Below, one piece after another: positions 1-64,000 of a stretch of 64,000 nucleotides of DNA. Where the stretch lies: NCBI RefSeq assembly GCF_011516935.1, contig NZ_WOTF01000007.1, positions 1 to 64,000 of the forward strand. Reading direction: 5' to 3'. Every line of letters begins with the position of its first letter. Position 1 is the stretch's first letter. Both the position numbers and the translations under genes were made by a program. Origin of the DNA: Acetobacter farinalis (lineage in GTDB: Bacteria; Pseudomonadota; Alphaproteobacteria; Acetobacterales; Acetobacteraceae). The notes under the pieces are model-generated. The model searched no databases, was not told where the DNA came from, and was given only the letters and a program-made list of their open reading frames with translations.

Positions 1-240
1 TCTTCAACATCAAAGAAACCAGTCTGCTTCATGATCCATGCCCCCAATCAACTCAAGGGAAATGGAATCACAGAGCAGCTCTCAAAACCAGGGGGTTTTT
101 CGAACCCTCCAGATGATGTAATCAGGAAAATTCAGGATTACAGGGAAAAAATAACCTCTTCGAACAGAAGCGAAGAAGAAATACAACGCCTGACAGATGA
201 GGCGGATCAGTCCATCAAGGAGATGGATAAGACGCTGTGA
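1..240 (+). CDS. small hypothetical protein, possibly 5'-truncated
   Basis: This reading frame is open from base 1, so the ATG at 31 (69 residues) may be internal to a longer gene that starts left of the window. The product is hydrophilic. Its C-terminal half is charged and helix-prone, rich in Glu, Lys and Arg (for example EEEIQRLTDEADQSIKEMDK), which could form a short coiled coil. There is no signal peptide, membrane segment or motif that I recognise. It lies in DNA of much lower GC content than the rest of the window, so it is probably part of the acquired segment. No function can be assigned. Confidence 0.35.
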   Translation, partial: SSTSKKPVCFMIHAPNQLKGNGITEQLSKPGGFSNPPDDVIRKIQDYREKITSSNRSEEEIQRLTDEADQSIKEMDKTL

Positions 241-830
241 CTTGGCCGATAGTTGTGGAGAGAGGGTAAGGAAGCCTTGTCTCACTGTTGGGGGAATCGG
301 AGACCGCATTCTTTAACGGGATTAACACGGTGGGTAACGCCTGCTTGTTCCGATTAAAAGGAATCCAGAGTTACAGATTTTGATTTTATGCCTGAGTCTG
401 GATAGTGGTTGCAAAATATATAATAAAATAAATTAAATATTATCATAATAAATAAATGATCAAGTGGAATAGTAATGAAAAAAATTGCATGGTTTTTATT
501 TTATAACGGATAAGAGTAATGGAAATATTCAAAAATGAAATATTTTAAGGTTATAAATTATATTTATCCCGTTAAGGGCATAGGAAGCAAAATCAAAAAA
601 CGAATTATGAAAAAATAACTCTATTTATTAAATAAATAATGAAATCTTTTTAAAATCAAAATGAATCAAAAACACGTATTTATTTTATTTGTTGTTAATT
701 ATCCATCAATTCATCCAGATTTTTATTGTTGCATTCAATAATATGTGTGGGGTTACGGTTGAGTTTTTCTTGATCCGTGTATTTTTTTAGAATAATAAAA
801 AAAATGTAATGTTTAGATGTTGGATCAGAG
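241..830. other. AT-rich intergenic region
   Basis: About 590 bases with very high A+T content and many short A and T runs. I see no open frame with a plausible ribosome binding site, no RNA gene and no clear terminator. The composition contrasts sharply with the GC-rich chromosome from about 2,560 onward. It would suit xenogeneic-silencer-bound foreign DNA and probably holds the promoter of the gene starting at 831, but no single -35/-10 pair stands out among the many candidates. Confidence 0.5.
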
Positions 831-2183
831 ATGGGCTTCACAGAAATTCTTTATAACGGGAATGACACTGTCGTTCATTTTCATGCTGGCGCTGAAGATT
901 TTGTAATAATAACGTTTATGGGGCTGTATCATGAAGAAGATGCAGAGGACACCTATTTTCTTAAACCTATTGCTGAAAAATTGAATTATACATGTATTGG
1001 AATAACAACTAAGAAGCAAAATTGGTATGTTTCTTCGGAGATGGAAGAAGTTATTTCTATATGTAGAAGTATGACAGAAGGAAAGAAAGTAATAACTTTT
1101 GGTCCGTCTATGGGGGGGTATGCCGCCATTAAATATTCAAATAGACTCAACGCTGATTATGTCTTGGCTTTGGCACCGAAGTTTAGTATTTATCATGAAG
1201 ACTGTAGTCTTCCAGAGCATTATACGCAATATATAAAAGAATATATGAAAGATATGGCCATAAAGCCAGAAGACACAAAAGGTGAAATTTATATTTGTTA
1301 TGATCCTAGCGAGGAGGTGGATAATTTTCAGGCCTACGAAACGTCTCGGCGCTGCAAGTCATCCGTTCTTATCCCTGTTTTTTACGCAGGGCATATCGTG
1401 ATTGATAGCTTGATTGGCGTACAGTCAATTAAGACTATAATGGAGTGTTTTGATTTCCAAGATAATAAAAAAACAACAGAAAAACTAACAAGAAGAATAA
1501 ATAATATAAGGAGAAAAAATAACAATAATATCATTAATAAAATTTACAGAGAAGGAAGGAGTAAGCCTAGTTTAATTTATAATATTCTGATGTCTGATAA
1601 ATTTTCAAATAAAAAAAGAAGTTCCGATGTGTATAATGATTTAGGACTTATGGGGGGAGTGTGTTTCGAATTGGCAAATAGAAATGAAATTATCAAAGCT
1701 CAGATATTAATTAATTCTATGAATTCATTCTTAATAAGAAATATTTTTTCATGTTCGGATTTTTTGTGGTGGAGTCATTTAGATAAAGGGGTTTTGATTA
1801 CCACGCACGGATCTCAGATTTATTATGATCCCAAGACGCGTAGTCTTTGTGCAGCTTCTCTTTTAAGGACCCCTGAGGGAATGATGCCTGTAGGTATTGA
1901 TTATGATGATGGAATGCCATGCCTTTGTGCGCAAAGTAATGGACGGATTTTTAGTCTCTATAAAGAGCCTGAATCTGCATTAATACATCTTTCGGTTGGT
2001 GAAAAAAAAGGTAATATATTTTTCTCGCCAGATAGAAATCCAAGCTTTTGTTTCTTGGAGGAGGGAGGGTATTTAAGGTGCTGGCCGGAAAATATAATAG
2101 ATTTTGAAGCCCAAGAAGTTAATGACTGGGAAAAGATAGCATTTATTCCACCTTTACGTGACAATAGAATTCGTGGAAGTTAA
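831..2183 (+). CDS. alpha/beta-hydrolase-like protein of unknown function
   Basis: A 450-residue protein. Residues about 20-210 look like an alpha/beta-hydrolase fold: a nucleophile elbow GPSMGGY with Ser93, an acidic candidate at Asp158 (CYDPSEEVD) and a candidate histidine at His188 (FYAGHIVID). A Lys/Asn-rich linker (about 210-270) leads to a C-terminal domain with Gly-turn/beta-strand patterns (YYDPKTRSLCAASL, GRIFSLYKEP, GYLRCW) that could be a beta-trefoil-like or other all-beta fold. There is no signal peptide. The gene is AT-rich and rich in AAA, AAT and ATA codons, unlike its neighbours, so transfer is likely. The start is the first ATG, with only a weak AGAG-type ribosome site. Hydrolases of this kind occur near surface-glycan genes, but that role is inference; the substrate is unknown. 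Confidence 0.6.
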   Translation: MGFTEILYNGNDTVVHFHAGAEDFVIITFMGLYHEEDAEDTYFLKPIAEKLNYTCIGITTKKQNWYVSSEMEEVISICRSMTEGKKVITFGPSMGGYAAIKYSNRLNADYVLALAPKFSIYHEDCSLPEHYTQYIKEYMKDMAIKPEDTKGEIYICYDPSEEVDNFQAYETSRRCKSSVLIPVFYAGHIVIDSLIGVQSIKTIMECFDFQDNKKTTEKLTRRINNIRRKNNNNIINKIYREGRSKPSLIYNILMSDKFSNKKRSSDVYNDLGLMGGVCFELANRNEIIKAQILINSMNSFLIRNIFSCSDFLWWSHLDKGVLITTHGSQIYYDPKTRSLCAASLLRTPEGMMPVGIDYDDGMPCLCAQSNGRIFSLYKEPESALIHLSVGEKKGNIFFSPDRNPSFCFLEEGGYLRCWPENIIDFEAQEVNDWEKIAFIPPLRDNRIRGS

Positions 2184-2606
2184 AGTTGTAGAAGTTATGA
2201 GTGATTTTTGGTGCAGTGATGGATGTTTTACGTCCTTTTGTGTGCCAGCGTTGTGAAAAATACGCAGGGTCGTTTTATTACAAGACTCACCGATAGGGCT
2301 TTCTGCATTTTTGATCATTGTATTGAAAAATTTAAGAAAATTTCTTTAAAAAGTATAATATTTTTAAATCCATACAGGAAAGGCCTCGTGTTGGAGTTGG
2401 GTGTTGGTGCCTCATGGGGAGTGCAGATTTCTGCTGTTACCGCTTTGATTTAAACGCATCTGTAGAGTTTATTTCAAAGAGGAATGATAATCGCGGAAAT
2501 TCTGGCAGTTTGCGGAAGTCTATCGATATCAATGAAGGTTTAATGAGGGGAAACCACTCATCCCCCGACTGTGGTGGACCTGTATGGGGCCTTCCACGGA
2601 TGGGGG
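2184..2606. other. intergenic region between the hydrolase-like gene and the tRNA
   Basis: About 420 bases in which composition changes from AT-rich (to about 2,470) to the GC-rich chromosomal average. A minimal frame at 2219-2296 reads like a zinc-ribbon tail (CQRC) but is too short to call and may be a gene remnant. No terminator with a U-run is evident after the hydrolase-like gene. This stretch lies directly at the 3' end of the tRNA-Arg gene, the place where one junction of an integrated element would be expected. Confidence 0.4.
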
Positions 2607-2936
2607 TGGTGTCCGCGACGGGATTCGAACCCATGGCCCCAGGATTCATCCCACTTCGGCTTTCACCGCCGCCTGGTTTCGTCCCCCTTCAGGGGCCGGG
2701 CGTTCGTGGTCTGGACTGTCCCTTTGCCGTAAGCCTTTTCAGGCTCGTAGGCACCGCCCGTCCAGTCTCTACACCTTCCGGCTCCAGCGTGGCGGAGCGC
2801 GGCTTGGCTCGGGATCGGCACGGCCAGAGATGGCCAGAGCGTTCCCCGAATTTGAGCGGATACACCATGGGGTTTCCCGTCATGGCGCCCAATTACCTTA
2901 GGAATCCTGTGCTCTATCCTGCTGAGCTACGCGGAC
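2607..2936 (-). tRNA. tRNA-Arg(CCU), interrupted by a group I intron
   Basis: Read on the minus strand. The 5' exon (2936-2900, 37 nt) has acceptor strand GTCCGCG, a D-stem GCTC/GAGC, anticodon stem CAGGA and loop start TTCCT with anticodon CCT at 2902-2900. The 3' exon (2646-2607, 40 nt) supplies AA, TCCTG, a GGGCC variable loop, the T-arm ATGGG-TTCGAAT-CCCGT, acceptor strand CGCGGAC, discriminator A and an encoded CCA (2609-2607). The exons join to a 77-nt tRNA with perfectly paired acceptor and anticodon stems. It reads the rare arginine codon AGG. The 253 bases between the exons are a group I intron placed right after the anticodon. The tRNA lies downstream of holA on the same strand with its own promoter. 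Confidence 0.93.
2647..2899 (-). ncRNA. group I self-splicing intron in the anticodon loop of tRNA-Arg(CCU)
   Basis: A 253-nt insertion after U36 of the tRNA, ending in G at 2647 as group I introns do. The 5' exon CCU can pair with GGG at 2890-2888 (C-G, C-G, U-G wobble at the splice site) to form P1. Core blocks match, from memory, the Azoarcus tRNA-Ile intron: CAAATTCGGGGAAC (2853-2840), GAGCCAAGC (2810-2802), AAGGTGTAGAGACT (about 2777-2764) followed by GACGG, and GACAGTCCAGA (2720-2710). The intron has no room for a homing endonuclease. An intron of similar size at the tRNA-Arg(CCU) gene is known from Agrobacterium (Reinhold-Hurek and Shub). The subgroup (IC3-like) is inferred; splicing itself is not shown. 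Confidence 0.92.
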
Positions 2937-2947
2937 ACACCCTGTTG

Positions 2948-2976
2948 TCTATACTGAAAGCATCCCGCCGGAGCAA
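2948..2976 (-). promoter_or_regulatory. sigma-70-type promoter of the tRNA-Arg gene
   Basis: On the minus strand, TTGCTC (2976-2971) and TATAGA (2953-2948) are separated by exactly 17 bases. Transcription would begin a few bases before the tRNA 5' end at 2936. The element fits in the short gap after the holA stop codon, so the tRNA can be transcribed independently of the leuS-lptE-holA genes. Confidence 0.6.
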
Positions 2977-2987
2977 GGGCGCAGGGT

Positions 2988-4001
2988 TCAGCGCCGAGCT
3001 GCCAGTGCCGCACGGGCGGCCAGCCCCGCCACGTAGCGTTTGCACAGCAGGGTATCCGGCGCGCCGGTCTGTTTGCAGGAGAGTTCCAGCGCCTGTGTTT
3101 CCTGCACGGCTTGGGTAAGGGCTGGAAGCGTCCAGAGTTCTGCTGCCCGGTTAAAACCGTTGGCGCGTTTGAAAAAAACAGGAGGCCGCAAGACCTTGAT
3201 GGCATCGCTCCGGCTGGCGCCATCCGCCATGGCCGCCCGCACCCGCCGCAGGCGGTGCAGGTGGGAGAGGAAGGCCCGGGCAATGGCAATCGGGCTGGTG
3301 CCTTCCGCCAGAGCGCGCTCAATGGCCAGATCGGCCTCCGCGCGGCGGCCTTCCATGGCGGCAAAGGCGGCGTCTTCCACAGAGACACTGCCCGCATCGC
3401 CAATGCAGGCATACAGATCTTCCAGGGAGAGTGTGCCTTTGTCCCCCGCATACAGGGCCAGCTTTTCCACTTCACTGCGGGCAGCGCCCCGGTCGGCCCC
3501 CAGTCGTCCTGTCAGCCAGTGCAGGGCATCCTGATCAATCCGCACGTTCCGGCTGGCCAGCATCTGGGTAATGGTGGCTTCAAGTGTGCGGCCTTCCTCC
3601 GGGTAGCACCCTACGCTGGCGCATTCGGGGTGCTTTTCCAGCAGGGCACGCAGTTTGGAGCGGGAGGGAAGGTCCGGGGCTTCCAGCACCACCAGGGTAT
3701 CCGTGTTCTGCTCCAGAACATGCGTCACAGCTTTCAGCAGGGTATCGCCCACATCCCGCACACGCACCACGCGGCGGCCCCCCATAAGGGAAAAAGCCGT
3801 GGCTTCTTCTTCCAGCCTGTCGTGCGTCTCCTTGTCCAGCACGGCCACCCGGAACGGGTCATCCTTGCTGCCGGCAACCATCTGCGTGGCGGAGAGCGCG
3901 CGTTCACGGATCAGCCCCGTATCCTCGCCGTGCAGCAGGATGACCCGCCATGAGCCGGGGTCCCGGGTAACGCGCGGCAGGGTGCGGGCATCAATTTTCA
4001 T
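2988..4001 (-). CDS. holA: DNA polymerase III subunit delta
   Basis: A 337-residue protein matching HolA in length and sequence style. HolA is the delta subunit of the clamp loader, which opens the beta sliding clamp for loading at primer-template junctions. The N-terminal region carries the degenerate AAA+ fold (RVILLHGEDTGLIRERA near residue 20), with the RAALA-type helical C-terminus ending in a basic patch. It follows lptE by 24 bases in the same direction and probably belongs to the DUF3576-leuS-lptE-holA transcription unit. This order is common in alphaproteobacteria. The ATG at 4001 is the natural start. Confidence 0.93.
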   Translation of the reverse strand: MKIDARTLPRVTRDPGSWRVILLHGEDTGLIRERALSATQMVAGSKDDPFRVAVLDKETHDRLEEEATAFSLMGGRRVVRVRDVGDTLLKAVTHVLEQNTDTLVVLEAPDLPSRSKLRALLEKHPECASVGCYPEEGRTLEATITQMLASRNVRIDQDALHWLTGRLGADRGAARSEVEKLALYAGDKGTLSLEDLYACIGDAGSVSVEDAAFAAMEGRRAEADLAIERALAEGTSPIAIARAFLSHLHRLRRVRAAMADGASRSDAIKVLRPPVFFKRANGFNRAAELWTLPALTQAVQETQALELSCKQTGAPDTLLCKRYVAGLAARAALAARR

Positions 4002-4025
4002 GGGGCTGGTCCGTGCCCTCAGCCG

Positions 4026-4724
4026 TTACAGGCCACCGGTAGAGCTTGGGGCGCCACGGCCGGTTGCCATATCCGGAATGGCATCCGCACCTTCCTGCTC
4101 CATCGGGGTATCTTTTTCAGAATTCGGAATGGCGTTGGGAATGGGGTAGAACGCCTTGGGGCCCTGATCACGGCGCTCGGCCGGAGTGGCCTGCGTGCGG
4201 AGCCATGTTGAAACCTGCTGTGTCACCTGGTCGGCCAGTGCCTTGGCAATGCGGCCATTTGCGGTTTCTGTATTCAGGGTCTGGGCGAAATACTGTTCGT
4301 AGGTGGCTGTGTAGCCATCCAGCGCGGAGGCATCCCCCTGTGCGAGCAGTTTGGGAGACTGCTCCACGGTATAGAGCATCCAGTGGGCATGGCCGTTCAT
4401 GCGGACACGGCCCGAGGTGTTATCCGCATGGATATCAATGGCTTCAGACCCGATGGAGGGCTGCACGACCAGCCGGTATCCTTGCGGGTCTTCCGGGCCA
4501 TCACCCGCCATATCCTGCTGCAGGGCAAGGCGCACCTGCTGCCCCACACGCTCGGGGATATTGGCAACGTAGATGCGCTTGAGTTCCGCCTGAATCTGCG
4601 GGTCATGCGCGCGTTCGCCATAGAGTGGCTGAAAACCGCACCCGCTCAGCGCAAGAGGAGCCCCCAGCAGCAGGACTGCCAGAGAGCCGTTCAGGAAAAT
4701 CTGCGGGGTGCGGGGTTTGAACAT
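4026..4724 (-). CDS. lptE: LPS-assembly lipoprotein LptE
   Basis: A 232-residue lipoprotein. The N-terminus has a hydrophobic signal and a lipobox LSGC with Cys29, followed directly by GFQPLYG, a signature stretch of LptE. LptE plugs the LptD barrel in the outer membrane and helps insert lipopolysaccharide into the outer leaflet. The start codon overlaps the leuS stop codon by one base (TGATG), so the two are translationally coupled. The C-terminal about 50 residues are Pro/Gly/Glu-rich and probably disordered. Placement between leuS and holA is the normal alphaproteobacterial arrangement and supports the call. Confidence 0.9.
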   Translation of the reverse strand: MFKPRTPQIFLNGSLAVLLLGAPLALSGCGFQPLYGERAHDPQIQAELKRIYVANIPERVGQQVRLALQQDMAGDGPEDPQGYRLVVQPSIGSEAIDIHADNTSGRVRMNGHAHWMLYTVEQSPKLLAQGDASALDGYTATYEQYFAQTLNTETANGRIAKALADQVTQQVSTWLRTQATPAERRDQGPKAFYPIPNAIPNSEKDTPMEQEGADAIPDMATGRGAPSSTGGL

Positions 4725-7369
4725 CAGCCTGCCGTTACAAAGTTGACGATACGGTTGGGCACATGAATGCGTTTGACAATTCTTTTGCCCTCCAGAAGCC
4801 GCGCCACGTTAGGCTCGGCTTCCGCGCGGGCAATCACGGTCGCGCTGTCTTCATCCGGTGCGGCGTCAATCTTGCCGCGCAGCTTGCCCATGATCTGCAC
4901 GGCAAGTGTGACCTGCGTGGCGGCCAGCAGGCTCGGGTCCGCATCAGGCCAGGGCAGTTGTACCACCATAGGGCCTGCCGGTTCCATCTGGGCGAACATT
5001 TCCTCCGCCAGATGCGGCATCATCGGGGCGCACAACTGGCAGAGTGTGCGGGCGGCCTCGCGTCGGGCGAACGCCATGCCTGCGGCATCGGGTGTTTTTT
5101 CGGCGTCTGCCAGAGCGGAGGTCAGCTCATGGATACGGGCCACGGCCACGTTGATGGTGAAGGTTTCCAGCGCTTCCGTTACGGCGGCAACGGTGCGGTG
5201 GGTGGCGCGGCGCAGGGCATCTGCTTCCGGTGCGATCTCTGCCGGGCAGGTATCCTGCGCGGGCACATCCTGCGCCACGCTGCGCACAAGGCGGAACAGG
5301 CGCTGGGCAAAGCGGGCCGCGCCGGACACCCCGGCTTCCGTCCACTCCATGTCGCGCTCCGGCGGGCTGTCGGAGAGTACGAACCAGCGGGCGGTATCCG
5401 CGCCAAAGCGTTCGATAATGGCCACAGGGGCCACCGTGTTCCGCTTGGATTTGGACATTTTTTCCACACGGCCAACCGTCACGGCTTCTCCCGTGGCGCG
5501 CGCCACGACACCCTCCGGGCGGCTCTCCACTTCTTCGGGATACAGCCAGTTTCCGGCAGAGTCCTTGTAGCTTTCGTGGCTGACCATGCCCTGTGTGAAC
5601 AGGCCGGCAAACGGCTCGCTCAGGTCCAGATGCCCGGTCTTGCGCATGGCGCGGGTAAAGAAGCGCGCATAGAGCAGATGCAGGATGGCGTGTTCAATCC
5701 CGCCAATATACTGGTCTACCGCCAGCCAGCCATCCGCGGCGCTGCGCACTGTCGGGGTGTCCGCATGCGGCGCGGTGAAGCGGGCAAAATACCATGAGCT
5801 GTCAACAAACGTATCGAACGTGTCCGTCTCACGCACAGCCGGTTTGCCGCAGCAGGGGCAGTCCACATGTTTCCATGTGGGGTGATGATCCAGCGGGTTT
5901 CCGGGTTTGTCGAACGTGACATCTTCCGGCAGCTTGACCGGAAGCTGGGCGTCCGGCACCGGAACGGCCCCGCAGCTTTCGCAATGGATGACCGGAATGG
6001 GGCAACCCCAGTAGCGCTGGCGGGACACACCCCAGTCCCGCAGGCGCCAGTTGACCACACCTTTGCCAACCCCCAGTTCTTCCAGCCGGGTGATAGCCTC
6101 CCTGCGGGCGTCTTCCGTGGAAAGACCATCCAGAAAGCCCGAGTTGATCAGGGTGCCATCGCCGGTGAAGGCGTTTTTGGTAATGACGAATTCGGCCTCG
6201 GTCTTGCCATGCGGCAGGACAACCGGCGTGACGGGCAGAGTGTATTTGTGCGCGAAGTCCAGATCGCGCTGGTCTCCGGAAGGGCAGCCAAACAGCGCAC
6301 CCGTTCCGTAATCCATCAGCACGAAATTGGCGATCCAGATTGGAAAGCTCTTGTCCATGAAGGGATGATTGACGCGCAGACCTGTATCGAAGCCGCGCTT
6401 TTCAGCCGTTTCCACTGCTTCCACCGAGGTGCCGAGGCGGCGGCATTCCGCAATGAACTCAGCCGCTTCCGGATTGCTCTGTGCAACCCACGCTGCCAGC
6501 GGATGGTCAGGCGCAATGGCCAGAAAGGACATGCCGAAGAGCGTATCCGGGCGGGTGGTGAAAACTTCCACCGCGTTCAGGTTGCTCTCCAGCCCCTGCG
6601 GCGGCTGATGCAGGGAGAAGGTGATATGCGCCCCTTCTGAACGGCCAATCCAGCGTTCCTGCATGGTGCGCACGCGGTCCGGCCAGCGGTCCAGCGTTTT
6701 CAGGCCTTCCAGAAGATCCTCAGCGAAATCGGTGATCTTGAGGAACCACTGGGAGAGCTTCTTTTTTTCGATCAGCGCGCCGGAGCGCCAGCCGCGCCCG
6801 TCCACCACCTGTTCGTTCGCCAGCACGGTCTGGTCTACCGGGTCCCAGTTCACCCAGCTTTCCCGGCGCTCGACAAGGCCTGCCTGAAGGAAGTCCAGAA
6901 ACAGTTTTTGCTGCTTGCCATAATATTCAGGCAGGCAGGTGGCGATTTCGCGGTCCCAGTTCAGGGAGAAGCCAAGGCGCTGGAGGGTGGCGCGCATGGC
7001 GGCAATGTTTTTGAGTGTCCAGTCCTGCGGGTGGACGCCGCGTTCACGCGCCGCGTTTTCCGCCGGCAGGCCAAACGCATCCCACCCCATGGGGTGCAGC
7101 ACGGCATAGCCACGGGCGCGCTTGTACCGCGCCACCACGTCACCCAGCGCATAGTTCCGGACATGGCCCATATGGAGCTGGCCGGAGGGGTAGGGAAACA
7201 TTTCCAGCACATAGTATTTGGGCTGATCGGCCGGGGGGACATCCGGCACGGTGAAGACACCGGCATCATCCCACGCTTTCTGCCACCGGGGCTCAACGGT
7301 CTGAAAATCGAAGGCAACCCCTGTGGAGGAGGGCGCCGAGGTGCTGGGCGTGCTGGCAGGCTGTGTCAT
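4724..7369 (-). CDS. leuS: leucyl-tRNA synthetase
   Basis: An 881-residue class I aminoacyl-tRNA synthetase that charges tRNA-Leu. The HIGH motif is HMGH at residues 66-69 within [18 protein letters not shown], and the KMSKS loop appears intact as KMSKSKRNT near residue 640. The CP1 editing domain ([15 protein letters not shown] region) and the C-terminal anticodon-binding and LRGKI domains are all present, so the protein is full length. An Ala/Ser/Thr/Pro-rich tail of about 15 residues precedes the conserved part. It is the central gene of a minus-strand group, preceded by the DUF3576 lipoprotein gene and coupled to lptE. Confidence 0.97.
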
Positions 7370-7444
7370 GGAACTCGCGCGGGTGATTTTGAAGGCGGGG
7401 AAAACCGGCCCTCAGCGGGCCGGAACGGCGGGGTAGCCGGGAGA

Positions 7445-7987
7445 TCAGTCGTCCCGGTTGCCGTTATCTGCGCGCAGCTTGCGTGCGCGGGAGAGAATGC
7501 GGGCCGCAATGTCAGAGGCCGTGTTGGCGGCGGGCGGTGTATCCACCCATTCGCCGCCCTGCTGGACCTGCCGGAAAACCGTCAGCCTCAGGGCATCGGA
7601 GCGCATGCGGCGGTCAAGAATGAACGCCGTTATCTTGAAGCGCTCCCCATGGGCCGCGGGCGGGGTGTACCAGTCTGTCAGGATAATGCCACCCTCCGCA
7701 TCCGCCGAGGAAACCGGCATGAAGGAGAGCGTATCCAGCGTTGCGCGCCACAGATAGGCGTTTACGCCGCCTTTCAGCACGTCCTCCCCACCCGATGCGC
7801 CACGGTCTTCATGCAGAAGGTGGTTGCGCGGGGAGGTCAGGCCATTGCTGGTGCGGTGGCCGCCGCCGAAGCAGGCGGTGAGCAGCAGCAGGCTGGAAAG
7901 GGCGGCACCAGACAGCCAGAAAGAAGACCGGGAGCCGCGGGAGGCAGAACCGGAAGCGGGCGGGCAGGGCATGAGACGACGTGGCAT
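7445..7987 (-). CDS. DUF3576 domain lipoprotein
   Basis: A 180-residue protein with an N-terminal signal and lipobox (LLTAC, Cys39), followed by a domain with VNAYLWRATLDTLSFMP and GGIILTDWY, typical of the DUF3576 family. This family is found upstream of leuS in many alphaproteobacteria; its function is unknown. The protein should be lipid-anchored in the envelope. The basic stretch before the hydrophobic core is longer than usual, so the true start may be an internal Met. The gene lies 75 bases upstream of leuS in the same direction and probably heads that operon. Confidence 0.85.
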   Translation of the reverse strand: MPRRLMPCPPASGSASRGSRSSFWLSGAALSSLLLLTACFGGGHRTSNGLTSPRNHLLHEDRGASGGEDVLKGGVNAYLWRATLDTLSFMPVSSADAEGGIILTDWYTPPAAHGERFKITAFILDRRMRSDALRLTVFRQVQQGGEWVDTPPAANTASDIAARILSRARKLRADNGNRDD

Positions 7988-8050
7988 AATGTCGATACGG
8001 CTCCTTCGGCGGCGGGGCGCCGATGTTCCCCGGCCTGCCGCTGCGCAGGA

Positions 8051-10216
8051 TCAGGTCCGGTTCATGGTCGAATGGGTCTTGGTTCTCTTCATATCCTGTC
8101 GGGGCAATCCCGCCAAGCGTCTGCTTGCGCTCTCGGCGGGCCGGGGGCGCAGGGGGGCGTGGTCCTGAAGCAGGAAGCCGCCTTTTTTCAGGGCTTCCAG
8201 AACGAGTTTTACCATATGCGGTGGCAGATACGCGTAATGGGCTTCAATCCGTGCGGCGGTCAGGTCCGGTTGCAGCAGGCAGAGGCGCTCGGCATATTCC
8301 TCAGCCAGATCATGCTGGTCGAGAGCAGAGGCCGCAGCCAGGGCCGGCAGCAGGATGGCGGTGCGATTCGGGTTGGTAATCAGAATGTTCCGGGCTTTTT
8401 CCAGTGCCAGCGTGTGCTGTCCGGCCAGAAAACAGGACAGGACCAGATTGGGGTCCGCGGCTGTCGTCATGGGCATGAACGGCAGCATGTTGAAAAAGTC
8501 CGTGTAGATGCGCGCGGCTGTTGTGGCATCGCCACCGGTCAGGGCGTGCAGCCCTTCCAGCAGAATAAACTGGCTGTCCCGCGGGTCCGGGGTTTCGGCT
8601 TCCATCTGCTGGAGCAGGGCAAGGGCTTCCTCCCGCCGCTGCATGTACAGCAGGCTGACGGCCAGAAGGAAGCGTGCGCTCATGCTGGTGGGGACGAGCG
8701 CGAGGTTCCGGCGCATCAGGTCAACAATAGGGACCATCAGGCTCGCCAGCGGGGTATCCCACTGCTCAAAGGCCTGAAGCAGCAGGTACTGGCCATGCAC
8801 AAACAGGATGAACGCTTCCTCCGGGGCGCGTTTTTCCGCCTGATGCAGGAGTTCATCAATGGAATGCGCGATGGCCGGGTCATTCCGCAGGCTGAGGTTG
8901 AAGGCCCGCAGTGCCATGCCGATAGGAGCCAGTTCGGCCAGCGGCTTGCTGCCGAGCCTGCGGGATTCCGTCATCAGCAGGGTCCAGACCAGCACGGAAG
9001 AAATGCGGTTGGACAGGCGGATCAGCATATCCTGCGTGAAGGCCAGCCTGTAGCCCCAGACAATGGCCCCGTTCAGGCGGGTGTCAAAGGCTTGCAGGGT
9101 CAGGTGCGGTTTGCCGTCCTGCTGGGATGTCAGCGTGACGCTGAGGATAAAATCCGTATCCTTCTGCCGGAAAATTTCCAGATCTTCCGGTGTGGCGGAC
9201 GGGAAGCGCTGCGGCAGCATGATGACATCAAGAATCTCGTGCCGCGCCATGGACAGGCACAGTTCATCCCGAAATTCTTCCGCAAGGCTGATCACGGCCT
9301 GATCTGTCACGTTGTCCGGGCAGGAGAGGAACACCAGGGTGCTGATATGTTTGCTGCCGTGCAGCGCCGCGCGCGCCGGGGGGGCGTGCTCGGGTTCCGC
9401 CGGGCTGGTGGTCTCTGCCCAACGGGGCAGCGCGCGGTCTTCCTGCCGGGAGACGAGGCGTGTGCCCTTGTAATGTGTGCTGCGGATTTCAGAAATCAGC
9501 CGCATGGTCTCTTCCCCCGGAGGGGCGCCAACGGTTTCCTGAAAGGCGCGGATGCAGGTTTCAGCGCTCAGCAGCGCCGCACCCTGCTCACCACACAGCG
9601 TTTCGGAGAAAATGCGTGCACGCCATGCGCCTTCATGCAGCGGCTCCATGCGCAGCAGGCGGCGGGCGGCTTCTCGTGCTGTCGTTGGTTCCGGCGTTGT
9701 GGCCAGCAGGGCCTCAAGCTGGTGCAGGATATGCTGGCGCAGGCGGGTGCGCTGCTCGGCCAGCCATACGCTGAAGGCCGGGTCCACGGCTGTCAGGTTT
9801 TCCAGCAGGGCCGCCGGGGCTTCGGGCAGATTCAGCACATTGCCGGGGGTGCTTGTCATGAAGCGTTCGGCATCCACACTGGTCAGCCCCGGCAGCAGCG
9901 CCAGAGACTGGCGCTGCACGTCCAGCACAGGCACGCCCAGCGGGCTGAGTGTTTCCTGCAGGCGGTGGATTTCCTGCCGGAGGGAGGCGCGGGCCTGCTC
10001 GGAAGATCTCTGGCTCCACAGCAGTTCCGCAAGCCGTGTCCGGGCGACGGGCCTCCGGTCAGACAGCGCGAGAATAGCCAGCAGTCCTTTGGTTTTCGTG
10101 CCGTTTGGGAGCAGCGAATCATCAGCAAGAGAGGTTACATCCATGTGGCCCAGAAGGCGCACGCGCAGGATGGCAGTTTCAGTCTTGTGAAACCCAGGTC
10201 TGTTTACAGTGGGCAT
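8051..10216 (-). CDS. SARP/BTAD-type transcriptional regulator
   Basis: A 721-residue protein. Residues about 15-95 form an OmpR-like winged helix preceded by the RVRLLGHMDV strand, with the GTKTKGLLAILALSDRRPVARTRLAELLW segment typical of SARP regulators. About 100-250 form a bacterial transcriptional activation (BTAD, TPR-like) domain. About 290-460 resemble the periplasmic/TolB-like region of adenylate-cyclase-type fusions (LVFLSCPD...), and about 470-700 form helical TPR-like repeats. It is expected to be a cytoplasmic DNA-binding activator of unknown targets. Such large regulators are best known from actinobacteria but also occur in alphaproteobacteria. It lies alone between the DUF3576 and SLT genes. 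The start at 10216 follows an AT-rich leader. Confidence 0.75.
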   Translation of the reverse strand: MPTVNRPGFHKTETAILRVRLLGHMDVTSLADDSLLPNGTKTKGLLAILALSDRRPVARTRLAELLWSQRSSEQARASLRQEIHRLQETLSPLGVPVLDVQRQSLALLPGLTSVDAERFMTSTPGNVLNLPEAPAALLENLTAVDPAFSVWLAEQRTRLRQHILHQLEALLATTPEPTTAREAARRLLRMEPLHEGAWRARIFSETLCGEQGAALLSAETCIRAFQETVGAPPGEETMRLISEIRSTHYKGTRLVSRQEDRALPRWAETTSPAEPEHAPPARAALHGSKHISTLVFLSCPDNVTDQAVISLAEEFRDELCLSMARHEILDVIMLPQRFPSATPEDLEIFRQKDTDFILSVTLTSQQDGKPHLTLQAFDTRLNGAIVWGYRLAFTQDMLIRLSNRISSVLVWTLLMTESRRLGSKPLAELAPIGMALRAFNLSLRNDPAIAHSIDELLHQAEKRAPEEAFILFVHGQYLLLQAFEQWDTPLASLMVPIVDLMRRNLALVPTSMSARFLLAVSLLYMQRREEALALLQQMEAETPDPRDSQFILLEGLHALTGGDATTAARIYTDFFNMLPFMPMTTAADPNLVLSCFLAGQHTLALEKARNILITNPNRTAILLPALAAASALDQHDLAEEYAERLCLLQPDLTAARIEAHYAYLPPHMVKLVLEALKKGGFLLQDHAPLRPRPAESASRRLAGLPRQDMKRTKTHSTMNRT

Positions 10217-10355
10217 GAGTCACGGTGTCCGTTATTTATAAACGCGTTATGCAAGAGTTATCCGTGGTAATGTCGGCCGATTGTGGCCGCGTTAAGGTAT
10301 GCTTTACAGGAAATATAGTCCTATAAGAAAAACCTTAACAAGGAATAGAAAAAAA

Positions 10356-11474
10356 TTACTGATCAACAACCAGTATACAGGCCAGGCCTTGCTGGCGGAG
10401 CTGTGAGCAGATTGGCCCTGTCTGCGTGACGGAAAGGCCAGCCAGCCGTGTGCGCCAGACCTGGCGGCCATCGGCGGCGGAGATCAGTTCAATGCGGTTG
10501 ACGGCACTGGCCAGACTGTCGGAGGACTGTCTGGCAAGGGCTGCGGCCTGCATGGCGCGTTCCTGTGTGGAGAATGCGCCAATCTGGATCATGGCGTTCC
10601 CGCCTGTGTCCTGCTGCCAGAGTGTGGCGGCGGCAGGCGCCTGATAAGGTGTCTGCTCAGCGGCGGTTGCCACGGCTGGCGCTGTCAGGTCCGGGTCTGT
10701 CCCGGCTGCGGAGGAAACGGCGATGCCTTCTTCATCCACCCCGGAAGGGGCGGGCAGGGCAGGAGAGTCGGGCGCGCTCCCTGATACATTTTCAGGCACC
10801 TGCGGGGCGGCAGGAAGGGCGGGGGCCGGGCTGTACGCCATTTCGGTGGTGCGCAGGGTGGCCGGAACAGGGTCATTCAGATGCGGGCGGACAGACGCCA
10901 GATAGGTCCGCGCATAGGAAGGCAGGGAGGCCTTCCCTCTGCGGTGGTTTTCCGCGCATTGTGGCCCGCAGCTATAGGCCACCAGAAAATTGGGGGAGCC
11001 GAAGCGCTCATACAGTTCCCGGATATAGGCGCTGCCCGCCATGATGTTGTCATGCGGGTTATAGGGGTTTGAGCCCAGATGGTAGCGCCTTGCCAGTTCC
11101 CGGTAGGTATCAGGTTTAATCTGCATCAGCCCCACCGCCCCATGAATGGAGCGGGTCAGCCGGCCATGCATATATTGGTGCCCGCCCGATTCCTGCTGCA
11201 TCACCGCCCGTATCCATGCCTGAGGGATGGCAAAGCGTGTCGAGGCTTCCTGAATATAGGGGCTCCATTGGTTGACGGCGGCACCGGGTGGCGCGGAGGG
11301 CTGGCGGGCTGGCCCCGCGCAGGCGGCAAGCGTTGCCAGACCGCCCAGACACAGCGCGGGAAGCGCTCGCTTTTTCTGCCGGGAGGACCTGCGGTGCTGA
11401 GAAATCGGAACCATGGCGGCATGGTGCCCCTGCTGAAAGCCGGATGCAATCATAACATGAGCAGATCGGGGCAT
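10356..11474 (-). CDS. SLT-domain lytic transglycosylase lipoprotein with SPOR domain
   Basis: A lipoprotein with basic N-region, hydrophobic core and lipobox LAAC. The first domain is a soluble lytic transglycosylase fold with catalytic Glu in MQQESGGH, followed by GAVGLMQIKPDTY and NIMAGSAYIRELYERFG; it cleaves peptidoglycan glycan strands. A Pro/Ala-rich linker leads to a C-terminal SPOR domain (MIQIGAFSTQERAMQAAALA) that binds denuded glycan at division sites. The frame is open to 11570, but that start would overlap the next gene. The ATG at 11474 has an AGGT ribosome site; an ATG at 11414 immediately precedes the signal peptide and is also possible. Confidence 0.85.
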   Translation of the reverse strand: MPRSAHVMIASGFQQGHHAAMVPISQHRRSSRQKKRALPALCLGGLATLAACAGPARQPSAPPGAAVNQWSPYIQEASTRFAIPQAWIRAVMQQESGGHQYMHGRLTRSIHGAVGLMQIKPDTYRELARRYHLGSNPYNPHDNIMAGSAYIRELYERFGSPNFLVAYSCGPQCAENHRRGKASLPSYARTYLASVRPHLNDPVPATLRTTEMAYSPAPALPAAPQVPENVSGSAPDSPALPAPSGVDEEGIAVSSAAGTDPDLTAPAVATAAEQTPYQAPAAATLWQQDTGGNAMIQIGAFSTQERAMQAAALARQSSDSLASAVNRIELISAADGRQVWRTRLAGLSVTQTGPICSQLRQQGLACILVVDQ

Positions 11475-11508
11475 TGTGACCTGAAAACAGGGCGGCCGGC
11501 AGCAGTAA

Positions 11509-11757
11509 TCAGCGTGACCTGTGGCCGTTTTTTCTCTCGCTGTTCTGGTGGATATTGTGGGCAATCTCACGCATCAGGTCCGGGTTGGTGCGCCTGATCT
11601 GCCCCGCCCGCAAAATGCTGGCAGCGGTATTGCTGGGCGTGGTTTCCCATTTTTCCAGAAATTTCAGATCGGAAAGGCTCTCCCGCCCATGGCGGCGCAG
11701 GGCACGGCGGGCGGCGGTGGTGCGTATTGTCAGAGCAAGTTCCGTCTTCATGAGCAT
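11509..11757 (-). CDS. small hypothetical basic protein
   Basis: An 82-residue, Arg-rich soluble protein (17 or so Arg/Lys) with no signal peptide or membrane segment. The central part (LSDLKFLEKWETTPSNTAASILRAGQIRRTNPDLMREIAHNIHQ) looks helical and could be a small nucleic-acid-binding protein, but I recognise no family. A second in-frame ATG two codons downstream may be the real start. It sits just upstream of the SLT-SPOR gene in the same direction. Codon use is like that of the neighbours, which supports it being a real gene. Confidence 0.45.
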   Translation of the reverse strand: MLMKTELALTIRTTAARRALRRHGRESLSDLKFLEKWETTPSNTAASILRAGQIRRTNPDLMREIAHNIHQNSERKNGHRSR

Positions 11758-12067
11758 AGTCTGGGTCCTGTGAGCTGTCTTGTCGTGCTGCAGGCTGCGT
11801 CTGGCAACCGCTTCCCCGGGCGTTCGGGCACGGCCTCCTTACAAAAGGATGGTGCGCCGAAGAGGTCCTGATGGACCGGTGTGCGGAGGCACGAGAGGAC
11901 GTATAATGTCCGTAAGACATGGAAGATTAGGGGTCTTGGTTGTCACTTTACTGTTATTGCGAGGGCTTTAACGCCCAACAATGTGTCATTTTAAAGAAAG
12001 CACTTAAAAAAATGATGAAGATTGAAGAGGAGTGTGAAGCCTTTTCCTGCTCTTCTTCGCGCGAGAC
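11758..12067. other. intergenic region with a possible hydrophobic micropeptide frame
   Basis: About 310 bases. On the plus strand, 11906-11971 encodes a 21-residue Leu/Val-rich peptide (MSVRHGRLGVLVVTLLLLRGL) preceded by GAGAGG at a usable distance from the ATG. A TATAAT hexamer (11902-11907) overlaps that start, but I see no matching -35. The right part (11,970-12,040) is AT-rich and precedes the 3' end of the dciA gene. No terminator or RNA family is recognised. Confidence 0.3.
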
Positions 12068-12571
12068 TTAAGCTCCCGTCTTTTTCTGCTCGATATGTGC
12101 CCCGAGAGATTCGAGAGCAGCCCGCAGGGGGCCATCTTCCATGTCCGGCAGATGGCACGGGCGCGTGGTGGGTTTCGGGGTGCGGCGTGCCGCCATGCGT
12201 TGCCCGGCGGCGGGGTCCTGCACAAACCGCAGGCGCGCGACCAGAGCCTGCCCGCACCATGTATTGATGCGGGAAATCAGGGCCTCTGAGAGATGTTGCA
12301 GCTCCATGGCCACAGGCCCCGCACAGGCAATGGTCAGGGTGCCGGTGGAGAGCTTGCGCGGAGTGGTGACAGCCGCATGGGCCGGCCCGACGATATCCGC
12401 CCAGTCCGTAAAAAGCTGCACACCGGCCGGAGAGCGTTTCTTGAAAGCGGGGGCTGTCACATTCGGCAGCAGGGCGGCCAGACTGCGGGCTGTCATGGCG
12501 CGGCGGGGTGGAGCCGGTGGCGCTTCAGCCTTGCGCCCGGTTGTCTTGCCGGAGGGACTCTCCTTCGTCAT
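12068..12571 (-). CDS. DciA-family protein (DUF721)
   Basis: A 167-residue DUF721 protein, starting at MTKESPSGKT. DciA-type proteins load or retain the replicative helicase DnaB in bacteria that lack DnaC; that role is family knowledge, and the alphaproteobacterial members are assigned only by similarity. The conserved part is LFTDWADIVGPAHAAVTTPRKL and the LSEALISRINTWCG stretch; the C-terminal tail is basic. An upstream in-frame start at 12703 exists but would run through the divergent mutY start region. The dciA and mutY starts are 10 bases apart and face away from each other. Confidence 0.8.
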   Translation of the reverse strand: MTKESPSGKTTGRKAEAPPAPPRRAMTARSLAALLPNVTAPAFKKRSPAGVQLFTDWADIVGPAHAAVTTPRKLSTGTLTIACAGPVAMELQHLSEALISRINTWCGQALVARLRFVQDPAAGQRMAARRTPKPTTRPCHLPDMEDGPLRAALESLGAHIEQKKTGA

Positions 12572-12581
12572 AACACTCTCC

Positions 12582-13640
12582 GTGAAAAAACCATCCGCCC
12601 GCCTCCTGCTTGACTGGTATGACAGACATCGCCGCTCCCTGCCATGGCGGGCCGAGGCGGAGGGGTGTGCTGAGCCATACCCTGTCTGGCTGAGTGAAAT
12701 CATGCTTCAGCAGACAACGGTGAAGGCGGTTGGCCCCTATTACCACCGTTTTCTGGAAAAGTTTCCTACCGTGCAGGCGCTGGCGGCGGCGGAGCGGGAT
12801 GATGTGCTCTCCGCATGGGCCGGGCTGGGCTATTATTCCCGGGCGCGTAACCTGCATGCCTGCGCGCAGCAGGTGGTGGCGCTGGGGGGCTTCCCGCAGG
12901 ATGTTGCGGGCCTGCGCGCCCTGCCGGGCGTGGGCGCCTATACGGCGGCGGCCATTGCGGCCATTGCGTTTGGCGTGCCCGTTGTGCCGGTGGATGGCAA
13001 TGTGGAGCGTATTACCGCCCGCCTCTTTGCGGTGGAAGAGCCTCTGCCCGCCTCCCGCAAGACACTGGCCAGACTGGCCGAAGGGTTGAATGACAGCCCG
13101 GAAGCGCAGGCGCGCCCGTCTGACTTTGCGCAGGCACTGTTTGATCTGGGGGCTTCCCTGTGTTCCCCGCGTGCCCCGGCCTGCGGCCTGTGCCCGTGGC
13201 GGGAGAGCTGTGCGGCACACAAGGCCGGTATTGCGGCCACTCTTCCGCGCAAGGCCCCTAAAGTGGCGCGGCCTGTGCGATACGGCGCGCATTTTCTGGC
13301 GCTGGATGCGGCCGAGCAGATACTGCTGCGCAAGCGGCCCGAAACCGGCCTGCTGGCCGCCATGACGGAACTGCCCGGCACGGACTGGCGTGCGGACCCG
13401 TGGCCGGAAGCCGAGGCTTTGTCACAGGCCCCGCTCACAGCGGACTGGCAGGCCTGCGGTGTGGTCCGGCATGTCTTTACGCATTTTACACTTGAGGTGA
13501 CGGTGTATGCCGCACGGGTGCGGCACTTTTCCAATCAGGCTGCGCAGGCGGGGTTTCTGGCCCCGGCCAGCGGGGTTGGGGGGCTTGCGTTGCCCTCTGT
13601 CATGCTCAAGTGCATAAGGCTTGGACTCAAGGCGCTGTAA
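12582..13640 (+). CDS. mutY: A/G-specific adenine glycosylase
   Basis: A 352-residue MutY that removes adenine mispaired with 8-oxoguanine. Catalytic Glu lies in SEIMLQQTTV and catalytic Asp in VPVDGNVERI, after the helix-hairpin-helix LPGVGAYTAAAIAA. The [4Fe-4S] ligands follow the C-x6-C-x2-C-x5-C pattern (CSPRAPACGLCPWRESC). The C-terminal Nudix-like 8-oxoG recognition domain is present. The start used here is GTG at 12582 (VKKPSARLLLDWY), directly before conserved sequence; no strong ribosome site is visible and the frame extends much further upstream through the divergent dciA gene. hemH follows after 8 bases. Confidence 0.92.
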   Translation: MKKPSARLLLDWYDRHRRSLPWRAEAEGCAEPYPVWLSEIMLQQTTVKAVGPYYHRFLEKFPTVQALAAAERDDVLSAWAGLGYYSRARNLHACAQQVVALGGFPQDVAGLRALPGVGAYTAAAIAAIAFGVPVVPVDGNVERITARLFAVEEPLPASRKTLARLAEGLNDSPEAQARPSDFAQALFDLGASLCSPRAPACGLCPWRESCAAHKAGIAATLPRKAPKVARPVRYGAHFLALDAAEQILLRKRPETGLLAAMTELPGTDWRADPWPEAEALSQAPLTADWQACGVVRHVFTHFTLEVTVYAARVRHFSNQAAQAGFLAPASGVGGLALPSVMLKCIRLGLKAL

Positions 13641-13648
13641 GAGGTCTC

Positions 13649-14686
13649 ATGGTCTTCCACCACATTCCCCCCCGCAAGCATCCGACTGGTAAAGCGCGGT
13701 ATGAAGGCCGCCCCGGGATCCTGCTGCTTAATCTGGGCACGCCGGAGGATACCGGGTATCGGGCCGTGCGCCGCTATCTTTCCGAATTCCTGTCCGACCG
13801 GAGGGTGATTGAAGGCTCTCCGCTGCTCTGGCAGCCCATCCTTCAGGGGGTGGTGCTGACAGTCCGCCCCGGCAAGAGTGGCAAGGCGTACGCGCGCATC
13901 TGGGACAAGTCGAACAATGAAAGCCCCTTGCGCGGCTATACGCGCCGGCAGGCCGACGGGCTGAGGGCACGGTTTGAAGCGGATGATGTCCCGGTTGTCT
14001 GGGGCATGCGCTACGGGACGCCCTCTGTGGCATCAGGCGTGCGGGAACTGCTGGAGCTGGGGTGTGACCGTATTCTGGCCATGCCGCTTTACCCGCAATA
14101 CAGCGCCACCACCACGGCTACGGCCAATGACCAGCTTTTCCGTGCGCTGATGAAACTGCGCAACCAGCCCGCCGTCCGCACGCTTCCGCCTTTCCCGGAC
14201 AATGCCAGCTATATCGCGGCGCTGGCCGGTTCCGTGCGCAAGGCTCTGGCCACTTTGGACACACCGCCACAGATGCTGGTGGCCTCGTTCCACGGGCTGC
14301 CGAAAGACTATGTGGACAAAGGCGATTCCTACCTCGCGGAGTGCCAGCGGACCGTCAAGGCCCTGCGCGAGGCACTGGGGATGGATGAGCAGACCCTGCC
14401 GCTCACGTTCCAATCGCGCTTTGGCCCAACCAAATGGCTGGAACCGTATACGGCTCCGTTTATTGCTGCCCTGCCAGCGCGGGGCGTGAAGCGCATTGCT
14501 GTCATCACGCCGGGCTTCATCACGGACTGCATTGAAACGCTGGATGAAATTGGCAACGAAGTCTGTGAAGATTTCATCAAGGCGGGAGGGGAGGAATTTA
14601 CCCTCATCCCCTGCCTGAATGACAGTGCGGAAGCCGTGACGGTGCTGGAGCAACTCGCCCGGAATGAACTGGCGGGCTGGCTGTAA
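13649..14686 (+). CDS. hemH: ferrochelatase
   Basis: A 345-residue ferrochelatase that inserts Fe2+ into protoporphyrin IX, the last step of heme synthesis, at the cytoplasmic face of the membrane. Signature parts are ILLLNLGTPED near the start, the metal-binding His in ASFHGLPKDYVDKGD and the Glu motif TPGFITDCIETLDEI. The ATG at 13649 is chosen because AGAGG stands five bases ahead; an earlier in-frame ATG at 13610 would overlap mutY. It is probably cotranscribed with mutY. Heme supply fits the membrane respiratory dehydrogenases of acetic acid bacteria. Confidence 0.95.
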   Translation: MVFHHIPPRKHPTGKARYEGRPGILLLNLGTPEDTGYRAVRRYLSEFLSDRRVIEGSPLLWQPILQGVVLTVRPGKSGKAYARIWDKSNNESPLRGYTRRQADGLRARFEADDVPVVWGMRYGTPSVASGVRELLELGCDRILAMPLYPQYSATTTATANDQLFRALMKLRNQPAVRTLPPFPDNASYIAALAGSVRKALATLDTPPQMLVASFHGLPKDYVDKGDSYLAECQRTVKALREALGMDEQTLPLTFQSRFGPTKWLEPYTAPFIAALPARGVKRIAVITPGFITDCIETLDEIGNEVCEDFIKAGGEEFTLIPCLNDSAEAVTVLEQLARNELAGWL

Positions 14687-14695
14687 GCGGCGGCG

Positions 14696-15547
14696 TCACG
14701 CCGTCCGGCGTGGCGGCTTGAGGGTGGGGCGGTCTGTCTTCGCCGGGTAGAGGCACGGCTCGCTGGCGGCACAGCGCCAGCATTCCGGCTTGCGCGCCTT
14801 GCACACGTAGCGGCCCTGCAGGATCAGCCAGTGGTGGGAGTCGCGGATCATGTCTGCGGGAATGCGCCGCTCCAGAGCGGCTTCCACCGCTTCCACCGTT
14901 TTGCCGCGCCCAAGGCCCGTGCGGTTGGCCAGCCGGAACACATGCGTATCCACCGGCACGGTCGGCTGGTGAAACGCCACATTCAGCACCACATTGGCCG
15001 TCTTGCGGCCCACACCGGCCAGAGCTTCCAGCGCCTCGCGCGTGCCGGGCACCTCGCCGTTATGGTGCTCCAGCATCTGGCGGGAGAGTTCCACCACGTT
15101 TTTCGCCTTGTTGCGCCACAGGCCGATGGTGCGGATCAACGCCGCCACGCCCTCTTCCCCCAGCGCCACCATGGCCGCGGGGGTGGGGGCGGCGGCAAAC
15201 AGGGCGGGGGTGACACGGTTGACGGAGGCGTCCGTCGCCTGCGCGGAGAGCACCACGGCAATCAGCAGAGTGAAGGGCGAGCTGTAGTGCAGCTCGGTTT
15301 CCGCATCCGGCCAGGCCCGCGCTAAGTCGCTCAGAAACTGGAGAATTTCGGGCGGTGTCATGTCCCGCGGGGCGATGGCCTTGCTGTCTGCTGTGGTGGC
15401 AGCCTCGGTGGGTGCCTTGCGAGGGGCCTTGCGGGGGGGCTCAGGGGGCGCTTCCGGGTGCACCGGTTTTGCGGTGCGGCGTTTGGGGGCGGGGGGTTTT
15501 GCGGGTTTTGCCGCTGCTCTGGCAGGGGCGCGAGTCTGTCTGGCCAT
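14696..15547 (-). CDS. nth: endonuclease III
   Basis: A 283-residue bifunctional DNA glycosylase/AP lyase that excises oxidized pyrimidines. The helix-hairpin-helix LAGVGRKTANVVLN contains the catalytic Lys, VPVDTHVFRL contains the catalytic Asp, and the iron-sulfur ligands are C-x6-C-x2-C-x5-C (CKARKPECWRCAASEPC). The protein is about 60-70 residues longer than the family norm owing to an N-terminal Ala/Pro/Lys/Arg-rich tail, probably disordered. It converges with hemH, with only 9 bases between the stops, and diverges from the ABC exporter gene. Confidence 0.94.
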   Translation of the reverse strand: MARQTRAPARAAAKPAKPPAPKRRTAKPVHPEAPPEPPRKAPRKAPTEAATTADSKAIAPRDMTPPEILQFLSDLARAWPDAETELHYSSPFTLLIAVVLSAQATDASVNRVTPALFAAAPTPAAMVALGEEGVAALIRTIGLWRNKAKNVVELSRQMLEHHNGEVPGTREALEALAGVGRKTANVVLNVAFHQPTVPVDTHVFRLANRTGLGRGKTVEAVEAALERRIPADMIRDSHHWLILQGRYVCKARKPECWRCAASEPCLYPAKTDRPTLKPPRRTA

Positions 15548-15703
15548 AGGAAATTTCTACCGTGCGGGGCGTGCCTGCGTCTATCTCCGGGCGGCAGGAA
15601 AGGAGGCGGGTTATTTGCCAAATACCGGGGTGCGCGATACAGATGGACGAGTAGCCCTCAGCCGGGGCTGGCCAAATCCCTTCCTTATTTTCGGATTTTT
15701 CTG

Positions 15704-17497
15704 ATGCCGTCCTCCTCTTCCGACGCGGGTCGTGCCGCGCGGGGGCCAAACCTGTTTGTTGATGTCCTGAAGTTTGTCATGCGCCGCTGGCTGGAATTTC
15801 CCCGCCCGCTGGCGGTGACTCTTGCCGGGGTGATGCTCGCGACCGTGCTGGATGTGCTGATGCCCGTTCTGGCCGGGCGTCTGGTGTCCGATGTGGCGCA
15901 ACCTGCGGCGGATTCCGGCCTGAGTCGTGATGCGCTGTGGATGCTGGCCGGCATGGCGGCCTGCGGTATCGGGAACGTGCTGGGCAAGCGTGCGGCCTAT
16001 CTGGGCATTACGCATCTGAGCACGCGGGTCATGCAGAAAATTGCCGTTCAGGCGTTTGCCCATGTCCAGCGGCTTTCAACGGACTGGCATGCCAACACCT
16101 TCGCAGGCTCCACCGTGCGGCGGCTGACGCGCGGCATGTGGGCGGTGGACATGCTGGATGACACACTCCTGCTGATGCTCATTCCCGAAGTCTGCCTGCT
16201 GCTGCTCACCACGGTGGTTCTGGCATGGCACTGGCTGTTTATGGGGCTGCTGCTGGGCGTGCTTTCCGTGGTGTTTATCACCTGTTCCAGCCTGCTCACG
16301 CTGCGCTACGTGGCCCCCTCCGCCCGGGAGGCCAACCAGTGGGACAGCAAGATGGGGGCTGCTCTTGCGGATTCCATCACCTGCAATGCCGTGGTGAAGG
16401 CTTTTGGTGCGGAAGAGCGGGAAGAAGCGCGGCTGATGCAGGTTGTGTCCGAATGGAAGAAGCAGACCTGCCACACATGGACACGCGGCACCAACAGCGC
16501 GACCATTCAGAACCTGATGGTTACAGCCCTGCGGCTTGTGCTGGCCGGAGCCGCTGTCTGGCTGTGGCTGGGCGGCAAGGCCGGGCCGGGGGATCTGGCT
16601 TATGTTCTGACCATGACCTTTCTGGTGCAGGGCTACCTGCGCGATATTGGCCAGCAGGTGTCCGTTGTGCAGCGCTCCGTGAATGAGATGGAAGAGCTGA
16701 TAGCCCTGTGGCGCACGGAACCGGGCGTGAAAGACCTGCCCGTTGTGCAGCCGTTTGCTATCCGCGAAGGCGAGATCCGGTTCGAGCATGTGTCCTTCCA
16801 GTATCCCGGACAGGCGCGGCCCATTTTTTCCGATCTCACCCTGAGCATTGCACCGGGCAGCCGTGTGGGCTTGGTCGGGCCGTCCGGCTCGGGAAAATCC
16901 ACCTTCACAAAGCTGCTTCAGCGGCTTTATCCGCTGAATGGCGGGCGGATCCTGATTGATGGGGTGGATATCGCCACGGTCAGCCAGTCCCGCCTGCGGT
17001 CGGAAATTGCCATCGTGCAGCAGGAGCCCACGCTGTTTCATCGCAGTCTGGCGGAAAATATTGCCTATGGCCGCCCGGATGCCACGCAGGCGGAAATAGA
17101 AGAAGCCGCCCGGCTGGCGAATGCCTCGGACTTTATCAGCCGCCTGCCGGAAGGCTACAACACGCTGGTGGGGGAACGCGGCGTGAAGCTTTCCGGGGGG
17201 GAACGCCAGCGTGTGGCCATTGCCCGTGCCTTTCTGGCGGATAACCCCATTCTGGTGCTGGATGAGGCAACGGCCAGCCTTGATTCGGAATCCGAATCTC
17301 TGGTGCAGGACGCCATGCAGAGGTTGATGGAAGGCCGCACGGTAATTGTTATTGCGCACCGTCTGGCCACCGTGGTGGATCTGGACCGGATTCTGGTGTT
17401 CGAGCGCGGGCAGGTGGTGGAAGATGCCTCGCATGCCGAACTCGTGCAGAAGCCGGACGGGCTGTACCGCAGGCTGTATGATCTTCAGGCCCTGTAA
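15704..17497 (+). CDS. ABC exporter, fused membrane and ATPase domains
   Basis: A 597-residue type I ABC exporter half-transporter. Residues about 25-320 are the six-helix membrane domain (LAVTLAGVMLATVLDVLMPVLAG, LLLTTVVLAWHWLFMGLLLG and others). About 355-595 are the nucleotide-binding domain: Walker A GPSGSGKST, signature LSGGERQRVAIARA, Walker B ILVLDEATAS and H-loop IVIAHRLATV, all intact. It should act as a homodimer or with a partner. The substrate (lipid, peptide or drug) cannot be read from sequence. The start is the ATG at 15704; the frame extends upstream only through the nth promoter region. Confidence 0.85.
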   Translation: MPSSSSDAGRAARGPNLFVDVLKFVMRRWLEFPRPLAVTLAGVMLATVLDVLMPVLAGRLVSDVAQPAADSGLSRDALWMLAGMAACGIGNVLGKRAAYLGITHLSTRVMQKIAVQAFAHVQRLSTDWHANTFAGSTVRRLTRGMWAVDMLDDTLLLMLIPEVCLLLLTTVVLAWHWLFMGLLLGVLSVVFITCSSLLTLRYVAPSAREANQWDSKMGAALADSITCNAVVKAFGAEEREEARLMQVVSEWKKQTCHTWTRGTNSATIQNLMVTALRLVLAGAAVWLWLGGKAGPGDLAYVLTMTFLVQGYLRDIGQQVSVVQRSVNEMEELIALWRTEPGVKDLPVVQPFAIREGEIRFEHVSFQYPGQARPIFSDLTLSIAPGSRVGLVGPSGSGKSTFTKLLQRLYPLNGGRILIDGVDIATVSQSRLRSEIAIVQQEPTLFHRSLAENIAYGRPDATQAEIEEAARLANASDFISRLPEGYNTLVGERGVKLSGGERQRVAIARAFLADNPILVLDEATASLDSESESLVQDAMQRLMEGRTVIVIAHRLATVVDLDRILVFERGQVVEDASHAELVQKPDGLYRRLYDLQAL

Positions 17498-17509
17498 AGG
17501 CTGAAGGGC

Positions 17510-17572
17510 CACCCCTGAAAATTCTTTTCCGCGGGAGGGAGCTTTTCACGGGGTGTCGGCGTTTCAGGGGTG
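17510..17572. repeat. inverted repeat after the ABC exporter gene
   Basis: CACCCCTGAAA (17510-17520) is the exact inverse complement of TTTCAGGGGTG (17562-17572), with a 41-base spacer rich in G and T. It lies 13 bases after the exporter stop codon. It could fold into a long-loop stem that ends the transcript or be a two-part protein site for the downstream receptor promoter. There is no U-run, so a simple intrinsic terminator is unlikely. Confidence 0.4.
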
Positions 17573-17646
17573 TGCCAGCGCTCGGCTGGCGGTCCTGCTG
17601 TGTTTTTCGCGGCAGGCTCCTGTTGCAGGATCATCACACAGCAGGG

Positions 17647-17680
17647 GTAATACGAATAACTTCGTAATTGCTGGTATTAC
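17647..17680. promoter_or_regulatory. nested inverted repeats upstream of the TonB receptor gene
   Basis: Two nested palindromes lie about 75 bases before the receptor start. The outer arms are GTAATAC (17647-17653) and GTATTAC (17674-17680). The inner, perfect 6-base arms are TACGAA (17651-17656) and TTCGTA (17661-17666). The region is locally AT-rich. This is a reasonable operator candidate for a repressor controlling outer-membrane receptor expression; it does not match the 19-bp Fur consensus as I know it. Confidence 0.4.
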
Positions 17681-17754
17681 ACTCAATCAAAAGTGGCATA
17701 AATAAACACGCAACATGTGTGTTTATTAAGTGTGTGGTTGAGGAGCGTTCTGCT

Positions 17755-20403
17755 GTGCGCAAAGGTTTTTCGTCAGAAACAGTTATCCGGGTTCGTTCAG
17801 CACGGCGAACAATGCCAGAATGCAGGCGGGGGTTTGCATCCGCCCTGCTGGCCGCCACACTTCTGTCCGGCTTTGCCGGAAGCGAGGCCCTTGCGGCGGG
17901 AGCAACGCAGGCAGGCAAGGCTGCCAGACATGCTACCACACGCGCGGCACAGCATAAGGCCACGCATGGGGGTGCCCGGACCTATGCTGCGCCGCAGGCG
18001 CGCAGTGTGCGCGCCACGGCCTCTCCCGCGGCCTCTTCCAGCCTTACCCCGCAGCAGGTTCAGTCTTTCCGCAGGGATGCGGCCCCCGCCGCTGTTGCGG
18101 CGGAAGGTGAGGAATCCGTGATTGTCACCGGCACGCGTGAAACAGGCCGGAAAGCGCGGGAAAGCCTTTCCCCCATTGATGTCGTGTCTGCCAAGCAGCT
18201 CAGCCAGACCGGCCAGCCCAACCTGCGGGAAGCCCTGGCCCAGCTTCTGCCCTCCCTCACCATGCCAACCGGCGGGTTTGACAGTGGCGCGCTGACAGAC
18301 TCCATCAGCCTGCGTGGCCTGAACCCGAATGAAACACTGGTGCTGGTGGACGGAAAGCGCCGCCATACCACAGCCAATATCTATGCCGACCCCGGCCCGC
18401 AGCAGGGCTCCACGGCGGTTGATATTGACATGATCCCCATGGCCGCCATTGACCATGTGGAAGTGCTGCGTGATGGCGCGTCCGCCCAGTACGGGTCAGA
18501 CGCCGTGGCCGGGGTGGTGAATATCATCCTCAAAAAGCAGGACCACGGATTTCATGCGGAATCCATTTCCGGCATTACCGCCGCCAAGGATGGCTTCCAG
18601 CAGGGCGTGTATCTGGATGGCGGGGCAAGGCTCGGCGAACGCGGCTTTGTGCATGTGAGCGGGGATTTCTATCATACCGATCACACCTACCGCAGCGCCC
18701 CGGATGCCCGGACCGGCCAGAAGGACAATAACGTGCTGGGCCAGCCCGAGCAGACGCGTGAAAGCGTTGCCATCAAGGCCGGGTATGACCTGACAGACAG
18801 CATTCAGCTTTACGGCACGGGTACCTATGCGCACCGGCATGCGGAGTCCTATCAGAACTATCGTCTGGCCAGCTCTCTGGCGAAATATCCCGGTTATGCC
18901 GCCATTTATCCGTGGGGCTATTCCCCGCTGGAAACCAATGAAGAAAATGATTTCGAGCTGACAGCAGGGGTCAAGGGAAAACTGGCTGGCTGGAACTGGG
19001 ATCTTTCTTCAGTCTATGGCCGGGATTTTGATGATATCGGTCTGATTAATTCCGCCAATCTGGCGCTGGAGAAAAACACCGGTCGTACGCGTACACATTT
19101 TGATGTGCAGGGCTTTAACAATTCGCAGTGGAGCAACAGTCTCGATCTTTCGCGCAAGTTCCACTTCTCCGGCTGGCCGCATGACATCAACGTGGCCGGA
19201 GGAACCTCCTACCGGTATGAAAGCTATTCCATCGGCACCGGAGATGCCGCGTCTCTGTATGGCAGCGGGTCTGACGCCATGGCAGGCACCAACCCCGGCA
19301 ATGCGGGCAATTTCAGCCGGGATGTCGTGTCTGGCTATGTCGATGTTGCAACCTCTCTGACACGCCACTGGCAGGTCGATCTTGCAGGCCGGTACGAGCA
19401 CTATACAGATGTGGGTGATACCGAAACCGGCAAGATCGCCACACGCTATGAGGTTTCTCCGCGTCTTGCGTTCCGCGCAACGATCTCGACCGGTTTCCAT
19501 GCTCCCACGCTGGCGCAGGAGCATTACAGCGCACTGGCTATCTCCCCCACGGCCGCGCGTGGCCTGATTGCCGTGAACTCTCCGGGCGCGCTGGCCAATG
19601 GTTCCTCTCCGCTCAAGCCGGAGCGTTCCACCAATGCCAGCGGCGGAATTGTCATGGAGCCGTTCCGCAAATTGCATGTGACAGTCGATGTTTATCAGAT
19701 CAACCTGCGTGATCAGATCATGCCGGGCGGGCAGGTTTATGGTGCGCAGGCGGCGTCAGCCCTCACCATGAACGGCTTTGCCCTGCCGAGTGATGTGAAT
19801 ACATGGAGCCCGGCTTCTCTCTCCACCCACTGGTTTGCCAATGTGGCCAGCACTCGCACGCAGGGGCTGGACCTGACAGCAACCTACCCCACACAACTGG
19901 GCACTATCGGGCGGATCGACTGGGATGTCGCCATCAACCTCAACCGCACGCGCCTGACCCATCAGGGGACAGATGCGCAGGGAAATCCGCTGATGAATGC
20001 GCAGAGTATTGCGTATCTCACCACGGCTTATCCGCGCAGCAAGATGATTTTTGGCGGGCGTTTCACAAGCGGGAAATGGACAGTCGGGGTGCATGAAATC
20101 CGGTATGGCCAGACAACCTCCCAGCTCACTTATTACGGGGGTGCGGGCAACACCAGCTCCCTGTCCAGCACGGTGTTCAGAGAGTTCCATAACACACCGA
20201 AATTTATCACGAATCTGGAAGTGACATACCGCGTGCACCCCAGACTGGCGCTGACACTGGGTGGCAACAACATGTTTGATGCCCGCCCCAGCCGCGTGCC
20301 GGACAACAACCGCTATCTTGGCGCACCGCAATACTACATGAGCACATCCCAGCTTGGCATGAATGGCGGGTTCTATTACCTGCGGGGTGATCTCAGCTTC
20401 TAA
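17755..20403 (+). CDS. TonB-dependent outer-membrane receptor
   Basis: An outer-membrane receptor of about 880 residues. After a signal peptide (FASALLAATLLSGFAGSEALAA) and a His/Ala-rich linker comes a TonB-box-like EESVIVTGTRE, a plug domain (SPIDVVSAKQL..., LRGLNPNETLVLVDGKRRH, DHVEVLRDGASAQYGSDAVAGVVNIILK) and a 22-strand barrel ending in Phe (YLRGDLSF). It should import a ligand such as a siderophore, cofactor or sugar using TonB energy; the ligand is unknown. The start is taken as GTG at 17755, which has GAGGAG nine bases ahead; an ATG at 17812 directly before the signal core is the alternative. No partner transport gene is adjacent. Confidence 0.88.
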   Translation: MRKGFSSETVIRVRSARRTMPECRRGFASALLAATLLSGFAGSEALAAGATQAGKAARHATTRAAQHKATHGGARTYAAPQARSVRATASPAASSSLTPQQVQSFRRDAAPAAVAAEGEESVIVTGTRETGRKARESLSPIDVVSAKQLSQTGQPNLREALAQLLPSLTMPTGGFDSGALTDSISLRGLNPNETLVLVDGKRRHTTANIYADPGPQQGSTAVDIDMIPMAAIDHVEVLRDGASAQYGSDAVAGVVNIILKKQDHGFHAESISGITAAKDGFQQGVYLDGGARLGERGFVHVSGDFYHTDHTYRSAPDARTGQKDNNVLGQPEQTRESVAIKAGYDLTDSIQLYGTGTYAHRHAESYQNYRLASSLAKYPGYAAIYPWGYSPLETNEENDFELTAGVKGKLAGWNWDLSSVYGRDFDDIGLINSANLALEKNTGRTRTHFDVQGFNNSQWSNSLDLSRKFHFSGWPHDINVAGGTSYRYESYSIGTGDAASLYGSGSDAMAGTNPGNAGNFSRDVVSGYVDVATSLTRHWQVDLAGRYEHYTDVGDTETGKIATRYEVSPRLAFRATISTGFHAPTLAQEHYSALAISPTAARGLIAVNSPGALANGSSPLKPERSTNASGGIVMEPFRKLHVTVDVYQINLRDQIMPGGQVYGAQAASALTMNGFALPSDVNTWSPASLSTHWFANVASTRTQGLDLTATYPTQLGTIGRIDWDVAINLNRTRLTHQGTDAQGNPLMNAQSIAYLTTAYPRSKMIFGGRFTSGKWTVGVHEIRYGQTTSQLTYYGGAGNTSSLSSTVFREFHNTPKFITNLEVTYRVHPRLALTLGGNNMFDARPSRVPDNNRYLGAPQYYMSTSQLGMNGGFYYLRGDLSF

Positions 20404-20588
20404 GAAAGCGTAGCGCGACTTTTTAGAATGATCTGCTTTTGGTTGTGATATTTGGCCATGGTCCATGCGTTTTTCGTTTCTGGAGAACGCATGGATAAAG
20501 GCCCGGAACGGGTGTCTGGTCTATCTGACGGTTTTGGAAATCAGGCTGGGTCAGTCAGCATGTTTTCCTTTTTCTTGGTTTAAGAAAA

Positions 20589-20634
20589 AACGCCTGTGCG
20601 CACTGGATTTTCCAGTCTGCACAGGCGTTTTTTT
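20589..20634. terminator. bidirectional intrinsic terminator
   Basis: A stem with arms CGCCTGTGC... and ...GCACAGGCG plus inner CACTGG/CCAGT pairing is flanked by A6 on the left and T7 on the right. It lies between the convergent TonB receptor and dihydroxyacetone kinase genes and can serve both. Confidence 0.85.
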
Positions 20635-20672
20635 GTTCTGGCAAGGGAGGCCCTTCCTTGCAGCAGGCAGGG

Positions 20673-22319
20673 TCAGATTTTGCGGGCGAGGGCCTCGAAC
20701 ACGCAGGCAACGGCTTCCGCGCCGGGGTCCGGCACGTTGGCCAGTTTGGCTTCCGGCACGTAGGAGGCGCGGCCCGCGTTTGCGCGGGTCATGTGTTTTG
20801 TGGCGTCTGCGCCAGCACGGGCGGCCTGTGCGGCGTCCGCCAGAGAGCCTCCGTCCGCCAGAACCGTCAAGGCCGGTTGCAGGGCATCAATCATGGTGCG
20901 GTCACCCGGTTTGGCTCCGCCATGCTGCTGCACGGCGTTCAGCCCTTCCAGCAGAGCCTTCTGCCATGGGCCTGTGCTGCGCCCTGCGGCAGAGAACAGG
21001 ATGGAGAGCAGAACACCGCTGGACCCCCCGGCATGGCGCGCCAGAACTGCCCCGATCGTGGAGAGCAGCGGCAGAGGCTCGGCCAGAGGCAAGCGGTCTA
21101 TCGTTTTCAGAATTTCCTGAGCGCCCTCTGCAAAGGTAGACCCGGCATCACCATCGCCAATCTGGGCATCCAGCGCATTCAGCGCGTCCTTGTTCTTGAT
21201 CAGGGTTTCTGCGGCCAGCCGGATGGCAGCTTCGACCTTGGGGGAAGAGGAGGGCGGGAAGCGGAAAGTTTTCGGCAGTTCCGGCAGGGGGCGCACGGCG
21301 GGCGCTCCGAACGGGGCGGAACCCGGCCACGCCCAGGCTTCCACCGGTGCGTTCAGGGCTGTGCGGATGTCCTCATTCAGCGGGATGGCTGTCAGGGAAA
21401 AGCCATTCATATCCAGCGCTGTCATCATGGGGGCCGGGCCGATAATCAGATCAACCTGTTTGGCCAGATCGGTTTTGGCAAAGGATGTGAGCAGCAGTGT
21501 CATTTCAATGGGCGGTACGGCGCCCAGCATGTTCAGCAGCAGGCCGTAGCGCTCATGCTGGCCCGGTGGGTTTTTGGCCGGCAGGGCTTTGGAGAGGGTG
21601 TCAGCGGCCAGCGCCATCAGCGTATCAGCGTCAGCCAGTGCAATCTGCTGTGCGCCGGGCTCACCATGGATGCCCAGCCCGAGTTCCGCCTGGTCAGCCG
21701 CCAGACGGCTGGTGTGGGCGGGGTCATAAGCGTTGCAGTCGCTCAGGGAAAGGCCAAGGGAGGAAATGCGCGCGGCGGCAGCGCGGGCGCGTTCTGCCAC
21801 ACGGGCCAGAGGCTCGCCTTGCCGGGCCGCATGGCCGGCAATTTTATGCACCAGAAGAGTGCCCGCCAGACCACGGGCAAAGTGATTATCAGGCAGGGCA
21901 ATATCATCCCCCACCACCACGGTTTCCACCTGATACCCCATACCCCGCGCCTGCTCGGCCGCCAGAGCGAAGTTCAGCCGGTCTCCCGTATAGCTTTTGA
22001 TCACCAGCAGGCAGCCTGCCTTGCCGGTAACAGCCAGAATCCCTGCCAGAACAGCATCCACACTGGGAGAGGCGAAAACAGACCCGCAGATGGCGGCATC
22101 CAGCATCCCCGCCCCCACAAACCCCGCATGGGTGGGTTCATGCCCGGCCCCGCCGCCGGAAATAATCGCCACATGCTCCGGATTCCGCTCTTTTCGTATC
22201 ACAACGCGGATGTCCGGATAGCCATCCAGTCGGCAGAGATGCTGGCCCATGGAGGAGCGGAGCAGACCATCCAGAGAGTCGCCTACAAGTGTTTCGCGAG
22301 TGTTGAAAAAGCGCTTCAT
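20673..22319 (-). CDS. dihydroxyacetone kinase, fused DhaK-DhaL
   Basis: A 548-residue ATP-dependent kinase that phosphorylates dihydroxyacetone to DHAP. The N-terminal DhaK domain (to about residue 320) has GGGAGHEPTHAGFVG and the HGEPG motif whose His binds substrate covalently. The C-terminal DhaL domain (about 345-548) has the Mg-ATP loop DAQIGDGDAGSTF. The fused layout means it uses ATP rather than the PTS. The start at MKRFFNTRET has a GGGAG ribosome site; an earlier in-frame start at 22352 lacks one. Acetic acid bacteria make dihydroxyacetone by glycerol oxidation, so this enzyme fits its re-assimilation. Confidence 0.92.
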   Translation of the reverse strand: MKRFFNTRETLVGDSLDGLLRSSMGQHLCRLDGYPDIRVVIRKERNPEHVAIISGGGAGHEPTHAGFVGAGMLDAAICGSVFASPSVDAVLAGILAVTGKAGCLLVIKSYTGDRLNFALAAEQARGMGYQVETVVVGDDIALPDNHFARGLAGTLLVHKIAGHAARQGEPLARVAERARAAAARISSLGLSLSDCNAYDPAHTSRLAADQAELGLGIHGEPGAQQIALADADTLMALAADTLSKALPAKNPPGQHERYGLLLNMLGAVPPIEMTLLLTSFAKTDLAKQVDLIIGPAPMMTALDMNGFSLTAIPLNEDIRTALNAPVEAWAWPGSAPFGAPAVRPLPELPKTFRFPPSSSPKVEAAIRLAAETLIKNKDALNALDAQIGDGDAGSTFAEGAQEILKTIDRLPLAEPLPLLSTIGAVLARHAGGSSGVLLSILFSAAGRSTGPWQKALLEGLNAVQQHGGAKPGDRTMIDALQPALTVLADGGSLADAAQAARAGADATKHMTRANAGRASYVPEAKLANVPDPGAEAVACVFEALARKI

Positions 22320-22879
22320 GGATAATCTGCTCCCTCGTTGTGCTGAGTACAAGAGAGTTCAGACTAGTCCGGTTCCCCACGCATGTGGAATGGGGGGGAC
22401 AGGCCGTGGCTATCAAATCAGGCCATCCGGCCCCGTGCGTCGGGGGTAAAACCCTGTGCCCGGGCAAGCCAAAACTGCGGGCTTTATGCGTTTTATGGCA
22501 GGATTATCCGGAAAGGCAGGGAGGCAGGGGTGTCCCGGTTTGTCCCGCTGCCATGAGAGGCCATCAAATGTTTGTTATTTCCAGACTCACCGTGCCGCAT
22601 CGCCAGTTGATGCCCGTGTTGAGGTCTGTGTGCCGTGGTCCCTGTGCCGGGTGTGTCAGGCCCCCTGATGTCAGCCGCTCTCGCTGCGGTGCGGTGTCGG
22701 AAGCCTGAAGAGGCGAGAATGGGTCTAAGAGCGCCCGTTTCCGACTGTAATGAGAGGGGTTGGTGTAAACGGATAAAGAACTAAAAATAATCGGTGTTTT
22801 TTAGAAAATATGGTCTGCGGAGTTACTGAAGTCCGCGGTCTCTCCCCTCTGCATCTGGTGCAGAGGGGATAGGAGGGGC
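22320..22879. other. intergenic region between dhaKL and thiC
   Basis: About 560 bases without a convincing gene. Near its right end, 22845-22870 holds a strong stem (CCCCTCTGCA / TGCAGAGGGG) 10 bases after the thiC stop; on the thiC strand it lacks a U-run, so it may be a 3' protective hairpin or factor-assisted stop. A locally AT-rich patch at 22,770-22,820 is present. The left part should hold the dhaKL promoter. The short frames here have no ribosome site or recognisable product. Confidence 0.4.
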
Positions 22880-24979
<2,100 letters not shown>

Positions 24980-25208
24980 CTCTTTGTGGCCCCGAGCAGA
25001 TAGCGTTCCGGAGTGGTCTGTCAAGAAAAATCCGGATGAGGTGAGGAGATGTCCCGGGAACCCCCATCACATTGTGGTGTTACGAAGGGGTCTGTTCAGC
25101 AGGCGGAACGACACGAAAACAGGCGCATTGGAAATGTCTGGTCCGCCGGGAGTAAGAAAGGGGTTCATTCACCGTGCACTTGTTGCAAGGGGGTGGTATT
25201 AAAAAATC

Positions 25209-26657
25209 ATGAAGTTAGATAACAGGAAGACTAAAAGTATAATATATCGTGTCAAAATATCTCAAAATGCGCATCTTGTCTTATGGTTGGCATCTCTTGT
25301 TTCGGCAATATGTGGCGGACTTTACGGGTATGACACGGGTATTATTTCTGGAACTCTCCTTCTTATTACTAAAGATTTGCACCTGACATCAGGGCAGGAA
25401 GAGCTTGTGACGTCTGCCATCCTTGTTGGGGCGGTTGTGGGGGCTTTGTGTATCTCCTGGCTTTCTGAACGCTTCGGGCGGCGGATGTCGGTTATGGTTG
25501 TCACGGCGGTGTTTGTGGTGGGCGCGGTGGCCTGTTCCCGCGCGCCAGATGTGACATCTCTGGTTATTGCCCGTGTTTTTCTGGGTCTTGCCGTTGGGGG
25601 TGCCACGCAGGTGGTGCCAACTTATATTTCCGAACTTGCGCCAGCCAGCAAGCGCGGCAATCTGGTGACCATGTTTAACGTTGCGATTGGTGTGGGGATT
25701 TTTCTGGCCAATCTTGTTGGCTTTGTGATGCGGGATGCCTGGGGTTGGCGTCCGATGATTTCTGTTGCGGCAATTCCGGCGGCATTTGTTTTTGTCTGCA
25801 TGTTCTTCCTGCCGAAAAGCCCGCGCTGGACGGCAGACAATGAAGGATTGACCTCTGCGGTGGAGCAGCTTGGTCGTGTTCGGAGTTCTCACAAGACCAT
25901 TCACCGGGAAATTCGGGAAATTCAAAAAAACGCGTCCGACATGGATGAAACTGAACGCGGCTGGAAAGGTCTGATGCTGCCGTGGGCTCGTCCGGCGGTT
26001 GTCGCGGCGTTGGGGATTGCCTTTTTCACGCAGGCGGGTGGCCTGGAGATGATGATCTATTATGCCCCCACCTTCCTGTCAGACGCAGGGTTTGGCAATT
26101 CCTCCGCCTTGCTGGCCAGTCTGGGGATTGCCATCGTCTATCTCATCATGACGTTGCTGGGCTGCATTTTTGTAGACCGGATCGGCCGCCGCCGCCTGAT
26201 TCTCATCATGGGGCCGGGGTCTGTCATCAGCCTGCTCGGGCTGGGGGTCATGTTCGCGCTTCATCCCGACAAGGGCAGTGTGGGGAGCTGGGCAATTATC
26301 GCGTTCATGCTTCTGTTCATGATGTTCAACGCGGGCGGTATTCAGGTTGTGGGCTGGCTGCTGGGGGCTGAACTGTTCCCGCTGCCCATGCGGGCCGCTG
26401 CAACCAGCCTGCATGCTGCCGTGCTGTGGGGGGCCGATCTTCTTGTCACCTCTACGGCACTGACACTGGTGCAGCTTGTCACACTGGGCGGCACCATGTG
26501 GATTTATGCAGGGGTTAATCTGGCTTCCGTGATTTTTGTCTACTTCCTTGTGCCGGAAACAGCCGGGGCCTCACTGGAAGATATCGAAGCCGCTCTGCGG
26601 CGGGGCGAGTTCCGGCCGCGCCGGGGGGAGGATCCGCGCATCCGCTCCTCGCACTAA
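25209..26657 (+). CDS. sugar-porter family MFS transporter
   Basis: A 482-residue permease with 12 predicted helices. Family signatures are the N-terminal GGLYGYDTGIISG, SERFGRR after TM2, a PKSPRW segment after TM6, DRIGRRRL after TM8 and the C-terminal VPETAG. It probably catalyses proton-coupled or facilitated uptake of a hexose, pentose or polyol across the inner membrane; the substrate is not readable. The N-terminal 20 residues are coded by AT-rich DNA and the ribosome site at the ATG is weak, so a slightly later start is possible. It converges with the SDR gene across a shared terminator. Confidence 0.88.
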   Translation: MKLDNRKTKSIIYRVKISQNAHLVLWLASLVSAICGGLYGYDTGIISGTLLLITKDLHLTSGQEELVTSAILVGAVVGALCISWLSERFGRRMSVMVVTAVFVVGAVACSRAPDVTSLVIARVFLGLAVGGATQVVPTYISELAPASKRGNLVTMFNVAIGVGIFLANLVGFVMRDAWGWRPMISVAAIPAAFVFVCMFFLPKSPRWTADNEGLTSAVEQLGRVRSSHKTIHREIREIQKNASDMDETERGWKGLMLPWARPAVVAALGIAFFTQAGGLEMMIYYAPTFLSDAGFGNSSALLASLGIAIVYLIMTLLGCIFVDRIGRRRLILIMGPGSVISLLGLGVMFALHPDKGSVGSWAIIAFMLLFMMFNAGGIQVVGWLLGAELFPLPMRAAATSLHAAVLWGADLLVTSTALTLVQLVTLGGTMWIYAGVNLASVIFVYFLVPETAGASLEDIEAALRRGEFRPRRGEDPRIRSSH

Positions 26658-26717
26658 AGAGGAAAGCAGGGGGATGTTCCCTCTGCCTGATCCCGGTTTT
26701 GCGGTGAAAAGTGAAAA

Positions 26718-26741
26718 GAAAGGCTCCTGCGGGAGCCTTTC
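26718..26741. terminator. bidirectional intrinsic terminator
   Basis: A perfect 10-bp stem GAAAGGCTCC / GGAGCCTTTC with a 4-base loop. On the minus strand it is followed by TTTTC, and it lies between the convergent MFS and SDR genes. Confidence 0.75.
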
Positions 26742-26752
26742 CTGTTGTGGTT

Positions 26753-27544
26753 TCAGCGGAAAACCAGCCCGCCATCAATCATGACGGATTGGCCTGTCAT
26801 GTAATCAGCATCCGCGCTGGCCAGATAGGAGACAAAGCCTGCCACATCGTCCGGTGTTTCAACCCGGCCAAGAGCAATGCCATCGACATACTTCTTGTAG
26901 GTCTCACCAATGGCGGCCCCGGTTTCTTCCGCCATGCGGCGGTCAATATCTGTCCACATCGCGGTGCCCACCACGCCGGGGCAATAGGCGTTGACGGTAA
27001 TGCCGGAGGAGGCAAGCTCCTTGGCGGCGGCCTGTGTCAGGGCGCGGACAGCGAATTTTGTGGCGGAATAAATGCCCAGAAGCGGGTAGCTCTCATGCCC
27101 CGCAATGGAGCAGGCATTGATGATTTTGCCCCGACTCTTCTGTGCCTGAAAGGTTTTGGCAGCGGCCTGAATGCCCCAGAGGGTGCCCTGCACATTGATA
27201 CGGAAAATGGTCTCCACATCCGCCGGGGTGGCCTCCAGAATGGAGCCGACCTGTGCGATGCCGGCATTATTGACCATAATATCAACCGCCCCGAGAGCCG
27301 CTCCGGCCTCCTTCAGGACGGAAAAGACCTGTTCCCGGTTACTGACATCCGCAGTGAGGGGAAGTGCGACGCCCCCCAGCGCGCCAATTTCGGCGGCCAC
27401 AGCGGCCAGCTTGTCCTTGTTGAGGTCTGTCAGCACGACAGCCGCGCCATCGCGTGCCAGACGCAGGGCAATTCCGCGCCCGATCCCTTGGGCGGCCCCG
27501 GTGACAATGGCGGTTTTTCCCGCCAGTTTTCCTGAAAGAGACAT
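26753..27544 (-). CDS. SDR oxidoreductase, probable acetoin/2,3-butanediol dehydrogenase
   Basis: A 263-residue classical short-chain dehydrogenase. It has the cofactor motif TGAAQGIGRG, VLTDLNKDKL after strand 2 (acidic, suggesting NAD(H)), NNAGI, catalytic Ser in NACSIAGHE, YSATK and the stretch TVNAYCPGVVGTAMWTDID. The sequence is close in style to the BudC/ButA diacetyl/acetoin reductases and meso-2,3-butanediol dehydrogenases, which interconvert diacetyl, acetoin and 2,3-butanediol. The exact substrate and stereochemistry are inferred. It stands alone and faces the sugar-porter gene. Confidence 0.82.
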   Translation of the reverse strand: MSLSGKLAGKTAIVTGAAQGIGRGIALRLARDGAAVVLTDLNKDKLAAVAAEIGALGGVALPLTADVSNREQVFSVLKEAGAALGAVDIMVNNAGIAQVGSILEATPADVETIFRINVQGTLWGIQAAAKTFQAQKSRGKIINACSIAGHESYPLLGIYSATKFAVRALTQAAAKELASSGITVNAYCPGVVGTAMWTDIDRRMAEETGAAIGETYKKYVDGIALGRVETPDDVAGFVSYLASADADYMTGQSVMIDGGLVFR

Positions 27545-27645
27545 CAGCGTGATCTTTTTCTGAAGGCGCGTTTCGCACAGTGCCTCGCGCCGGAAATATC
27601 AACGCGGCTGCCACGGGGCAGACTTCAGTCATCACGGAGTTATGA

Positions 27646-27682
27646 CCCCGGCCCACCCCTGTTTAGACAGGGCAGGCCGGGG
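27646..27682. terminator. strong hairpin after accC
   Basis: CCCCGGCC...CCCTG and CAGGG...GGCCGGGG pair around a 6-base loop with a small internal mismatch, 14 bases beyond the accC stop. No clear U-run follows on the minus strand, so it may end transcription with a factor or protect the 3' end. Confidence 0.45.
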
Positions 27683-27695
27683 GCTGCGCGCCCAA

Positions 27696-29042
27696 TCAGT
27701 GCGGGCGTGCGGTAAACTGTTCCAGCCAGTGGATGGTGTAATCCCCTTTCTGGAACTCAGGGTCAGCCAGAATACGGCGGTGCAGCGGAATCACGGTCTT
27801 GATGCCTTCCACCACAAATTCGTCCAGCGCGCGGTGCATCCGGGCAATGGCCTCGGCCCGTGTGGGGGCGTGGACAATGACCTTGGCAATCATGCTGTCG
27901 TAAAAGGGAGGAACGCGGTAGCCGGTATAAAGCGCACTGTCGATCCGCACACCCAGACCACCCGGCGCGTGATACACGGCCACGGTGCCGGGGCAGGGGG
28001 CGAAGGTGTCCGGGTCTTCCGCATTGATGCGGCATTCAATGGCATGGCCGGAGAAGGTCACGTCAGACTGCGTGTAACCCAGCTTTTCACCGGCGGCGAT
28101 ACGGATCTGCTCACGCACCAGATCCACATCGCACACCATTTCCGTCACCGGATGTTCCACCTGAAGGCGGGTGTTCATCTCGATGAAGCAGAACTGCCCG
28201 TCCTGATACAGGAATTCCAGCGTTCCGGCGTTCCGGTAGCCCATTCTGGAGAGGGCTTCGGTCACCGTCTTGCCAATGGTGTCACGCTGCTCTGGCGTGA
28301 TGACGGGAGACCCGGCTTCTTCCAGCAGCTTCTGGTGGCGGCGCTGCAGGGAGCAGTCACGTTCCCCGAAATGCACGACATTGCCGTAGTTATCGCCCAG
28401 AATCTGGAGTTCGATATGCCGGGGCTTATCGAGGTATTTTTCCAGATAGACGGCATCATTGCCAAAAGCCGTGCGTGCTTCCGTGCGGGCAACACTCCAG
28501 GCTTCTTCAATCTCGCTGGCGTCACGCGCCACTTTCATGCCGCGCCCGCCACCGCCTGCGGTGGCCTTGATCAGCACCGGATACCCAACCTTTTCCGCCA
28601 CAGCGCGGGCTTCTTCCAGGTTGGTCAGCTCACCATCAGAGCCGGGCACCAGCGGCACGCCCAGCGCTTCCATGGTGGTCTTGGCGGTAATCTTGTCACC
28701 CATCATGCGGATATGCTCCGCCGTAGGGCCGATAAAGACCAGACCGTGGGCTTCCACCGTTTCCGCAAAGTCCGCGTTTTCAGACAGGAACCCGTAGCCG
28801 GGGTGAATGGCTTCCGCCCCGGTGATGGTTGCTGCGGAAAGAATAGCCGCGACGTTCAGATACGAATCGCGCGCGGCGGGCGGGCCAATGCACACGGCTT
28901 CATCCGCCAGACGCACATGCATGGCGTCTTCATCCGCAGTGGAATGGACCGCAACGGTCTTGATGCCAAGTTCCCGGCAGGCGCGCAGGACACGAAGGGC
29001 GATCTCGCCGCGATTGGCGATGAGGATTTTTGAAAACATCAC
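27696..29042 (-). CDS. accC: biotin carboxylase subunit of acetyl-CoA carboxylase
   Basis: A 448-residue ATP-grasp enzyme that carboxylates the biotin on AccB, the first half of malonyl-CoA synthesis. Visible are the N-terminal [20 protein letters not shown], the ATP-binding glycine-rich loop [12 protein letters not shown], the bicarbonate/biotin region [14 protein letters not shown] and the C-terminal biotin-carboxylase domain. Length matches the family. The ATG overlaps the accB stop by four bases (ATGA), so it is translationally coupled as the last gene of aroQ-accB-accC. Confidence 0.97.
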
Positions 29043-29497
29043 TCGATAATGGCAAGCGGCTGGCCAAATTCCACCGGGTCTCCGGAGGCAACGAGCAGGG
29101 TTTTCACCGTGCCGGCTTTGGGGGCCTTGATCTGGTTGAAGGTTTTCATCGCCTCGATCAGCAGCAGGGTCTGACCCGCGCTGACAACCTGCCCTTCGCT
29201 CACAAACGGAGGGGAGGACGGGTCGGGCGTGAGATAGGCCACACCCACCATCGGGCTGTTCACAGCGCCGGGGTGGCGGGAGAGGTCAGCCGGAGCAGCG
29301 GCCGCGGGGGCGGCGGCCACTACAGGGGCCGGAGCAGCCATAACCGGAGCCGGAGCCACGGCCTGCACCGTTGCGGGGGCGCGGGCCACCCGGATGCGGC
29401 TGTCCTTTTCCGAAACCTCGATCTCGGTCAGTCCTGTGTCGGTCAGAATTTCGGCCAATGCCCGAATGGCATCTGCGTCCACGAGCAATCCGCTCAT
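29039..29497 (-). CDS. accB: biotin carboxyl carrier protein of acetyl-CoA carboxylase
   Basis: A 152-residue carrier protein. The C-terminal biotinyl domain holds the biotin-accepting Lys in [10 protein letters not shown] (the classical EAMKM is EAMKT here, as in many bacteria) within [15 protein letters not shown]. The middle is an Ala/Pro/Val-rich flexible linker and the N-terminal part is a short helical dimerization segment. It passes carboxybiotin from AccC to the carboxyltransferase. Both ends overlap neighbours by four bases (aroQ before, accC after). Confidence 0.96.
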
Positions 29498-29949
29498 TGG
29501 TCATCCTCATCTAGAATAAGATCTGTCATTGCCTGCAATGCCAGAGAATACCCCGCCACGCCTAGCCCGCAGATCACGCCGGTAGCGGCGCGCGAGACGT
29601 AGGACATATGGCGGAACGGCTCACGACGGTGAATGTTGGAGATGTGCACTTCTATCACGGGCAGGTCCGTGGCCAGAAGAGCATCCAGCAACGCCACGGA
29701 AGTGTGGCTGTATCCCGCCGGGTTGATGACGATGCCGCGCGCACGCTTGCGGCATTCCTGTACCCAGGAAATCAGCTCCCCTTCAATGTTCGTCTGACGG
29801 AAGTCGATAGCCAGATTAAGCTTGTCGGCTGTCTGAATGCAGATCTGCTCCACATCGTCCAGCGTGGCGCGACCATAGATTTCAGGCTGGCGCTGGCCAA
29901 GCATGTTCAGGTTCGGGCCGTTAAACACAGCGATGAGGGGTCTTTCCAT
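29494..29949 (-). CDS. aroQ: type II 3-dehydroquinate dehydratase
   Basis: A 151-residue enzyme that converts 3-dehydroquinate to 3-dehydroshikimate in the shikimate pathway; type II forms a dodecamer. Signatures are [17 protein letters not shown] (with the lid Arg and catalytic Tyr), [12 protein letters not shown], and [20 protein letters not shown] containing the catalytic His. The start [11 protein letters not shown] has GGAG five bases ahead; the frame continues to 30159 without conserved sequence. First gene of aroQ-accB-accC, an arrangement common in proteobacteria. Confidence 0.96.
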
Positions 29950-30205
29950 AGTGCTCCGGGCCGTAGCACGATGCCGGACAGCATCCAAGAGAAGAGATGC
30001 CTGATAAACCTGAATCCGGCGTAAAAACGTGCCGGGACTGGTGTTCCGGCAAGGCGGACAGGGGCGTGAATGCCTCTTTTTTGCCATTTGGGTGAGGCAT
30101 GCAGACACAGGGCCAGATGGCCTGGAAGGCAGAAAGCAGTTGCTTTTTACGGTATGCACCGGCTTAACTCAGTCTGGTGATACGGAAAACGGAGTGAACA
30201 AGCGG

Positions 30206-30835
30206 ATGTCAGCCCTGCGCCGGGCACTTCTGGGAAGTGTATTTGTTATGGCCTCTCTGGCCTCTGCCCCGGCTGCAAAAGCCGCAGGGGAAGGACAGCA
30301 GGGGAAAACGTCATGGGCCGACTCCGTTCAGCGCGCGCTTGCCGCGCGGGATGAGCAGGATTCCGCGCCAACCCTTCCGGAAGGCGGACACTCCGCTCAC
30401 GCAGGCCGATTCCAGAAAGGTCTGGCCAGTTGGTATGGCGGGCGCTTTCATAATCGCCGCACCTCCTCAGGCTCCCGGTTTGACAAGGCCAGCCTGACCG
30501 CCGCACACCCCACCGCACCCCTTGGCAGCAAACTGCTGGTCACGTCTGAAGAGACGGGGCGCTCCGTTGTGGTGACGGTGAATGACCGTGGGCCTTATGG
30601 CCACAACCGTATTATCGATCTTTCACAGGCCGCCGCCGCCCGCATCGGAATGCTGGGCGCAGGCGTGGCGCATGTGGAGGTTGAACCCGCTCCTGTTGAA
30701 GTGGCTTCGGCACCGCAGGACGATGCGGATTCTCTGGATTCCGGCGCCCTTCAGATGGAGGCTGCAACCCCGAAGCATGCACTGCGCGCGATGCGTGTGC
30801 TGCACCGGGCGCGCCCCAAAAGAGCGCATCACTGA
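30206..30835 (+). CDS. rlpA: RlpA-family septal ring lytic transglycosylase
   Basis: A protein of about 209 residues with a signal peptide ([20 protein letters not shown]) and a double-psi beta-barrel domain: [55 protein letters not shown] and [18 protein letters not shown], all hallmarks of RlpA. The putative catalytic Asp lies in VNDRGPY. It acts on naked glycan strands in the periplasm. The SPOR domain of longer homologues is missing; the tail is basic and His-rich (RARPKRAHH). No lipobox is apparent. Starts at 30194 (GTG) or further upstream are possible. Confidence 0.87.
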
Positions 30836-30869
30836 GAGATGATCTGAGCTGAGAACGCCTCAGGAAAAA

Positions 30870-30900
30870 GGCCGGTCAGGATACCCTGACCGGCCTTTTT
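30870..30900. terminator. bidirectional intrinsic terminator
   Basis: An 11-bp perfect stem GGCCGGTCAGG / CCTGACCGGCC with a short loop, flanked by A5 on the left and T6 on the right, between the convergent rlpA and YihY genes. Confidence 0.9.
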
Positions 30901-30931
30901 TATGGTCAGCGCGAACGCTGCGGGAGTGAGG

Positions 30932-31918
30932 TCAGAATGTCAGTGGCTTGCGGCGATCACCACGGGCATAGATTTCCATCTCGGCGTTGAATTCAGCGCC
31001 CATCAGCACAACCCATGCGCTGACAAAAAACCACATCATGATGGCAATCACCGCGCCAAGAGGCCCGTATGTGGCGTTGTAACTGGCAATGTGGGCGACG
31101 TAATAGGAGAAGCCAAAAGCCACGATAACCCACGTGATGGTGGCAAACAGTGCCCCCGGCATCACCCAGCGCCACAGGCCGGGAAATTTGCGGTCCGGCC
31201 CGAACCGGTAGAGCGCGGAGATGGCCAGAATCTGGAATGTGAACATGATGACCGGCCCGCTCCACTGCGCCAGAAATTCAATGGAGCCCGGCGGGGTGGG
31301 GATGTCCAGCCAGGTCGGCAGACGCAGCAGCAGGGGCAGGGCCACCATCAGCGCCAGAGTCAGCGCGGCTCCCAGCACAGCAAAAAGCGTCATGGCCAGA
31401 GCCGTCAGGTGGAAGATCAGAAAACTCCGGTCTTCCTTGGTGTTGTAGGCGATATTCAGGGCGGCAAGGATGGATTTTGTGGCGGCGGAGGCCGACCAGA
31501 GCGCCACGCTCAGTGAGATGACCAGGTTGAGGGTCAGGGAGCTGTGTGGTTCTGCCACCAGTGTCTGGATGCGGTCATGAATCAGCGCGTAAGCCCCCGG
31601 CGGAAGCAGGTTGCGCAGAACTTCCATCTGCGGGGCGACTGTCTGAACATCAAACACAAGCCCATAGATGGAAATCAGGGAACTGATGGCCGGGAACAGC
31701 GCCAGCGTGGTATAAAACGCGCACCCCGCCGCGACCAGCGTGGTGGGGCCGAAAAGCAGGCTTTTGAACGTCCGGGTGAAAATCGTTTTCCAGTCCTGCC
31801 ACCTCAGGGCGGAAGGGCGGGAGAACACTGGGCCACGTTTCTGGAACGCCGTATTGGGGGACTCGGAGTTCAGGGGGTCGGGCTTGCGTGGGGCCGCGGG
31901 GTCACAGAGAACCTGCAT
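30932..31918 (-). CDS. YihY/BrkB-family inner-membrane protein
   Basis: A 328-residue integral membrane protein with about six predicted helices. Family features include TTLVAAGCAFYTTLALFPAISSLISIYG, LVISLSVALWSASAATKSILAALNIAYN, the GPDRKFPGLWRWVMPGALFATITWV stretch and GPLGAVIAIMMWFFVSAWVVLMGAEFNAEME, which are characteristic of YihY/BrkB proteins. The molecular function is unsettled (once annotated as RNase BN in error; transport or envelope roles have been suggested). It is a single gene converging with rlpA. Confidence 0.88.
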   Translation of the reverse strand: MQVLCDPAAPRKPDPLNSESPNTAFQKRGPVFSRPSALRWQDWKTIFTRTFKSLLFGPTTLVAAGCAFYTTLALFPAISSLISIYGLVFDVQTVAPQMEVLRNLLPPGAYALIHDRIQTLVAEPHSSLTLNLVISLSVALWSASAATKSILAALNIAYNTKEDRSFLIFHLTALAMTLFAVLGAALTLALMVALPLLLRLPTWLDIPTPPGSIEFLAQWSGPVIMFTFQILAISALYRFGPDRKFPGLWRWVMPGALFATITWVIVAFGFSYYVAHIASYNATYGPLGAVIAIMMWFFVSAWVVLMGAEFNAEMEIYARGDRRKPLTF

Positions 31919-32176
31919 CGTGTGTAAAGCATCCTTATCTGACGTGTGGTGTCGCCCTGAGAGGCCGAACCGTGTGGATGCCAGGCCGCAGTGGCCGGGC
32001 TGTATAACGGACGGTTCCCATCACGAGAGAAAAGAGCGTTCCACAAGGCCAAAAGTGCCGTGCAGATGTGAAGAAACCGATGGTGAGGCAGGTTTTACAG
32101 GCCGTGCAGCGGGCTTTCCATATTTTTTTAAAATCCCCTGATTTTTTGACTTGCGCTTGTGACGCTTTGGCCTCAT

Positions 32177-32332
32177 ATGCACGCCCCTACGCAGCAACGC
32201 ACGTGCCACTGGCCCTCTGAGGTTACGCAACGACGTCAAGCGTTCTGGCAATCTGGGTTTCCGTTGTTCAGGAAACCCGTCTTTGGTCGCTGGTCCGTTA
32301 GACCGTTTCGCAACTCTTCCTCGCGTCTTTAA
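32177..32332 (+). CDS. possible leader peptide upstream of the decarboxylase gene
   Basis: A 51-residue frame (begins MHAPTQQRT) ending 36 bases before the decarboxylase ATG. The C-terminal half is rich in Arg, Phe and Trp (RWSVRPFRNSSSRL). It has no recognisable ribosome binding site, which argues against translation, but its placement resembles that of SpeFL, the ornithine-sensing arrest peptide of enterobacterial speF. Sequence similarity to SpeFL is not convincing. It may simply be an open frame across a structured RNA leader. Confidence 0.2.
   Translation: MHAPTQQRTCHWPSEVTQRRQAFWQSGFPLFRKPVFGRWSVRPFRNSSSRL
32255..32278 (+). promoter_or_regulatory. hairpin in the decarboxylase leader
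   Basis: GGGTTTCC (32255-32262) pairs perfectly with GGAAACCC (32271-32278) around an 8-base loop, about 90 bases before the start codon. There is no U-run, so it is not a terminator on its own. It may be one arm of a speF-type leader RNA. Confidence 0.4.
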
Positions 32333-32367
32333 ACAGCGATGGAACATTATTTGGGGGAATGGGTGGG

Positions 32368-33498
32368 ATGAATCCCAAAATCGCCCGTTTTTTCGCTGAG
32401 CAGAAGCCAGCGACGCCTTGCCTGGTCGTCGATGTCGATCAGGTTGAAGCTCGTTATCACGCCCTGACGGCTGCCCTGCCGCATGCGCGTGTTTATTATG
32501 CCGTCAAGGCTAATCCGGCCATGCCGATTCTGAACCGGCTGGTGGGGCTTGGCGCCTGCTTTGATGCCGCTTCCTGGGAGGAAGTGTCTCTCTGCCTGGA
32601 TGCCGGCGCCACACCGGATGCCATCTCCTTTGGCAATACGGTCAAGAAAGTCTCCGCTATTCGGGCCGCCTATGAGGCTGGCGTGCGGATGTTCGTGTTT
32701 GACTGCCGGGAAGAGCTGGAAAAGCTGGCGGCGCATGCCCCCGGCTCCCGCGTCTACTGCCGCCTTCTGGTGGACAATGATGGCGCGGAATGGCCGCTTT
32801 CCCGCAAGTTCGGCACGACGCTGGACTCCGCACGGGAGCTGATGCTTCAGGCGCGTGAGCTGGGGCTGGACCCGTATGGCCTGTCTTTCCATGTTGGCAG
32901 CCAGCAGCTCTCTGCCGATGCGTATGAGGTGGCGATTGCCCGTGTGGCCGCGCTGTTTACAGACCTTAGCGCAGCAGGGCTTGACCTGCGGATGGTCAAT
33001 CTGGGTGGGGGCTTCCCGGTTCGTTACCGGGCGGATGTGCCGGAAATTGATCATTTCGCGCAGGCTATCAGCCACGCCATGACCACCCACTTCGGGAACG
33101 CCCTGCCGGAAATGCTGGTGGAGCCGGGCCGCTATATTGTGGGTGAAGCCGGGGTTGTGCGCTCGGAAGTGGTGCTGGTCAGCCGCCGCGGGCGGGAAGA
33201 CGGGCCGCGCTGGGTGTATCTTGATATCGGCCGCTTTGGCGGGCTGGCGGAAACGGAAGGCGAAGCCATCCGCTACGCGATCCGCACCGCGCGGGATGGG
33301 TCTCCCACCGGTCCGGTCGCTATTGCCGGTCCGACCTGTGATGGCGCGGATATCATGTATGAAAAGACAGCCTATGAGCTGCCTTTGGGTCTGGAAGCGG
33401 GAGAGCAGGTGGATCTGGAAGCCACCGGTGCTTACGTTTCCACATATTGCTCAACCCGGTTCAACGGGTTCCGCCCGCTGGCCGAGCATTATATCTGA
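32368..33498 (+). CDS. type III PLP-dependent ornithine/lysine decarboxylase
   Basis: A 376-residue alanine-racemase-fold decarboxylase. PLP-binding Lys lies in VYYAVKANP, the phosphate-binding Gly-rich loop in NLGGGFPVRY, and EPGRYIVGEAG and the catalytic-Cys motif GPTCDGAD are intact. Members make putrescine from ornithine (or cadaverine from lysine) in the cytoplasm. The substrate is not settled by sequence, though the length and style fit bacterial ornithine decarboxylase. The ATG at 32368 is preceded by GGGGGA at nine bases; an ATG three codons earlier is also possible. A terminator follows closely, so it is a single-gene unit. Confidence 0.9.
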   Translation: MNPKIARFFAEQKPATPCLVVDVDQVEARYHALTAALPHARVYYAVKANPAMPILNRLVGLGACFDAASWEEVSLCLDAGATPDAISFGNTVKKVSAIRAAYEAGVRMFVFDCREELEKLAAHAPGSRVYCRLLVDNDGAEWPLSRKFGTTLDSARELMLQARELGLDPYGLSFHVGSQQLSADAYEVAIARVAALFTDLSAAGLDLRMVNLGGGFPVRYRADVPEIDHFAQAISHAMTTHFGNALPEMLVEPGRYIVGEAGVVRSEVVLVSRRGREDGPRWVYLDIGRFGGLAETEGEAIRYAIRTARDGSPTGPVAIAGPTCDGADIMYEKTAYELPLGLEAGEQVDLEATGAYVSTYCSTRFNGFRPLAEHYI

Positions 33499-33528
33499 TC
33501 TGTTTTCACACTCAGGTCCTCTTTCAAA

Positions 33529-33569
33529 AACGGTGGCAGGCACGAATGTGCCGGGCCGCCGTTTTTTTT
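33529..33569 (+). terminator. intrinsic terminator of the decarboxylase gene
   Basis: ACGGTGGC (33530-33537) pairs with GCCGCCGT (33555-33562), one G-U pair, with additional inner pairing (GGCAC/GTGCC), followed by T8 at 33562-33569. Confidence 0.85.
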
Positions 33570-33705
33570 GTCTCTATCTTCCTGCAGGTTTTTCTGTGCA
33601 GGCCATACACAAAGGCAGTCCTGCCCTGTGTGCGCGCGCCTTTGCAGGGGCGCTGATCGGGCTCATTTTTCTCCTCTGTCCGATAAGACTGTGAGGAGAG
33701 ATGTC

Positions 33706-34443
33706 ATGAAACGAACAGGACTGATGCTGGCGGCCCTTCTGGTGCCTGCCATCCATGCCGTTCCGGCGCTGGCCCAGAGTGCCAGCACGGCCGGGTCAGC
33801 GGCAGGCGCTTCCGGGGCTGCCCTGGCCACAGCGGCGGATACCGCCGCACAGGATTTCGGGCGTCTTTCAGTGGATGGCGGCGTGGCGGCTGAAGATGTC
33901 AGCCTGGCACGACAGGCCATTTTTGATGGAGATCTGGACACAGCCCGTAACCTGATTGCTGATGCCGCCATGGCTCTGGAACGCGCGAAGGTGGACAACA
34001 CGGCTTTCCAGAAAGCGGAAGCAGACCTCCAGCCGACCAAAACGCATCGTCCCATCACATCGCATGCGCCGTCTTCCAATGCGGCACCTGTGGCGTGGCT
34101 ACCGGTTGATGGCGAACTGGTGCTGGATGAAGCCATTGACCCCACACCGGAAAAAACGGCGGCTGTTGCCGCGGCCAACCGCCACCTGCGGGCAGGGAAC
34201 ACGGCGCGTGCCTCTGATGTGCTGAAGATTTCCGGGGTTGATGCGGACTATATTATTGCCGCCGTGCCGCTTGAGCAGACGCGCGCGGATGTGGCGCGTG
34301 CCGCAAAATTCATCAAACGCAATCCCTACAAGGCCGGTGAAGCCCTGCGTGATGCGGAAAACGCCGTGCGCTATGCCACTGTTGCCATGCGGGGTGGCAC
34401 ACCGCAGCCTTCCGCGCAGGGGCAGGCTTCCGGGGGGCAGTAA
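33706..34443 (+). CDS. YfdX-family periplasmic protein
   Basis: A 245-residue exported protein. After a signal peptide (LMLAALLVPAIHAVPALAQ) comes the YfdX domain: ARQAIFDGDLDTARNLIADAAMALERA, a central VAWLPVDGELVLDEA segment, and VPLEQTRADVARAAKFIKRNPYKAGEALRDAENAV. YfdX is an acid-stress-linked periplasmic protein in enterobacteria; in acetic acid bacteria an acid-tolerance role is plausible but unproven. The Ala/Pro/Gln-rich tail is probably disordered. The start MKRTG has GAGGAG ahead; the longer frame to 33568 has no signal peptide at its front. Confidence 0.85.
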   Translation: MKRTGLMLAALLVPAIHAVPALAQSASTAGSAAGASGAALATAADTAAQDFGRLSVDGGVAAEDVSLARQAIFDGDLDTARNLIADAAMALERAKVDNTAFQKAEADLQPTKTHRPITSHAPSSNAAPVAWLPVDGELVLDEAIDPTPEKTAAVAAANRHLRAGNTARASDVLKISGVDADYIIAAVPLEQTRADVARAAKFIKRNPYKAGEALRDAENAVRYATVAMRGGTPQPSAQGQASGGQ

Positions 34444-34625
34444 GGCGGCCGCGCCGGGAGCGGCGCGGACACCCACAGAAAAGGTTGGCGCGTGGTGTGG
34501 GGTGGCCAAACCCGATCTGCTGCCCGCCCCCGGAAGTGACGGCTCCCGGAAGGTGTGTTTGTATGGCGGCTGTTTAGAGAGCCTTCGGGCTTTTTGTTAC
34601 CCGTAAGCAGCCGAAGGGGTTTACC

Positions 34626-35672
34626 ATGCAGTACCGTGAACTTGGCCGTACGGGCATTCTTGTCAGTGAACTGTGCCTGGGCACCATGACGTTTGGCCAG
34701 CAGAACACAGAGGCGGAAGGCCACGCGCAGCTTGATCTGGCTCTGGAGCATGGTGTCAATTTTATTGATACGGCCGAGCTGTATTCCATCCCGCCCCGTG
34801 CCGAAACATACGGCGCGACGGAAACTATTATCGGAAGCTGGCTGAAAGCCCGTGGCGGGCGCAGCAAACTTGTGCTGGCCAGCAAGGTTGTGGGGCGCAG
34901 CAGCTCTCCGTGGTACCGGCCCGGCGGGGAGGAAGCCCGGCTGACGCCGCGCCAGATCCGCTATGCGCTGGAAGGCTCTCTGCGGCGTCTGGGCACGGAG
35001 TATCTGGATGTGTACCAGCTTCACTGGCCGGACCGGAAAATCGGCCTGTTTGGAGAAGGTGGCACAACCTTCACCACGCTTCCCGATACGGATGAAGTGC
35101 CGCTGGAGGAAACGCTCGGGGTGCTGGGAGATCTGGTGGCGGAAGGGAAAATCCGCCATGTCGGGCTCTCGAATGAAACGGCATGGGGTGTGGCCAAGTC
35201 TCTGGCCTGCGCACAGAACGGCGCGCCGCGCGTGGCTTCTATCCAGAATGCCTATAATCTGATCAACCGGACATTTGAAATTGGTCTGGCGGAAATGGCC
35301 CTGCGGGAACGGGTGAGCCTGCTGGCCTATTCCCCGCTGGGGCAGGGATATCTGACAGGCAAATATCTGAACGGCGCTCGCCCGGCCGGTGCTCGCACCA
35401 CCCTGTTCAACCGGGGGCAGCGGTATGAAAAGCCGGGTGTGGACGTGGCGGTGGAGGCCTATCTGAACCTTGCCCGTGCGGAAGGGATTGACCCGGTGCA
35501 GTTCGCGCTGGCCTTTGTCACGTCCCGCCCGTTCGTGACATCCAACATTATTGGTGCAACCAGTCTGGAACAACTGACCACAGCCCTGACATCCGTCACG
35601 GTGCGGATCACACCGGAGCTGGAAAGCAAAATCAACGCCATTCATCAGGTGCATTCCAACCCGGCTCCCTGA
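34626..35672 (+). CDS. aldo/keto reductase, Tas-like
   Basis: A 348-residue NADP(H)-linked TIM-barrel oxidoreductase. The catalytic tetrad is visible as FIDTAELY (Asp, Tyr), ASKVV (Lys) and LHWPDR (His). RHVGLSNETAWGV and the C-terminal cofactor loop SNIIGATSLEQL complete the family pattern. The insertion after DRKIGLFGEGGT resembles E. coli Tas. The physiological substrate is unknown. It stands alone between yfdX and the convergent ccmB. Confidence 0.88.
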   Translation: MQYRELGRTGILVSELCLGTMTFGQQNTEAEGHAQLDLALEHGVNFIDTAELYSIPPRAETYGATETIIGSWLKARGGRSKLVLASKVVGRSSSPWYRPGGEEARLTPRQIRYALEGSLRRLGTEYLDVYQLHWPDRKIGLFGEGGTTFTTLPDTDEVPLEETLGVLGDLVAEGKIRHVGLSNETAWGVAKSLACAQNGAPRVASIQNAYNLINRTFEIGLAEMALRERVSLLAYSPLGQGYLTGKYLNGARPAGARTTLFNRGQRYEKPGVDVAVEAYLNLARAEGIDPVQFALAFVTSRPFVTSNIIGATSLEQLTTALTSVTVRITPELESKINAIHQVHSNPAP

Positions 35673-35771
35673 AGCATCTCCACCCTGAAAGGTGGGGCAT
35701 TCTTTGGGGCCTGTGCCCTGAGGGTGCAGTGCGGGGCAGTGCGCCTTCAGGGGGTGCCGCTACGGCGGAGG

Positions 35772-36440
35772 TTACTCCACCGCAGCGCGCAGGCCTGCTC
35801 CGGCGGCCAGCGGGCAGAGCGGAATGGCGGCGGCCAGAAAGGCTCCCAGCAATTCCAGATCCGGTGCCCACGGCAGCCCGGTGCGGGCGGCATCAATGGC
35901 GGCAGCCCCGAAAATCAGCGCCGGGGTGATGAGCGGGAGCACCAGCAGGGGCAAAAGCACCCCCCCGCGTCTGGCCCCCAGCACGATGGACGCTCCCATC
36001 CCACCCACCAGAGACAGCACCATGGAGCCCAGCAGCAGGCCAGCCAGCAGAACAGGCAGGGTGGAGGGCGGCAGGCCCAGCATGATGGCCAGCGGCACGG
36101 CGGCCAGAAGCAGGGGGAGGCCGGTTGTCAGCCAGTGCGCCGTGATTTTGGCCAGAGCCACCAGCGAAGGCGGCAGGCCCAACAGCAGAAGCTGATCAAG
36201 CGAGCCATCTTCCAGCTCCGCGCTAAACAGGCGGTCCAGCGGAAGCAGGGCGGCCAGCAGGGCGCAGACCCAGATGATGCCCGGGGCCATATGGCGCAGC
36301 AGGTCAGGCGAGGGGCCAAGTGCCAGCGGGAAAAGCGTGCCGGTCAGAATGAAGAAGAGAACAGCGCCCAGCGTGTCCGCCCCGTGCCGCAGGGCCAGCC
36401 GCAGGTCTCGGGCCACAACGGCGCAGAACAGGGCCATCAT
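35772..36440 (-). CDS. ccmB: heme exporter membrane protein CcmB
   Basis: A 222-residue protein with six predicted helices and CcmB signatures (VVARDLRLALRHGADTLGAVLFFILTGTLFPLALGPSPDLL near the start, LFSAELEDGSLDQLLLLGLPP). With CcmA and CcmC it works the release of heme-loaded CcmE in cytochrome c maturation system I. The ATG at 36440 overlaps the ccmA stop as ATGA; a second ATG follows directly. Only ccmA and ccmB are here; the other ccm genes must lie elsewhere. Confidence 0.93.
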   Translation of the reverse strand: MMALFCAVVARDLRLALRHGADTLGAVLFFILTGTLFPLALGPSPDLLRHMAPGIIWVCALLAALLPLDRLFSAELEDGSLDQLLLLGLPPSLVALAKITAHWLTTGLPLLLAAVPLAIMLGLPPSTLPVLLAGLLLGSMVLSLVGGMGASIVLGARRGGVLLPLLVLPLITPALIFGAAAIDAARTGLPWAPDLELLGAFLAAAIPLCPLAAGAGLRAAVE

Positions 36441-37090
36441 GCCGCATCTCCTCTCAGGTCGGTCTCGCCCGTGCCCCACCAGCCCCGAGTCTGGTCCGGC
36501 ATGCCGGGCAGGGCGAGGTGGCTGACATGCTCCAGAGGCAGCGGGACATGCGTTGTGGCAATCACAAGGCCGCCATGCGCGCGGTGGGTGGCAATAGCCT
36601 GCCCCAGCAGGTCAACGGAGGCCGCATCAAGCCCAAGGCTCGGTTCATCCAGCAGCCATAGCGGTGCCCGGGCCAGCAGCACGCGGGCCAGGGCGGTCCG
36701 GCGTTTCTGCCCGGCGGAAAGCAGGCGGGCGGGCAGGCTGGACAGATGCAGGAGGTCTACCGCGTTCAGGGCGTCTTCCATCTCTCCGCCTCCGGCGCGG
36801 GCCGAGATGGCCAGGTTTTCCCGCACGGTCAGGCTTGGTTTCAGCGCGTCCTGATGCCCCAGATACGCCACGCGTGCCGTGTGGGCGGTCCAGTCCTGCG
36901 CGATGGGCGTGCCCTCCCACAGGAGTGTGCCGCCATCCGGCCTGCGCAGCCCGGCCAGAACCCGCAGCAGGGTGGATTTTCCCGCGCCATTGGGGCCGGT
37001 CAGCAGCAGGGCGTCCCCACTGTTCAGGGTCAGGCTGACGTCATCCAGCACCAGCCGGTCTCCCCGGAAAACCGAAAGAGATTCTGCCAC
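36437..37090 (-). CDS. ccmA: heme exporter ATP-binding protein CcmA
   Basis: A 217-residue ABC ATPase. It has Walker A TGPNGAGKST, the signature LLSAGQKRRTALARVLL (SAGQ in place of SGGQ, usual for CcmA), Walker B LWLLDEPSLGLD and the switch His in IATTHVPL. It drives release of holo-CcmE during cytochrome c biogenesis. The start is GTG at 37090, the best available in frame. Upstream conserved residues appear absent, but an unrecognised earlier non-ATG start is possible. Translationally coupled to ccmB. Confidence 0.94.
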   Translation of the reverse strand: MAESLSVFRGDRLVLDDVSLTLNSGDALLLTGPNGAGKSTLLRVLAGLRRPDGGTLLWEGTPIAQDWTAHTARVAYLGHQDALKPSLTVRENLAISARAGGGEMEDALNAVDLLHLSSLPARLLSAGQKRRTALARVLLARAPLWLLDEPSLGLDAASVDLLGQAIATHRAHGGLVIATTHVPLPLEHVSHLALPGMPDQTRGWWGTGETDLRGDAA

Positions 37091-37234
37091 CAGCCGGGGG
37101 CTGGCCGGGCCGGAGCGCTGCGAAGGCTGTTCCGCATCGGGCGAAAAAAGCTCGGAGATGGGACTTCTCCTTAATGTTACCGGTTAAAGACCGCCAAAGC
37201 TGGCGTGCTCGCGTTCTCGTGGTTACGCACCCGC

Positions 37235-37262
37235 TTGTGTCGCGCCAGACTGCCGGTATGTT
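37235..37262 (+). promoter_or_regulatory. candidate sigma-70 promoter of acnA
   Basis: TTGTGT (37235-37240) and TATGTT (37257-37262) are 16 bases apart, leaving an about 120-base leader. Within that leader ACGCCGC / GCGGCGT (37316-37334) forms a strong 7-bp hairpin with a 5-base loop, about 55 bases before the ATG. Confidence 0.4.
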
Positions 37263-37390
37263 CTACCGTCATCGGGATATCAAGCCGGCCGCCCGGAAGA
37301 CCGGGTGAGCGCAAAACGCCGCACTTGGCGGCGTGCCGGTTCCGGAACGGATCACCAGCCATCGGCTGTGATCGGGGAGAAGGGTTTACT

Positions 37391-40084
37391 ATGAAGACGG
37401 TTGGGCACGATTCACTCAAAACAGGTCGCACGCTCTCGGTTGATGGCAAGACCTATCATTATTTTTCCATTCCCGAAGCGGCAAAGACCATTGGCGATAT
37501 CAGCCGTCTGCCCGTTTCGCTGAAAGTGCTGCTGGAAAACGTACTGCGCTTTGAAGACAGCCATTCCTACACCGTGGATGATGCGAAGGCGATTGCTGGC
37601 TGGCTGCCGGAAGGGCGCAGCAGCAAGGAAGTGCCGTTCAAGCCTTCCCGCATTCTCATGCAGGATTTTACCGGCGTGCCTGCGGTGGTTGATCTTGCCG
37701 CCATGCGTGACGGCATTGTGAAGCTGAACGGCAACCCCCAGAAGGTGAACCCTCTGGTGCCGGTCGATCTGGTGATTGACCACTCCGTGATGGTGGATGT
37801 CTACGGCTCCCAGGACGCACTTCAGAAAAACATCACGCTGGAATTCGAGCGGAATGGCGAGCGGTATGCCTTCCTGCGCTGGGGCCAGGAAGCGTTTGAA
37901 AACTTCTCGGTTGTGCCGCCGGATACGGGCATCTGCCATCAGGTCAACCTTGAATATATCGCGCAGGTTGCCTGGACTGCCAACGTGGGCGGAAAAGACT
38001 ATGTCTACCCGGATTCGCTGTACGGCACGGACAGCCACACCACCATGATCAACGGTCTGGGCGTGCTGGGCTGGGGTGTTGGCGGGATCGAGGCGGAAGC
38101 CGCGATGCTCGGCCAGCCCATTGCCATGCTCGTGCCGGATGTGATCGGCTTCCGTCTGACGGGCAAGCTGCCTGAAGGCGCAACCGCGACCGATCTGGTG
38201 CTGACAGTCACCCAGATGCTCCGTAAAAAGGGCGTGGTTGGCAAGTTTGTTGAGTTCTTTGGCCCCGCTCTGGACCACCTGCCGGTGGCAGACCGCGCGA
38301 CCATTGCCAACATGGCCCCGGAATACGGTGCAACCTGCGGCTTCTTCCCGGTTGATACGCTCACGCTCGACTTCCTGCGTGAAACCGGCCGTGACGAACA
38401 CCGCATCAAGCTGACGGAAGAGTATCTGCGTGCGCAGGACATGTTCCGTACGTCAGAAACGCCGGAGCCGGTCTTTACCGATATTCTGGAACTCGACCTC
38501 TCCACGGTTGTGCCCTCCATCTCCGGCCCGAAACGCCCGCAGGACCGCGTGGTGCTGAAGGAAGCCAAGACGGCGTTTGAAAAGGAACTGACCTCCTCTC
38601 TGGGTGTTCCCGCCAACGATGCCGATAAAAAGGTTCCCGTGGCTGGCACCAATTATGAGATCGGTCAGGGTGATATCGTGATTGCCGCCATCACCTCCTG
38701 CACCAACACGTCCAACCCGGCCGTGCTGATTGCCGCAGGGCTGGTGGCGCGCAAGGCTCGCGCACTCGGGCTCAAGCCGAAACCGTGGGTGAAAACCTCC
38801 CTCGCTCCCGGCTCTCAGGTGGTGACGGATTATCTGGATCGCTCCAAACTCTCTGAAGATCTGGATGCCCTGGGCTTCAACACCGTGGGCTATGGCTGCA
38901 CCACCTGTATCGGTAACTCCGGTCCGCTGCCGTCCCACATTGTAGACGCCATTGAGAACAACGACCTTGTCGCGGTGTCTGTCCTGTCTGGTAACCGTAA
39001 CTTTGAGGGCCGTATTTCCCCCAACGTGCGCGCCAACTATCTGGCCAGCCCGCCGCTGGTGGTGGCCTATTCCCTGCTGGGCACCATGCGCAAGGATATC
39101 ACGACAGAACCGCTGGGCGTCTCCAAGGATGGCAAGCCCGTCTATCTGAAGGATATCTGGCCCTCCAACAAGGAAATCGCGGATCTGATCGGCTCTTCCA
39201 TCAACCGTGAAGAGTTTATCAACCGCTACAAGAACGTCTCCAAAGGCACCAAGGAGTGGCAGGATCTCAAGGTGGCCACAGGGTCTGAAACCTATAAGTG
39301 GGACCCGAATTCCACCTATGTGCAGGACCCCCCGTACTTCAAGGACATCACCCCCGAGCCTGTGGCGCGTGGCGGTATTGAAGGCGCACGTATTCTGGCC
39401 GTTCTGGGTGACAACATCACCACCGACCATATCTCTCCCGCCGGGGCCATCAAGAAGGACTCCCCTGCCGGGCGTTATCTGATCGAACACGGTGTGGAAC
39501 CGCGTGATTTCAACTCCTACGGCTCACGCCGCGGGAATGACCGCGTGATGGTGCGTGGCACCTTTGCCAACATCCGTATCAAGAACGAGATGCTTCCGGG
39601 CACGGAAGGGGGGCTGTCCAAGCACTTCCCTGATGGCAAGGAAGGCGCGATCTACGATGTCGCCATGGAATACAAGAAAGAGGGTATTCCTCTGGTTGTG
39701 TTCGGCGGCAAGGAATACGGCATGGGCTCCTCGCGTGACTGGGCGGCCAAAGGCACCCTGCTGCTGGGCATCAAGGCAGTGATTGCGGAAAGCTTCGAGC
39801 GTATCCACCGTTCCAACCTTGTGGGCATGGGCGTTCTGCCGCTGCTGTTCAAGGAAGGCACAACACGCAAGACGCTGAACCTGAAGGGTGATGAAACCAT
39901 CACCATCAAGGGTCTGGAAAAAATCACCCCGCGGATGGACGTGACCATGACCATCACACGGGCGGATGGCTCCACGCAGGATGTGCCGCTTCTCTGCCGT
40001 GTCGATACACTGGACGAAGTTGAGTATTACCGGCATGGTGGCATCCTCCAGTATGTGTTGCGCGGGATGACCAAAGCTGCCTGA
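37391..40084 (+). CDS. acnA: aconitate hydratase A
   Basis: An 897-residue AcnA/IRP-type aconitase that interconverts citrate and isocitrate in the TCA cycle. The first 4Fe-4S ligand is in [10 protein letters not shown] and the other two are in [44 protein letters not shown] and the swivel-domain [10 protein letters not shown] are all intact. Length is normal for the family. The ATG at 37391 has GGAG/GAAGGG upstream. Aconitase is important for acetate overoxidation and acid resistance in Acetobacter. A strong terminator follows. Confidence 0.97.
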
Positions 40085-40115
40085 CGACTTTCTTGTTCCA
40101 TCGGAACATCAGAAC

Positions 40116-40146
40116 GCCGGCCCGGATCATTCCGGGCCGGCTTTTT
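40116..40146 (+). terminator. intrinsic terminator of acnA
   Basis: An 11-bp perfect GC-rich stem GCCGGCCCGGA / TCCGGGCCGGC with a 4-base loop, followed by CTTTTTG, 30 bases after the acnA stop. Confidence 0.92.
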
Positions 40147-40166
40147 GCCTTGAAAACGAACCTGTC

Positions 40167-40913
40167 GTGCTGGATGCGCAGGGAATACACAAAAGCTTTG
40201 GTGACGGTGATATTCTGGGGGGTGTCTCCCTTCAGGTCCGCAAGGGGGAGCTGGTCTCCATCATCGGTCCGTCCGGCTGCGGGAAATCAACGTTTCTGCG
40301 CTGCCTGAATTTTCTCGAAATTCCTGACCGTGGCACCATAAACGCCATGGGTGTAACCATCGCGCGGAACGGCGGCCCATGGCGGCGTGCGGATGAGCAG
40401 ATGGCGCACAGGCTCCGCACCCATGTGGGCATGGTTTTTCAGAATTTTAATCTTTTTCCGCATCTGAGTGTTCTGGATAATGTCCTGCTCGCCCCGCGTG
40501 TCGTGAAGGGGGACGCTGGTCCTGACGAGCGTGATGAAGCCATGAGCCTGCTGGAAAAGGTCGGGCTGGGGCGTGTGGCGCAGCGTTATCCGGTCTCGCT
40601 CTCCGGAGGGCAGCAGCAGCGGGCCGCCATTGCGCGTGCGCTGGCCATGCGCCCCGAAATCATGCTGTATGACGAACCGACATCCGCACTGGACCCCATT
40701 GTGGCGGAGGAAGTGCTGGGTGTGATGCGCACGCTGGATGATGAAGGCATGACGCAGATTATTGTCACGCACGACATGCGTTTTGCCCAGGTGGCGTCTG
40801 ATACAATCGTCTATATGGACGGGGGGCACATTATCGAATCCGGTCCGCCGGAAACCCTGTGTGTGGACCCGGTGGATGACCGGACACGGCGCTTTTTGAG
40901 GACTGTCTTGTGA
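40167..40913 (+). CDS. polar amino acid ABC transporter ATP-binding protein
   Basis: A 248-residue GlnQ/HisP-type ATPase. Visible are Walker A GPSGCGKST, the Q-loop in GMVFQNFNLFPHLSVLDNV, signature LSGGQQQRAAIARAL, Walker B IMLYDEPTSALDP and the switch His VTHDMRFA. It energizes the fused permease encoded next. The start is GTG at 40167; no other start fits in frame after the acnA terminator. The stop overlaps the next gene's GTG (GTGA), so the two are coupled. Confidence 0.93.
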   Translation: MLDAQGIHKSFGDGDILGGVSLQVRKGELVSIIGPSGCGKSTFLRCLNFLEIPDRGTINAMGVTIARNGGPWRRADEQMAHRLRTHVGMVFQNFNLFPHLSVLDNVLLAPRVVKGDAGPDERDEAMSLLEKVGLGRVAQRYPVSLSGGQQQRAAIARALAMRPEIMLYDEPTSALDPIVAEEVLGVMRTLDDEGMTQIIVTHDMRFAQVASDTIVYMDGGHIIESGPPETLCVDPVDDRTRRFLRTVL

Positions 40914-42472
40914 AATACGGCGTGCGGTGCCCTCTGGCCCGGGTTTTAGCCTTTCCGCACCGGATTGTGTGCGCGCTGGTTCTGATCCTGCTGGCCGGTC
41001 TATGCGGGGCCGCGCCGCAGCCCGCCCACGCCCAGCAGCCCCTGCGCTGGGGGGCTGATGCCTCGGCGGATGTGCCCTATACATTTCATGACCCGAATGA
41101 CCAGTCCCGGCTGACCGGCTTTGAGTTTGACCTGATGCAGTCTCTGGGGGAGCATCTGCGCACCCCTCTGCACTTTGTGCAGAATGACTGGGATGGCCTG
41201 ATCCCCGGTTTGCAGCGGGGCCTGTACGAGATGGTGATCTGCGGGATTGAAATCACCCCCGAGCATGCGGAAGGGATTGATTTCAGCACACCGTACTATG
41301 TGACATCCGAACGAATTGTGGTCCGGCGGCACGGGCCTGCCCTGACAAGTCTTGATGCGCTGAACAGCCATGTTGTCGGCACCATGAAGGCCACGCAGGC
41401 GGAACGGATTCTGGCCAATCATCCTCAGGTGCAGGTTCGTACCTATGAGGAAGAAACCAATGTCTTCATGGATCTGGTCAACGGGCGCACGGATGCTGTG
41501 CTGATTGATGGACCAATTGCCCAGTACTACGGCGCGACCAACCCGGATCTTCAGGTGGTGGGGGAGCCGATAGGCACGGTCTCCTACGGGATTGCCTTTG
41601 CCAAGGGGCAGAACGCGGCCCTGCGCGAGCAGGTCAACACCGCGCTGGATGCCATGAAGCAGGATGGCAGCCTGCACCGTATTCTGGCCCGGTGGAACTT
41701 GTGGACGCCACAGGTCGCACGCTGGTCTGAAGATTTCTCAACTCCCACCCTCGAACCGACAAGCTGGAATGACTATGTCGCGGCTCTGCACGGTGCCTCG
41801 GGCTGGCATGCGCGGCTTGTGCGCTATGCCGGCTTCCTGCCGCTGCTGGCCAAAGGGGCTGTTCTCACGCTGCTCGTGTCGCTCTGCGCCATGGTGCTGG
41901 CGGTGGGGCTGGGGCTTACTCTGGCGCTGCTCAGGCTTTATGGCCCGGCTCCGCTGGCCACACTTTCTTCCTTCTACGTGGAAATTGTGCGCGGCACGCC
42001 GTTGCTGATCCAGATTCTGCTGATTTTCTATGGTCTGCCGCAATGCGGCCTGAACCTGACACCCTTTGTGGCCGGGGTGCTCGCTCTTGGGCTGAATTAT
42101 GCGGCATATGAGGCGGAGAATTATCGGGCCGGGTTGCAGTCCGTGGCCCGAGGGCAGATGGAAGCCGCGCTGGCGCTGAACATGACGCATGTGCAGGCCC
42201 TGCGCTATGTGGTGGTGCCGCAGGCGTTCCGGCTGGTCATGCCGGTCATGACGAATGATTTCATTTCCCTGCTGAAAGATTCTTCTCTGGTCAGCGTGAT
42301 TACCCTGACAGAACTGACACAGACCTATATCCGCCTCTCCTCCACCTATTTTGATTATTTCGGTACGGGGCTGATGGTGGGCGGGGCATATCTGCTGCTG
42401 GGGCTGCCTTTTGTCCGTCTGGCCCGCATGGCGGAGAAAAAACTCTCACAGCCGCATATCCGGCGTCGTTAA
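40910..42472 (+). CDS. polar amino acid ABC transporter: fused substrate-binding and permease protein
   Basis: A 520-residue fusion. After a signal segment (ALVLILLAGLCGAAPQPAHA) residues about 45-265 form a family 3 periplasmic binding protein (GFEFDLMQSLGEHL, GLQRGLYEMVICGIEITPEHA, DFSTPYYV, DAVLIDGPIAQYY). Residues about 300-515 form a HisM/GlnP-type permease (EIVRGTPLLIQILLIFYGLP, EAENYRAGLQSVARGQMEAA with the EAA loop). Binding domain and channel are thus one chain. The ligand is probably a polar amino acid; which one is unknown. GTG start, coupled to the ATPase. Confidence 0.92.
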   Translation: MKYGVRCPLARVLAFPHRIVCALVLILLAGLCGAAPQPAHAQQPLRWGADASADVPYTFHDPNDQSRLTGFEFDLMQSLGEHLRTPLHFVQNDWDGLIPGLQRGLYEMVICGIEITPEHAEGIDFSTPYYVTSERIVVRRHGPALTSLDALNSHVVGTMKATQAERILANHPQVQVRTYEEETNVFMDLVNGRTDAVLIDGPIAQYYGATNPDLQVVGEPIGTVSYGIAFAKGQNAALREQVNTALDAMKQDGSLHRILARWNLWTPQVARWSEDFSTPTLEPTSWNDYVAALHGASGWHARLVRYAGFLPLLAKGAVLTLLVSLCAMVLAVGLGLTLALLRLYGPAPLATLSSFYVEIVRGTPLLIQILLIFYGLPQCGLNLTPFVAGVLALGLNYAAYEAENYRAGLQSVARGQMEAALALNMTHVQALRYVVVPQAFRLVMPVMTNDFISLLKDSSLVSVITLTELTQTYIRLSSTYFDYFGTGLMVGGAYLLLGLPFVRLARMAEKKLSQPHIRRR

Positions 42473-42636
42473 AGCCGCCTGAAAGGTCCGGTAAAGGCCT
42501 GAATAAGGATCCGGATGAAGGGTGGGGAAAATGGTCCGGGTGTCAGCATGGGCCAATGCGCGTACAACATGGCGGAACAGAGAAGAGGAGCCCTTGTCTG
42601 AACATGGAGGATGCTTCACAAATAAGATGAATAGCC

Positions 42637-42655
42637 TGATAATCTCGGATTATCA
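42637..42655. promoter_or_regulatory. palindrome with a LysR-type T-N11-A core
   Basis: TGATAATC-TCG-GATTATCA is a perfect 8-bp inverted repeat with a 3-base centre and contains T-N11-A (42640-42652), the typical LysR-regulator binding shape. It stands 121 bases before the lysR start in a 300-base gap that otherwise shows nothing I recognise. Confidence 0.5.
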
Positions 42656-42775
42656 TCTGTTTCTGCCTGATGGCGTTTGGTAACGGCGCGGTACCCCGCA
42701 CGGCCAGTGTCTGAAGCGTTGTGCAGGCAGGATGCAGAAAGACGGCGGAATATCTGCTAAAAAGCCCGGAATTTA

Positions 42776-43681
42776 ATGGATCTTCTTTCTGCCCTTCACA
42801 GCTTTGTCCGCGTGGCGGCCACAGGCTCTTTTTCCGCTGTCTCGCGTGAGACAGGGGTCAGTCAACCCACCATCTCGCGCCATATCGCCCTGCTGGAAGC
42901 GCATTATGGCACCACGCTGTTTGCGCGCACCACCCGCAGCCTGATGATGACGGAAGACGGGCGCAGCCTCCTGCCCCACGCCTATGAAGTGCTGGAAATT
43001 CTGGAAACGGCGGAAACTGTTCTGGGCCGCAGGCGTGCGTCCGTGTCCGGTCTGGTCCGGCTGGGGATGACAACCGCATTCGGCTTGTATTTTACCCGCA
43101 GGCTGGGCGACCTGCTGGAACGCCATCCTGATCTGTCCGTGGAAGCCGTGATCCGTGACGGGTTTGGTGATCTGGTGGAAGAGGGGCTCGATCTGGCCGT
43201 GCGGGTGGGGGATATTGCCGAAGGCTCCCTGATTGCCCGCAAGCTGGGCGTGGTGCGTAAATGGCTGGTGGTCTCTCCGGCGTGTCTGGCCCGGTGCGGC
43301 ACGCCGCAACACCCCAGAGAACTCCCGGAATATCCGGCCATTGTTTATAATTATGGCGGAGGCCGCCATGACTGGCATTTCTTCCGGGATGACGAAGAAA
43401 GTGTGATTGCCCCTTCCACCGTCTTCCGGGCAAACAGCAGTGAGGCCGTACTGTGTGCGGTATCGGCCGATGTCGGGATTGGTCTGCTGCCGGAGTTTCA
43501 GGTGCGTGATGCCGTGCGGGAAGGCAGGCTGGTCAGACTGTTTGCAGACTGGCGTATTCCCGATCTGCCTTTTTATGCCGTGCATACCGGCCCGCGCACG
43601 CTGCCGCTGCGCACCCGGACGGTGCTTGATTTCCTGGTTGAGGTCTCGTCAGAAGTTCTGCGGGACGACAGGGAGCCTTAA
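42776..43681 (+). CDS. LysR-family transcriptional regulator
   Basis: A 301-residue regulator. Residues 1-60 form the winged helix-turn-helix (LLSALHSFVRVAATGSFSAVSRETGVSQPTISRHIALLEA), followed by a linker helix and the effector-binding domain (about 90-295: GLVRLGMTTAFGLYF, RVGDIAEGSLIARKLG). It is close in style to the CrgA/AaeR-like group that often regulates oxidoreductases. Targets are unknown; a neighbouring palindrome suggests autoregulation, and the upstream ABC transporter in the same direction is a further candidate. Confidence 0.9.
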   Translation: MDLLSALHSFVRVAATGSFSAVSRETGVSQPTISRHIALLEAHYGTTLFARTTRSLMMTEDGRSLLPHAYEVLEILETAETVLGRRRASVSGLVRLGMTTAFGLYFTRRLGDLLERHPDLSVEAVIRDGFGDLVEEGLDLAVRVGDIAEGSLIARKLGVVRKWLVVSPACLARCGTPQHPRELPEYPAIVYNYGGGRHDWHFFRDDEESVIAPSTVFRANSSEAVLCAVSADVGIGLLPEFQVRDAVREGRLVRLFADWRIPDLPFYAVHTGPRTLPLRTRTVLDFLVEVSSEVLRDDREP

Positions 43682-43743
43682 AAGGGCCGCTCTGCGGGGG
43701 GCTTTCCAGAGAGCGCCCCGAAGGGCGTTTGGCAGCCCCGGCC

Positions 43744-44706
43744 TTAACCGTGGAAGCCGGGGTCCGTTGTGGCGGCAGCAGGCAGGCGGCTGCCGGAGTC
43801 CAGCGTGCCATTATAGCCTTTACGCAGGTAAGGCAGCCAGCCTTGCAGCCAATGGTCCGTGCGGCCAACAAAATCCGCAACAACGGGGGAGCTGGCCATT
43901 CCGGCGTGAGACCAGTCTTCCGGTGCGCCGGGCACAGCTTTCTGGCCAGCCAGAGCCGGGCTGAGCAGGGTGTGAATGGTTGCGAAATCCACTCCCGTGC
44001 CGGATTTGCTTTTTTCAATATGCGTCCATGCGGCATCCACCAGCACGGGGGGCAGATCAAAGCCCATCATGCCCAGCCGTTGCAGCGCGGGTGGAATGAA
44101 GAGCGGGCTGCTCAGCAGGCCCTGAAGCGCCTGATTGGATGTGAGGAACAGATTGTTCACCACCCGGATGGGGGAGGTCATCCAGCATTCTGTCTGCTTG
44201 CCGTCCTGCGGCAGGTCATTCACGGTAAAATTGAAGGTGCTGTGGCACTGGTCCTGAAGCATCTGGGTGTCAGAGGCGGGCAGAGATTGCGTGGTGGCCT
44301 GCGCAATCATGAAACCGGTGACGACACCCTGCTCGGAACGCACGAAAATGGAGGTCAGAATTTCCCCGTGTGAAATATCATCCTGATAATTCAGCACCGG
44401 GTGCCACTTGCCCGCAGGGAGCGGGAGCTGACGTCCGGCAAACGGAATCACGCCTTCAAACTGCGCATCCATCGGGGGTTGTGAGACCATGCGGCGGCCT
44501 TCATCCGCGCTTGCGTCTGCTGCCGGAGCGGCGGAAGAGCGGCCCAGCATCTGGCCGACTTTCGCGGTCATGGTCCCGTAATACGGTAGCTGGCGTGTAA
44601 GCCAGGGAGCCGGGAACAGCACGGAAAACAGGCCGCATACACCGGTGGTGATCAGGGCGGTGCGCCACAGGGGCGCGCGGTGCCAGAGGCGGGTAAAAGC
44701 GGACAT
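43744..44706 (-). CDS. membrane-anchored hypothetical protein, AAA+ cluster gene 3
   Basis: A 320-residue protein with one N-terminal hydrophobic segment (TALITTGVCGLFSVLFPAPWL, about 16-37) and a large C-terminal part expected in the periplasm. That part has no family I recognise; it contains Cys pairs (DQCHSTF, TECWMTS) that could form a disulfide and a Gly/Pro-rich end. It lies 82 bases after the Clp-like ATPase gene and is probably the last gene of the same transcription unit. A role as envelope partner of the ATPase is inference from position only. Confidence 0.6.
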   Translation of the reverse strand: MSAFTRLWHRAPLWRTALITTGVCGLFSVLFPAPWLTRQLPYYGTMTAKVGQMLGRSSAAPAADASADEGRRMVSQPPMDAQFEGVIPFAGRQLPLPAGKWHPVLNYQDDISHGEILTSIFVRSEQGVVTGFMIAQATTQSLPASDTQMLQDQCHSTFNFTVNDLPQDGKQTECWMTSPIRVVNNLFLTSNQALQGLLSSPLFIPPALQRLGMMGFDLPPVLVDAAWTHIEKSKSGTGVDFATIHTLLSPALAGQKAVPGAPEDWSHAGMASSPVVADFVGRTDHWLQGWLPYLRKGYNGTLDSGSRLPAAATTDPGFHG

Positions 44707-44788
44707 GCCGGGGCTCAGTTCACACAGGTCAGGGGCGGACGGGGCCAGCCAGGGGGTGAACCGTGGGCTGGCCTTGCGGAGGAGGTCT

Positions 44789-46072
44789 TTACGGGGTCAG
44801 GCGGGCGTGAATGGCATCGCCGTTATCAGGCGTGCCATCGGCGATTTTGGCGCTGATTGTTCCATCCTCATCCCGCACGATCCGCACCATCTCAGCGCCC
44901 TGCTGGCGCGCCACAATCAGCGATTCGCTGATCATGTCTTCAATGGAGCGCACCAGATCACGCGCTGAAGCGGCATCCCCCATCCGGCTCTGGCGGCGCA
45001 TGACGTCCACCAGAAGCCCCGCATCAATCCCGCCGGTTTCAACCTTCAGGCCGTAGCTTTCAATCATGCCTTCAATTTCCAGCGCGGAAACACGGGCGAT
45101 ATCCAGCCCCTTCAGGGTGCGGAACACAAAAATGCGGTCCAGACGGTTCAGCACTTCCGGCGCGAACCCGGCCTGACGCAGCGCCTCGACCGATTCGGCG
45201 CGCATGCGGTCTGGGTCATTGTGCAGGCGGTCGGCAATTTCCGTCAGCGCTTCCGTGGCGATGTTGGATGTCAGCACAAAAATGCAGCGGACTGTGGAAA
45301 TCTGCTGCCCGGTGGAGGCTTCCGTCACGTGCCCGTCGTTCCAGGCCGTCAGGAATTTCTTGAACACATCCGGATGGGCTTTTTCAATTTCATCCAGCAG
45401 CACAACGGCATCGGGCTTTTCTTTCAGGCCGCCGGTCAGCTTGCCGTAGGTATCCGAGCCCACATAGCCCTTTGGGGAGCCAAAAAGCTGGGTGGCGGCG
45501 TGCGGGCTGCTCATCTGCGTCATGTCAAAATGCAGCAGGGGGCGCCCAAGCTGGCGGGCCAGTTGTTTGGCCAGATAGGTTTTTCCGGTGCCGGGCGGGC
45601 CTGCCAGCAGGAAAATTCCCACCGGCTTGCCGCGTACCTGCAAGGCGAGGCGGCGGCGCAACTGTGTGGCGATATCCTCACACACCTGATCCTGCCCGAT
45701 CACACGGGCGCGCAGGTTCGCGGCCAGTTCCTCGGCATCAATCGTTGTTTCCCGCTGTTCCCGCGCCAGCATTTCTTCCAGCGCGTTGCGGTTGGTCAGT
45801 CTGGCAAGAACATCCATCATCCACCCCCGTCGGCGTAACAGGCCCTTGCGTGCGAGCCGTTCTGCGCGTGTTTCAAATAACAGCCCCCCCAGTGTCAGTA
45901 TGCCGCCAACAGCAGCCAGTACGGGCCACGCCGGTGCGCACCACTCCATGAAATGGGTGAAGGACGCCAGCGAGAGGTGCAGGCTGATTGCCATCTGGAC
46001 ACTGGCAAGCACCAGAAAGATGACCATCATCAGCGGCATCAACCGGTTCAGGGCCGGAAGCAGGTCTTTCAT
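44789..46072 (-). CDS. membrane-anchored Clp/HSP100-like AAA+ ATPase
   Basis: A 427-residue protein. Two N-terminal transmembrane segments (about 12-34 and 44-68) are followed by a single AAA+ module of the ClpA/B D2 type: Walker A AGPPGTGKT, pore loop GYVG in GSPKGYVGSD, Walker B VVLLDEIEKAHPDV, sensor-1 LTSN, and an arginine finger in LNRLDRIFVF, then the D2 small domain. The Clp N domain and first AAA ring are absent and I see no ClpP-docking IGF/IGL loop. It therefore looks like a protein-threading ring tethered to the inner membrane with its motor in the cytoplasm. The ATG overlaps the preceding stop (ATGA). Substrate and partners are unknown. Confidence 0.8.
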   Translation of the reverse strand: MKDLLPALNRLMPLMMVIFLVLASVQMAISLHLSLASFTHFMEWCAPAWPVLAAVGGILTLGGLLFETRAERLARKGLLRRRGWMMDVLARLTNRNALEEMLAREQRETTIDAEELAANLRARVIGQDQVCEDIATQLRRRLALQVRGKPVGIFLLAGPPGTGKTYLAKQLARQLGRPLLHFDMTQMSSPHAATQLFGSPKGYVGSDTYGKLTGGLKEKPDAVVLLDEIEKAHPDVFKKFLTAWNDGHVTEASTGQQISTVRCIFVLTSNIATEALTEIADRLHNDPDRMRAESVEALRQAGFAPEVLNRLDRIFVFRTLKGLDIARVSALEIEGMIESYGLKVETGGIDAGLLVDVMRRQSRMGDAASARDLVRSIEDMISESLIVARQQGAEMVRIVRDEDGTISAKIADGTPDNGDAIHARLTP

Positions 46073-46680
46073 TGCGCAATCACCGTCAGGCCAAGAGTAT
46101 CACCCTGATGCATGATGGGCAGGGCCTGCGGACCAAACATGGTTATCACGCCACTGCCCGTTCCAGCCGGACCGGGGTCGGACACGGGCACGATATCCAC
46201 ATTACCACTTACTGTAATGGGAAGCACGAGAACTGTGGGTTTGGGCTGAAGCAGCACGGTCCGCTGTGTTGTTCCGCAGATCACACTCACTGTCCCTCCC
46301 GCACCTGTCGCATCAAAAATCGGCATGGCCACCAGCCGCAGCTCCCGCCGTTTCACGCCGGCCAGAATATCAGCCTGCTCTTTTTCAGAGTAGCCCGAGT
46401 CCGCAAGGGCCTGCGCGGCTTTTTCCGGCGCAATCAGCGAAAACTGCACCCCAAGGCGGGCCTGTGTGGTTCCGCCGTTCTGGCTGCCCCCCGCGTCTGC
46501 CGCGGGGAGGGCTGATGTGCTGCCGCTGTTTGAGCCAGCGTAATGAACCCCGGCCCCGGCCAGCAGGGCACATGTGGCCAAGGCTACCATAAGAAGGCGG
46601 AAGTGTGAGGGTTTTTCCTCTTTTTCCGCCTGTGCCCTGTATGCGGGGTCCGGCAAATTCTTCATGAGACAATCAGACAT
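46069..46680 (-). CDS. membrane-anchored hypothetical protein, AAA+ cluster gene 1
   Basis: About 203 residues from MSDCLMKNLPD. One transmembrane helix (LLMVALATCALLAGAGVHYAG, about 29-50) is followed by a Gly/Ser-rich linker and a domain of roughly 130 residues, probably periplasmic, with a beta-rich end (TVLVLPITVSGNVDIVPVSD, GDTLGLTVIAQ). No family is recognised. The frame is open to 46953 but crosses the divergent rimP start; ATGs at 46680 and 46665 are the plausible starts. Its stop overlaps the AAA+ gene start by four bases, which argues for coupled expression and a joint function. Confidence 0.6.
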   Translation of the reverse strand: MSDCLMKNLPDPAYRAQAEKEEKPSHFRLLMVALATCALLAGAGVHYAGSNSGSTSALPAADAGGSQNGGTTQARLGVQFSLIAPEKAAQALADSGYSEKEQADILAGVKRRELRLVAMPIFDATGAGGTVSVICGTTQRTVLLQPKPTVLVLPITVSGNVDIVPVSDPGPAGTGSGVITMFGPQALPIMHQGDTLGLTVIAQ

Positions 46681-46797
46681 GGGCGGGCGCGAAAGTGCAA
46701 GTTCTGAAACGGGGGGAAAGTCTGGAAAACCCCCTGTGTTGATTAATTTCTTTTTCACGAAACGGTATGGCCGGATTGCCCGACTCTGTTTCCGCCC

Positions 46798-46826
46798 TTG
46801 CAGCATGACGGTGTATCCCCTACATG
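46798..46826 (+). promoter_or_regulatory. candidate promoter of the rimP-nusA-infB operon
   Basis: TTGCAG (46798-46803) and TACATG (46821-46826) are separated by 17 bases. Transcription would start near 46833, giving a leader of about 55 bases that contains the hairpin described at 46861-46886. The -10 match is only moderate. Confidence 0.35.
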
Positions 46827-46860
46827 AAGGGCATCCTTTCATTGAATCAGAATTTTGGGG

Positions 46861-46886
46861 GGTGGCCTTGACGGGCCGCCTTTTTT
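46861..46886 (+). promoter_or_regulatory. terminator-like hairpin immediately before the rimP start
   Basis: GGTGGCC (46861-46867) pairs with GGCCGCC (46874-46880), one G-U pair, around a 6-base loop, followed by T6 (46881-46886). The rimP TTG start is only three bases further on. In form this is a complete intrinsic terminator or attenuator and there is no Shine-Dalgarno sequence in the remaining space. It could control entry into the whole operon. Confidence 0.6.
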
Positions 46887-46889
46887 GCA

Positions 46890-47474
46890 TTGGACGCTGA
46901 TCTGCCTGCCCACTCCGGCCTTGAAGCCCGGCTTGTCGCTCTTGTAGCGCCAACGCTGGAGGATCTTGGCTATGAAATCGTCCGCATCGCGGTGCTCGGG
47001 CGTGAAAGCCCGACCGTGCAGATTATGGCGGATCGGGCGGATGGTTCGCTCATCAGTGTGGATGATTGTGAACGCATCAGCCATGCCGTGGGCGCCGTGC
47101 TGGATGTGGAAGACCCCATTCCGGGGGCGTGGACTCTGGAAGTCTCGTCCGCGGGAATCGACAGGCCACTGACACGCGCCAAGGACTGGAACCGGTTTGC
47201 CGGGCATCAGGCCAAGGCGGAAGTGCTGGTGCCGGTGGATGGCCGACGCCGGTTTTCCGGTATCGTGCTGGGAGCGGATGATGGTGTTGCCAGGCTGCGG
47301 CTGGATGATGGCACCGAGGTTGCCTTGCCGCTGGAGGAAATCCGGCGGGCAAGGCTGGTTCTGACAGATGCCCTGATTGAGGCAAGCGCGCAGATGGCGC
47401 GCCCTGCCGAGACGGGTGAAGAAGAGAAGAGCGAGGCCGGGGAAGAAAATCCGGCCGGGCGCAAGTTACACTGA
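46890..47474 (+). CDS. rimP: ribosome maturation factor RimP
   Basis: A 194-residue protein required for 30S subunit maturation. Family features include [62 protein letters not shown], and the C-terminal SH3-like domain ([20 protein letters not shown]). The Glu/Ala-rich tail is a common alphaproteobacterial extension. The start is TTG at 46890: an in-frame stop lies 7 codons upstream and no ATG or GTG fits before the conserved region. First gene of rimP-nusA-rnpM-infB-rbfA. Confidence 0.95.
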
Positions 47475-47504
47475 TCAAGCCGCCTGCTTTGGAGAGCTGA
47501 GAGT

Positions 47505-49034
47505 ATGGATACCTCTGTTTCCCGTCCTGAACTGCTGCTGGTTGCAGATGCTGTCTCGCGCGAGAAAGGAATCGAGCGCGAGGAAGTTCTGGAGGCCATG
47601 GAGCAGGCCATCCAGAAGGCCGGTCGTGCCAAATACGGGCACGAAAAAGATATTCGCGCCACAATTGACCGCCGGACCGGGGATGTACGCCTCTCTCGCT
47701 GGACTGAAGTTGTCGAGACGGTAGAGAACGAAGAAACCCAGATTCCGCTGGCTATTGCGAGCAAGTTCCGGCCGGAAATCAAGGCGGGTGAATATCTGGT
47801 TGATCCGCTGCCGCCGATTGATTTTGGCCGCATTGCCGCCCAGACCGCCAAGCAGGTCATTGTCCAGCGCGTGCGGGAATATGAGCGCAAGCGCCAGTAC
47901 AACGAATTCAAGGACCGCGTGGGCGAAATCGTCAACGGCACCATCAAGCGGACCGAGTACGGCAACCTCATGGTTGAAATCGGCTCTGCGGAGGCGCTGC
48001 TGCGCCGTGATGAGCTGATTCCGCGTGAAACGTTCCGTAACTCGGACCGCGTGCGCGCCTACATCTATGATGTGCGTGATGAACCGCGCGGCCCGCAGAT
48101 TTTCCTCTCCCGCACGCATCCGGCCTTCCTGGCCAAACTGTTTGCGCAGGAAGTGCCGGAAATCTATGACGGCATCATCGAAATCAAGGCTGTGGCGCGT
48201 GACCCCGGCTCCCGTGCCAAAATGGCCGTGATCTCCCGTGATGCGTCCATTGACCCGGTCGGTGCCTGCGTTGGTATGCGTGGCTCCCGCGTGCAGGCCG
48301 TTGTGGCTGAACTGCAGGGCGAGAAAATCGACATCATTCCCTGGAGCCCGCAGGCCGCGACCTTCGTGGTGAACGCCCTTGCTCCTGCTGAAGTCAGCAA
48401 GGTGGTGATGGATGAAGAAGCCGGGCGTGTGGAAGTTGTGGTGCCGGATGAGCAACTCTCGCTGGCCATTGGCCGCCGCGGGCAGAACGTGCGTCTGGCC
48501 AGCCAGCTCACGCGCTGGGATATTGATATCCTGACCGAGGCCGAAGAATCCGAACGCCGTCAGGAAGAGTTCCGCCGCCGCACGAACCTGTTCGTGGAAG
48601 CGCTGGATGTGGATGACGTGATTGCAGGTCTGCTGGTCACAGAAGGGTTCCACACGGTTGAAGAACTGGCGTATGCTGACCCGGACGAGCTGATTGGCAT
48701 TGAAGGTTTTGACGAGTCGGTGGTAAGTGAGCTGGTACAGCGCGCTGAAGCCTACCTGGTTCGTCAGGAAGAAAACCTTGATGCGAAGCGCCGTGATCTT
48801 GGCGTGGTGGACGATATTGCCAATCTCGGGGTCTTTACAAACCAGATGCTTGTGACGCTGGGCGAAAAAGGTGTAAAAACCCTTGACGACCTCGCTGACC
48901 TTGCGGGTGACGAGCTTGTCGAGATTCTCGGTCCTGACGCCCTTGAGGAAGATGCTGCCAATGAGATTATCATGGCCGCACGTGCTCACTGGTTCGAGGG
49001 AGAAGGCAAGTCCTCCGGTCAGGCTGAGGGCTGA
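47505..49034 (+). CDS. nusA: transcription termination/antitermination factor NusA
   Basis: A 509-residue NusA. The N-terminal RNA polymerase-binding domain ([27 protein letters not shown]), S1 domain ([23 protein letters not shown]), two KH domains ([21 protein letters not shown] and [16 protein letters not shown]) and the two C-terminal acidic helix-hairpin-helix repeats are all present. It modulates pausing, rho-independent termination and antitermination. NusA is known in other bacteria to regulate its own operon, which makes the leader hairpin before rimP relevant. Confidence 0.97.
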
Positions 49035-49059
49035 GCAGGCACTTCGGGCCTGACAAGAA

Positions 49060-49713
49060 ATGAGTGGTGATTTGCCCGAAGCGTATGATGATGAGAAAGG
49101 CCCCCTGCGCCGCTGCGCGGTAACGCGTGAGCAGGGGCAACCTGCTCTGATGATACGGTTTGTGGTTTCACCCTCACTGGTTGTCGTGCCGGATCTGGAC
49201 GCGCGGCTCCCCGGTCGGGGAATATGGTTGAGCCCCAGCCGGGATGTGATAGAACAGGCCCGCAAACGCGGGGTGTTCGCACGGGCTGCACGCTGCCAGG
49301 TGGTTGTGCCGGAAGATCTCTCTGCTCAGGTGGAGGCAGGTCTGCGCCGGCGGATGATGGAACTTCTGGGGCTGGCACGGCGTGCCGGGCAGTCCACAAG
49401 CGGTTTTATGAAGGTGCGGGAGTGGGTCACACAGCGTCGTGCTGCGGTGATTGTTCACGCATCGGATGGAAGCGGAGAGGAACTTGGTCGGCTCGTATCG
49501 GGTGCCAGGGACCTCCCCGTGGTTGAGGCGCTTTCGGGTGAAGACCTTGCAAAGGTTTTTGGTCGGGAGCGAGTTGTGAATGCGGCGCTGGCGGCCGGGG
49601 TTCTGGCCTCGCGTCTGTGTTGTGAGAATAAGCGTTTTTCGGGGGTTGCCGATGGTGGCTCCCGGGTTCGTCGGACCTTTCCGGCGGATGGGTGTGAACA
49701 GGCGGGTCAATGA
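49060..49713 (+). CDS. YlxR/RnpM-type RNA-binding protein with L7Ae-like domain
   Basis: A 217-residue protein combining a YlxR (DUF448) domain ([38 protein letters not shown]) and a C-terminal ribosomal L7Ae/L30e-like domain ([22 protein letters not shown]). The YlxR domain carries R-R-C-A-V-T, a variant of the RTCVGC loop. In Bacillus the single-domain YlxR (RnpM) modulates RNase P; the alphaproteobacterial two-domain form is uncharacterised. The gene lies between nusA and infB as usual and overlaps infB by four bases. Confidence 0.9.
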
Positions 49714-52397
49714 GCGAAGGCAAGGATCAGGATCAGGGTAAGGGGCGTCTGTCCCTTCGGCCGGCGGGACGTTCGGAAGTCGGACGGACGGTTGATGCCG
49801 GGTCCGTGCGGCAGAGTTTCAGTCACGGGCGCTCGAAGGTTGTACAGGTTGAGGTGCGCAAGAAGCGTGGCCCCGGTACTCCTGGTAGCCCTGGTGGTCG
49901 AGGTGCCGGCGGACGGGCAGGGGGTGGCCGTACCCTGACGGCTGCTGAACTGGCCATGCGCCAGCGTGTGCTGGCGGAACAGACACAGGCAGCCGCAGAG
50001 GCTGAACGGCGTGAAGCCGAGCGGCGCGAGCAGGAAAAGATTCAGATCCTTTCCGCGGCTGAAGAAGCACGCCGCCGTGAGGAAGACGAAAAACGGACAG
50101 CGGAAGCCGAAGCTCAGGCGAAAGCCGCGGCTGAGGAAGCTGAACGTCGGGCCCGGATCGACTCCATCAAGCAGATCGAGCCGAAAGGCCCCGTTGTTTC
50201 GGCTGTGCCGATTCCGGGTGAAGTCACGCTTGCCCCGCCGGTTGACCGCCTGAAGCCTCTGGCTGAACGCGCCATCATGCCGGCGCGCCCGCTCAAGCCG
50301 GCAGCTCCGCGCCCGCAGCCTGCGGCCGATGCCGCCGAGCCTCCTGCCGCCCAGACCCTGCGTCTGCGTGGCCGTGGTGCGGATGGTGAGGAAGAAACTC
50401 GCCGTGCTCCCTCCCGTCGTCCGGGTGGCGGCGGTGGTGGTGCGGGCAATGTGCCTGCAAACCGCAAGAGCGCCAGCCCCCGTAAGGGTGATGCCGGGCG
50501 TCGTGCAGGCCGTATTGACGTGCAGGCCGCCATTGAAGGGGATGATGACAAGACGCGTTCACTCGCCTCTGTCCGTCGCCAGCGTGAGCGTGAGCGCCGT
50601 CAGGCCGAACTCGAACGCCTGCGTGCTGATCAGGTCCGCGTGGTGCGTGATGTCATCCTGCCCGAAACCATTACGGTGCAGGAGCTTGCCAACCGTATGG
50701 CGGCCCGTCAGGGAGAAGTCATCAAGGCGCTGATGAAAAACGGCGTGATGGCAACTGTCACGCAGAGCATTGATGCCGATACGGCTGAACTGATTGTTGA
50801 AGAATTCGGCCACCGCGTGCGCCGTGTTTCTGAAAGCGACGTTGAGCTGGGCATTGAAGGCGTTGAGGATCAGCCCGAAGAACTCATGCCCCGTCCGCCG
50901 GTTGTGACCGTGATGGGCCATGTTGACCACGGCAAGACCTCGCTGCTGGATGCCCTGCGCACAACCGACGTTGCGGCAGGGGAAGCCGGTGGCATTACCC
51001 AGCATATCGGGGCCTATCAGGTTACTCTGAAGTCCGGCGCGAAAATCACGTTCCTGGATACACCGGGCCACGAGGCGTTTACCGCCATGCGTGCCCGCGG
51101 TGCCTCCATTACGGACGTGGTGGTGCTGGTGGTTGCAGCGGATGACGGCGTGATGCCGCAGACGATTGAGGCCATCAAACACGCCAAGGCTGCGAATGCG
51201 CCGATTATCGTGGCCATCAACAAGATCGACAAGCCGGGTGCCAACCCGGACCGTGTGCGCCAGGAACTGCTGCACCACGAGATTGTTGTGGAATCCATGA
51301 GCGGTGACGTGCAGGACATTGAAGTGTCTGCCACCAAGCGTCTGGGTCTTGAGCAGCTGGAAGAAGCCATTCTTCTGCAGGCCGAAATTCTGGACCTGAA
51401 GGCAAACCCGGATCGTTCTGCGGAAGGTGCGGTGATTGAAAGCCGTCTGGACCGTGGCCGTGGTTCCGTGGCGTCTGTGCTGGTGCAGAAAGGCACCCTG
51501 CATAAGGGCGACATCGTGGTGGCCGGGTCCGAATGGGGCCGTGTGCGTGCGCTGATTGATGATCGTGGCCGTCAGGTTGCGGATGCAACACCGTCCATGC
51601 CGGTTGAAATTCTGGGGCTGACAGGGGTGCCGTCCGCCGGTGCGCCGTTCGTGGTCGTGGAAAATGAAACCCGCGCCCGTGAAATCTGTGAATTCCGCCA
51701 GCGGAAGCTGAAGGAACATCAGGTTGCCGGTCAGGTTGCGGCCCGTGGCACGCTGGATCAGATGCTGGCGCGTATCCAGGCTGGCCAGCAGAAGGAAGTC
51801 GCGGTTCTTATCAAGGCTGACGTGCAGGGCTCTGCTGAAGCAATTCAGTCAACCGTGCTCAAGCTGGCGCATGAAGAAGTGGCTGTGCGGGTGCTCAACG
51901 CAACGGTGGGGCAGATCACGGAAAGTGATGTGCAGTTCGCCAAGGCGTCTGATGCCCTGATCATTGCCTTCAACGTGCGTGCCACGGCGCAGGCCCGCAT
52001 ACTCGCCCAGCGCGAGGGTGTGGAAATCCGCTACTACTCCATCATCTATCAGGTGGCGGATGACGTGGAACAGCTGGTGCGTGGCAAGATTGCGCCCAAG
52101 CATCGTGAGAAGTTCCTGGGCTATGCCGAAATCCGTCAGGTTTTCGACATTACCAAGGTGGGCAAGGTGGCCGGGTGCTACATTACAGAAGGCGTGGTCA
52201 AGCGCGGCTGTGGTGTGCGTCTGCTGCGTGATGGCGTGGTGATCCATGAAGGGGATCTGAGCCAGCTCAAGCGCTTCAAGGACGATGTGAAGGAAGTGGC
52301 CAAAGGCTACGAATGTGGTCTGTCCTTCGCTGGCTATAACGACCTGCGTGAAGGCGACGTGGTCGAGTGCTTTGAAAGCGAGCTGGTGCCTGCATGA
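49710..52397 (+). CDS. infB: translation initiation factor IF-2
   Basis: An 895-residue GTPase that brings initiator tRNA to the 30S subunit. The N-terminal third is an Ala/Glu/Arg/Gly-rich region (about 1-290) of helical and disordered character, as in other alphaproteobacteria. The GTPase core has G1 [15 protein letters not shown]3 [12 protein letters not shown]4 NKID and is followed by domains II, III ([15 protein letters not shown]) and IV ([12 protein letters not shown]). ATGA overlaps join it to rnpM and to rbfA. Confidence 0.97.
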
Positions 52398-52861
52398 GCC
52401 GTCGGAACGGATCAGGTAAGGCAGGAGCAGGGGAGCCGGCGGGGTATCTCGCCGGCCTTTCTCCTTTAGGGCCATCCCAGCGCCAGTTGCGCGTGGGGGA
52501 AGAAGTGCGGCGCGTGCTGGCGGAACTGTTCGCCCGCACCACGTTTCGTGACCCGGATCTGGCAGATGCCACGGTAACGGTGACGGAAGTCCGGCTTTCT
52601 CCGGATTTCAAACACGCCACGGTTTTTGTGGCGCGTCTGGGCCGCAGTGATGTGGATGCGTTATTGCCCGCCCTCAAGCGGGTTGGGCCGTGGCTGCGCA
52701 CGCAGATGTCGCACAAGCTGCGTTTGCGGGCGGCTCCGGAATTGCATTTCCAGCCGGATACCACGCTGGATGTTGCCATGCACATGAACTCGCTGCTGAG
52801 GTCTCCGGACGTTCAGCGCGACCTTGCTTCAAAAGACGACGAGGAAGAGCCGGAGGCCTGA
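52394..52861 (+). CDS. rbfA: ribosome-binding factor A
   Basis: A 155-residue cold-shock 30S maturation factor with a KH-like fold: [38 protein letters not shown] and the C-terminal [25 protein letters not shown]. It has an N-terminal 30-residue Gly/Ser-rich tail and an acidic end. Last gene of the operon; truB, which often follows, is absent and the lrp gene converges instead. Confidence 0.94.
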
Positions 52862-52922
52862 GCTTCCCGTTCTTCCGCTCCGGCCCGCGCCGGGTGTGTC
52901 AGCACGCATTTCAAACAGAATT

Positions 52923-53375
52923 CTAGCTTTTCCACGGCTGCACAACGGGGCGGATGGCAAAGTTGCTTTGAATGCGGACAACACCCGGCATGCGGGAGAG
53001 TTCTTCCTTATGAATGCGTTCATAGTCTGACATATCCCGCGCTTCCACGCGGAGCAGATAGTCGGCATCCCCCGTCATCAGATAACATTCCTTTACATCC
53101 GGGCATTCCCGCACGCGAGTTTCAAACCGGCGCAGGCCGTCTTCCGTCTGGCGCTCAAGGGTGATCTGCACAATGACGGTGGCCATGCTGTGCACCGCGT
53201 TCTTATCGATAATGGCGCGGTAGCCCTGAATAACGCCCTCCTGTTCCAGAATTTTGACCCGCCGCAGGCAGGCAGAGGGAGAAAGCCCAACCTTTTCAGC
53301 AAGTTCGGCGTTGCTCATGCGGCCATCATGCTGGAGGTGACGCAAGATTGCGTCAGTCAGGCGGTCGAAGATCAT
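52923..53375 (-). CDS. Lrp/AsnC-family regulator, probably of alr-dadA
   Basis: A 150-residue Lrp-type regulator: N-terminal helix-turn-helix (LQHDGRMSNAELAEKVGLSPSACLRRVKILE) and C-terminal RAM/ACT-like effector domain (VTLERQTEDGLRRFE, EECYLMTGDADYLLRVEARD-like pattern). Its gene is divergent from alr-dadA across 135 bases, the normal position of a local activator such as DadR/BkdR that responds to alanine. The intergenic region is AT-rich and suitable for Lrp binding, but no single consensus is asserted. Confidence 0.9.
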   Translation of the reverse strand: MIFDRLTDAILRHLQHDGRMSNAELAEKVGLSPSACLRRVKILEQEGVIQGYRAIIDKNAVHSMATVIVQITLERQTEDGLRRFETRVRECPDVKECYLMTGDADYLLRVEARDMSDYERIHKEELSRMPGVVRIQSNFAIRPVVQPWKS

Positions 53376-53510
53376 AAGGCGATATCCTGTTTTTATTCGA
53401 AGAATATACGAATTTTAGCCACTTCTGTCACATTTTATGCGGCCAATCGACAGGATATTCCGAAAGATTTCTGTTAAAAGTTTGGAATCGAAATGTTTTA
53501 GGGGGCTGGT

Positions 53511-54656
53511 GTGGCATCTTCCAGTGTTTCTGCCCGACCGAACTGGCCCGCGTCCCGCGCCGGGGCGGTCCTGACAATTGATCTTGCAGCGATTGCGGCC
53601 AATTATCGTGCGCTGGATGCCAGAACGCCGGGGGCCATCTGCGCGGCTGTGGTGAAGGCCGATGCCTATGGGCTGGGTGCGGCCCATGTTGCTCCGGTTC
53701 TTGAAAAAGCCGGGGCGCGCCAGTTTTTTGTTGCCCATGTGGATGAAGGCCTCGCCTTGCGGGAAAGCCTTTCTCCCGCCGCCCGGATTACGGTGCTGCA
53801 CGGTGCGCGGCCGGATGCTCTGGAAGACTGCGTGCGCTCCGGCCTGCGTCCGGTTCTGAATTCTCTGGAGCAGATCAGCCAGTTACGGGCACTTGCCCGC
53901 CGCCTTGGCCACACGCTGGATGCTGTTCTGCAACTGGATACCGGCATGTCCCGCTTCGGGCTTTCCAGAGCCGATGTGCAGTGTCTGGTACAGGAGCCGG
54001 ACCGGCTGGAGGGGATTTCTCTCAGCCTGATCATGAGCCATCTGGCCTGCGCGGATACCCCCGAAAACCCGGCGAACAGGGAGCAGTTAGAGGCCTTTCT
54101 GGCTGCTGCGGCCATCTTGCCAGCCGCGCCCCTCAGTCTGGCAGCGTCTTCCGGAATTTTTCTGGAACCTGCCTTCCACCAGTCTCTCGTGCGGCCGGGG
54201 GCGGCTCTTTATGGCGTGGCCCCCAATGCCGCGGGGCCGAACCCGCTGGCTCCCGTCGTGACGCTTGCGGCGCATATCCTGCAAATCCGCACCCTCTCCA
54301 AAGGGGACCGCGTTGGATATGGGCTGACATGGCGGGCTGATGGCCCCCGGCGTGTGGCAACATTGGCCACGGGCTATGCGGACGGGTTTGCCCGGCAGGG
54401 GGCGGAGAAAGGGTGCGCGTGGTTCAAGGGCCAGCGTTTGCCCGTTCTGGGCCGGATTTCCATGGATTCCATGACCGTGGATATTTCCGATATTCCGGAA
54501 GGCCAGATTGCGCCGGATGATACGGTCGAACTGCTCAACGCCTCCCATGGTGTGGATGCCGTGGCGCAGGCCGAGGGCACGATAGGGTACGAAGTCCTGA
54601 CCTCGCTTGGGCGCCGGTATCATCGTGTTTATGAAAACCAGCCACAGAATACGTAA
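53511..54656 (+). CDS. alr: alanine racemase
   Basis: A 381-residue PLP enzyme interconverting L- and D-alanine. PLP Lys lies in AAVVKADAYGLG and the catalytic Tyr in RVGYGLTW; QLDTGMSRFG, RPGAALYG and GRISMDSMTVD are further hallmarks. The start is GTG at 53511 with AGGGGG ahead. Being paired with dadA and a divergent Lrp regulator, it is probably the catabolic (DadX-like) racemase, though it may also feed cell-wall synthesis if it is the only one. Confidence 0.94.
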   Translation: MASSSVSARPNWPASRAGAVLTIDLAAIAANYRALDARTPGAICAAVVKADAYGLGAAHVAPVLEKAGARQFFVAHVDEGLALRESLSPAARITVLHGARPDALEDCVRSGLRPVLNSLEQISQLRALARRLGHTLDAVLQLDTGMSRFGLSRADVQCLVQEPDRLEGISLSLIMSHLACADTPENPANREQLEAFLAAAAILPAAPLSLAASSGIFLEPAFHQSLVRPGAALYGVAPNAAGPNPLAPVVTLAAHILQIRTLSKGDRVGYGLTWRADGPRRVATLATGYADGFARQGAEKGCAWFKGQRLPVLGRISMDSMTVDISDIPEGQIAPDDTVELLNASHGVDAVAQAEGTIGYEVLTSLGRRYHRVYENQPQNT

Positions 54657-54683
54657 AATTTAAAAAATAAGAAGGTGCTTCCA

Positions 54684-55943
54684 ATGAAAGTTATCGTTCT
54701 TGGTGGGGGTGTGGTGGGTGTGACCTCTGCCTGGTATCTGGCGCAGGCCGGGCATGAGGTCACGGTGGTGGAACGCCAGCCGGAAGCCGGGATGGAAACC
54801 AGCTTTGCCAATGCAGGGCAGGTTTCCCCAGGCTATTCCGCTCCCTGGGCTGGCCCCGGCGTGCCGCTGAAATCCATCCGCTGGCTGATGATGGCGTATC
54901 GCCCCTTTGTGTTCTGGCCGATGCCGGATCCGCATTTGTGGACATGGCTGATGCAGATGCTGGAAAACTGCACCTCCGCCGCCTATGACCGGAACAAGGG
55001 CCGTATGGTGCGTCTGGCGGAATACAGCCGGGATGTGATGAAGGATCTGCGGACTGAAACGGGCATCACGTATGATGACCGCCAGCAGGGCACCCTTCAG
55101 GTGTTCCGGACCCAGAAGCAGCTTGATAACGCCGCACAGGATATTGCTGTTCTCAAACAGTATCAGGTGTCCTACGAAGTTCTGGATCGGGCGGCCTGTG
55201 TGCGGGCGGAGCCGGGCCTTGCGGATGCGGCGGACAAGATTGTCGGCGGCCTGCGTCTGCCAGGTGATGAAACGGGGGATGCCTTCAAGTTCACGCAGAC
55301 TCTGGCGGGCATGGCGGAAAAGGCGGGGGTGAAGTTTCTGTATAACACCCGTATCAAGCAGCTTTTGTCCGAAGGTGGCCGCATTACGGGTGTGGAGACC
55401 AGTGCAGGTGTTCTGACGGCGGATTCTTATGTGCTGTCACTGGGGAGCTTCTCTCCCGCACTGGTGCGCGGGCTGGGGATGAAGCTGCCGATTTATCCGG
55501 TAAAAGGCTACTCTCTGACAGCTAATATCACAAATGCGGATCGTGCTCCCGTTTCAACGATTATGGATGAAACCTTCAAGATCGGGATTACCCGCCTTGG
55601 AGACCGTGTGCGTGTGGGTGGCACGGCGGAGCTGGCCGGGTTCAGCCGCCGCCTGCGTGCGCCGCGCCGGGCAACGCTGGAACATTCGGTGACAGACCTG
55701 TTCTCTGACTGCTGTGATGTGCCGGGTGCCTCCTTCTGGACAGGCCTGCGCCCCATGACACCGGATGGCACGCCCATTATTGGCCGGACAGGGCTGGAAA
55801 ATCTGTTCCTCAATACCGGGCACGGCACGCTGGGCTGGACCATGGCCTGTGGCTCCGGCCGTGTTCTGGCGGATATCATGTCTGGTAAGACACCAGACAT
55901 TGCCTATGAAGATCTGAATATCTTCCGCTACGGACTTTCCTGA
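54684..55943 (+). CDS. dadA: D-amino acid dehydrogenase, small subunit
   Basis: A 419-residue FAD enzyme that oxidizes D-alanine and other D-amino acids to 2-oxo acids, passing electrons to the respiratory chain. The N-terminal FAD motif is [32 protein letters not shown] with GxGxxG, followed by [20 protein letters not shown], typical of DadA, and the C-terminal [17 protein letters not shown] and [14 protein letters not shown]. The ATG at 54684 has AAGG upstream. It follows alr by 27 bases and should be cotranscribed. A hairpin follows. Confidence 0.95.
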
Positions 55944-55956
55944 GCCCTGCGGTATA

Positions 55957-55989
55957 CCTGCTCCCGCCCAGAACCGGGCCGGGAGCAGG
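55957..55989. terminator. strong hairpin after dadA
   Basis: CCTGCTCCCG pairs with CGGGAGCAGG, with inner CCC/GGG pairing, 14 bases after the stop. No U-run follows, so it may be a rho-assisted or processing hairpin. Confidence 0.45.
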
Positions 55990-56127
55990 ATGGGGCGGAA
56001 GGACGTGCGGCCCCGGGAGGCTCCTGCTGGCACCTCCTTTCTTCTGGTAACTGCGTGCGCGGAATATGCGGCATGCGGAAAGCCTATGGTCCACGGAATT
56101 TCAAGAAACTGTAAAACTGTTCACGAA

Positions 56128-56161
56128 GAAAAAATGTTTTCACTCGGAAACATATTTTTTT
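56128..56161 (+). terminator. AT-rich terminator-like hairpin
   Basis: ATGTTTTC (56134-56141) pairs with GGAAACAT (56146-56153) around a 4-base loop and is followed by a T-run; on the other strand A6 becomes a second T-run. It lies in the about 320-base gap between dadA and the glycoamylase-like gene and probably ends dadA readthrough. Confidence 0.55.
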
Positions 56162-56261
56162 CTGGCGATGACATGAATATGCTCGGTTTTTCTGGTGCAA
56201 CAGTGCCGTGGCGGGATGTCATGTTGTTCCTGACGTTTTTATAGGATGGACCTTGCTTGTT

Positions 56262-57974
56262 ATGATGCCGGACTGGTTTTTCTTGTCTTTTCGCTTTTCT
56301 CGCGGGCATGATGCCGCCTGCCAACAGGTCCCTTCCCGTACCCGGCGGGTTTCTCCCCGTGTGGGTTTTCTGGCGTTTGTAGCCCTTTCGGCTTTCGGGC
56401 CAGCGGCTGCGCAGGCAGCGGAGGCCTCTGCACCGGCCACTTCTGCCACACAGGCCGCGCCTATAGTCGCGCCGTCCATCCCTTCGGTCCGTCAGCAGCG
56501 GGAGGCCGCGCGCCTGTCCACCAGTGTGGTGTTCAAACCCAGCCGGGCAGATATGGCGTTGATTGAAGATCTGGAACACCGCACCTTTCTGTGGTTCTGG
56601 GAAGCAGGCGATGCACAGACCGGCCTGGTGCCCGACCGGTATCCATCAGACCAGACACAGGCGAGTGTGGCCTCAATCGGGTTTGCGCTGACAGCCTATG
56701 GTATCGGAGCGGAGCGCGGGTATATCACCCGCCAGCAGGCTGCTGAACGGACTCTGGCCACCCTGCGGTATCTCTCCGGGCTTCCGCAGAATGACAGTCC
56801 GGAAAACTCTTCCGGGTATCATGGATTTTTCTATCATTTTCTGAACAACAAGACCGGATTGCGGCTCAACAAGGACATTGAACTGTCCAGCATTGATACA
56901 GCCCTGCTGATGCAGGGCGTTCTGTTCTCGGAAAGCTATTATACGAAAGATACGGAGCAGGAGCGGGAAATCCGCTCTCTGGCAAACGGACTTTACCAGA
57001 ATGTTGACTGGGTCTGGATGCGCAGGCCTGACCTGCGGCTGAGCATGGGGTGGTCTCCCGAGCGCCAGTTCCTCCCCAATTACTGGGAAGGCTACAGTGA
57101 GGGGATGATGGCCTATATTCTGGCGCTTGGTTCTCAGGGCCATCCGCTGGAACCGGCGTCATGGCAGGCGTGGCTGACCACAAATGACCGGCGCTGGGGG
57201 GAATATTACGGCCAGACCCTGCTGAATTTTGCCCCCATGTTCGGGCATGAATACACCCATTCATGGATCGATTTCCGCGGGATTCAGGATGACTGGAACC
57301 GTGAGAAGGGCATTGATTATTTTGAAAACAGCCGCCGTGCGACCTATGCGCAGCGGACCTATGCCATGACCAACCCTGGCAAATGGCAGGATTACGGGCA
57401 GGATGTATGGGGGCTGACCGCCAGTGATGGCCCCGGCGAACTGACGCAGACAGTAGGTGGCACCCCCCGCCACTTCCTGTCTTACGCCGCGCGCGGAGCC
57501 GGGCGCGACTATACGCAGGATGATGGCACCATTGCGCCCACCGCCGCTGGCGGTGCGGTGGCCTTCGCCCCGGAAATTGCCATTCCCGCCCTGCGGGAAA
57601 TGAAGCACCGCTACGGCCGCCATATCTACAGCCGGTATGGGTTTGTGGATGCGTTCAACCCCAGCTTCCATACGGCGGACAAGTCTTTCTGGTCTGACAC
57701 AGCCTATCTGGGCATTGATCAGGGGCCAATTCTGCTGATGATTGAAAACTGGCGCAGCGGGTTTGTGTGGAACATCATGAAGCAGAATCCCGCCATTCGG
57801 CAGGGGCTGCTGAAAGCCGGCTTCCGGGGTGGCTGGCTGGGGCAGGACGCTGGTCCTGCGGCACCGGCCACACATGCCAGTGCACCGGCTTCCGGCACGG
57901 TTCTGCCTCCTGCCAGCCAGCATGCGGCCACGCAGCACCCTGCCCGGCAAGGGGCACAGCAGCAGACCGGCTGA
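56262..57974 (+). CDS. secreted glycoamylase-like (PF10091-type) protein
   Basis: About 570 residues. A signal-like segment (VGFLAFVALSAFGPAAAQAAE) follows a basic N-region; the domain from about residue 95 shows the glycoamylase-like pattern LEHRTFLWFWEAGD..TGLVPDR, ASIGFALTAYGIG, GFFYHFLN, ELSSIDTALLMQG, EGYSEGMMAYILALGS, PMFGHEYTHSWIDFRG and AYLGIDQGPILLMIENWR. This family includes endo-beta-1,2-glucanases (GH144), so a periplasmic beta-glucan hydrolase is plausible. The C-terminus is Ala/Gln/His-rich and disordered. The start is uncertain: 56208 (GTG), 56262 and 56265 are all possible. Confidence 0.82.
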   Translation: MMPDWFFLSFRFSRGHDAACQQVPSRTRRVSPRVGFLAFVALSAFGPAAAQAAEASAPATSATQAAPIVAPSIPSVRQQREAARLSTSVVFKPSRADMALIEDLEHRTFLWFWEAGDAQTGLVPDRYPSDQTQASVASIGFALTAYGIGAERGYITRQQAAERTLATLRYLSGLPQNDSPENSSGYHGFFYHFLNNKTGLRLNKDIELSSIDTALLMQGVLFSESYYTKDTEQEREIRSLANGLYQNVDWVWMRRPDLRLSMGWSPERQFLPNYWEGYSEGMMAYILALGSQGHPLEPASWQAWLTTNDRRWGEYYGQTLLNFAPMFGHEYTHSWIDFRGIQDDWNREKGIDYFENSRRATYAQRTYAMTNPGKWQDYGQDVWGLTASDGPGELTQTVGGTPRHFLSYAARGAGRDYTQDDGTIAPTAAGGAVAFAPEIAIPALREMKHRYGRHIYSRYGFVDAFNPSFHTADKSFWSDTAYLGIDQGPILLMIENWRSGFVWNIMKQNPAIRQGLLKAGFRGGWLGQDAGPAAPATHASAPASGTVLPPASQHAATQHPARQGAQQQTG

Positions 57975-58087
57975 AGGCCGGTTGCTCCTGAAAATCGCTT
58001 TTCTGGAAAAGTCCTTTCGCACCAGTCTCTGAAGAGACTCCATCGGAGACTGGCGCGGGAAACCCTGAAGGGTGGTCTGAGGCCCGC

Positions 58088-58480
58088 CTATCCCTGATAG
58101 GAGGCGATCTCGATCAGATTCTGGTCCGGATCATGGCAGTAGACAGAGGTGATTGGCCCCAGAGCGCCCAACCGCGCCACGGGGCCTTCTACAATCGTCA
58201 CGCCACATTTTTTCAGATGCTCAATGATGTCCTCACTGGTCACCGCGGTGACAAAGCAGAGGTCATTCCCGCCGGGCAGCGCATGGACTGCTGTGTCCCA
58301 CCCCGTGGCGTCCTGCGGCCGAAGGTTGAGCTTCTGCCCGCCAAAAGCCAGCGCTGTGCGGTTGTTGCGCCCGTACTCCTCGCGATCCATGCCCAGCACA
58401 CGCTGATACCAGGAGGCGGAAATTTCGAGGTCTCTTACAGTCAGGACAGCATGGTCCATCCGGTCAACAGTAAAGCGCAT
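58088..58480 (-). CDS. VOC-family (glyoxalase-fold) protein
   Basis: A 130-residue single-domain vicinal oxygen chelate protein: MDHAVLTVRDLEISASWYQRVLGM at the start, LRPQDATGWDTAVHALPGGNDLCFVT and VYCHDPDQNLIEIASY at the end. The metal-binding His in DHAVL and the terminal Glu in LIEI are present. Members include lyases, dioxygenases and antibiotic-binding proteins; the substrate here is unknown. It lies 25 bases downstream of the fumarase gene on the same strand and may be cotranscribed. Confidence 0.87.
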   Translation of the reverse strand: MRFTVDRMDHAVLTVRDLEISASWYQRVLGMDREEYGRNNRTALAFGGQKLNLRPQDATGWDTAVHALPGGNDLCFVTAVTSEDIIEHLKKCGVTIVEGPVARLGALGPITSVYCHDPDQNLIEIASYQG

Positions 58481-58505
58481 GGGGTCAACACAGCTCCTTT
58501 AATGC

Positions 58506-60161
58506 TCAGCTGAGTTCAGCGTAGAAGTCATTCCCCTTGTCGTCGATAACAATAAAGGCGGGGAAGTCCTCAACCTCGATTTTCCACACCGCTTCCATGC
58601 CCAGTTCGGGGTATTCCAGAACTTCCACCTTGCGGATGCAGTCCTGCGCCAGCCGGGCCGCCGGGCCGCCAACGGACCCCAGATAGAACCCGCCGTACGT
58701 CTGGCAGGCGTCCTTCACGGCTTTGGAGCGGTTGCCCTTGGCCAGCATGATATAGGAGCCGCCAGCGGCCTGAAGCTCGGCCACATAGGAGTCCATGCGT
58801 CCGGCCGTGGTGGGGCCGAAGGAGCCTGTCGCCATGCCTTCGGGCGTTTTGGCCGGGCCTGCGTAATAAACCGGGTGGTCTTTCAGATATTGCGGCAGGC
58901 CTTCCCCCCGTTCCAGCCGCTCACGGAATTTGGCGTGGGCAATATCCCGCGCCACCACCACGGTGCCGTTCAGGGCAAGGCGGGTTTTGACAGGATAGCG
59001 GGAGAGTTCCTTGCGGATTTCGTCCATCGGGCGATTGAGGTCGATCCTGACGGCCTCACCCTCCAGATGGTCATCCGTGGTTTCGGGCAGGAAGCGGGCC
59101 GGGTCATGCTCCAGCTCTTCCAGAAAAAAGCCTTCCGCCGTGATGCGCGCCTTGATCTGCCGGTCTGCCGAGCAGGAGACCCCCATCCCCACCGGCAGAG
59201 AGGCGCCGTGGCGGGGCAGGCGGATCACCCGCACGTCATGGCAGAAATATTTGCCGCCAAACTGCGCGCCAATGCCCAGCTTGCGGGTCAGCTCCAGAAC
59301 CTTCTGCTCCATCTCTACATCCCGGAAGGCGTGGCCGGTCATGCTGCCGCTGGTGGGCAGGCTGTCATACCAGTGGGTGGAGGCCAGCTTCACGGTCTTG
59401 AGCGTCTGCTCCGCGGACATGCCGCCAATCACGATAGCCAGATGGTAGGGCGGGCAGGCGGAGGTGCCGAGGGTTTTGATTTTGGTATCCAGCCAGTCCA
59501 GCAGTTTCTGTTCAGACCCCAGCAGGGCGCGGGTTTCCTGAAACAGGAACGTCTTGTTGGCCGAGCCACCGCCCTTGGCCACAAACATCAGATCAAACTG
59601 TTCATCATGATGCGTGGCGGGGCTGGCGAAAATATCGCACTGCACCGGCAGGTTGGTGCCTGTGTTCTTTTCCTCGAACATGGTGAGCGGGGCCATCTGC
59701 GAATAGCGCAGGCTGGTGCGGGTGTAGGTTTCATACACTCCTTTGGAGAACGCGACTTCCTCATCGCCTTCCACCCATACGCGCTGGCCTTTTTTGCCAA
59801 ACACAATGGCCGTGCCGGTGTCCTGACACATGGGCAGCACGCCACCCGCGGCAATGCCGGCGTTTTTCAGCAGGTCCAGTGCCACGAAGCGGTCATTGTC
59901 CGAGGCTTCGGGGTCTTTGAGAATGCTGGCAAGCTGTTTGAGGTGAGCAGGGCGCAGGTAATGCGCCACTTCGTGAAACGCCTGCGCTGTCAATTCTGTC
60001 AGCGCTTCGGGCGTGATGTGCAGAATGGTTTTGCCCGCACACTGCGATGTGCTGACACCGGCGATATCCACCTTCCTGTAAGAGGTGGTGTCCTCCCCCA
60101 GCGGGAAGAGGGGAGACCAGGTGAAGGGGGGTACCGGGGGGCGAGGGGGCTGGCTGGTCAT
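58506..60161 (-). CDS. class I (iron-sulfur) fumarate hydratase
   Basis: A 551-residue 4Fe-4S fumarase interconverting fumarate and malate. The first half carries [17 protein letters not shown] with a cluster Cys, [16 protein letters not shown] and [14 protein letters not shown]; the second half has [22 protein letters not shown] with a cluster Cys and the C-terminal [27 protein letters not shown]. The length fits FumA/FumB-type two-domain enzymes. The start MTSQPPRPP is preceded by GGAGAG at a somewhat long distance; the frame extends to 60242 without conserved residues. No class II FumC is in the window. Confidence 0.94.
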
Positions 60162-60204
60162 GATGTGCTGAACTCTCCATGGGGCCCGCCCCTGAATGCG
60201 GGGC

Positions 60205-60753
60205 TTAAGCGGGTGATGGCCCTTTCTTGCGAAAAGCGTCAAGGCTTACGACCTGTGATGACGGGTCACTTTCCGCTGAGCCTCCGGCATCGTCTTCTGC
60301 CGGTGCTGCCGGAGCTGTTTCTGTGGCGGCTGCGGCGGCAGCCGCTGCGTCCGATGCCGTGAAATGCAGGCTGAGATGGATCGACGGATCAGCAAACCCG
60401 GTAAAGGCCGCCACTGGAATGACCAGAATGGAGCCAACCCCACCGAAGGACAGACCGACGGAAACCTTGCCTGCGGCGCGGTCCACGGCCAGATCCCAGA
60501 ACTGGTGCTGGAGCACGATGGTCATCTCATGCGGGTACTGGGCGCGGAGGCGGTCAGGGATCACCACACCGGGAAGATCGGTGCGGAAGGTCAGATAAAA
60601 ATGATGTTCCCCCGCAAGCCCTTCGCGGCTCACATACTCGAGGGCGCTCAGCATCACCCCGCGATAGGCCTCGTCCAGCCACTGCTCATAAGGCAGCTGG
60701 CTTTCGGGTGGGAAAGCGCCGTTTTCCGGGGTGTTATCGTGGTCATCAGCCAT
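60205..60753 (-). CDS. sspB: ClpXP protease specificity-enhancing factor SspB
   Basis: A 182-residue SspB of the alphaproteobacterial type. The substrate-binding Sm-like domain covers residues about 20-130 ([85 protein letters not shown]). A long Ala/Ser/Glu-rich flexible linker leads to a C-terminal basic/hydrophobic tail ([11 protein letters not shown]) of the kind that docks on ClpX. It tethers ssrA-tagged proteins to ClpXP. GGAG precedes the ATG. It is located directly downstream of the ssrA gene on the same strand. Confidence 0.92.
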
Positions 60754-60969
60754 GACAGCTCTCCTCGCTCACGCTGGTCCTTTCGGGCCAGCGATTTGAA
60801 TATCACTCTGCCGTCAGCCATGCGTGAAAGAGGGGATAAGTGCAAGCCGCCAAGCCATGATTCTGTAGCGCAGTGGGTTCCTCACAGCTGCGTATGCCGG
60901 CTTTCAAAAGTGCTTGAGCATTGGCAGGCTGCGGGGTTCATGCCCCGGCTGCGGTCCTGAAATTTTAAC

Positions 60970-61280
60970 GGGATTTTTCTGGCGGACTGTGAGGGGGCTT
61001 CTGTTGCCCGGTGCCCCCCCGAACCGCGCTTATCGCTTATGCAGCGACAGCGAGCACCTCAGTGTTATCGTTGGCACTTGTATGTTTAGCCCGATAACGG
61101 CGGTACAATGCCGGGCAAAAGGAAGGTCTTTACCACGCGTGTCGAGCCTGTTTCGTCCCCATCCGTCCGGCCGTGAGGCTGGATTGAAACTGGTGGAGAC
61201 GCCGGGTACTGCCCCCGGGTCCACAACGATTATTCCACGTTCCGTTTATCACCATAGCCAAGGGGCAAGCCCCTCCTGCA
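60970..61280 (-). ncRNA. ssrA: two-piece (circularly permuted) tmRNA
   Basis: On the minus strand the acceptor piece comes first, ending in GGGGGCAGTACCCGG, CGTCTCC, A, CCA with CCA at 61193-61191. A 30-base intervening segment (61190-61161) is expected to be removed. The coding piece starts GGGGACGAAACAGGCTCGAC at 61160; GGGGACG pairs with CGTCTCC (one G-U) to rebuild the acceptor stem. The tag frame, 61075-61037, encodes ANDNTEVLAVAA followed by TAA. Near the end GGGGGG...CCCCC forms a hairpin. This permuted layout is typical of alphaproteobacteria. It rescues stalled ribosomes and marks their products for ClpXP. Outer boundaries are approximate. Confidence 0.93.
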
Positions 61281-61286
61281 CCAATG

Positions 61287-61315
61287 AACATAAGGAGCAC
61301 AGCGGTGGATTGCAA
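61287..61315 (-). promoter_or_regulatory. sigma-70-type promoter of ssrA
   Basis: TTGCAA (61315-61310) and TATGTT (61292-61287) are separated by exactly 17 bases on the minus strand. The start of transcription would fall near 61280, just before the acceptor piece. Confidence 0.6.
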
Positions 61316-61404
61316 GATCCTGTTTCACGCGGCGGCCCAACTTGAATGCGTGCTGGACTGTCTGTAACACAGAAGCCGAGCTCATTTTCAGTCCGGGGAA
61401 CAGC

Positions 61405-62313
61405 ATGTCACTGACCGACGCCCAGCGCGCAGAAATTGCCGCGCATCTTCAGGAGTCCGCTCCTACCCGCCGCCCGACGGTGCCGGCGCTGGAGGCCATG
61501 CTGTATGAACCACAGGAAGTGCTTGACCACGGCTTTCTGCGGGTTGTGGACTATATGGGCGATGATTCGGCCATTGTGCAGGCCGCCCGCGTGTCCTACG
61601 GGCGCGGCACCCGCAAGGTTTCTGAAGATGCCGGGCTGATCCGCTATCTGATGCGGCACCGCCATTCCTCGCCGTTTGAAATGTGCGAGATGAAGTTTCA
61701 CGTCAAACTGCCCATTTTTGTTGCGCGGCAGTGGATCCGCCACCGGATGGCCAGCGTGAATGAATATTCCGCCCGCTATTCGATTCTCGACAGTGAATTC
61801 TACATCCCCGCGCCGGAACACATGGCCGCGCAGAGTGTGATCAACCGGCAGGGCCGGGGCGATGTGCTGGCCCCGGATGACGCCGCTGCCGTGATGGAGA
61901 TCCTGCGGGATGACGCCGTGCGCACCTACCGCAATTATGAAACCATGCTGAACACGGAAGAGGGCTACGGTCTGGCCCGTGAGCTGGCCCGCATCAATCT
62001 GACAGTGAACACCTATACCCAGTGGTATTGGAAGATCGACCTGCACAACCTCATGCATTTTCTGGCGCTGCGGCTGGACCCGCATGCGCAGTATGAAATC
62101 CGTGTCTATGCGGAAGCCATGCTGAAAATCCTGCATGCCTGGGTGCCGCAGACAGCGGCTGCATTTGAGGATTATCGCCGGGGCGCTGTGACATTCTCCG
62201 CCGGCATGCTCAAGATCGTGCGCCGTATGCTGGCGGGTGAGCCGGTCGAGCAGGCCAGCTCCGGCCTGAGCAAGCGCGAGTGGGATGAGATGATGGCTGT
62301 CCTGAAGGACTGA
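61405..62313 (+). CDS. thyX: FAD-dependent thymidylate synthase
   Basis: A 302-residue ThyX that makes dTMP from dUMP using FAD and methylenetetrahydrofolate. The signature [15 protein letters not shown] matches RHRxxSxNExSxRYS, preceded by [27 protein letters not shown]. The start [10 protein letters not shown] has GGGGA upstream; the frame opens earlier at 61342 but that would run into the ssrA promoter. Presence of ThyX implies this strain may lack ThyA. It is divergent from ssrA. Confidence 0.96.
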
Positions 62314-62325
62314 TCTCCACCCGCA

Positions 62326-62616
62326 ATGGATACTCCCCCCAAAACGGACGCCGCCCTTCGGGATGAAGCTTTTCTCGAGGATGAGGCCGGAGGTCGCGCC
62401 TCATCCCTGTTTCTGAAAGAGCAGGGTGGCGCGCGTGGCCTGCGCCCGCCGGGGAATCAGTTGCCGGGGTTTGCACCGTTTGTGGCGGTTGCGGCTGTGC
62501 TGGTGGCGGTGTGGGCGTTCCTGTTCTTTACAGCCCCCAAGGATATGAAGCCCCAGCATCTGCATGTGTGTGAAACACAGGGGCCGGACAGCCAGCGGAC
62601 ACTCTGTCTGCATTAA
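62326..62616 (+). CDS. small single-pass membrane protein, hypothetical
   Basis: A 96-residue protein with an acidic N-terminal half (DEAFLEDEAGG), one transmembrane helix (FAPFVAVAAVLVAVWAFLFFTA, about 48-69) and a short outer tail with two Cys (HVCETQ, TLCLH) that could form a disulfide. No family is recognised. It starts 12 bases after thyX in the same direction and may be cotranscribed. Function is unknown. Confidence 0.6.
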   Translation: MDTPPKTDAALRDEAFLEDEAGGRASSLFLKEQGGARGLRPPGNQLPGFAPFVAVAAVLVAVWAFLFFTAPKDMKPQHLHVCETQGPDSQRTLCLH

Positions 62617-62763
62617 AATTTGACATGATTGTCAAGCTCACTACTGTTTTCCCGGAACGACGTGCCGGGAACGGGGTGTGATGGCGTGGCAAGGCGCGCC
62701 AGTCCCGTCATGTTTATCATTATTTTTGCGGCGGACTGGCGTTCTGGCTATTCCGCACAGAAG

Positions 62764-63060
62764 ATGGATAAAAGTGACATGCCTGCTTTCACACCGAAAT
62801 TTTTAAAGACATTCTGCCTTGCCGCGACCGGTATCGCCCTGCTCGGCACGCTGGCCCCAGCCCGTGCGGAGGATACCCTGCGCCAGAAGCAAACCCAGGC
62901 CTGCAAGGGGGATGCTCTCAAGCTTTGCGCTCTTGCCATTCCCAATGAAAAGAAAATCACCAGCTGCATGGAGCGCAAGAAAGACAGGCTGAGCCCCCAG
63001 TGCCGTGCGTTCTTTGATGCTCCGGCAGGATCCGGGAAAACTTCCGCGAAAAAACCCTGA
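62764..63060 (+). CDS. small exported Cys-containing protein
   Basis: About 98 residues. A signal peptide (FLKTFCLAATGIALLGTLAPARAED) precedes a mature part of about 60 residues with four Cys in the pattern ACKGDALKLCALAIPNEKKITSCMERKK...SPQCRAFFD, which resembles small periplasmic Cys-repeat proteins of alphaproteobacteria and probably forms two disulfides. The tail is basic. Start choices are MDKSD at 62764 and MPAFT at 62779; the frame opens further upstream (62629) but lacks coding character. Function unknown. Confidence 0.6.
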   Translation: MDKSDMPAFTPKFLKTFCLAATGIALLGTLAPARAEDTLRQKQTQACKGDALKLCALAIPNEKKITSCMERKKDRLSPQCRAFFDAPAGSGKTSAKKP

Positions 63061-63385
63061 TTTCTACAGGGGTTTTATGGTGCGTTATCATGTGGAGGAT
63101 GTGCTGTCTGCCGGGATGCGGGAAGCTTCCCGGCAGCGTCTGCCACGGTGACTCCTGCCTGCAGCTATATTGAAAAAATGCAGGTTTTAAGAGGGGCTTC
63201 TGTTAAATGTTATATGGCCAATTATGGCATGAAGTGTGAGATATTTTGGTTTGAGAATGTGACAGTTGGTGCCTTATGACGGAAAGCACCAACTTGAACG
63301 AAGGTGGTACGAATAAAGTGTAGGAAAAACCTCTCAATTATTATTGTGTTTTTCCCTAACTTCTTATCCGCATGCGTAAATCATT
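63061..63385. repeat. intergenic region with three strong hairpins
   Basis: About 325 bases without a gene. CTGCCGGGA/TCCCGGCAG forms a stem (about 63109-63136) and AGTTGGTGC/GCACCAACT another (63265-63294). ATGCGTAAA/TTTACGCAT (63372-63393) is a perfect 9-bp stem that overlaps the stop codon of the mrp gene. Only the second half of the region is AT-rich. None has a clean U-run, so their roles (terminators, 3' protection or protein sites) are open. Confidence 0.4.
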
Positions 63386-64000
63386 TTACGCATTCCTGTG
63401 CCGCAGGGCTTCCGCCGTTGCCTGCGCGATACGGCGGAACGCCTGTGCGCCTTCGCTTTCGGGGGCGCTGGCTACAATCGGGGCGCCTGCATCCCCCGTG
63501 GCGCGGATATCCGCCAGAAGGGGCACTTCCCCAAGGAAGGGCACACCCATGGCTTCGGCTTCCTTCCGTGCGCCGCCATGGCCGAACAGTTCGGTGTTAT
63601 GGCCGCAATTCGGGCAGCAGAAATAGGACATGTTCTCAATCAGGCCGAGAACAGGCACGTTCATTTTCTCAAACATGGTCACACCGCGCCGCGCATCAAT
63701 CAGCGCGATATCCTGCGGTGTAGAGACAATAACGGCCCCGGCCAGCGGCACTTTCTGCATCAGGGAGAGCTGTGCGTCTCCGGTGCCGGGGGGCATGTCC
63801 ACCACCAGAACATCCAGAGGGCCCCAGTCCACGTCTGTCAGAAACTGGTTGATAGCGCCCATCACCATGGGGCCGCGCCAGATCATGGCCTGCTTTTCAT
63901 CCACCAGCATGCCAATGGACACGGCGCGGAGGCCCCAGACTTCCATGGGCTGCAGGCGGCCTTCCCGTGCTTCCGGCTTGCTCTCCGTGCCCAGCATGCG
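63386..64000 (-). CDS. Mrp/ApbC-family P-loop ATPase, N-terminus beyond the window
   Basis: The C-terminal about 204 residues of an Mrp/NBP35-type iron-sulfur carrier ATPase. The frame is open to the right edge, so the P-loop GKGGVGKST part must lie outside. Visible are IGMLVDEKQAMIWRGPMV, the switch DMPPGTGDAQLSL, STPQDIALIDARRG and the CxxC cluster-binding pair in FCCPNCGHNTELFGHGG. It helps assemble 4Fe-4S clusters for enzymes such as aconitase and fumarase, both present in this window. The stop lies inside a palindrome. Confidence 0.93.
   Translation of the reverse strand, partial: RMLGTESKPEAREGRLQPMEVWGLRAVSIGMLVDEKQAMIWRGPMVMGAINQFLTDVDWGPLDVLVVDMPPGTGDAQLSLMQKVPLAGAVIVSTPQDIALIDARRGVTMFEKMNVPVLGLIENMSYFCCPNCGHNTELFGHGGARKEAEAMGVPFLGEVPLLADIRATGDAGAPIVASAPESEGAQAFRRIAQATAEALRHRNA

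What the first reader, a model, noticed from the sequence alone, without database searches (positions are those of the whole stretch)
2607..2936. Group I intron inside the anticodon loop of tRNA-Arg(CCU)
The two tRNA halves pair perfectly once 253 bases are removed, the cut follows U36, the intron ends in G, and its core blocks match the Azoarcus tRNA-Ile intron as I remember it. Introns at this site are known from Agrobacterium, so the class is not new, but presence in this lineage and adjacency to an apparently acquired region are notable. The tRNA depends on splicing, which makes AGG decoding dependent on a ribozyme.
Basis: partly seen in the sequence, partly recalled or inferred. Interest (0 to 1): 0.8.

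Follow-up and report, generated by a model that had tools for sequence, protein, structure and literature searches.

The report
Self-splicing intron splits an arginine tRNA
An Acetobacter bacterium carries a 253-letter self-splicing RNA inside one of its arginine tRNA genes; it is real and well preserved, but it belongs to an intron family already described in this group of bacteria, so by itself it is ordinary.

Summary
Window 2936-2607, minus strand, is tRNA-Arg(CCU) split after U36 by a 253-nt intron ending in G. A covariance model built only from introns outside Acetobacteraceae finds it at 140.9 bits, E 2.5e-34; the next match in the window has 5 bits. Rfam RF00028 gives 25.5 bits, E 1.9e-4, below its cut-off of 50. 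Over 48 genus loci (own included), 27 of 59 proposed pairs show changes on both sides. The host is an Acetobacter; 48 of 49 genus genomes have the split gene with the same junction. The acquired neighbour is real: 2.4 kb of 35% GC. More interesting, found in passing: related introns sit in Lys, Thr, Leu(UAA) and Arg(UCU) tRNAs of relatives, and in six Acetobacter genomes no intact tRNA-Lys(UUU) was found.

The parts
2900..2936 (-). 5' exon of tRNA-Arg(CCU), ending in C34 C35 U36
   Evidence: ARAGORN with introns; identical last 11 bases in 48 of 48 genus loci
2647..2899 (-). 253-nt group I intron, first base A (2899), last base G (2647)
2607..2646 (-). 3' exon of tRNA-Arg(CCU) including encoded CCA
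2888..2902 (-). P1: exon CCU (2902-2900) with guide GGG (2890-2888), U-G pair at the splice site, extended by AA/UU
   Evidence: the three exon pairs are invariant in 46 distinct sequences; the innermost extension pair is unpaired in 21 of 46
2865..2885 (-). P2 with a conserved GGAAAC loop
   Evidence: 5 of 5 pairs with compensatory changes, 100% paired
2754..2859 (-). P3 (2859-2854 with 2759-2754), enclosing P4, P5, P6
   Evidence: 2 of 6 P3 pairs with compensatory changes in A1, 5 of 6 in A2 with Lys and Thr introns
2713..2769 (-). P7 (2769, 2767-2763 with 2718-2713) with a bulged A at 2768, pseudoknotted with P3
   Evidence: invariant in A1; 1 of 6 pairs compensatory in A2
2726..2752 (-). 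P8
   Evidence: 6 of 7 pairs with compensatory changes in A1
2651..2709 (-). P9 region
   Evidence: outer P9 invariant, two inner helices with compensatory changes at each of 7 pairs
241..2606 (.). low-GC insert (2,366 bases, 34.5% GC, against 63.4% for 2937-8000) between the tRNA 3' end and the old neighbour gene; holds one 450-aa ORF (831-2183) with no Pfam match
   Evidence: in 5 of 9 relatives compared the same neighbour gene ends 29-84 nt from the tRNA
1..240 (+). end of the old neighbour gene; a match to another part of it lies near the start of contig C2, beside what reads like the end of a transposase
   Evidence: the transposase was judged by eye

Best explanation
It is a group I (probably IC3) self-splicing intron of the known alphaproteobacterial tRNA-Arg(CCU) family. 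The transcript folds the intron core; the guide GGG pairs with CCU of the anticodon so that U36 sits in a U-G pair; a bound guanosine cuts after U36; the freed exon end then attacks after the last intron G, joining U36 to A37 and giving a normal tRNA. Shown here: gene layout, conserved junction, conserved and covarying core. Shown elsewhere for a family member (Bartonella bacilliformis): self-splicing in vitro and splicing in vivo. Inferred for this strain: that it splices, and that the spliced tRNA is charged and used.
For: Split tRNA folds. RF00028 E 1.9e-4. Independent model R2, 22 introns from outside Acetobacteraceae, 140.9 bits, E 2.5e-34. 48 loci, one junction, final G in each. 96.7% of cells paired and 27 of 59 pairs with changes on both sides, 0 of 500 shuffles as high for either; slid controls 27-44% paired. 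Family member shown to splice (PMC7717549, passages).
Against: No RNA data for this strain. Below the Rfam gathering score. Free energy of the unspliced RNA is ordinary. No promoter-like or terminator-like site by simple consensus in 2400-3100. Weak pairs: one in P1 and one in P5 fail in 21 and 22 of 46 sequences. Splicing is inferred by homology: the intron is 91.6% identical to the nearest named Acetobacter and 70.0% to the nearest Bartonella intron in hand.
Confidence: 0.96

Rival explanations
1. The gene is a silent, unspliced relic; AGG is read by tRNA-Arg(UCU).
For: Intact tRNA-Arg(UCU) present. One reduced relative (G038, 1.5 Mb) shows no match to the split gene and no CCU anticodon among 30 of its 39 tRNA matches read, while it has UCU.
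Against: Both exons and the core stay intact across 48 genus genomes with compensatory changes; a relic would decay.
Confidence: 0.03
2. The intron is kept because it breaks the tRNA as an attachment site for integrating elements, as proposed for some archaeal tRNA introns (PMC4090602, passage).
For: Foreign DNA stops at the tRNA 3' end here, so the site matters to incoming DNA.
Against: The 3' end still seems to serve as such a site in a relative with the split gene: in G026 a 31-base copy of it (L335 9857-9887) lies beside a phage-type integrase gene (PF00589, E 2e-23). Short 3'-end copies also lie elsewhere in G003, G024, G025 and G031, with no integrase looked for there by profile except two ORFs of L334 and L338 regions, which gave none. 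No att repeat longer than 9 nt borders the window's insert.
Confidence: 0.03
3. An intron removed by proteins (archaeal bulge-helix-bulge type).
For: Position in the anticodon loop.
Against: Length, group I core, U before the cut and G at the end, conserved guide.
Confidence: 0.01

Closest known systems
BbgpI, group I intron in tRNA-Arg(CCU) of Bartonella bacilliformis (PMC7717549, passages)
   Same: Same host tRNA, CCT at the 5' junction, group I helices; shown to self-splice in vitro and to be spliced in vivo
   Different: Other order; the best Bartonella intron in hand is 70.0% identical over 227 aligned bases; B. bacilliformis itself was not among the loci I held
Split tRNA (Arg) of acetic acid bacteria, footnote of Table 1 in the Asaia bogorensis genome paper (PMC4596401, passages)
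   Same: Same kind of split gene; the footnote marks Acetobacter pasteurianus among others
   Different: The passages seen state only homology to a group I intron; no structure, anticodon or splicing shown there
tRNA-Arg(CCU) introns of Agrobacterium and other alpha-purple bacteria (Reinhold-Hurek and Shub 1992; Paquin and others 1999; titles in reference lists only; the 1999 paper is not held)
   Same: Same site and family, as stated in PMC7717549
   Different: Their sequences were not compared here
Azoarcus tRNA-Ile IC3 intron (recalled)
   Same: Core motifs as recalled
   Different: Other host tRNA; not compared by any search

Membership tests
Alphaproteobacterial tRNA-Arg(CCU) group I intron family | Sits in tRNA-Arg(CCU) directly after U36 | tested here: met
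Alphaproteobacterial tRNA-Arg(CCU) group I intron family | Core alike to members from other orders | tested here: met
   R2 built from 22 introns of loci titled Phyllobacterium, Mesorhizobium, Bartonella, Aureimonas, Rhodobacter, Azospirillum, Magnetospirillum and others: 140.9 bits
Group I intron | P3-P7 pseudoknot core with P4, P6, P8, bulged base in P7 | tested here: met
   P4, P6, P7 and outer P9 never vary in A1, so covariation there neither supports nor contradicts them; in A2 one pair each of P4, P6 and P7 is compensatory
Group I intron | U-G pair at the 5' splice site and G as last intron base | tested here: met
   46 of 46 distinct sequences for U-G, 48 of 48 for final G
Group I intron | Reaches the Rfam RF00028 gathering score | tested here: not met
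   25.5 bits against 50; this is a curator's filter, not a structural feature, and the clade model scores far higher
Subgroup IC3 | IC3 peripheral layout (short P5, no P5a-d domain) | tested here: inconclusive
   P5 is short; absence of P5(a-d) in IC3 is stated in PMC11835236 (passage); no subgroup classifier was run
Group I intron | Splices without protein | not testable with these tools
   Shown for a family member in PMC7717549

The most novel reading that the evidence does not exclude
The window's intron is one branch of a single intron lineage that has moved among anticodon loops of at least seven tRNA types in alphaproteobacteria, landing after a U each time, and in some Acetobacter has entered the only tRNA-Lys(UUU) gene, so that reading AAA, unlike AGG, would depend wholly on a ribozyme.
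Probability: 0.5. Interest if true: 0.5.

Novelty: already known. Interest (0 to 1): 0.25.

Why it matters
For annotation: default ARAGORN and Rfam at its curated score miss this gene, so genomes of this genus can look as if they lacked tRNA-Arg(CCU). For evolution: the intron is nearly fixed in Acetobacter while many other genera of the family have an intact copy, and related introns sit in other tRNAs; the set would allow a test of how group I introns move between tRNA genes and whether a cell can depend on one for an otherwise unreadable codon.

Tried and rejected
ARAGORN's label SeC(UCA) for the second introns in L076-L079 and L085 was rejected: with the cut after U35 the same exons make a perfect tRNA-Lys(UUU). 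The idea that the partial copy in G003 marks an island end was dropped: it shares the downstream flank with the main copy and looks like a duplicated or rearranged locus.

A test of whether each intron's guide fits its own host better than other hosts did not discriminate: with three-base guides most introns also fit several foreign exons. In one search splits were required to have U before and G at the end, and the scoring rewards both, so those two features are not independent evidence there. The P10 count is not evidence either, because the pattern fixed those bases. The free-energy test was uninformative.

Full report
What is there. Window 2607-2936 read on the minus strand gives two tRNA halves that ARAGORN, told to allow introns, joins into tRNA-Arg(cct), 77 bases, intron 253 bases. 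Without that option it finds only the tmRNA in this window. Exon 1 ends ...GGATTCCT, the intron starts AAGG and ends GGATG, exon 2 starts AATCC. The window is the first 64 kb of an 83-kb contig of a 2.94-Mb genome in 74 contigs.

Is it a group I intron. RF00028 matches 2912-2744 with 25.5 bits, E 1.9e-4 for 551 bases against all 4227 families, below the gathering score of 50; at gathering threshold the window gives only two tmRNA families, and a whole-genome RF00028 search gives none. I aligned the intron with its counterparts in 48 genus loci, own included, 46 distinct (A1), and wrote down the helices P1 to P9 by hand. Of 59 pairs, 27 show a change on both sides in at least one sequence, 96.7% of cells are standard pairs, and 0 of 500 shuffles reach either figure; for further pair types 1 of 500 does. 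Sliding the partners by 1-3 columns drops pairing to 27-44%. The structure was fitted to these sequences, which favours it on the paired percentage. P4, P6, P7 and outer P9 never vary in A1 and so say nothing by covariation. Weak spots: one P1 extension pair is unpaired in 21 of 46 sequences, one P5 pair in 22 of 46. Adding Lys and Thr introns (A2, 23 sequences) gives compensatory changes in 5 of 6 P3 pairs and in one pair each of P4, P6 and P7.

Independent test. Model R1 contains the window's own intron, so its 169.5 bits are partly circular. I therefore built R2 from 22 introns whose record titles lie outside Acetobacteraceae (Rhizobiales, Rhodobacterales, Azospirillum, Magnetospirillum; orders by general knowledge). 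I picked 23 loci, left one long one out, and used the structure predicted by the program. R2 finds the window intron at 140.9 bits, E 2.5e-34; the second best place in the window has 5 bits. R1 finds no second intron in the genome: next match 12.4 bits, E 2.06.

Host and distribution. 48 of 49 genus genomes, own included, have the full-length match; in these 48 ARAGORN gives Arg(cct) with an intron of 226-265 nt at the same junction. The exception, G038, is a 1.5-Mb genome of 96% completeness; among 30 of its 39 tRNA matches read there are Arg acg, ccg and tct but no cct. In the family, 115 of 249 genomes have an R1 match, six of them Acetobacter, in 53 of 102 genera; in the class 50 of 385, five of them from the own family.

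Split against intact. From the table (family searched with joined exons) I read that 17 of the 115 intron-positive genomes hold a full-length or nearly full-length intact tRNA-Arg(CCU). For 14 of these 17 I looked at where the intron sits: none is in Arg(CCU); eleven are in a clearly assigned other tRNA, G160 (Leu, reading uncertain) and G189 (Asn, 36 bits) are less sure, and G276 has a class II tRNA-like gene that I could not assign. G180, G228 and G265 were not looked at. Only three candidates per genome were scored.

Inheritance. A tree of 131 introns (112 of 119 named stretches that could be parsed, the window, 18 introns from other tRNAs) needs 20 changes of group label, against 58 or more in 200 shuffles and a possible minimum of 9. 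In the leaf order, introns mostly lie together by genus, which fits vertical descent at short range, but Acetobacter appears in three places; support values were not examined, so old transfer is not excluded.

Dependence. The 43 tRNAs above the cut-off in the window's genome include Arg UCU and ACG, no intact CCU and no CCG. UCU should also read AGG by wobble (general knowledge), so the ribozyme is needed for the dedicated CCU tRNA, not necessarily for reading AGG. In 36 long ORFs of the window, a crude set, AGG occurs 80 times and AGA 72 times in 16,842 codons. CGG occurs 381 times, so the missing CCG tRNA is probably an assembly gap; G002 and G038 have it.

Neighbourhood. GC is 34.5% in 241-2606 and 63.4% in 2937-8000 (profile). 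In 5 of 9 relatives compared, the gene next to the tRNA on this side ends 29-84 nt away; the other four (L328-L331) have other neighbours. Here that gene's end lies at window 1-240 and 2,366 bases of low-GC DNA with one 450-aa ORF without Pfam match lie between. A match to another part of the neighbour gene lies near the start of another contig beside what reads like a transposase end. No copy of the tRNA end longer than 9 nt borders the insert. So the acquired region is real and small, and was not shown to be an integrase island. In a relative, G026, a 31-base copy of the tRNA 3' end lies beside a phage-type integrase gene, so this 3' end is probably used as an attachment site in the genus although the gene is split.

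Other hosts of the lineage. With a script that tests splits of a tRNA around an R1 match, related introns were placed in Leu(UAA) after U34, Lys(UUU) and Lys(CUU) after U35, Thr(GGU) after U36, Thr(UGU) after U34 and Arg(UCU) after U34; 42 of these were carried into (25, 6, 3, 5, 1, 2). Four of the 42 (L138, L149, L140, L199) had been given another anticodon by the free scoring and were reassigned by me after their siblings. Not carried into: L141, L151, L165 (class II tRNA-like, no clean loop), L143 and L196 (no split found), L155 (36 bits), L168, L192 and L201 (Leu, reading uncertain), L184 (like L183), and L162, which reads as Arg(CCU). R2 scores seven of these other-host introns at 91-129 bits. 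For six Acetobacter genomes with the Lys(UUU) intron (five seen in sequence, G032 by its two half matches) no intact tRNA-Lys(UUU) was found, while G000 and G002 have one; G035 is only 68% and G027 86% complete.

Literature. Asaia paper: a footnote says one tRNA (Arg) is split by a sequence homologous to a group I intron in several acetic acid bacteria (passages). [quoted passage not shown] tRNAscan-SE 2.0 paper: group I introns hide fMet and Ile2 genes (passages). Other papers seen in passages. Introns in Lys or Thr tRNAs of alphaproteobacteria did not show in the listings (one search found nothing); these cover open-licence papers only, and the listings were cut (21 of 22, 20 of 31, 15 of 107). 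The title of Paquin and others 1999 (reference list; paper not held) already speaks of transposition of this intron.

Verdict. Real, functional by the comparative evidence, and already known as a family in this genus.

Noticed in passing
L076, L077, L078, L079, L085 (and G032:C111): Six Acetobacter genomes carry a related group I intron in tRNA-Lys(UUU), after U35, and no intact tRNA-Lys(UUU) was found in them, which would make AAA reading depend on a ribozyme.
   Followed up: partly
   Followed up: partly
L136-L139, L181-L191 and others: Related introns in tRNA-Leu(UAA) after U34 recur in the class; by recall this is the position of the cyanobacterial and plastid tRNA-Leu intron.
   Followed up: partly
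L141, L151, L165: Clear intron cores (123.0 and 128.2 bits with R2 for L141 and L165) inside a class II tRNA-like gene whose joined anticodon loop does not come out as a normal 7-base loop.
   Followed up: no
   Followed up: no
L335 9857-11343: G026: a 31-base copy of the tRNA-Arg(CCU) 3' end beside a phage-type integrase gene (PF00589).
   Followed up: partly
L080 1449-1599: G003 has a second, 5'-truncated copy of the split gene holding the 3' part of the intron, exon 2 and the shared downstream flank.
   Followed up: partly
window 831-2183: 450-aa ORF in low-GC DNA, begins like an alpha/beta hydrolase by eye, no Pfam match.
   Followed up: partly
G000 tRNA set: No tRNA-Arg(CCG) in the assembly although CGG is common; probably a gap.
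   Followed up: partly
window 60946-61319: Permuted two-piece tmRNA with tag ANDNTEVLAVAA.
   Followed up: no
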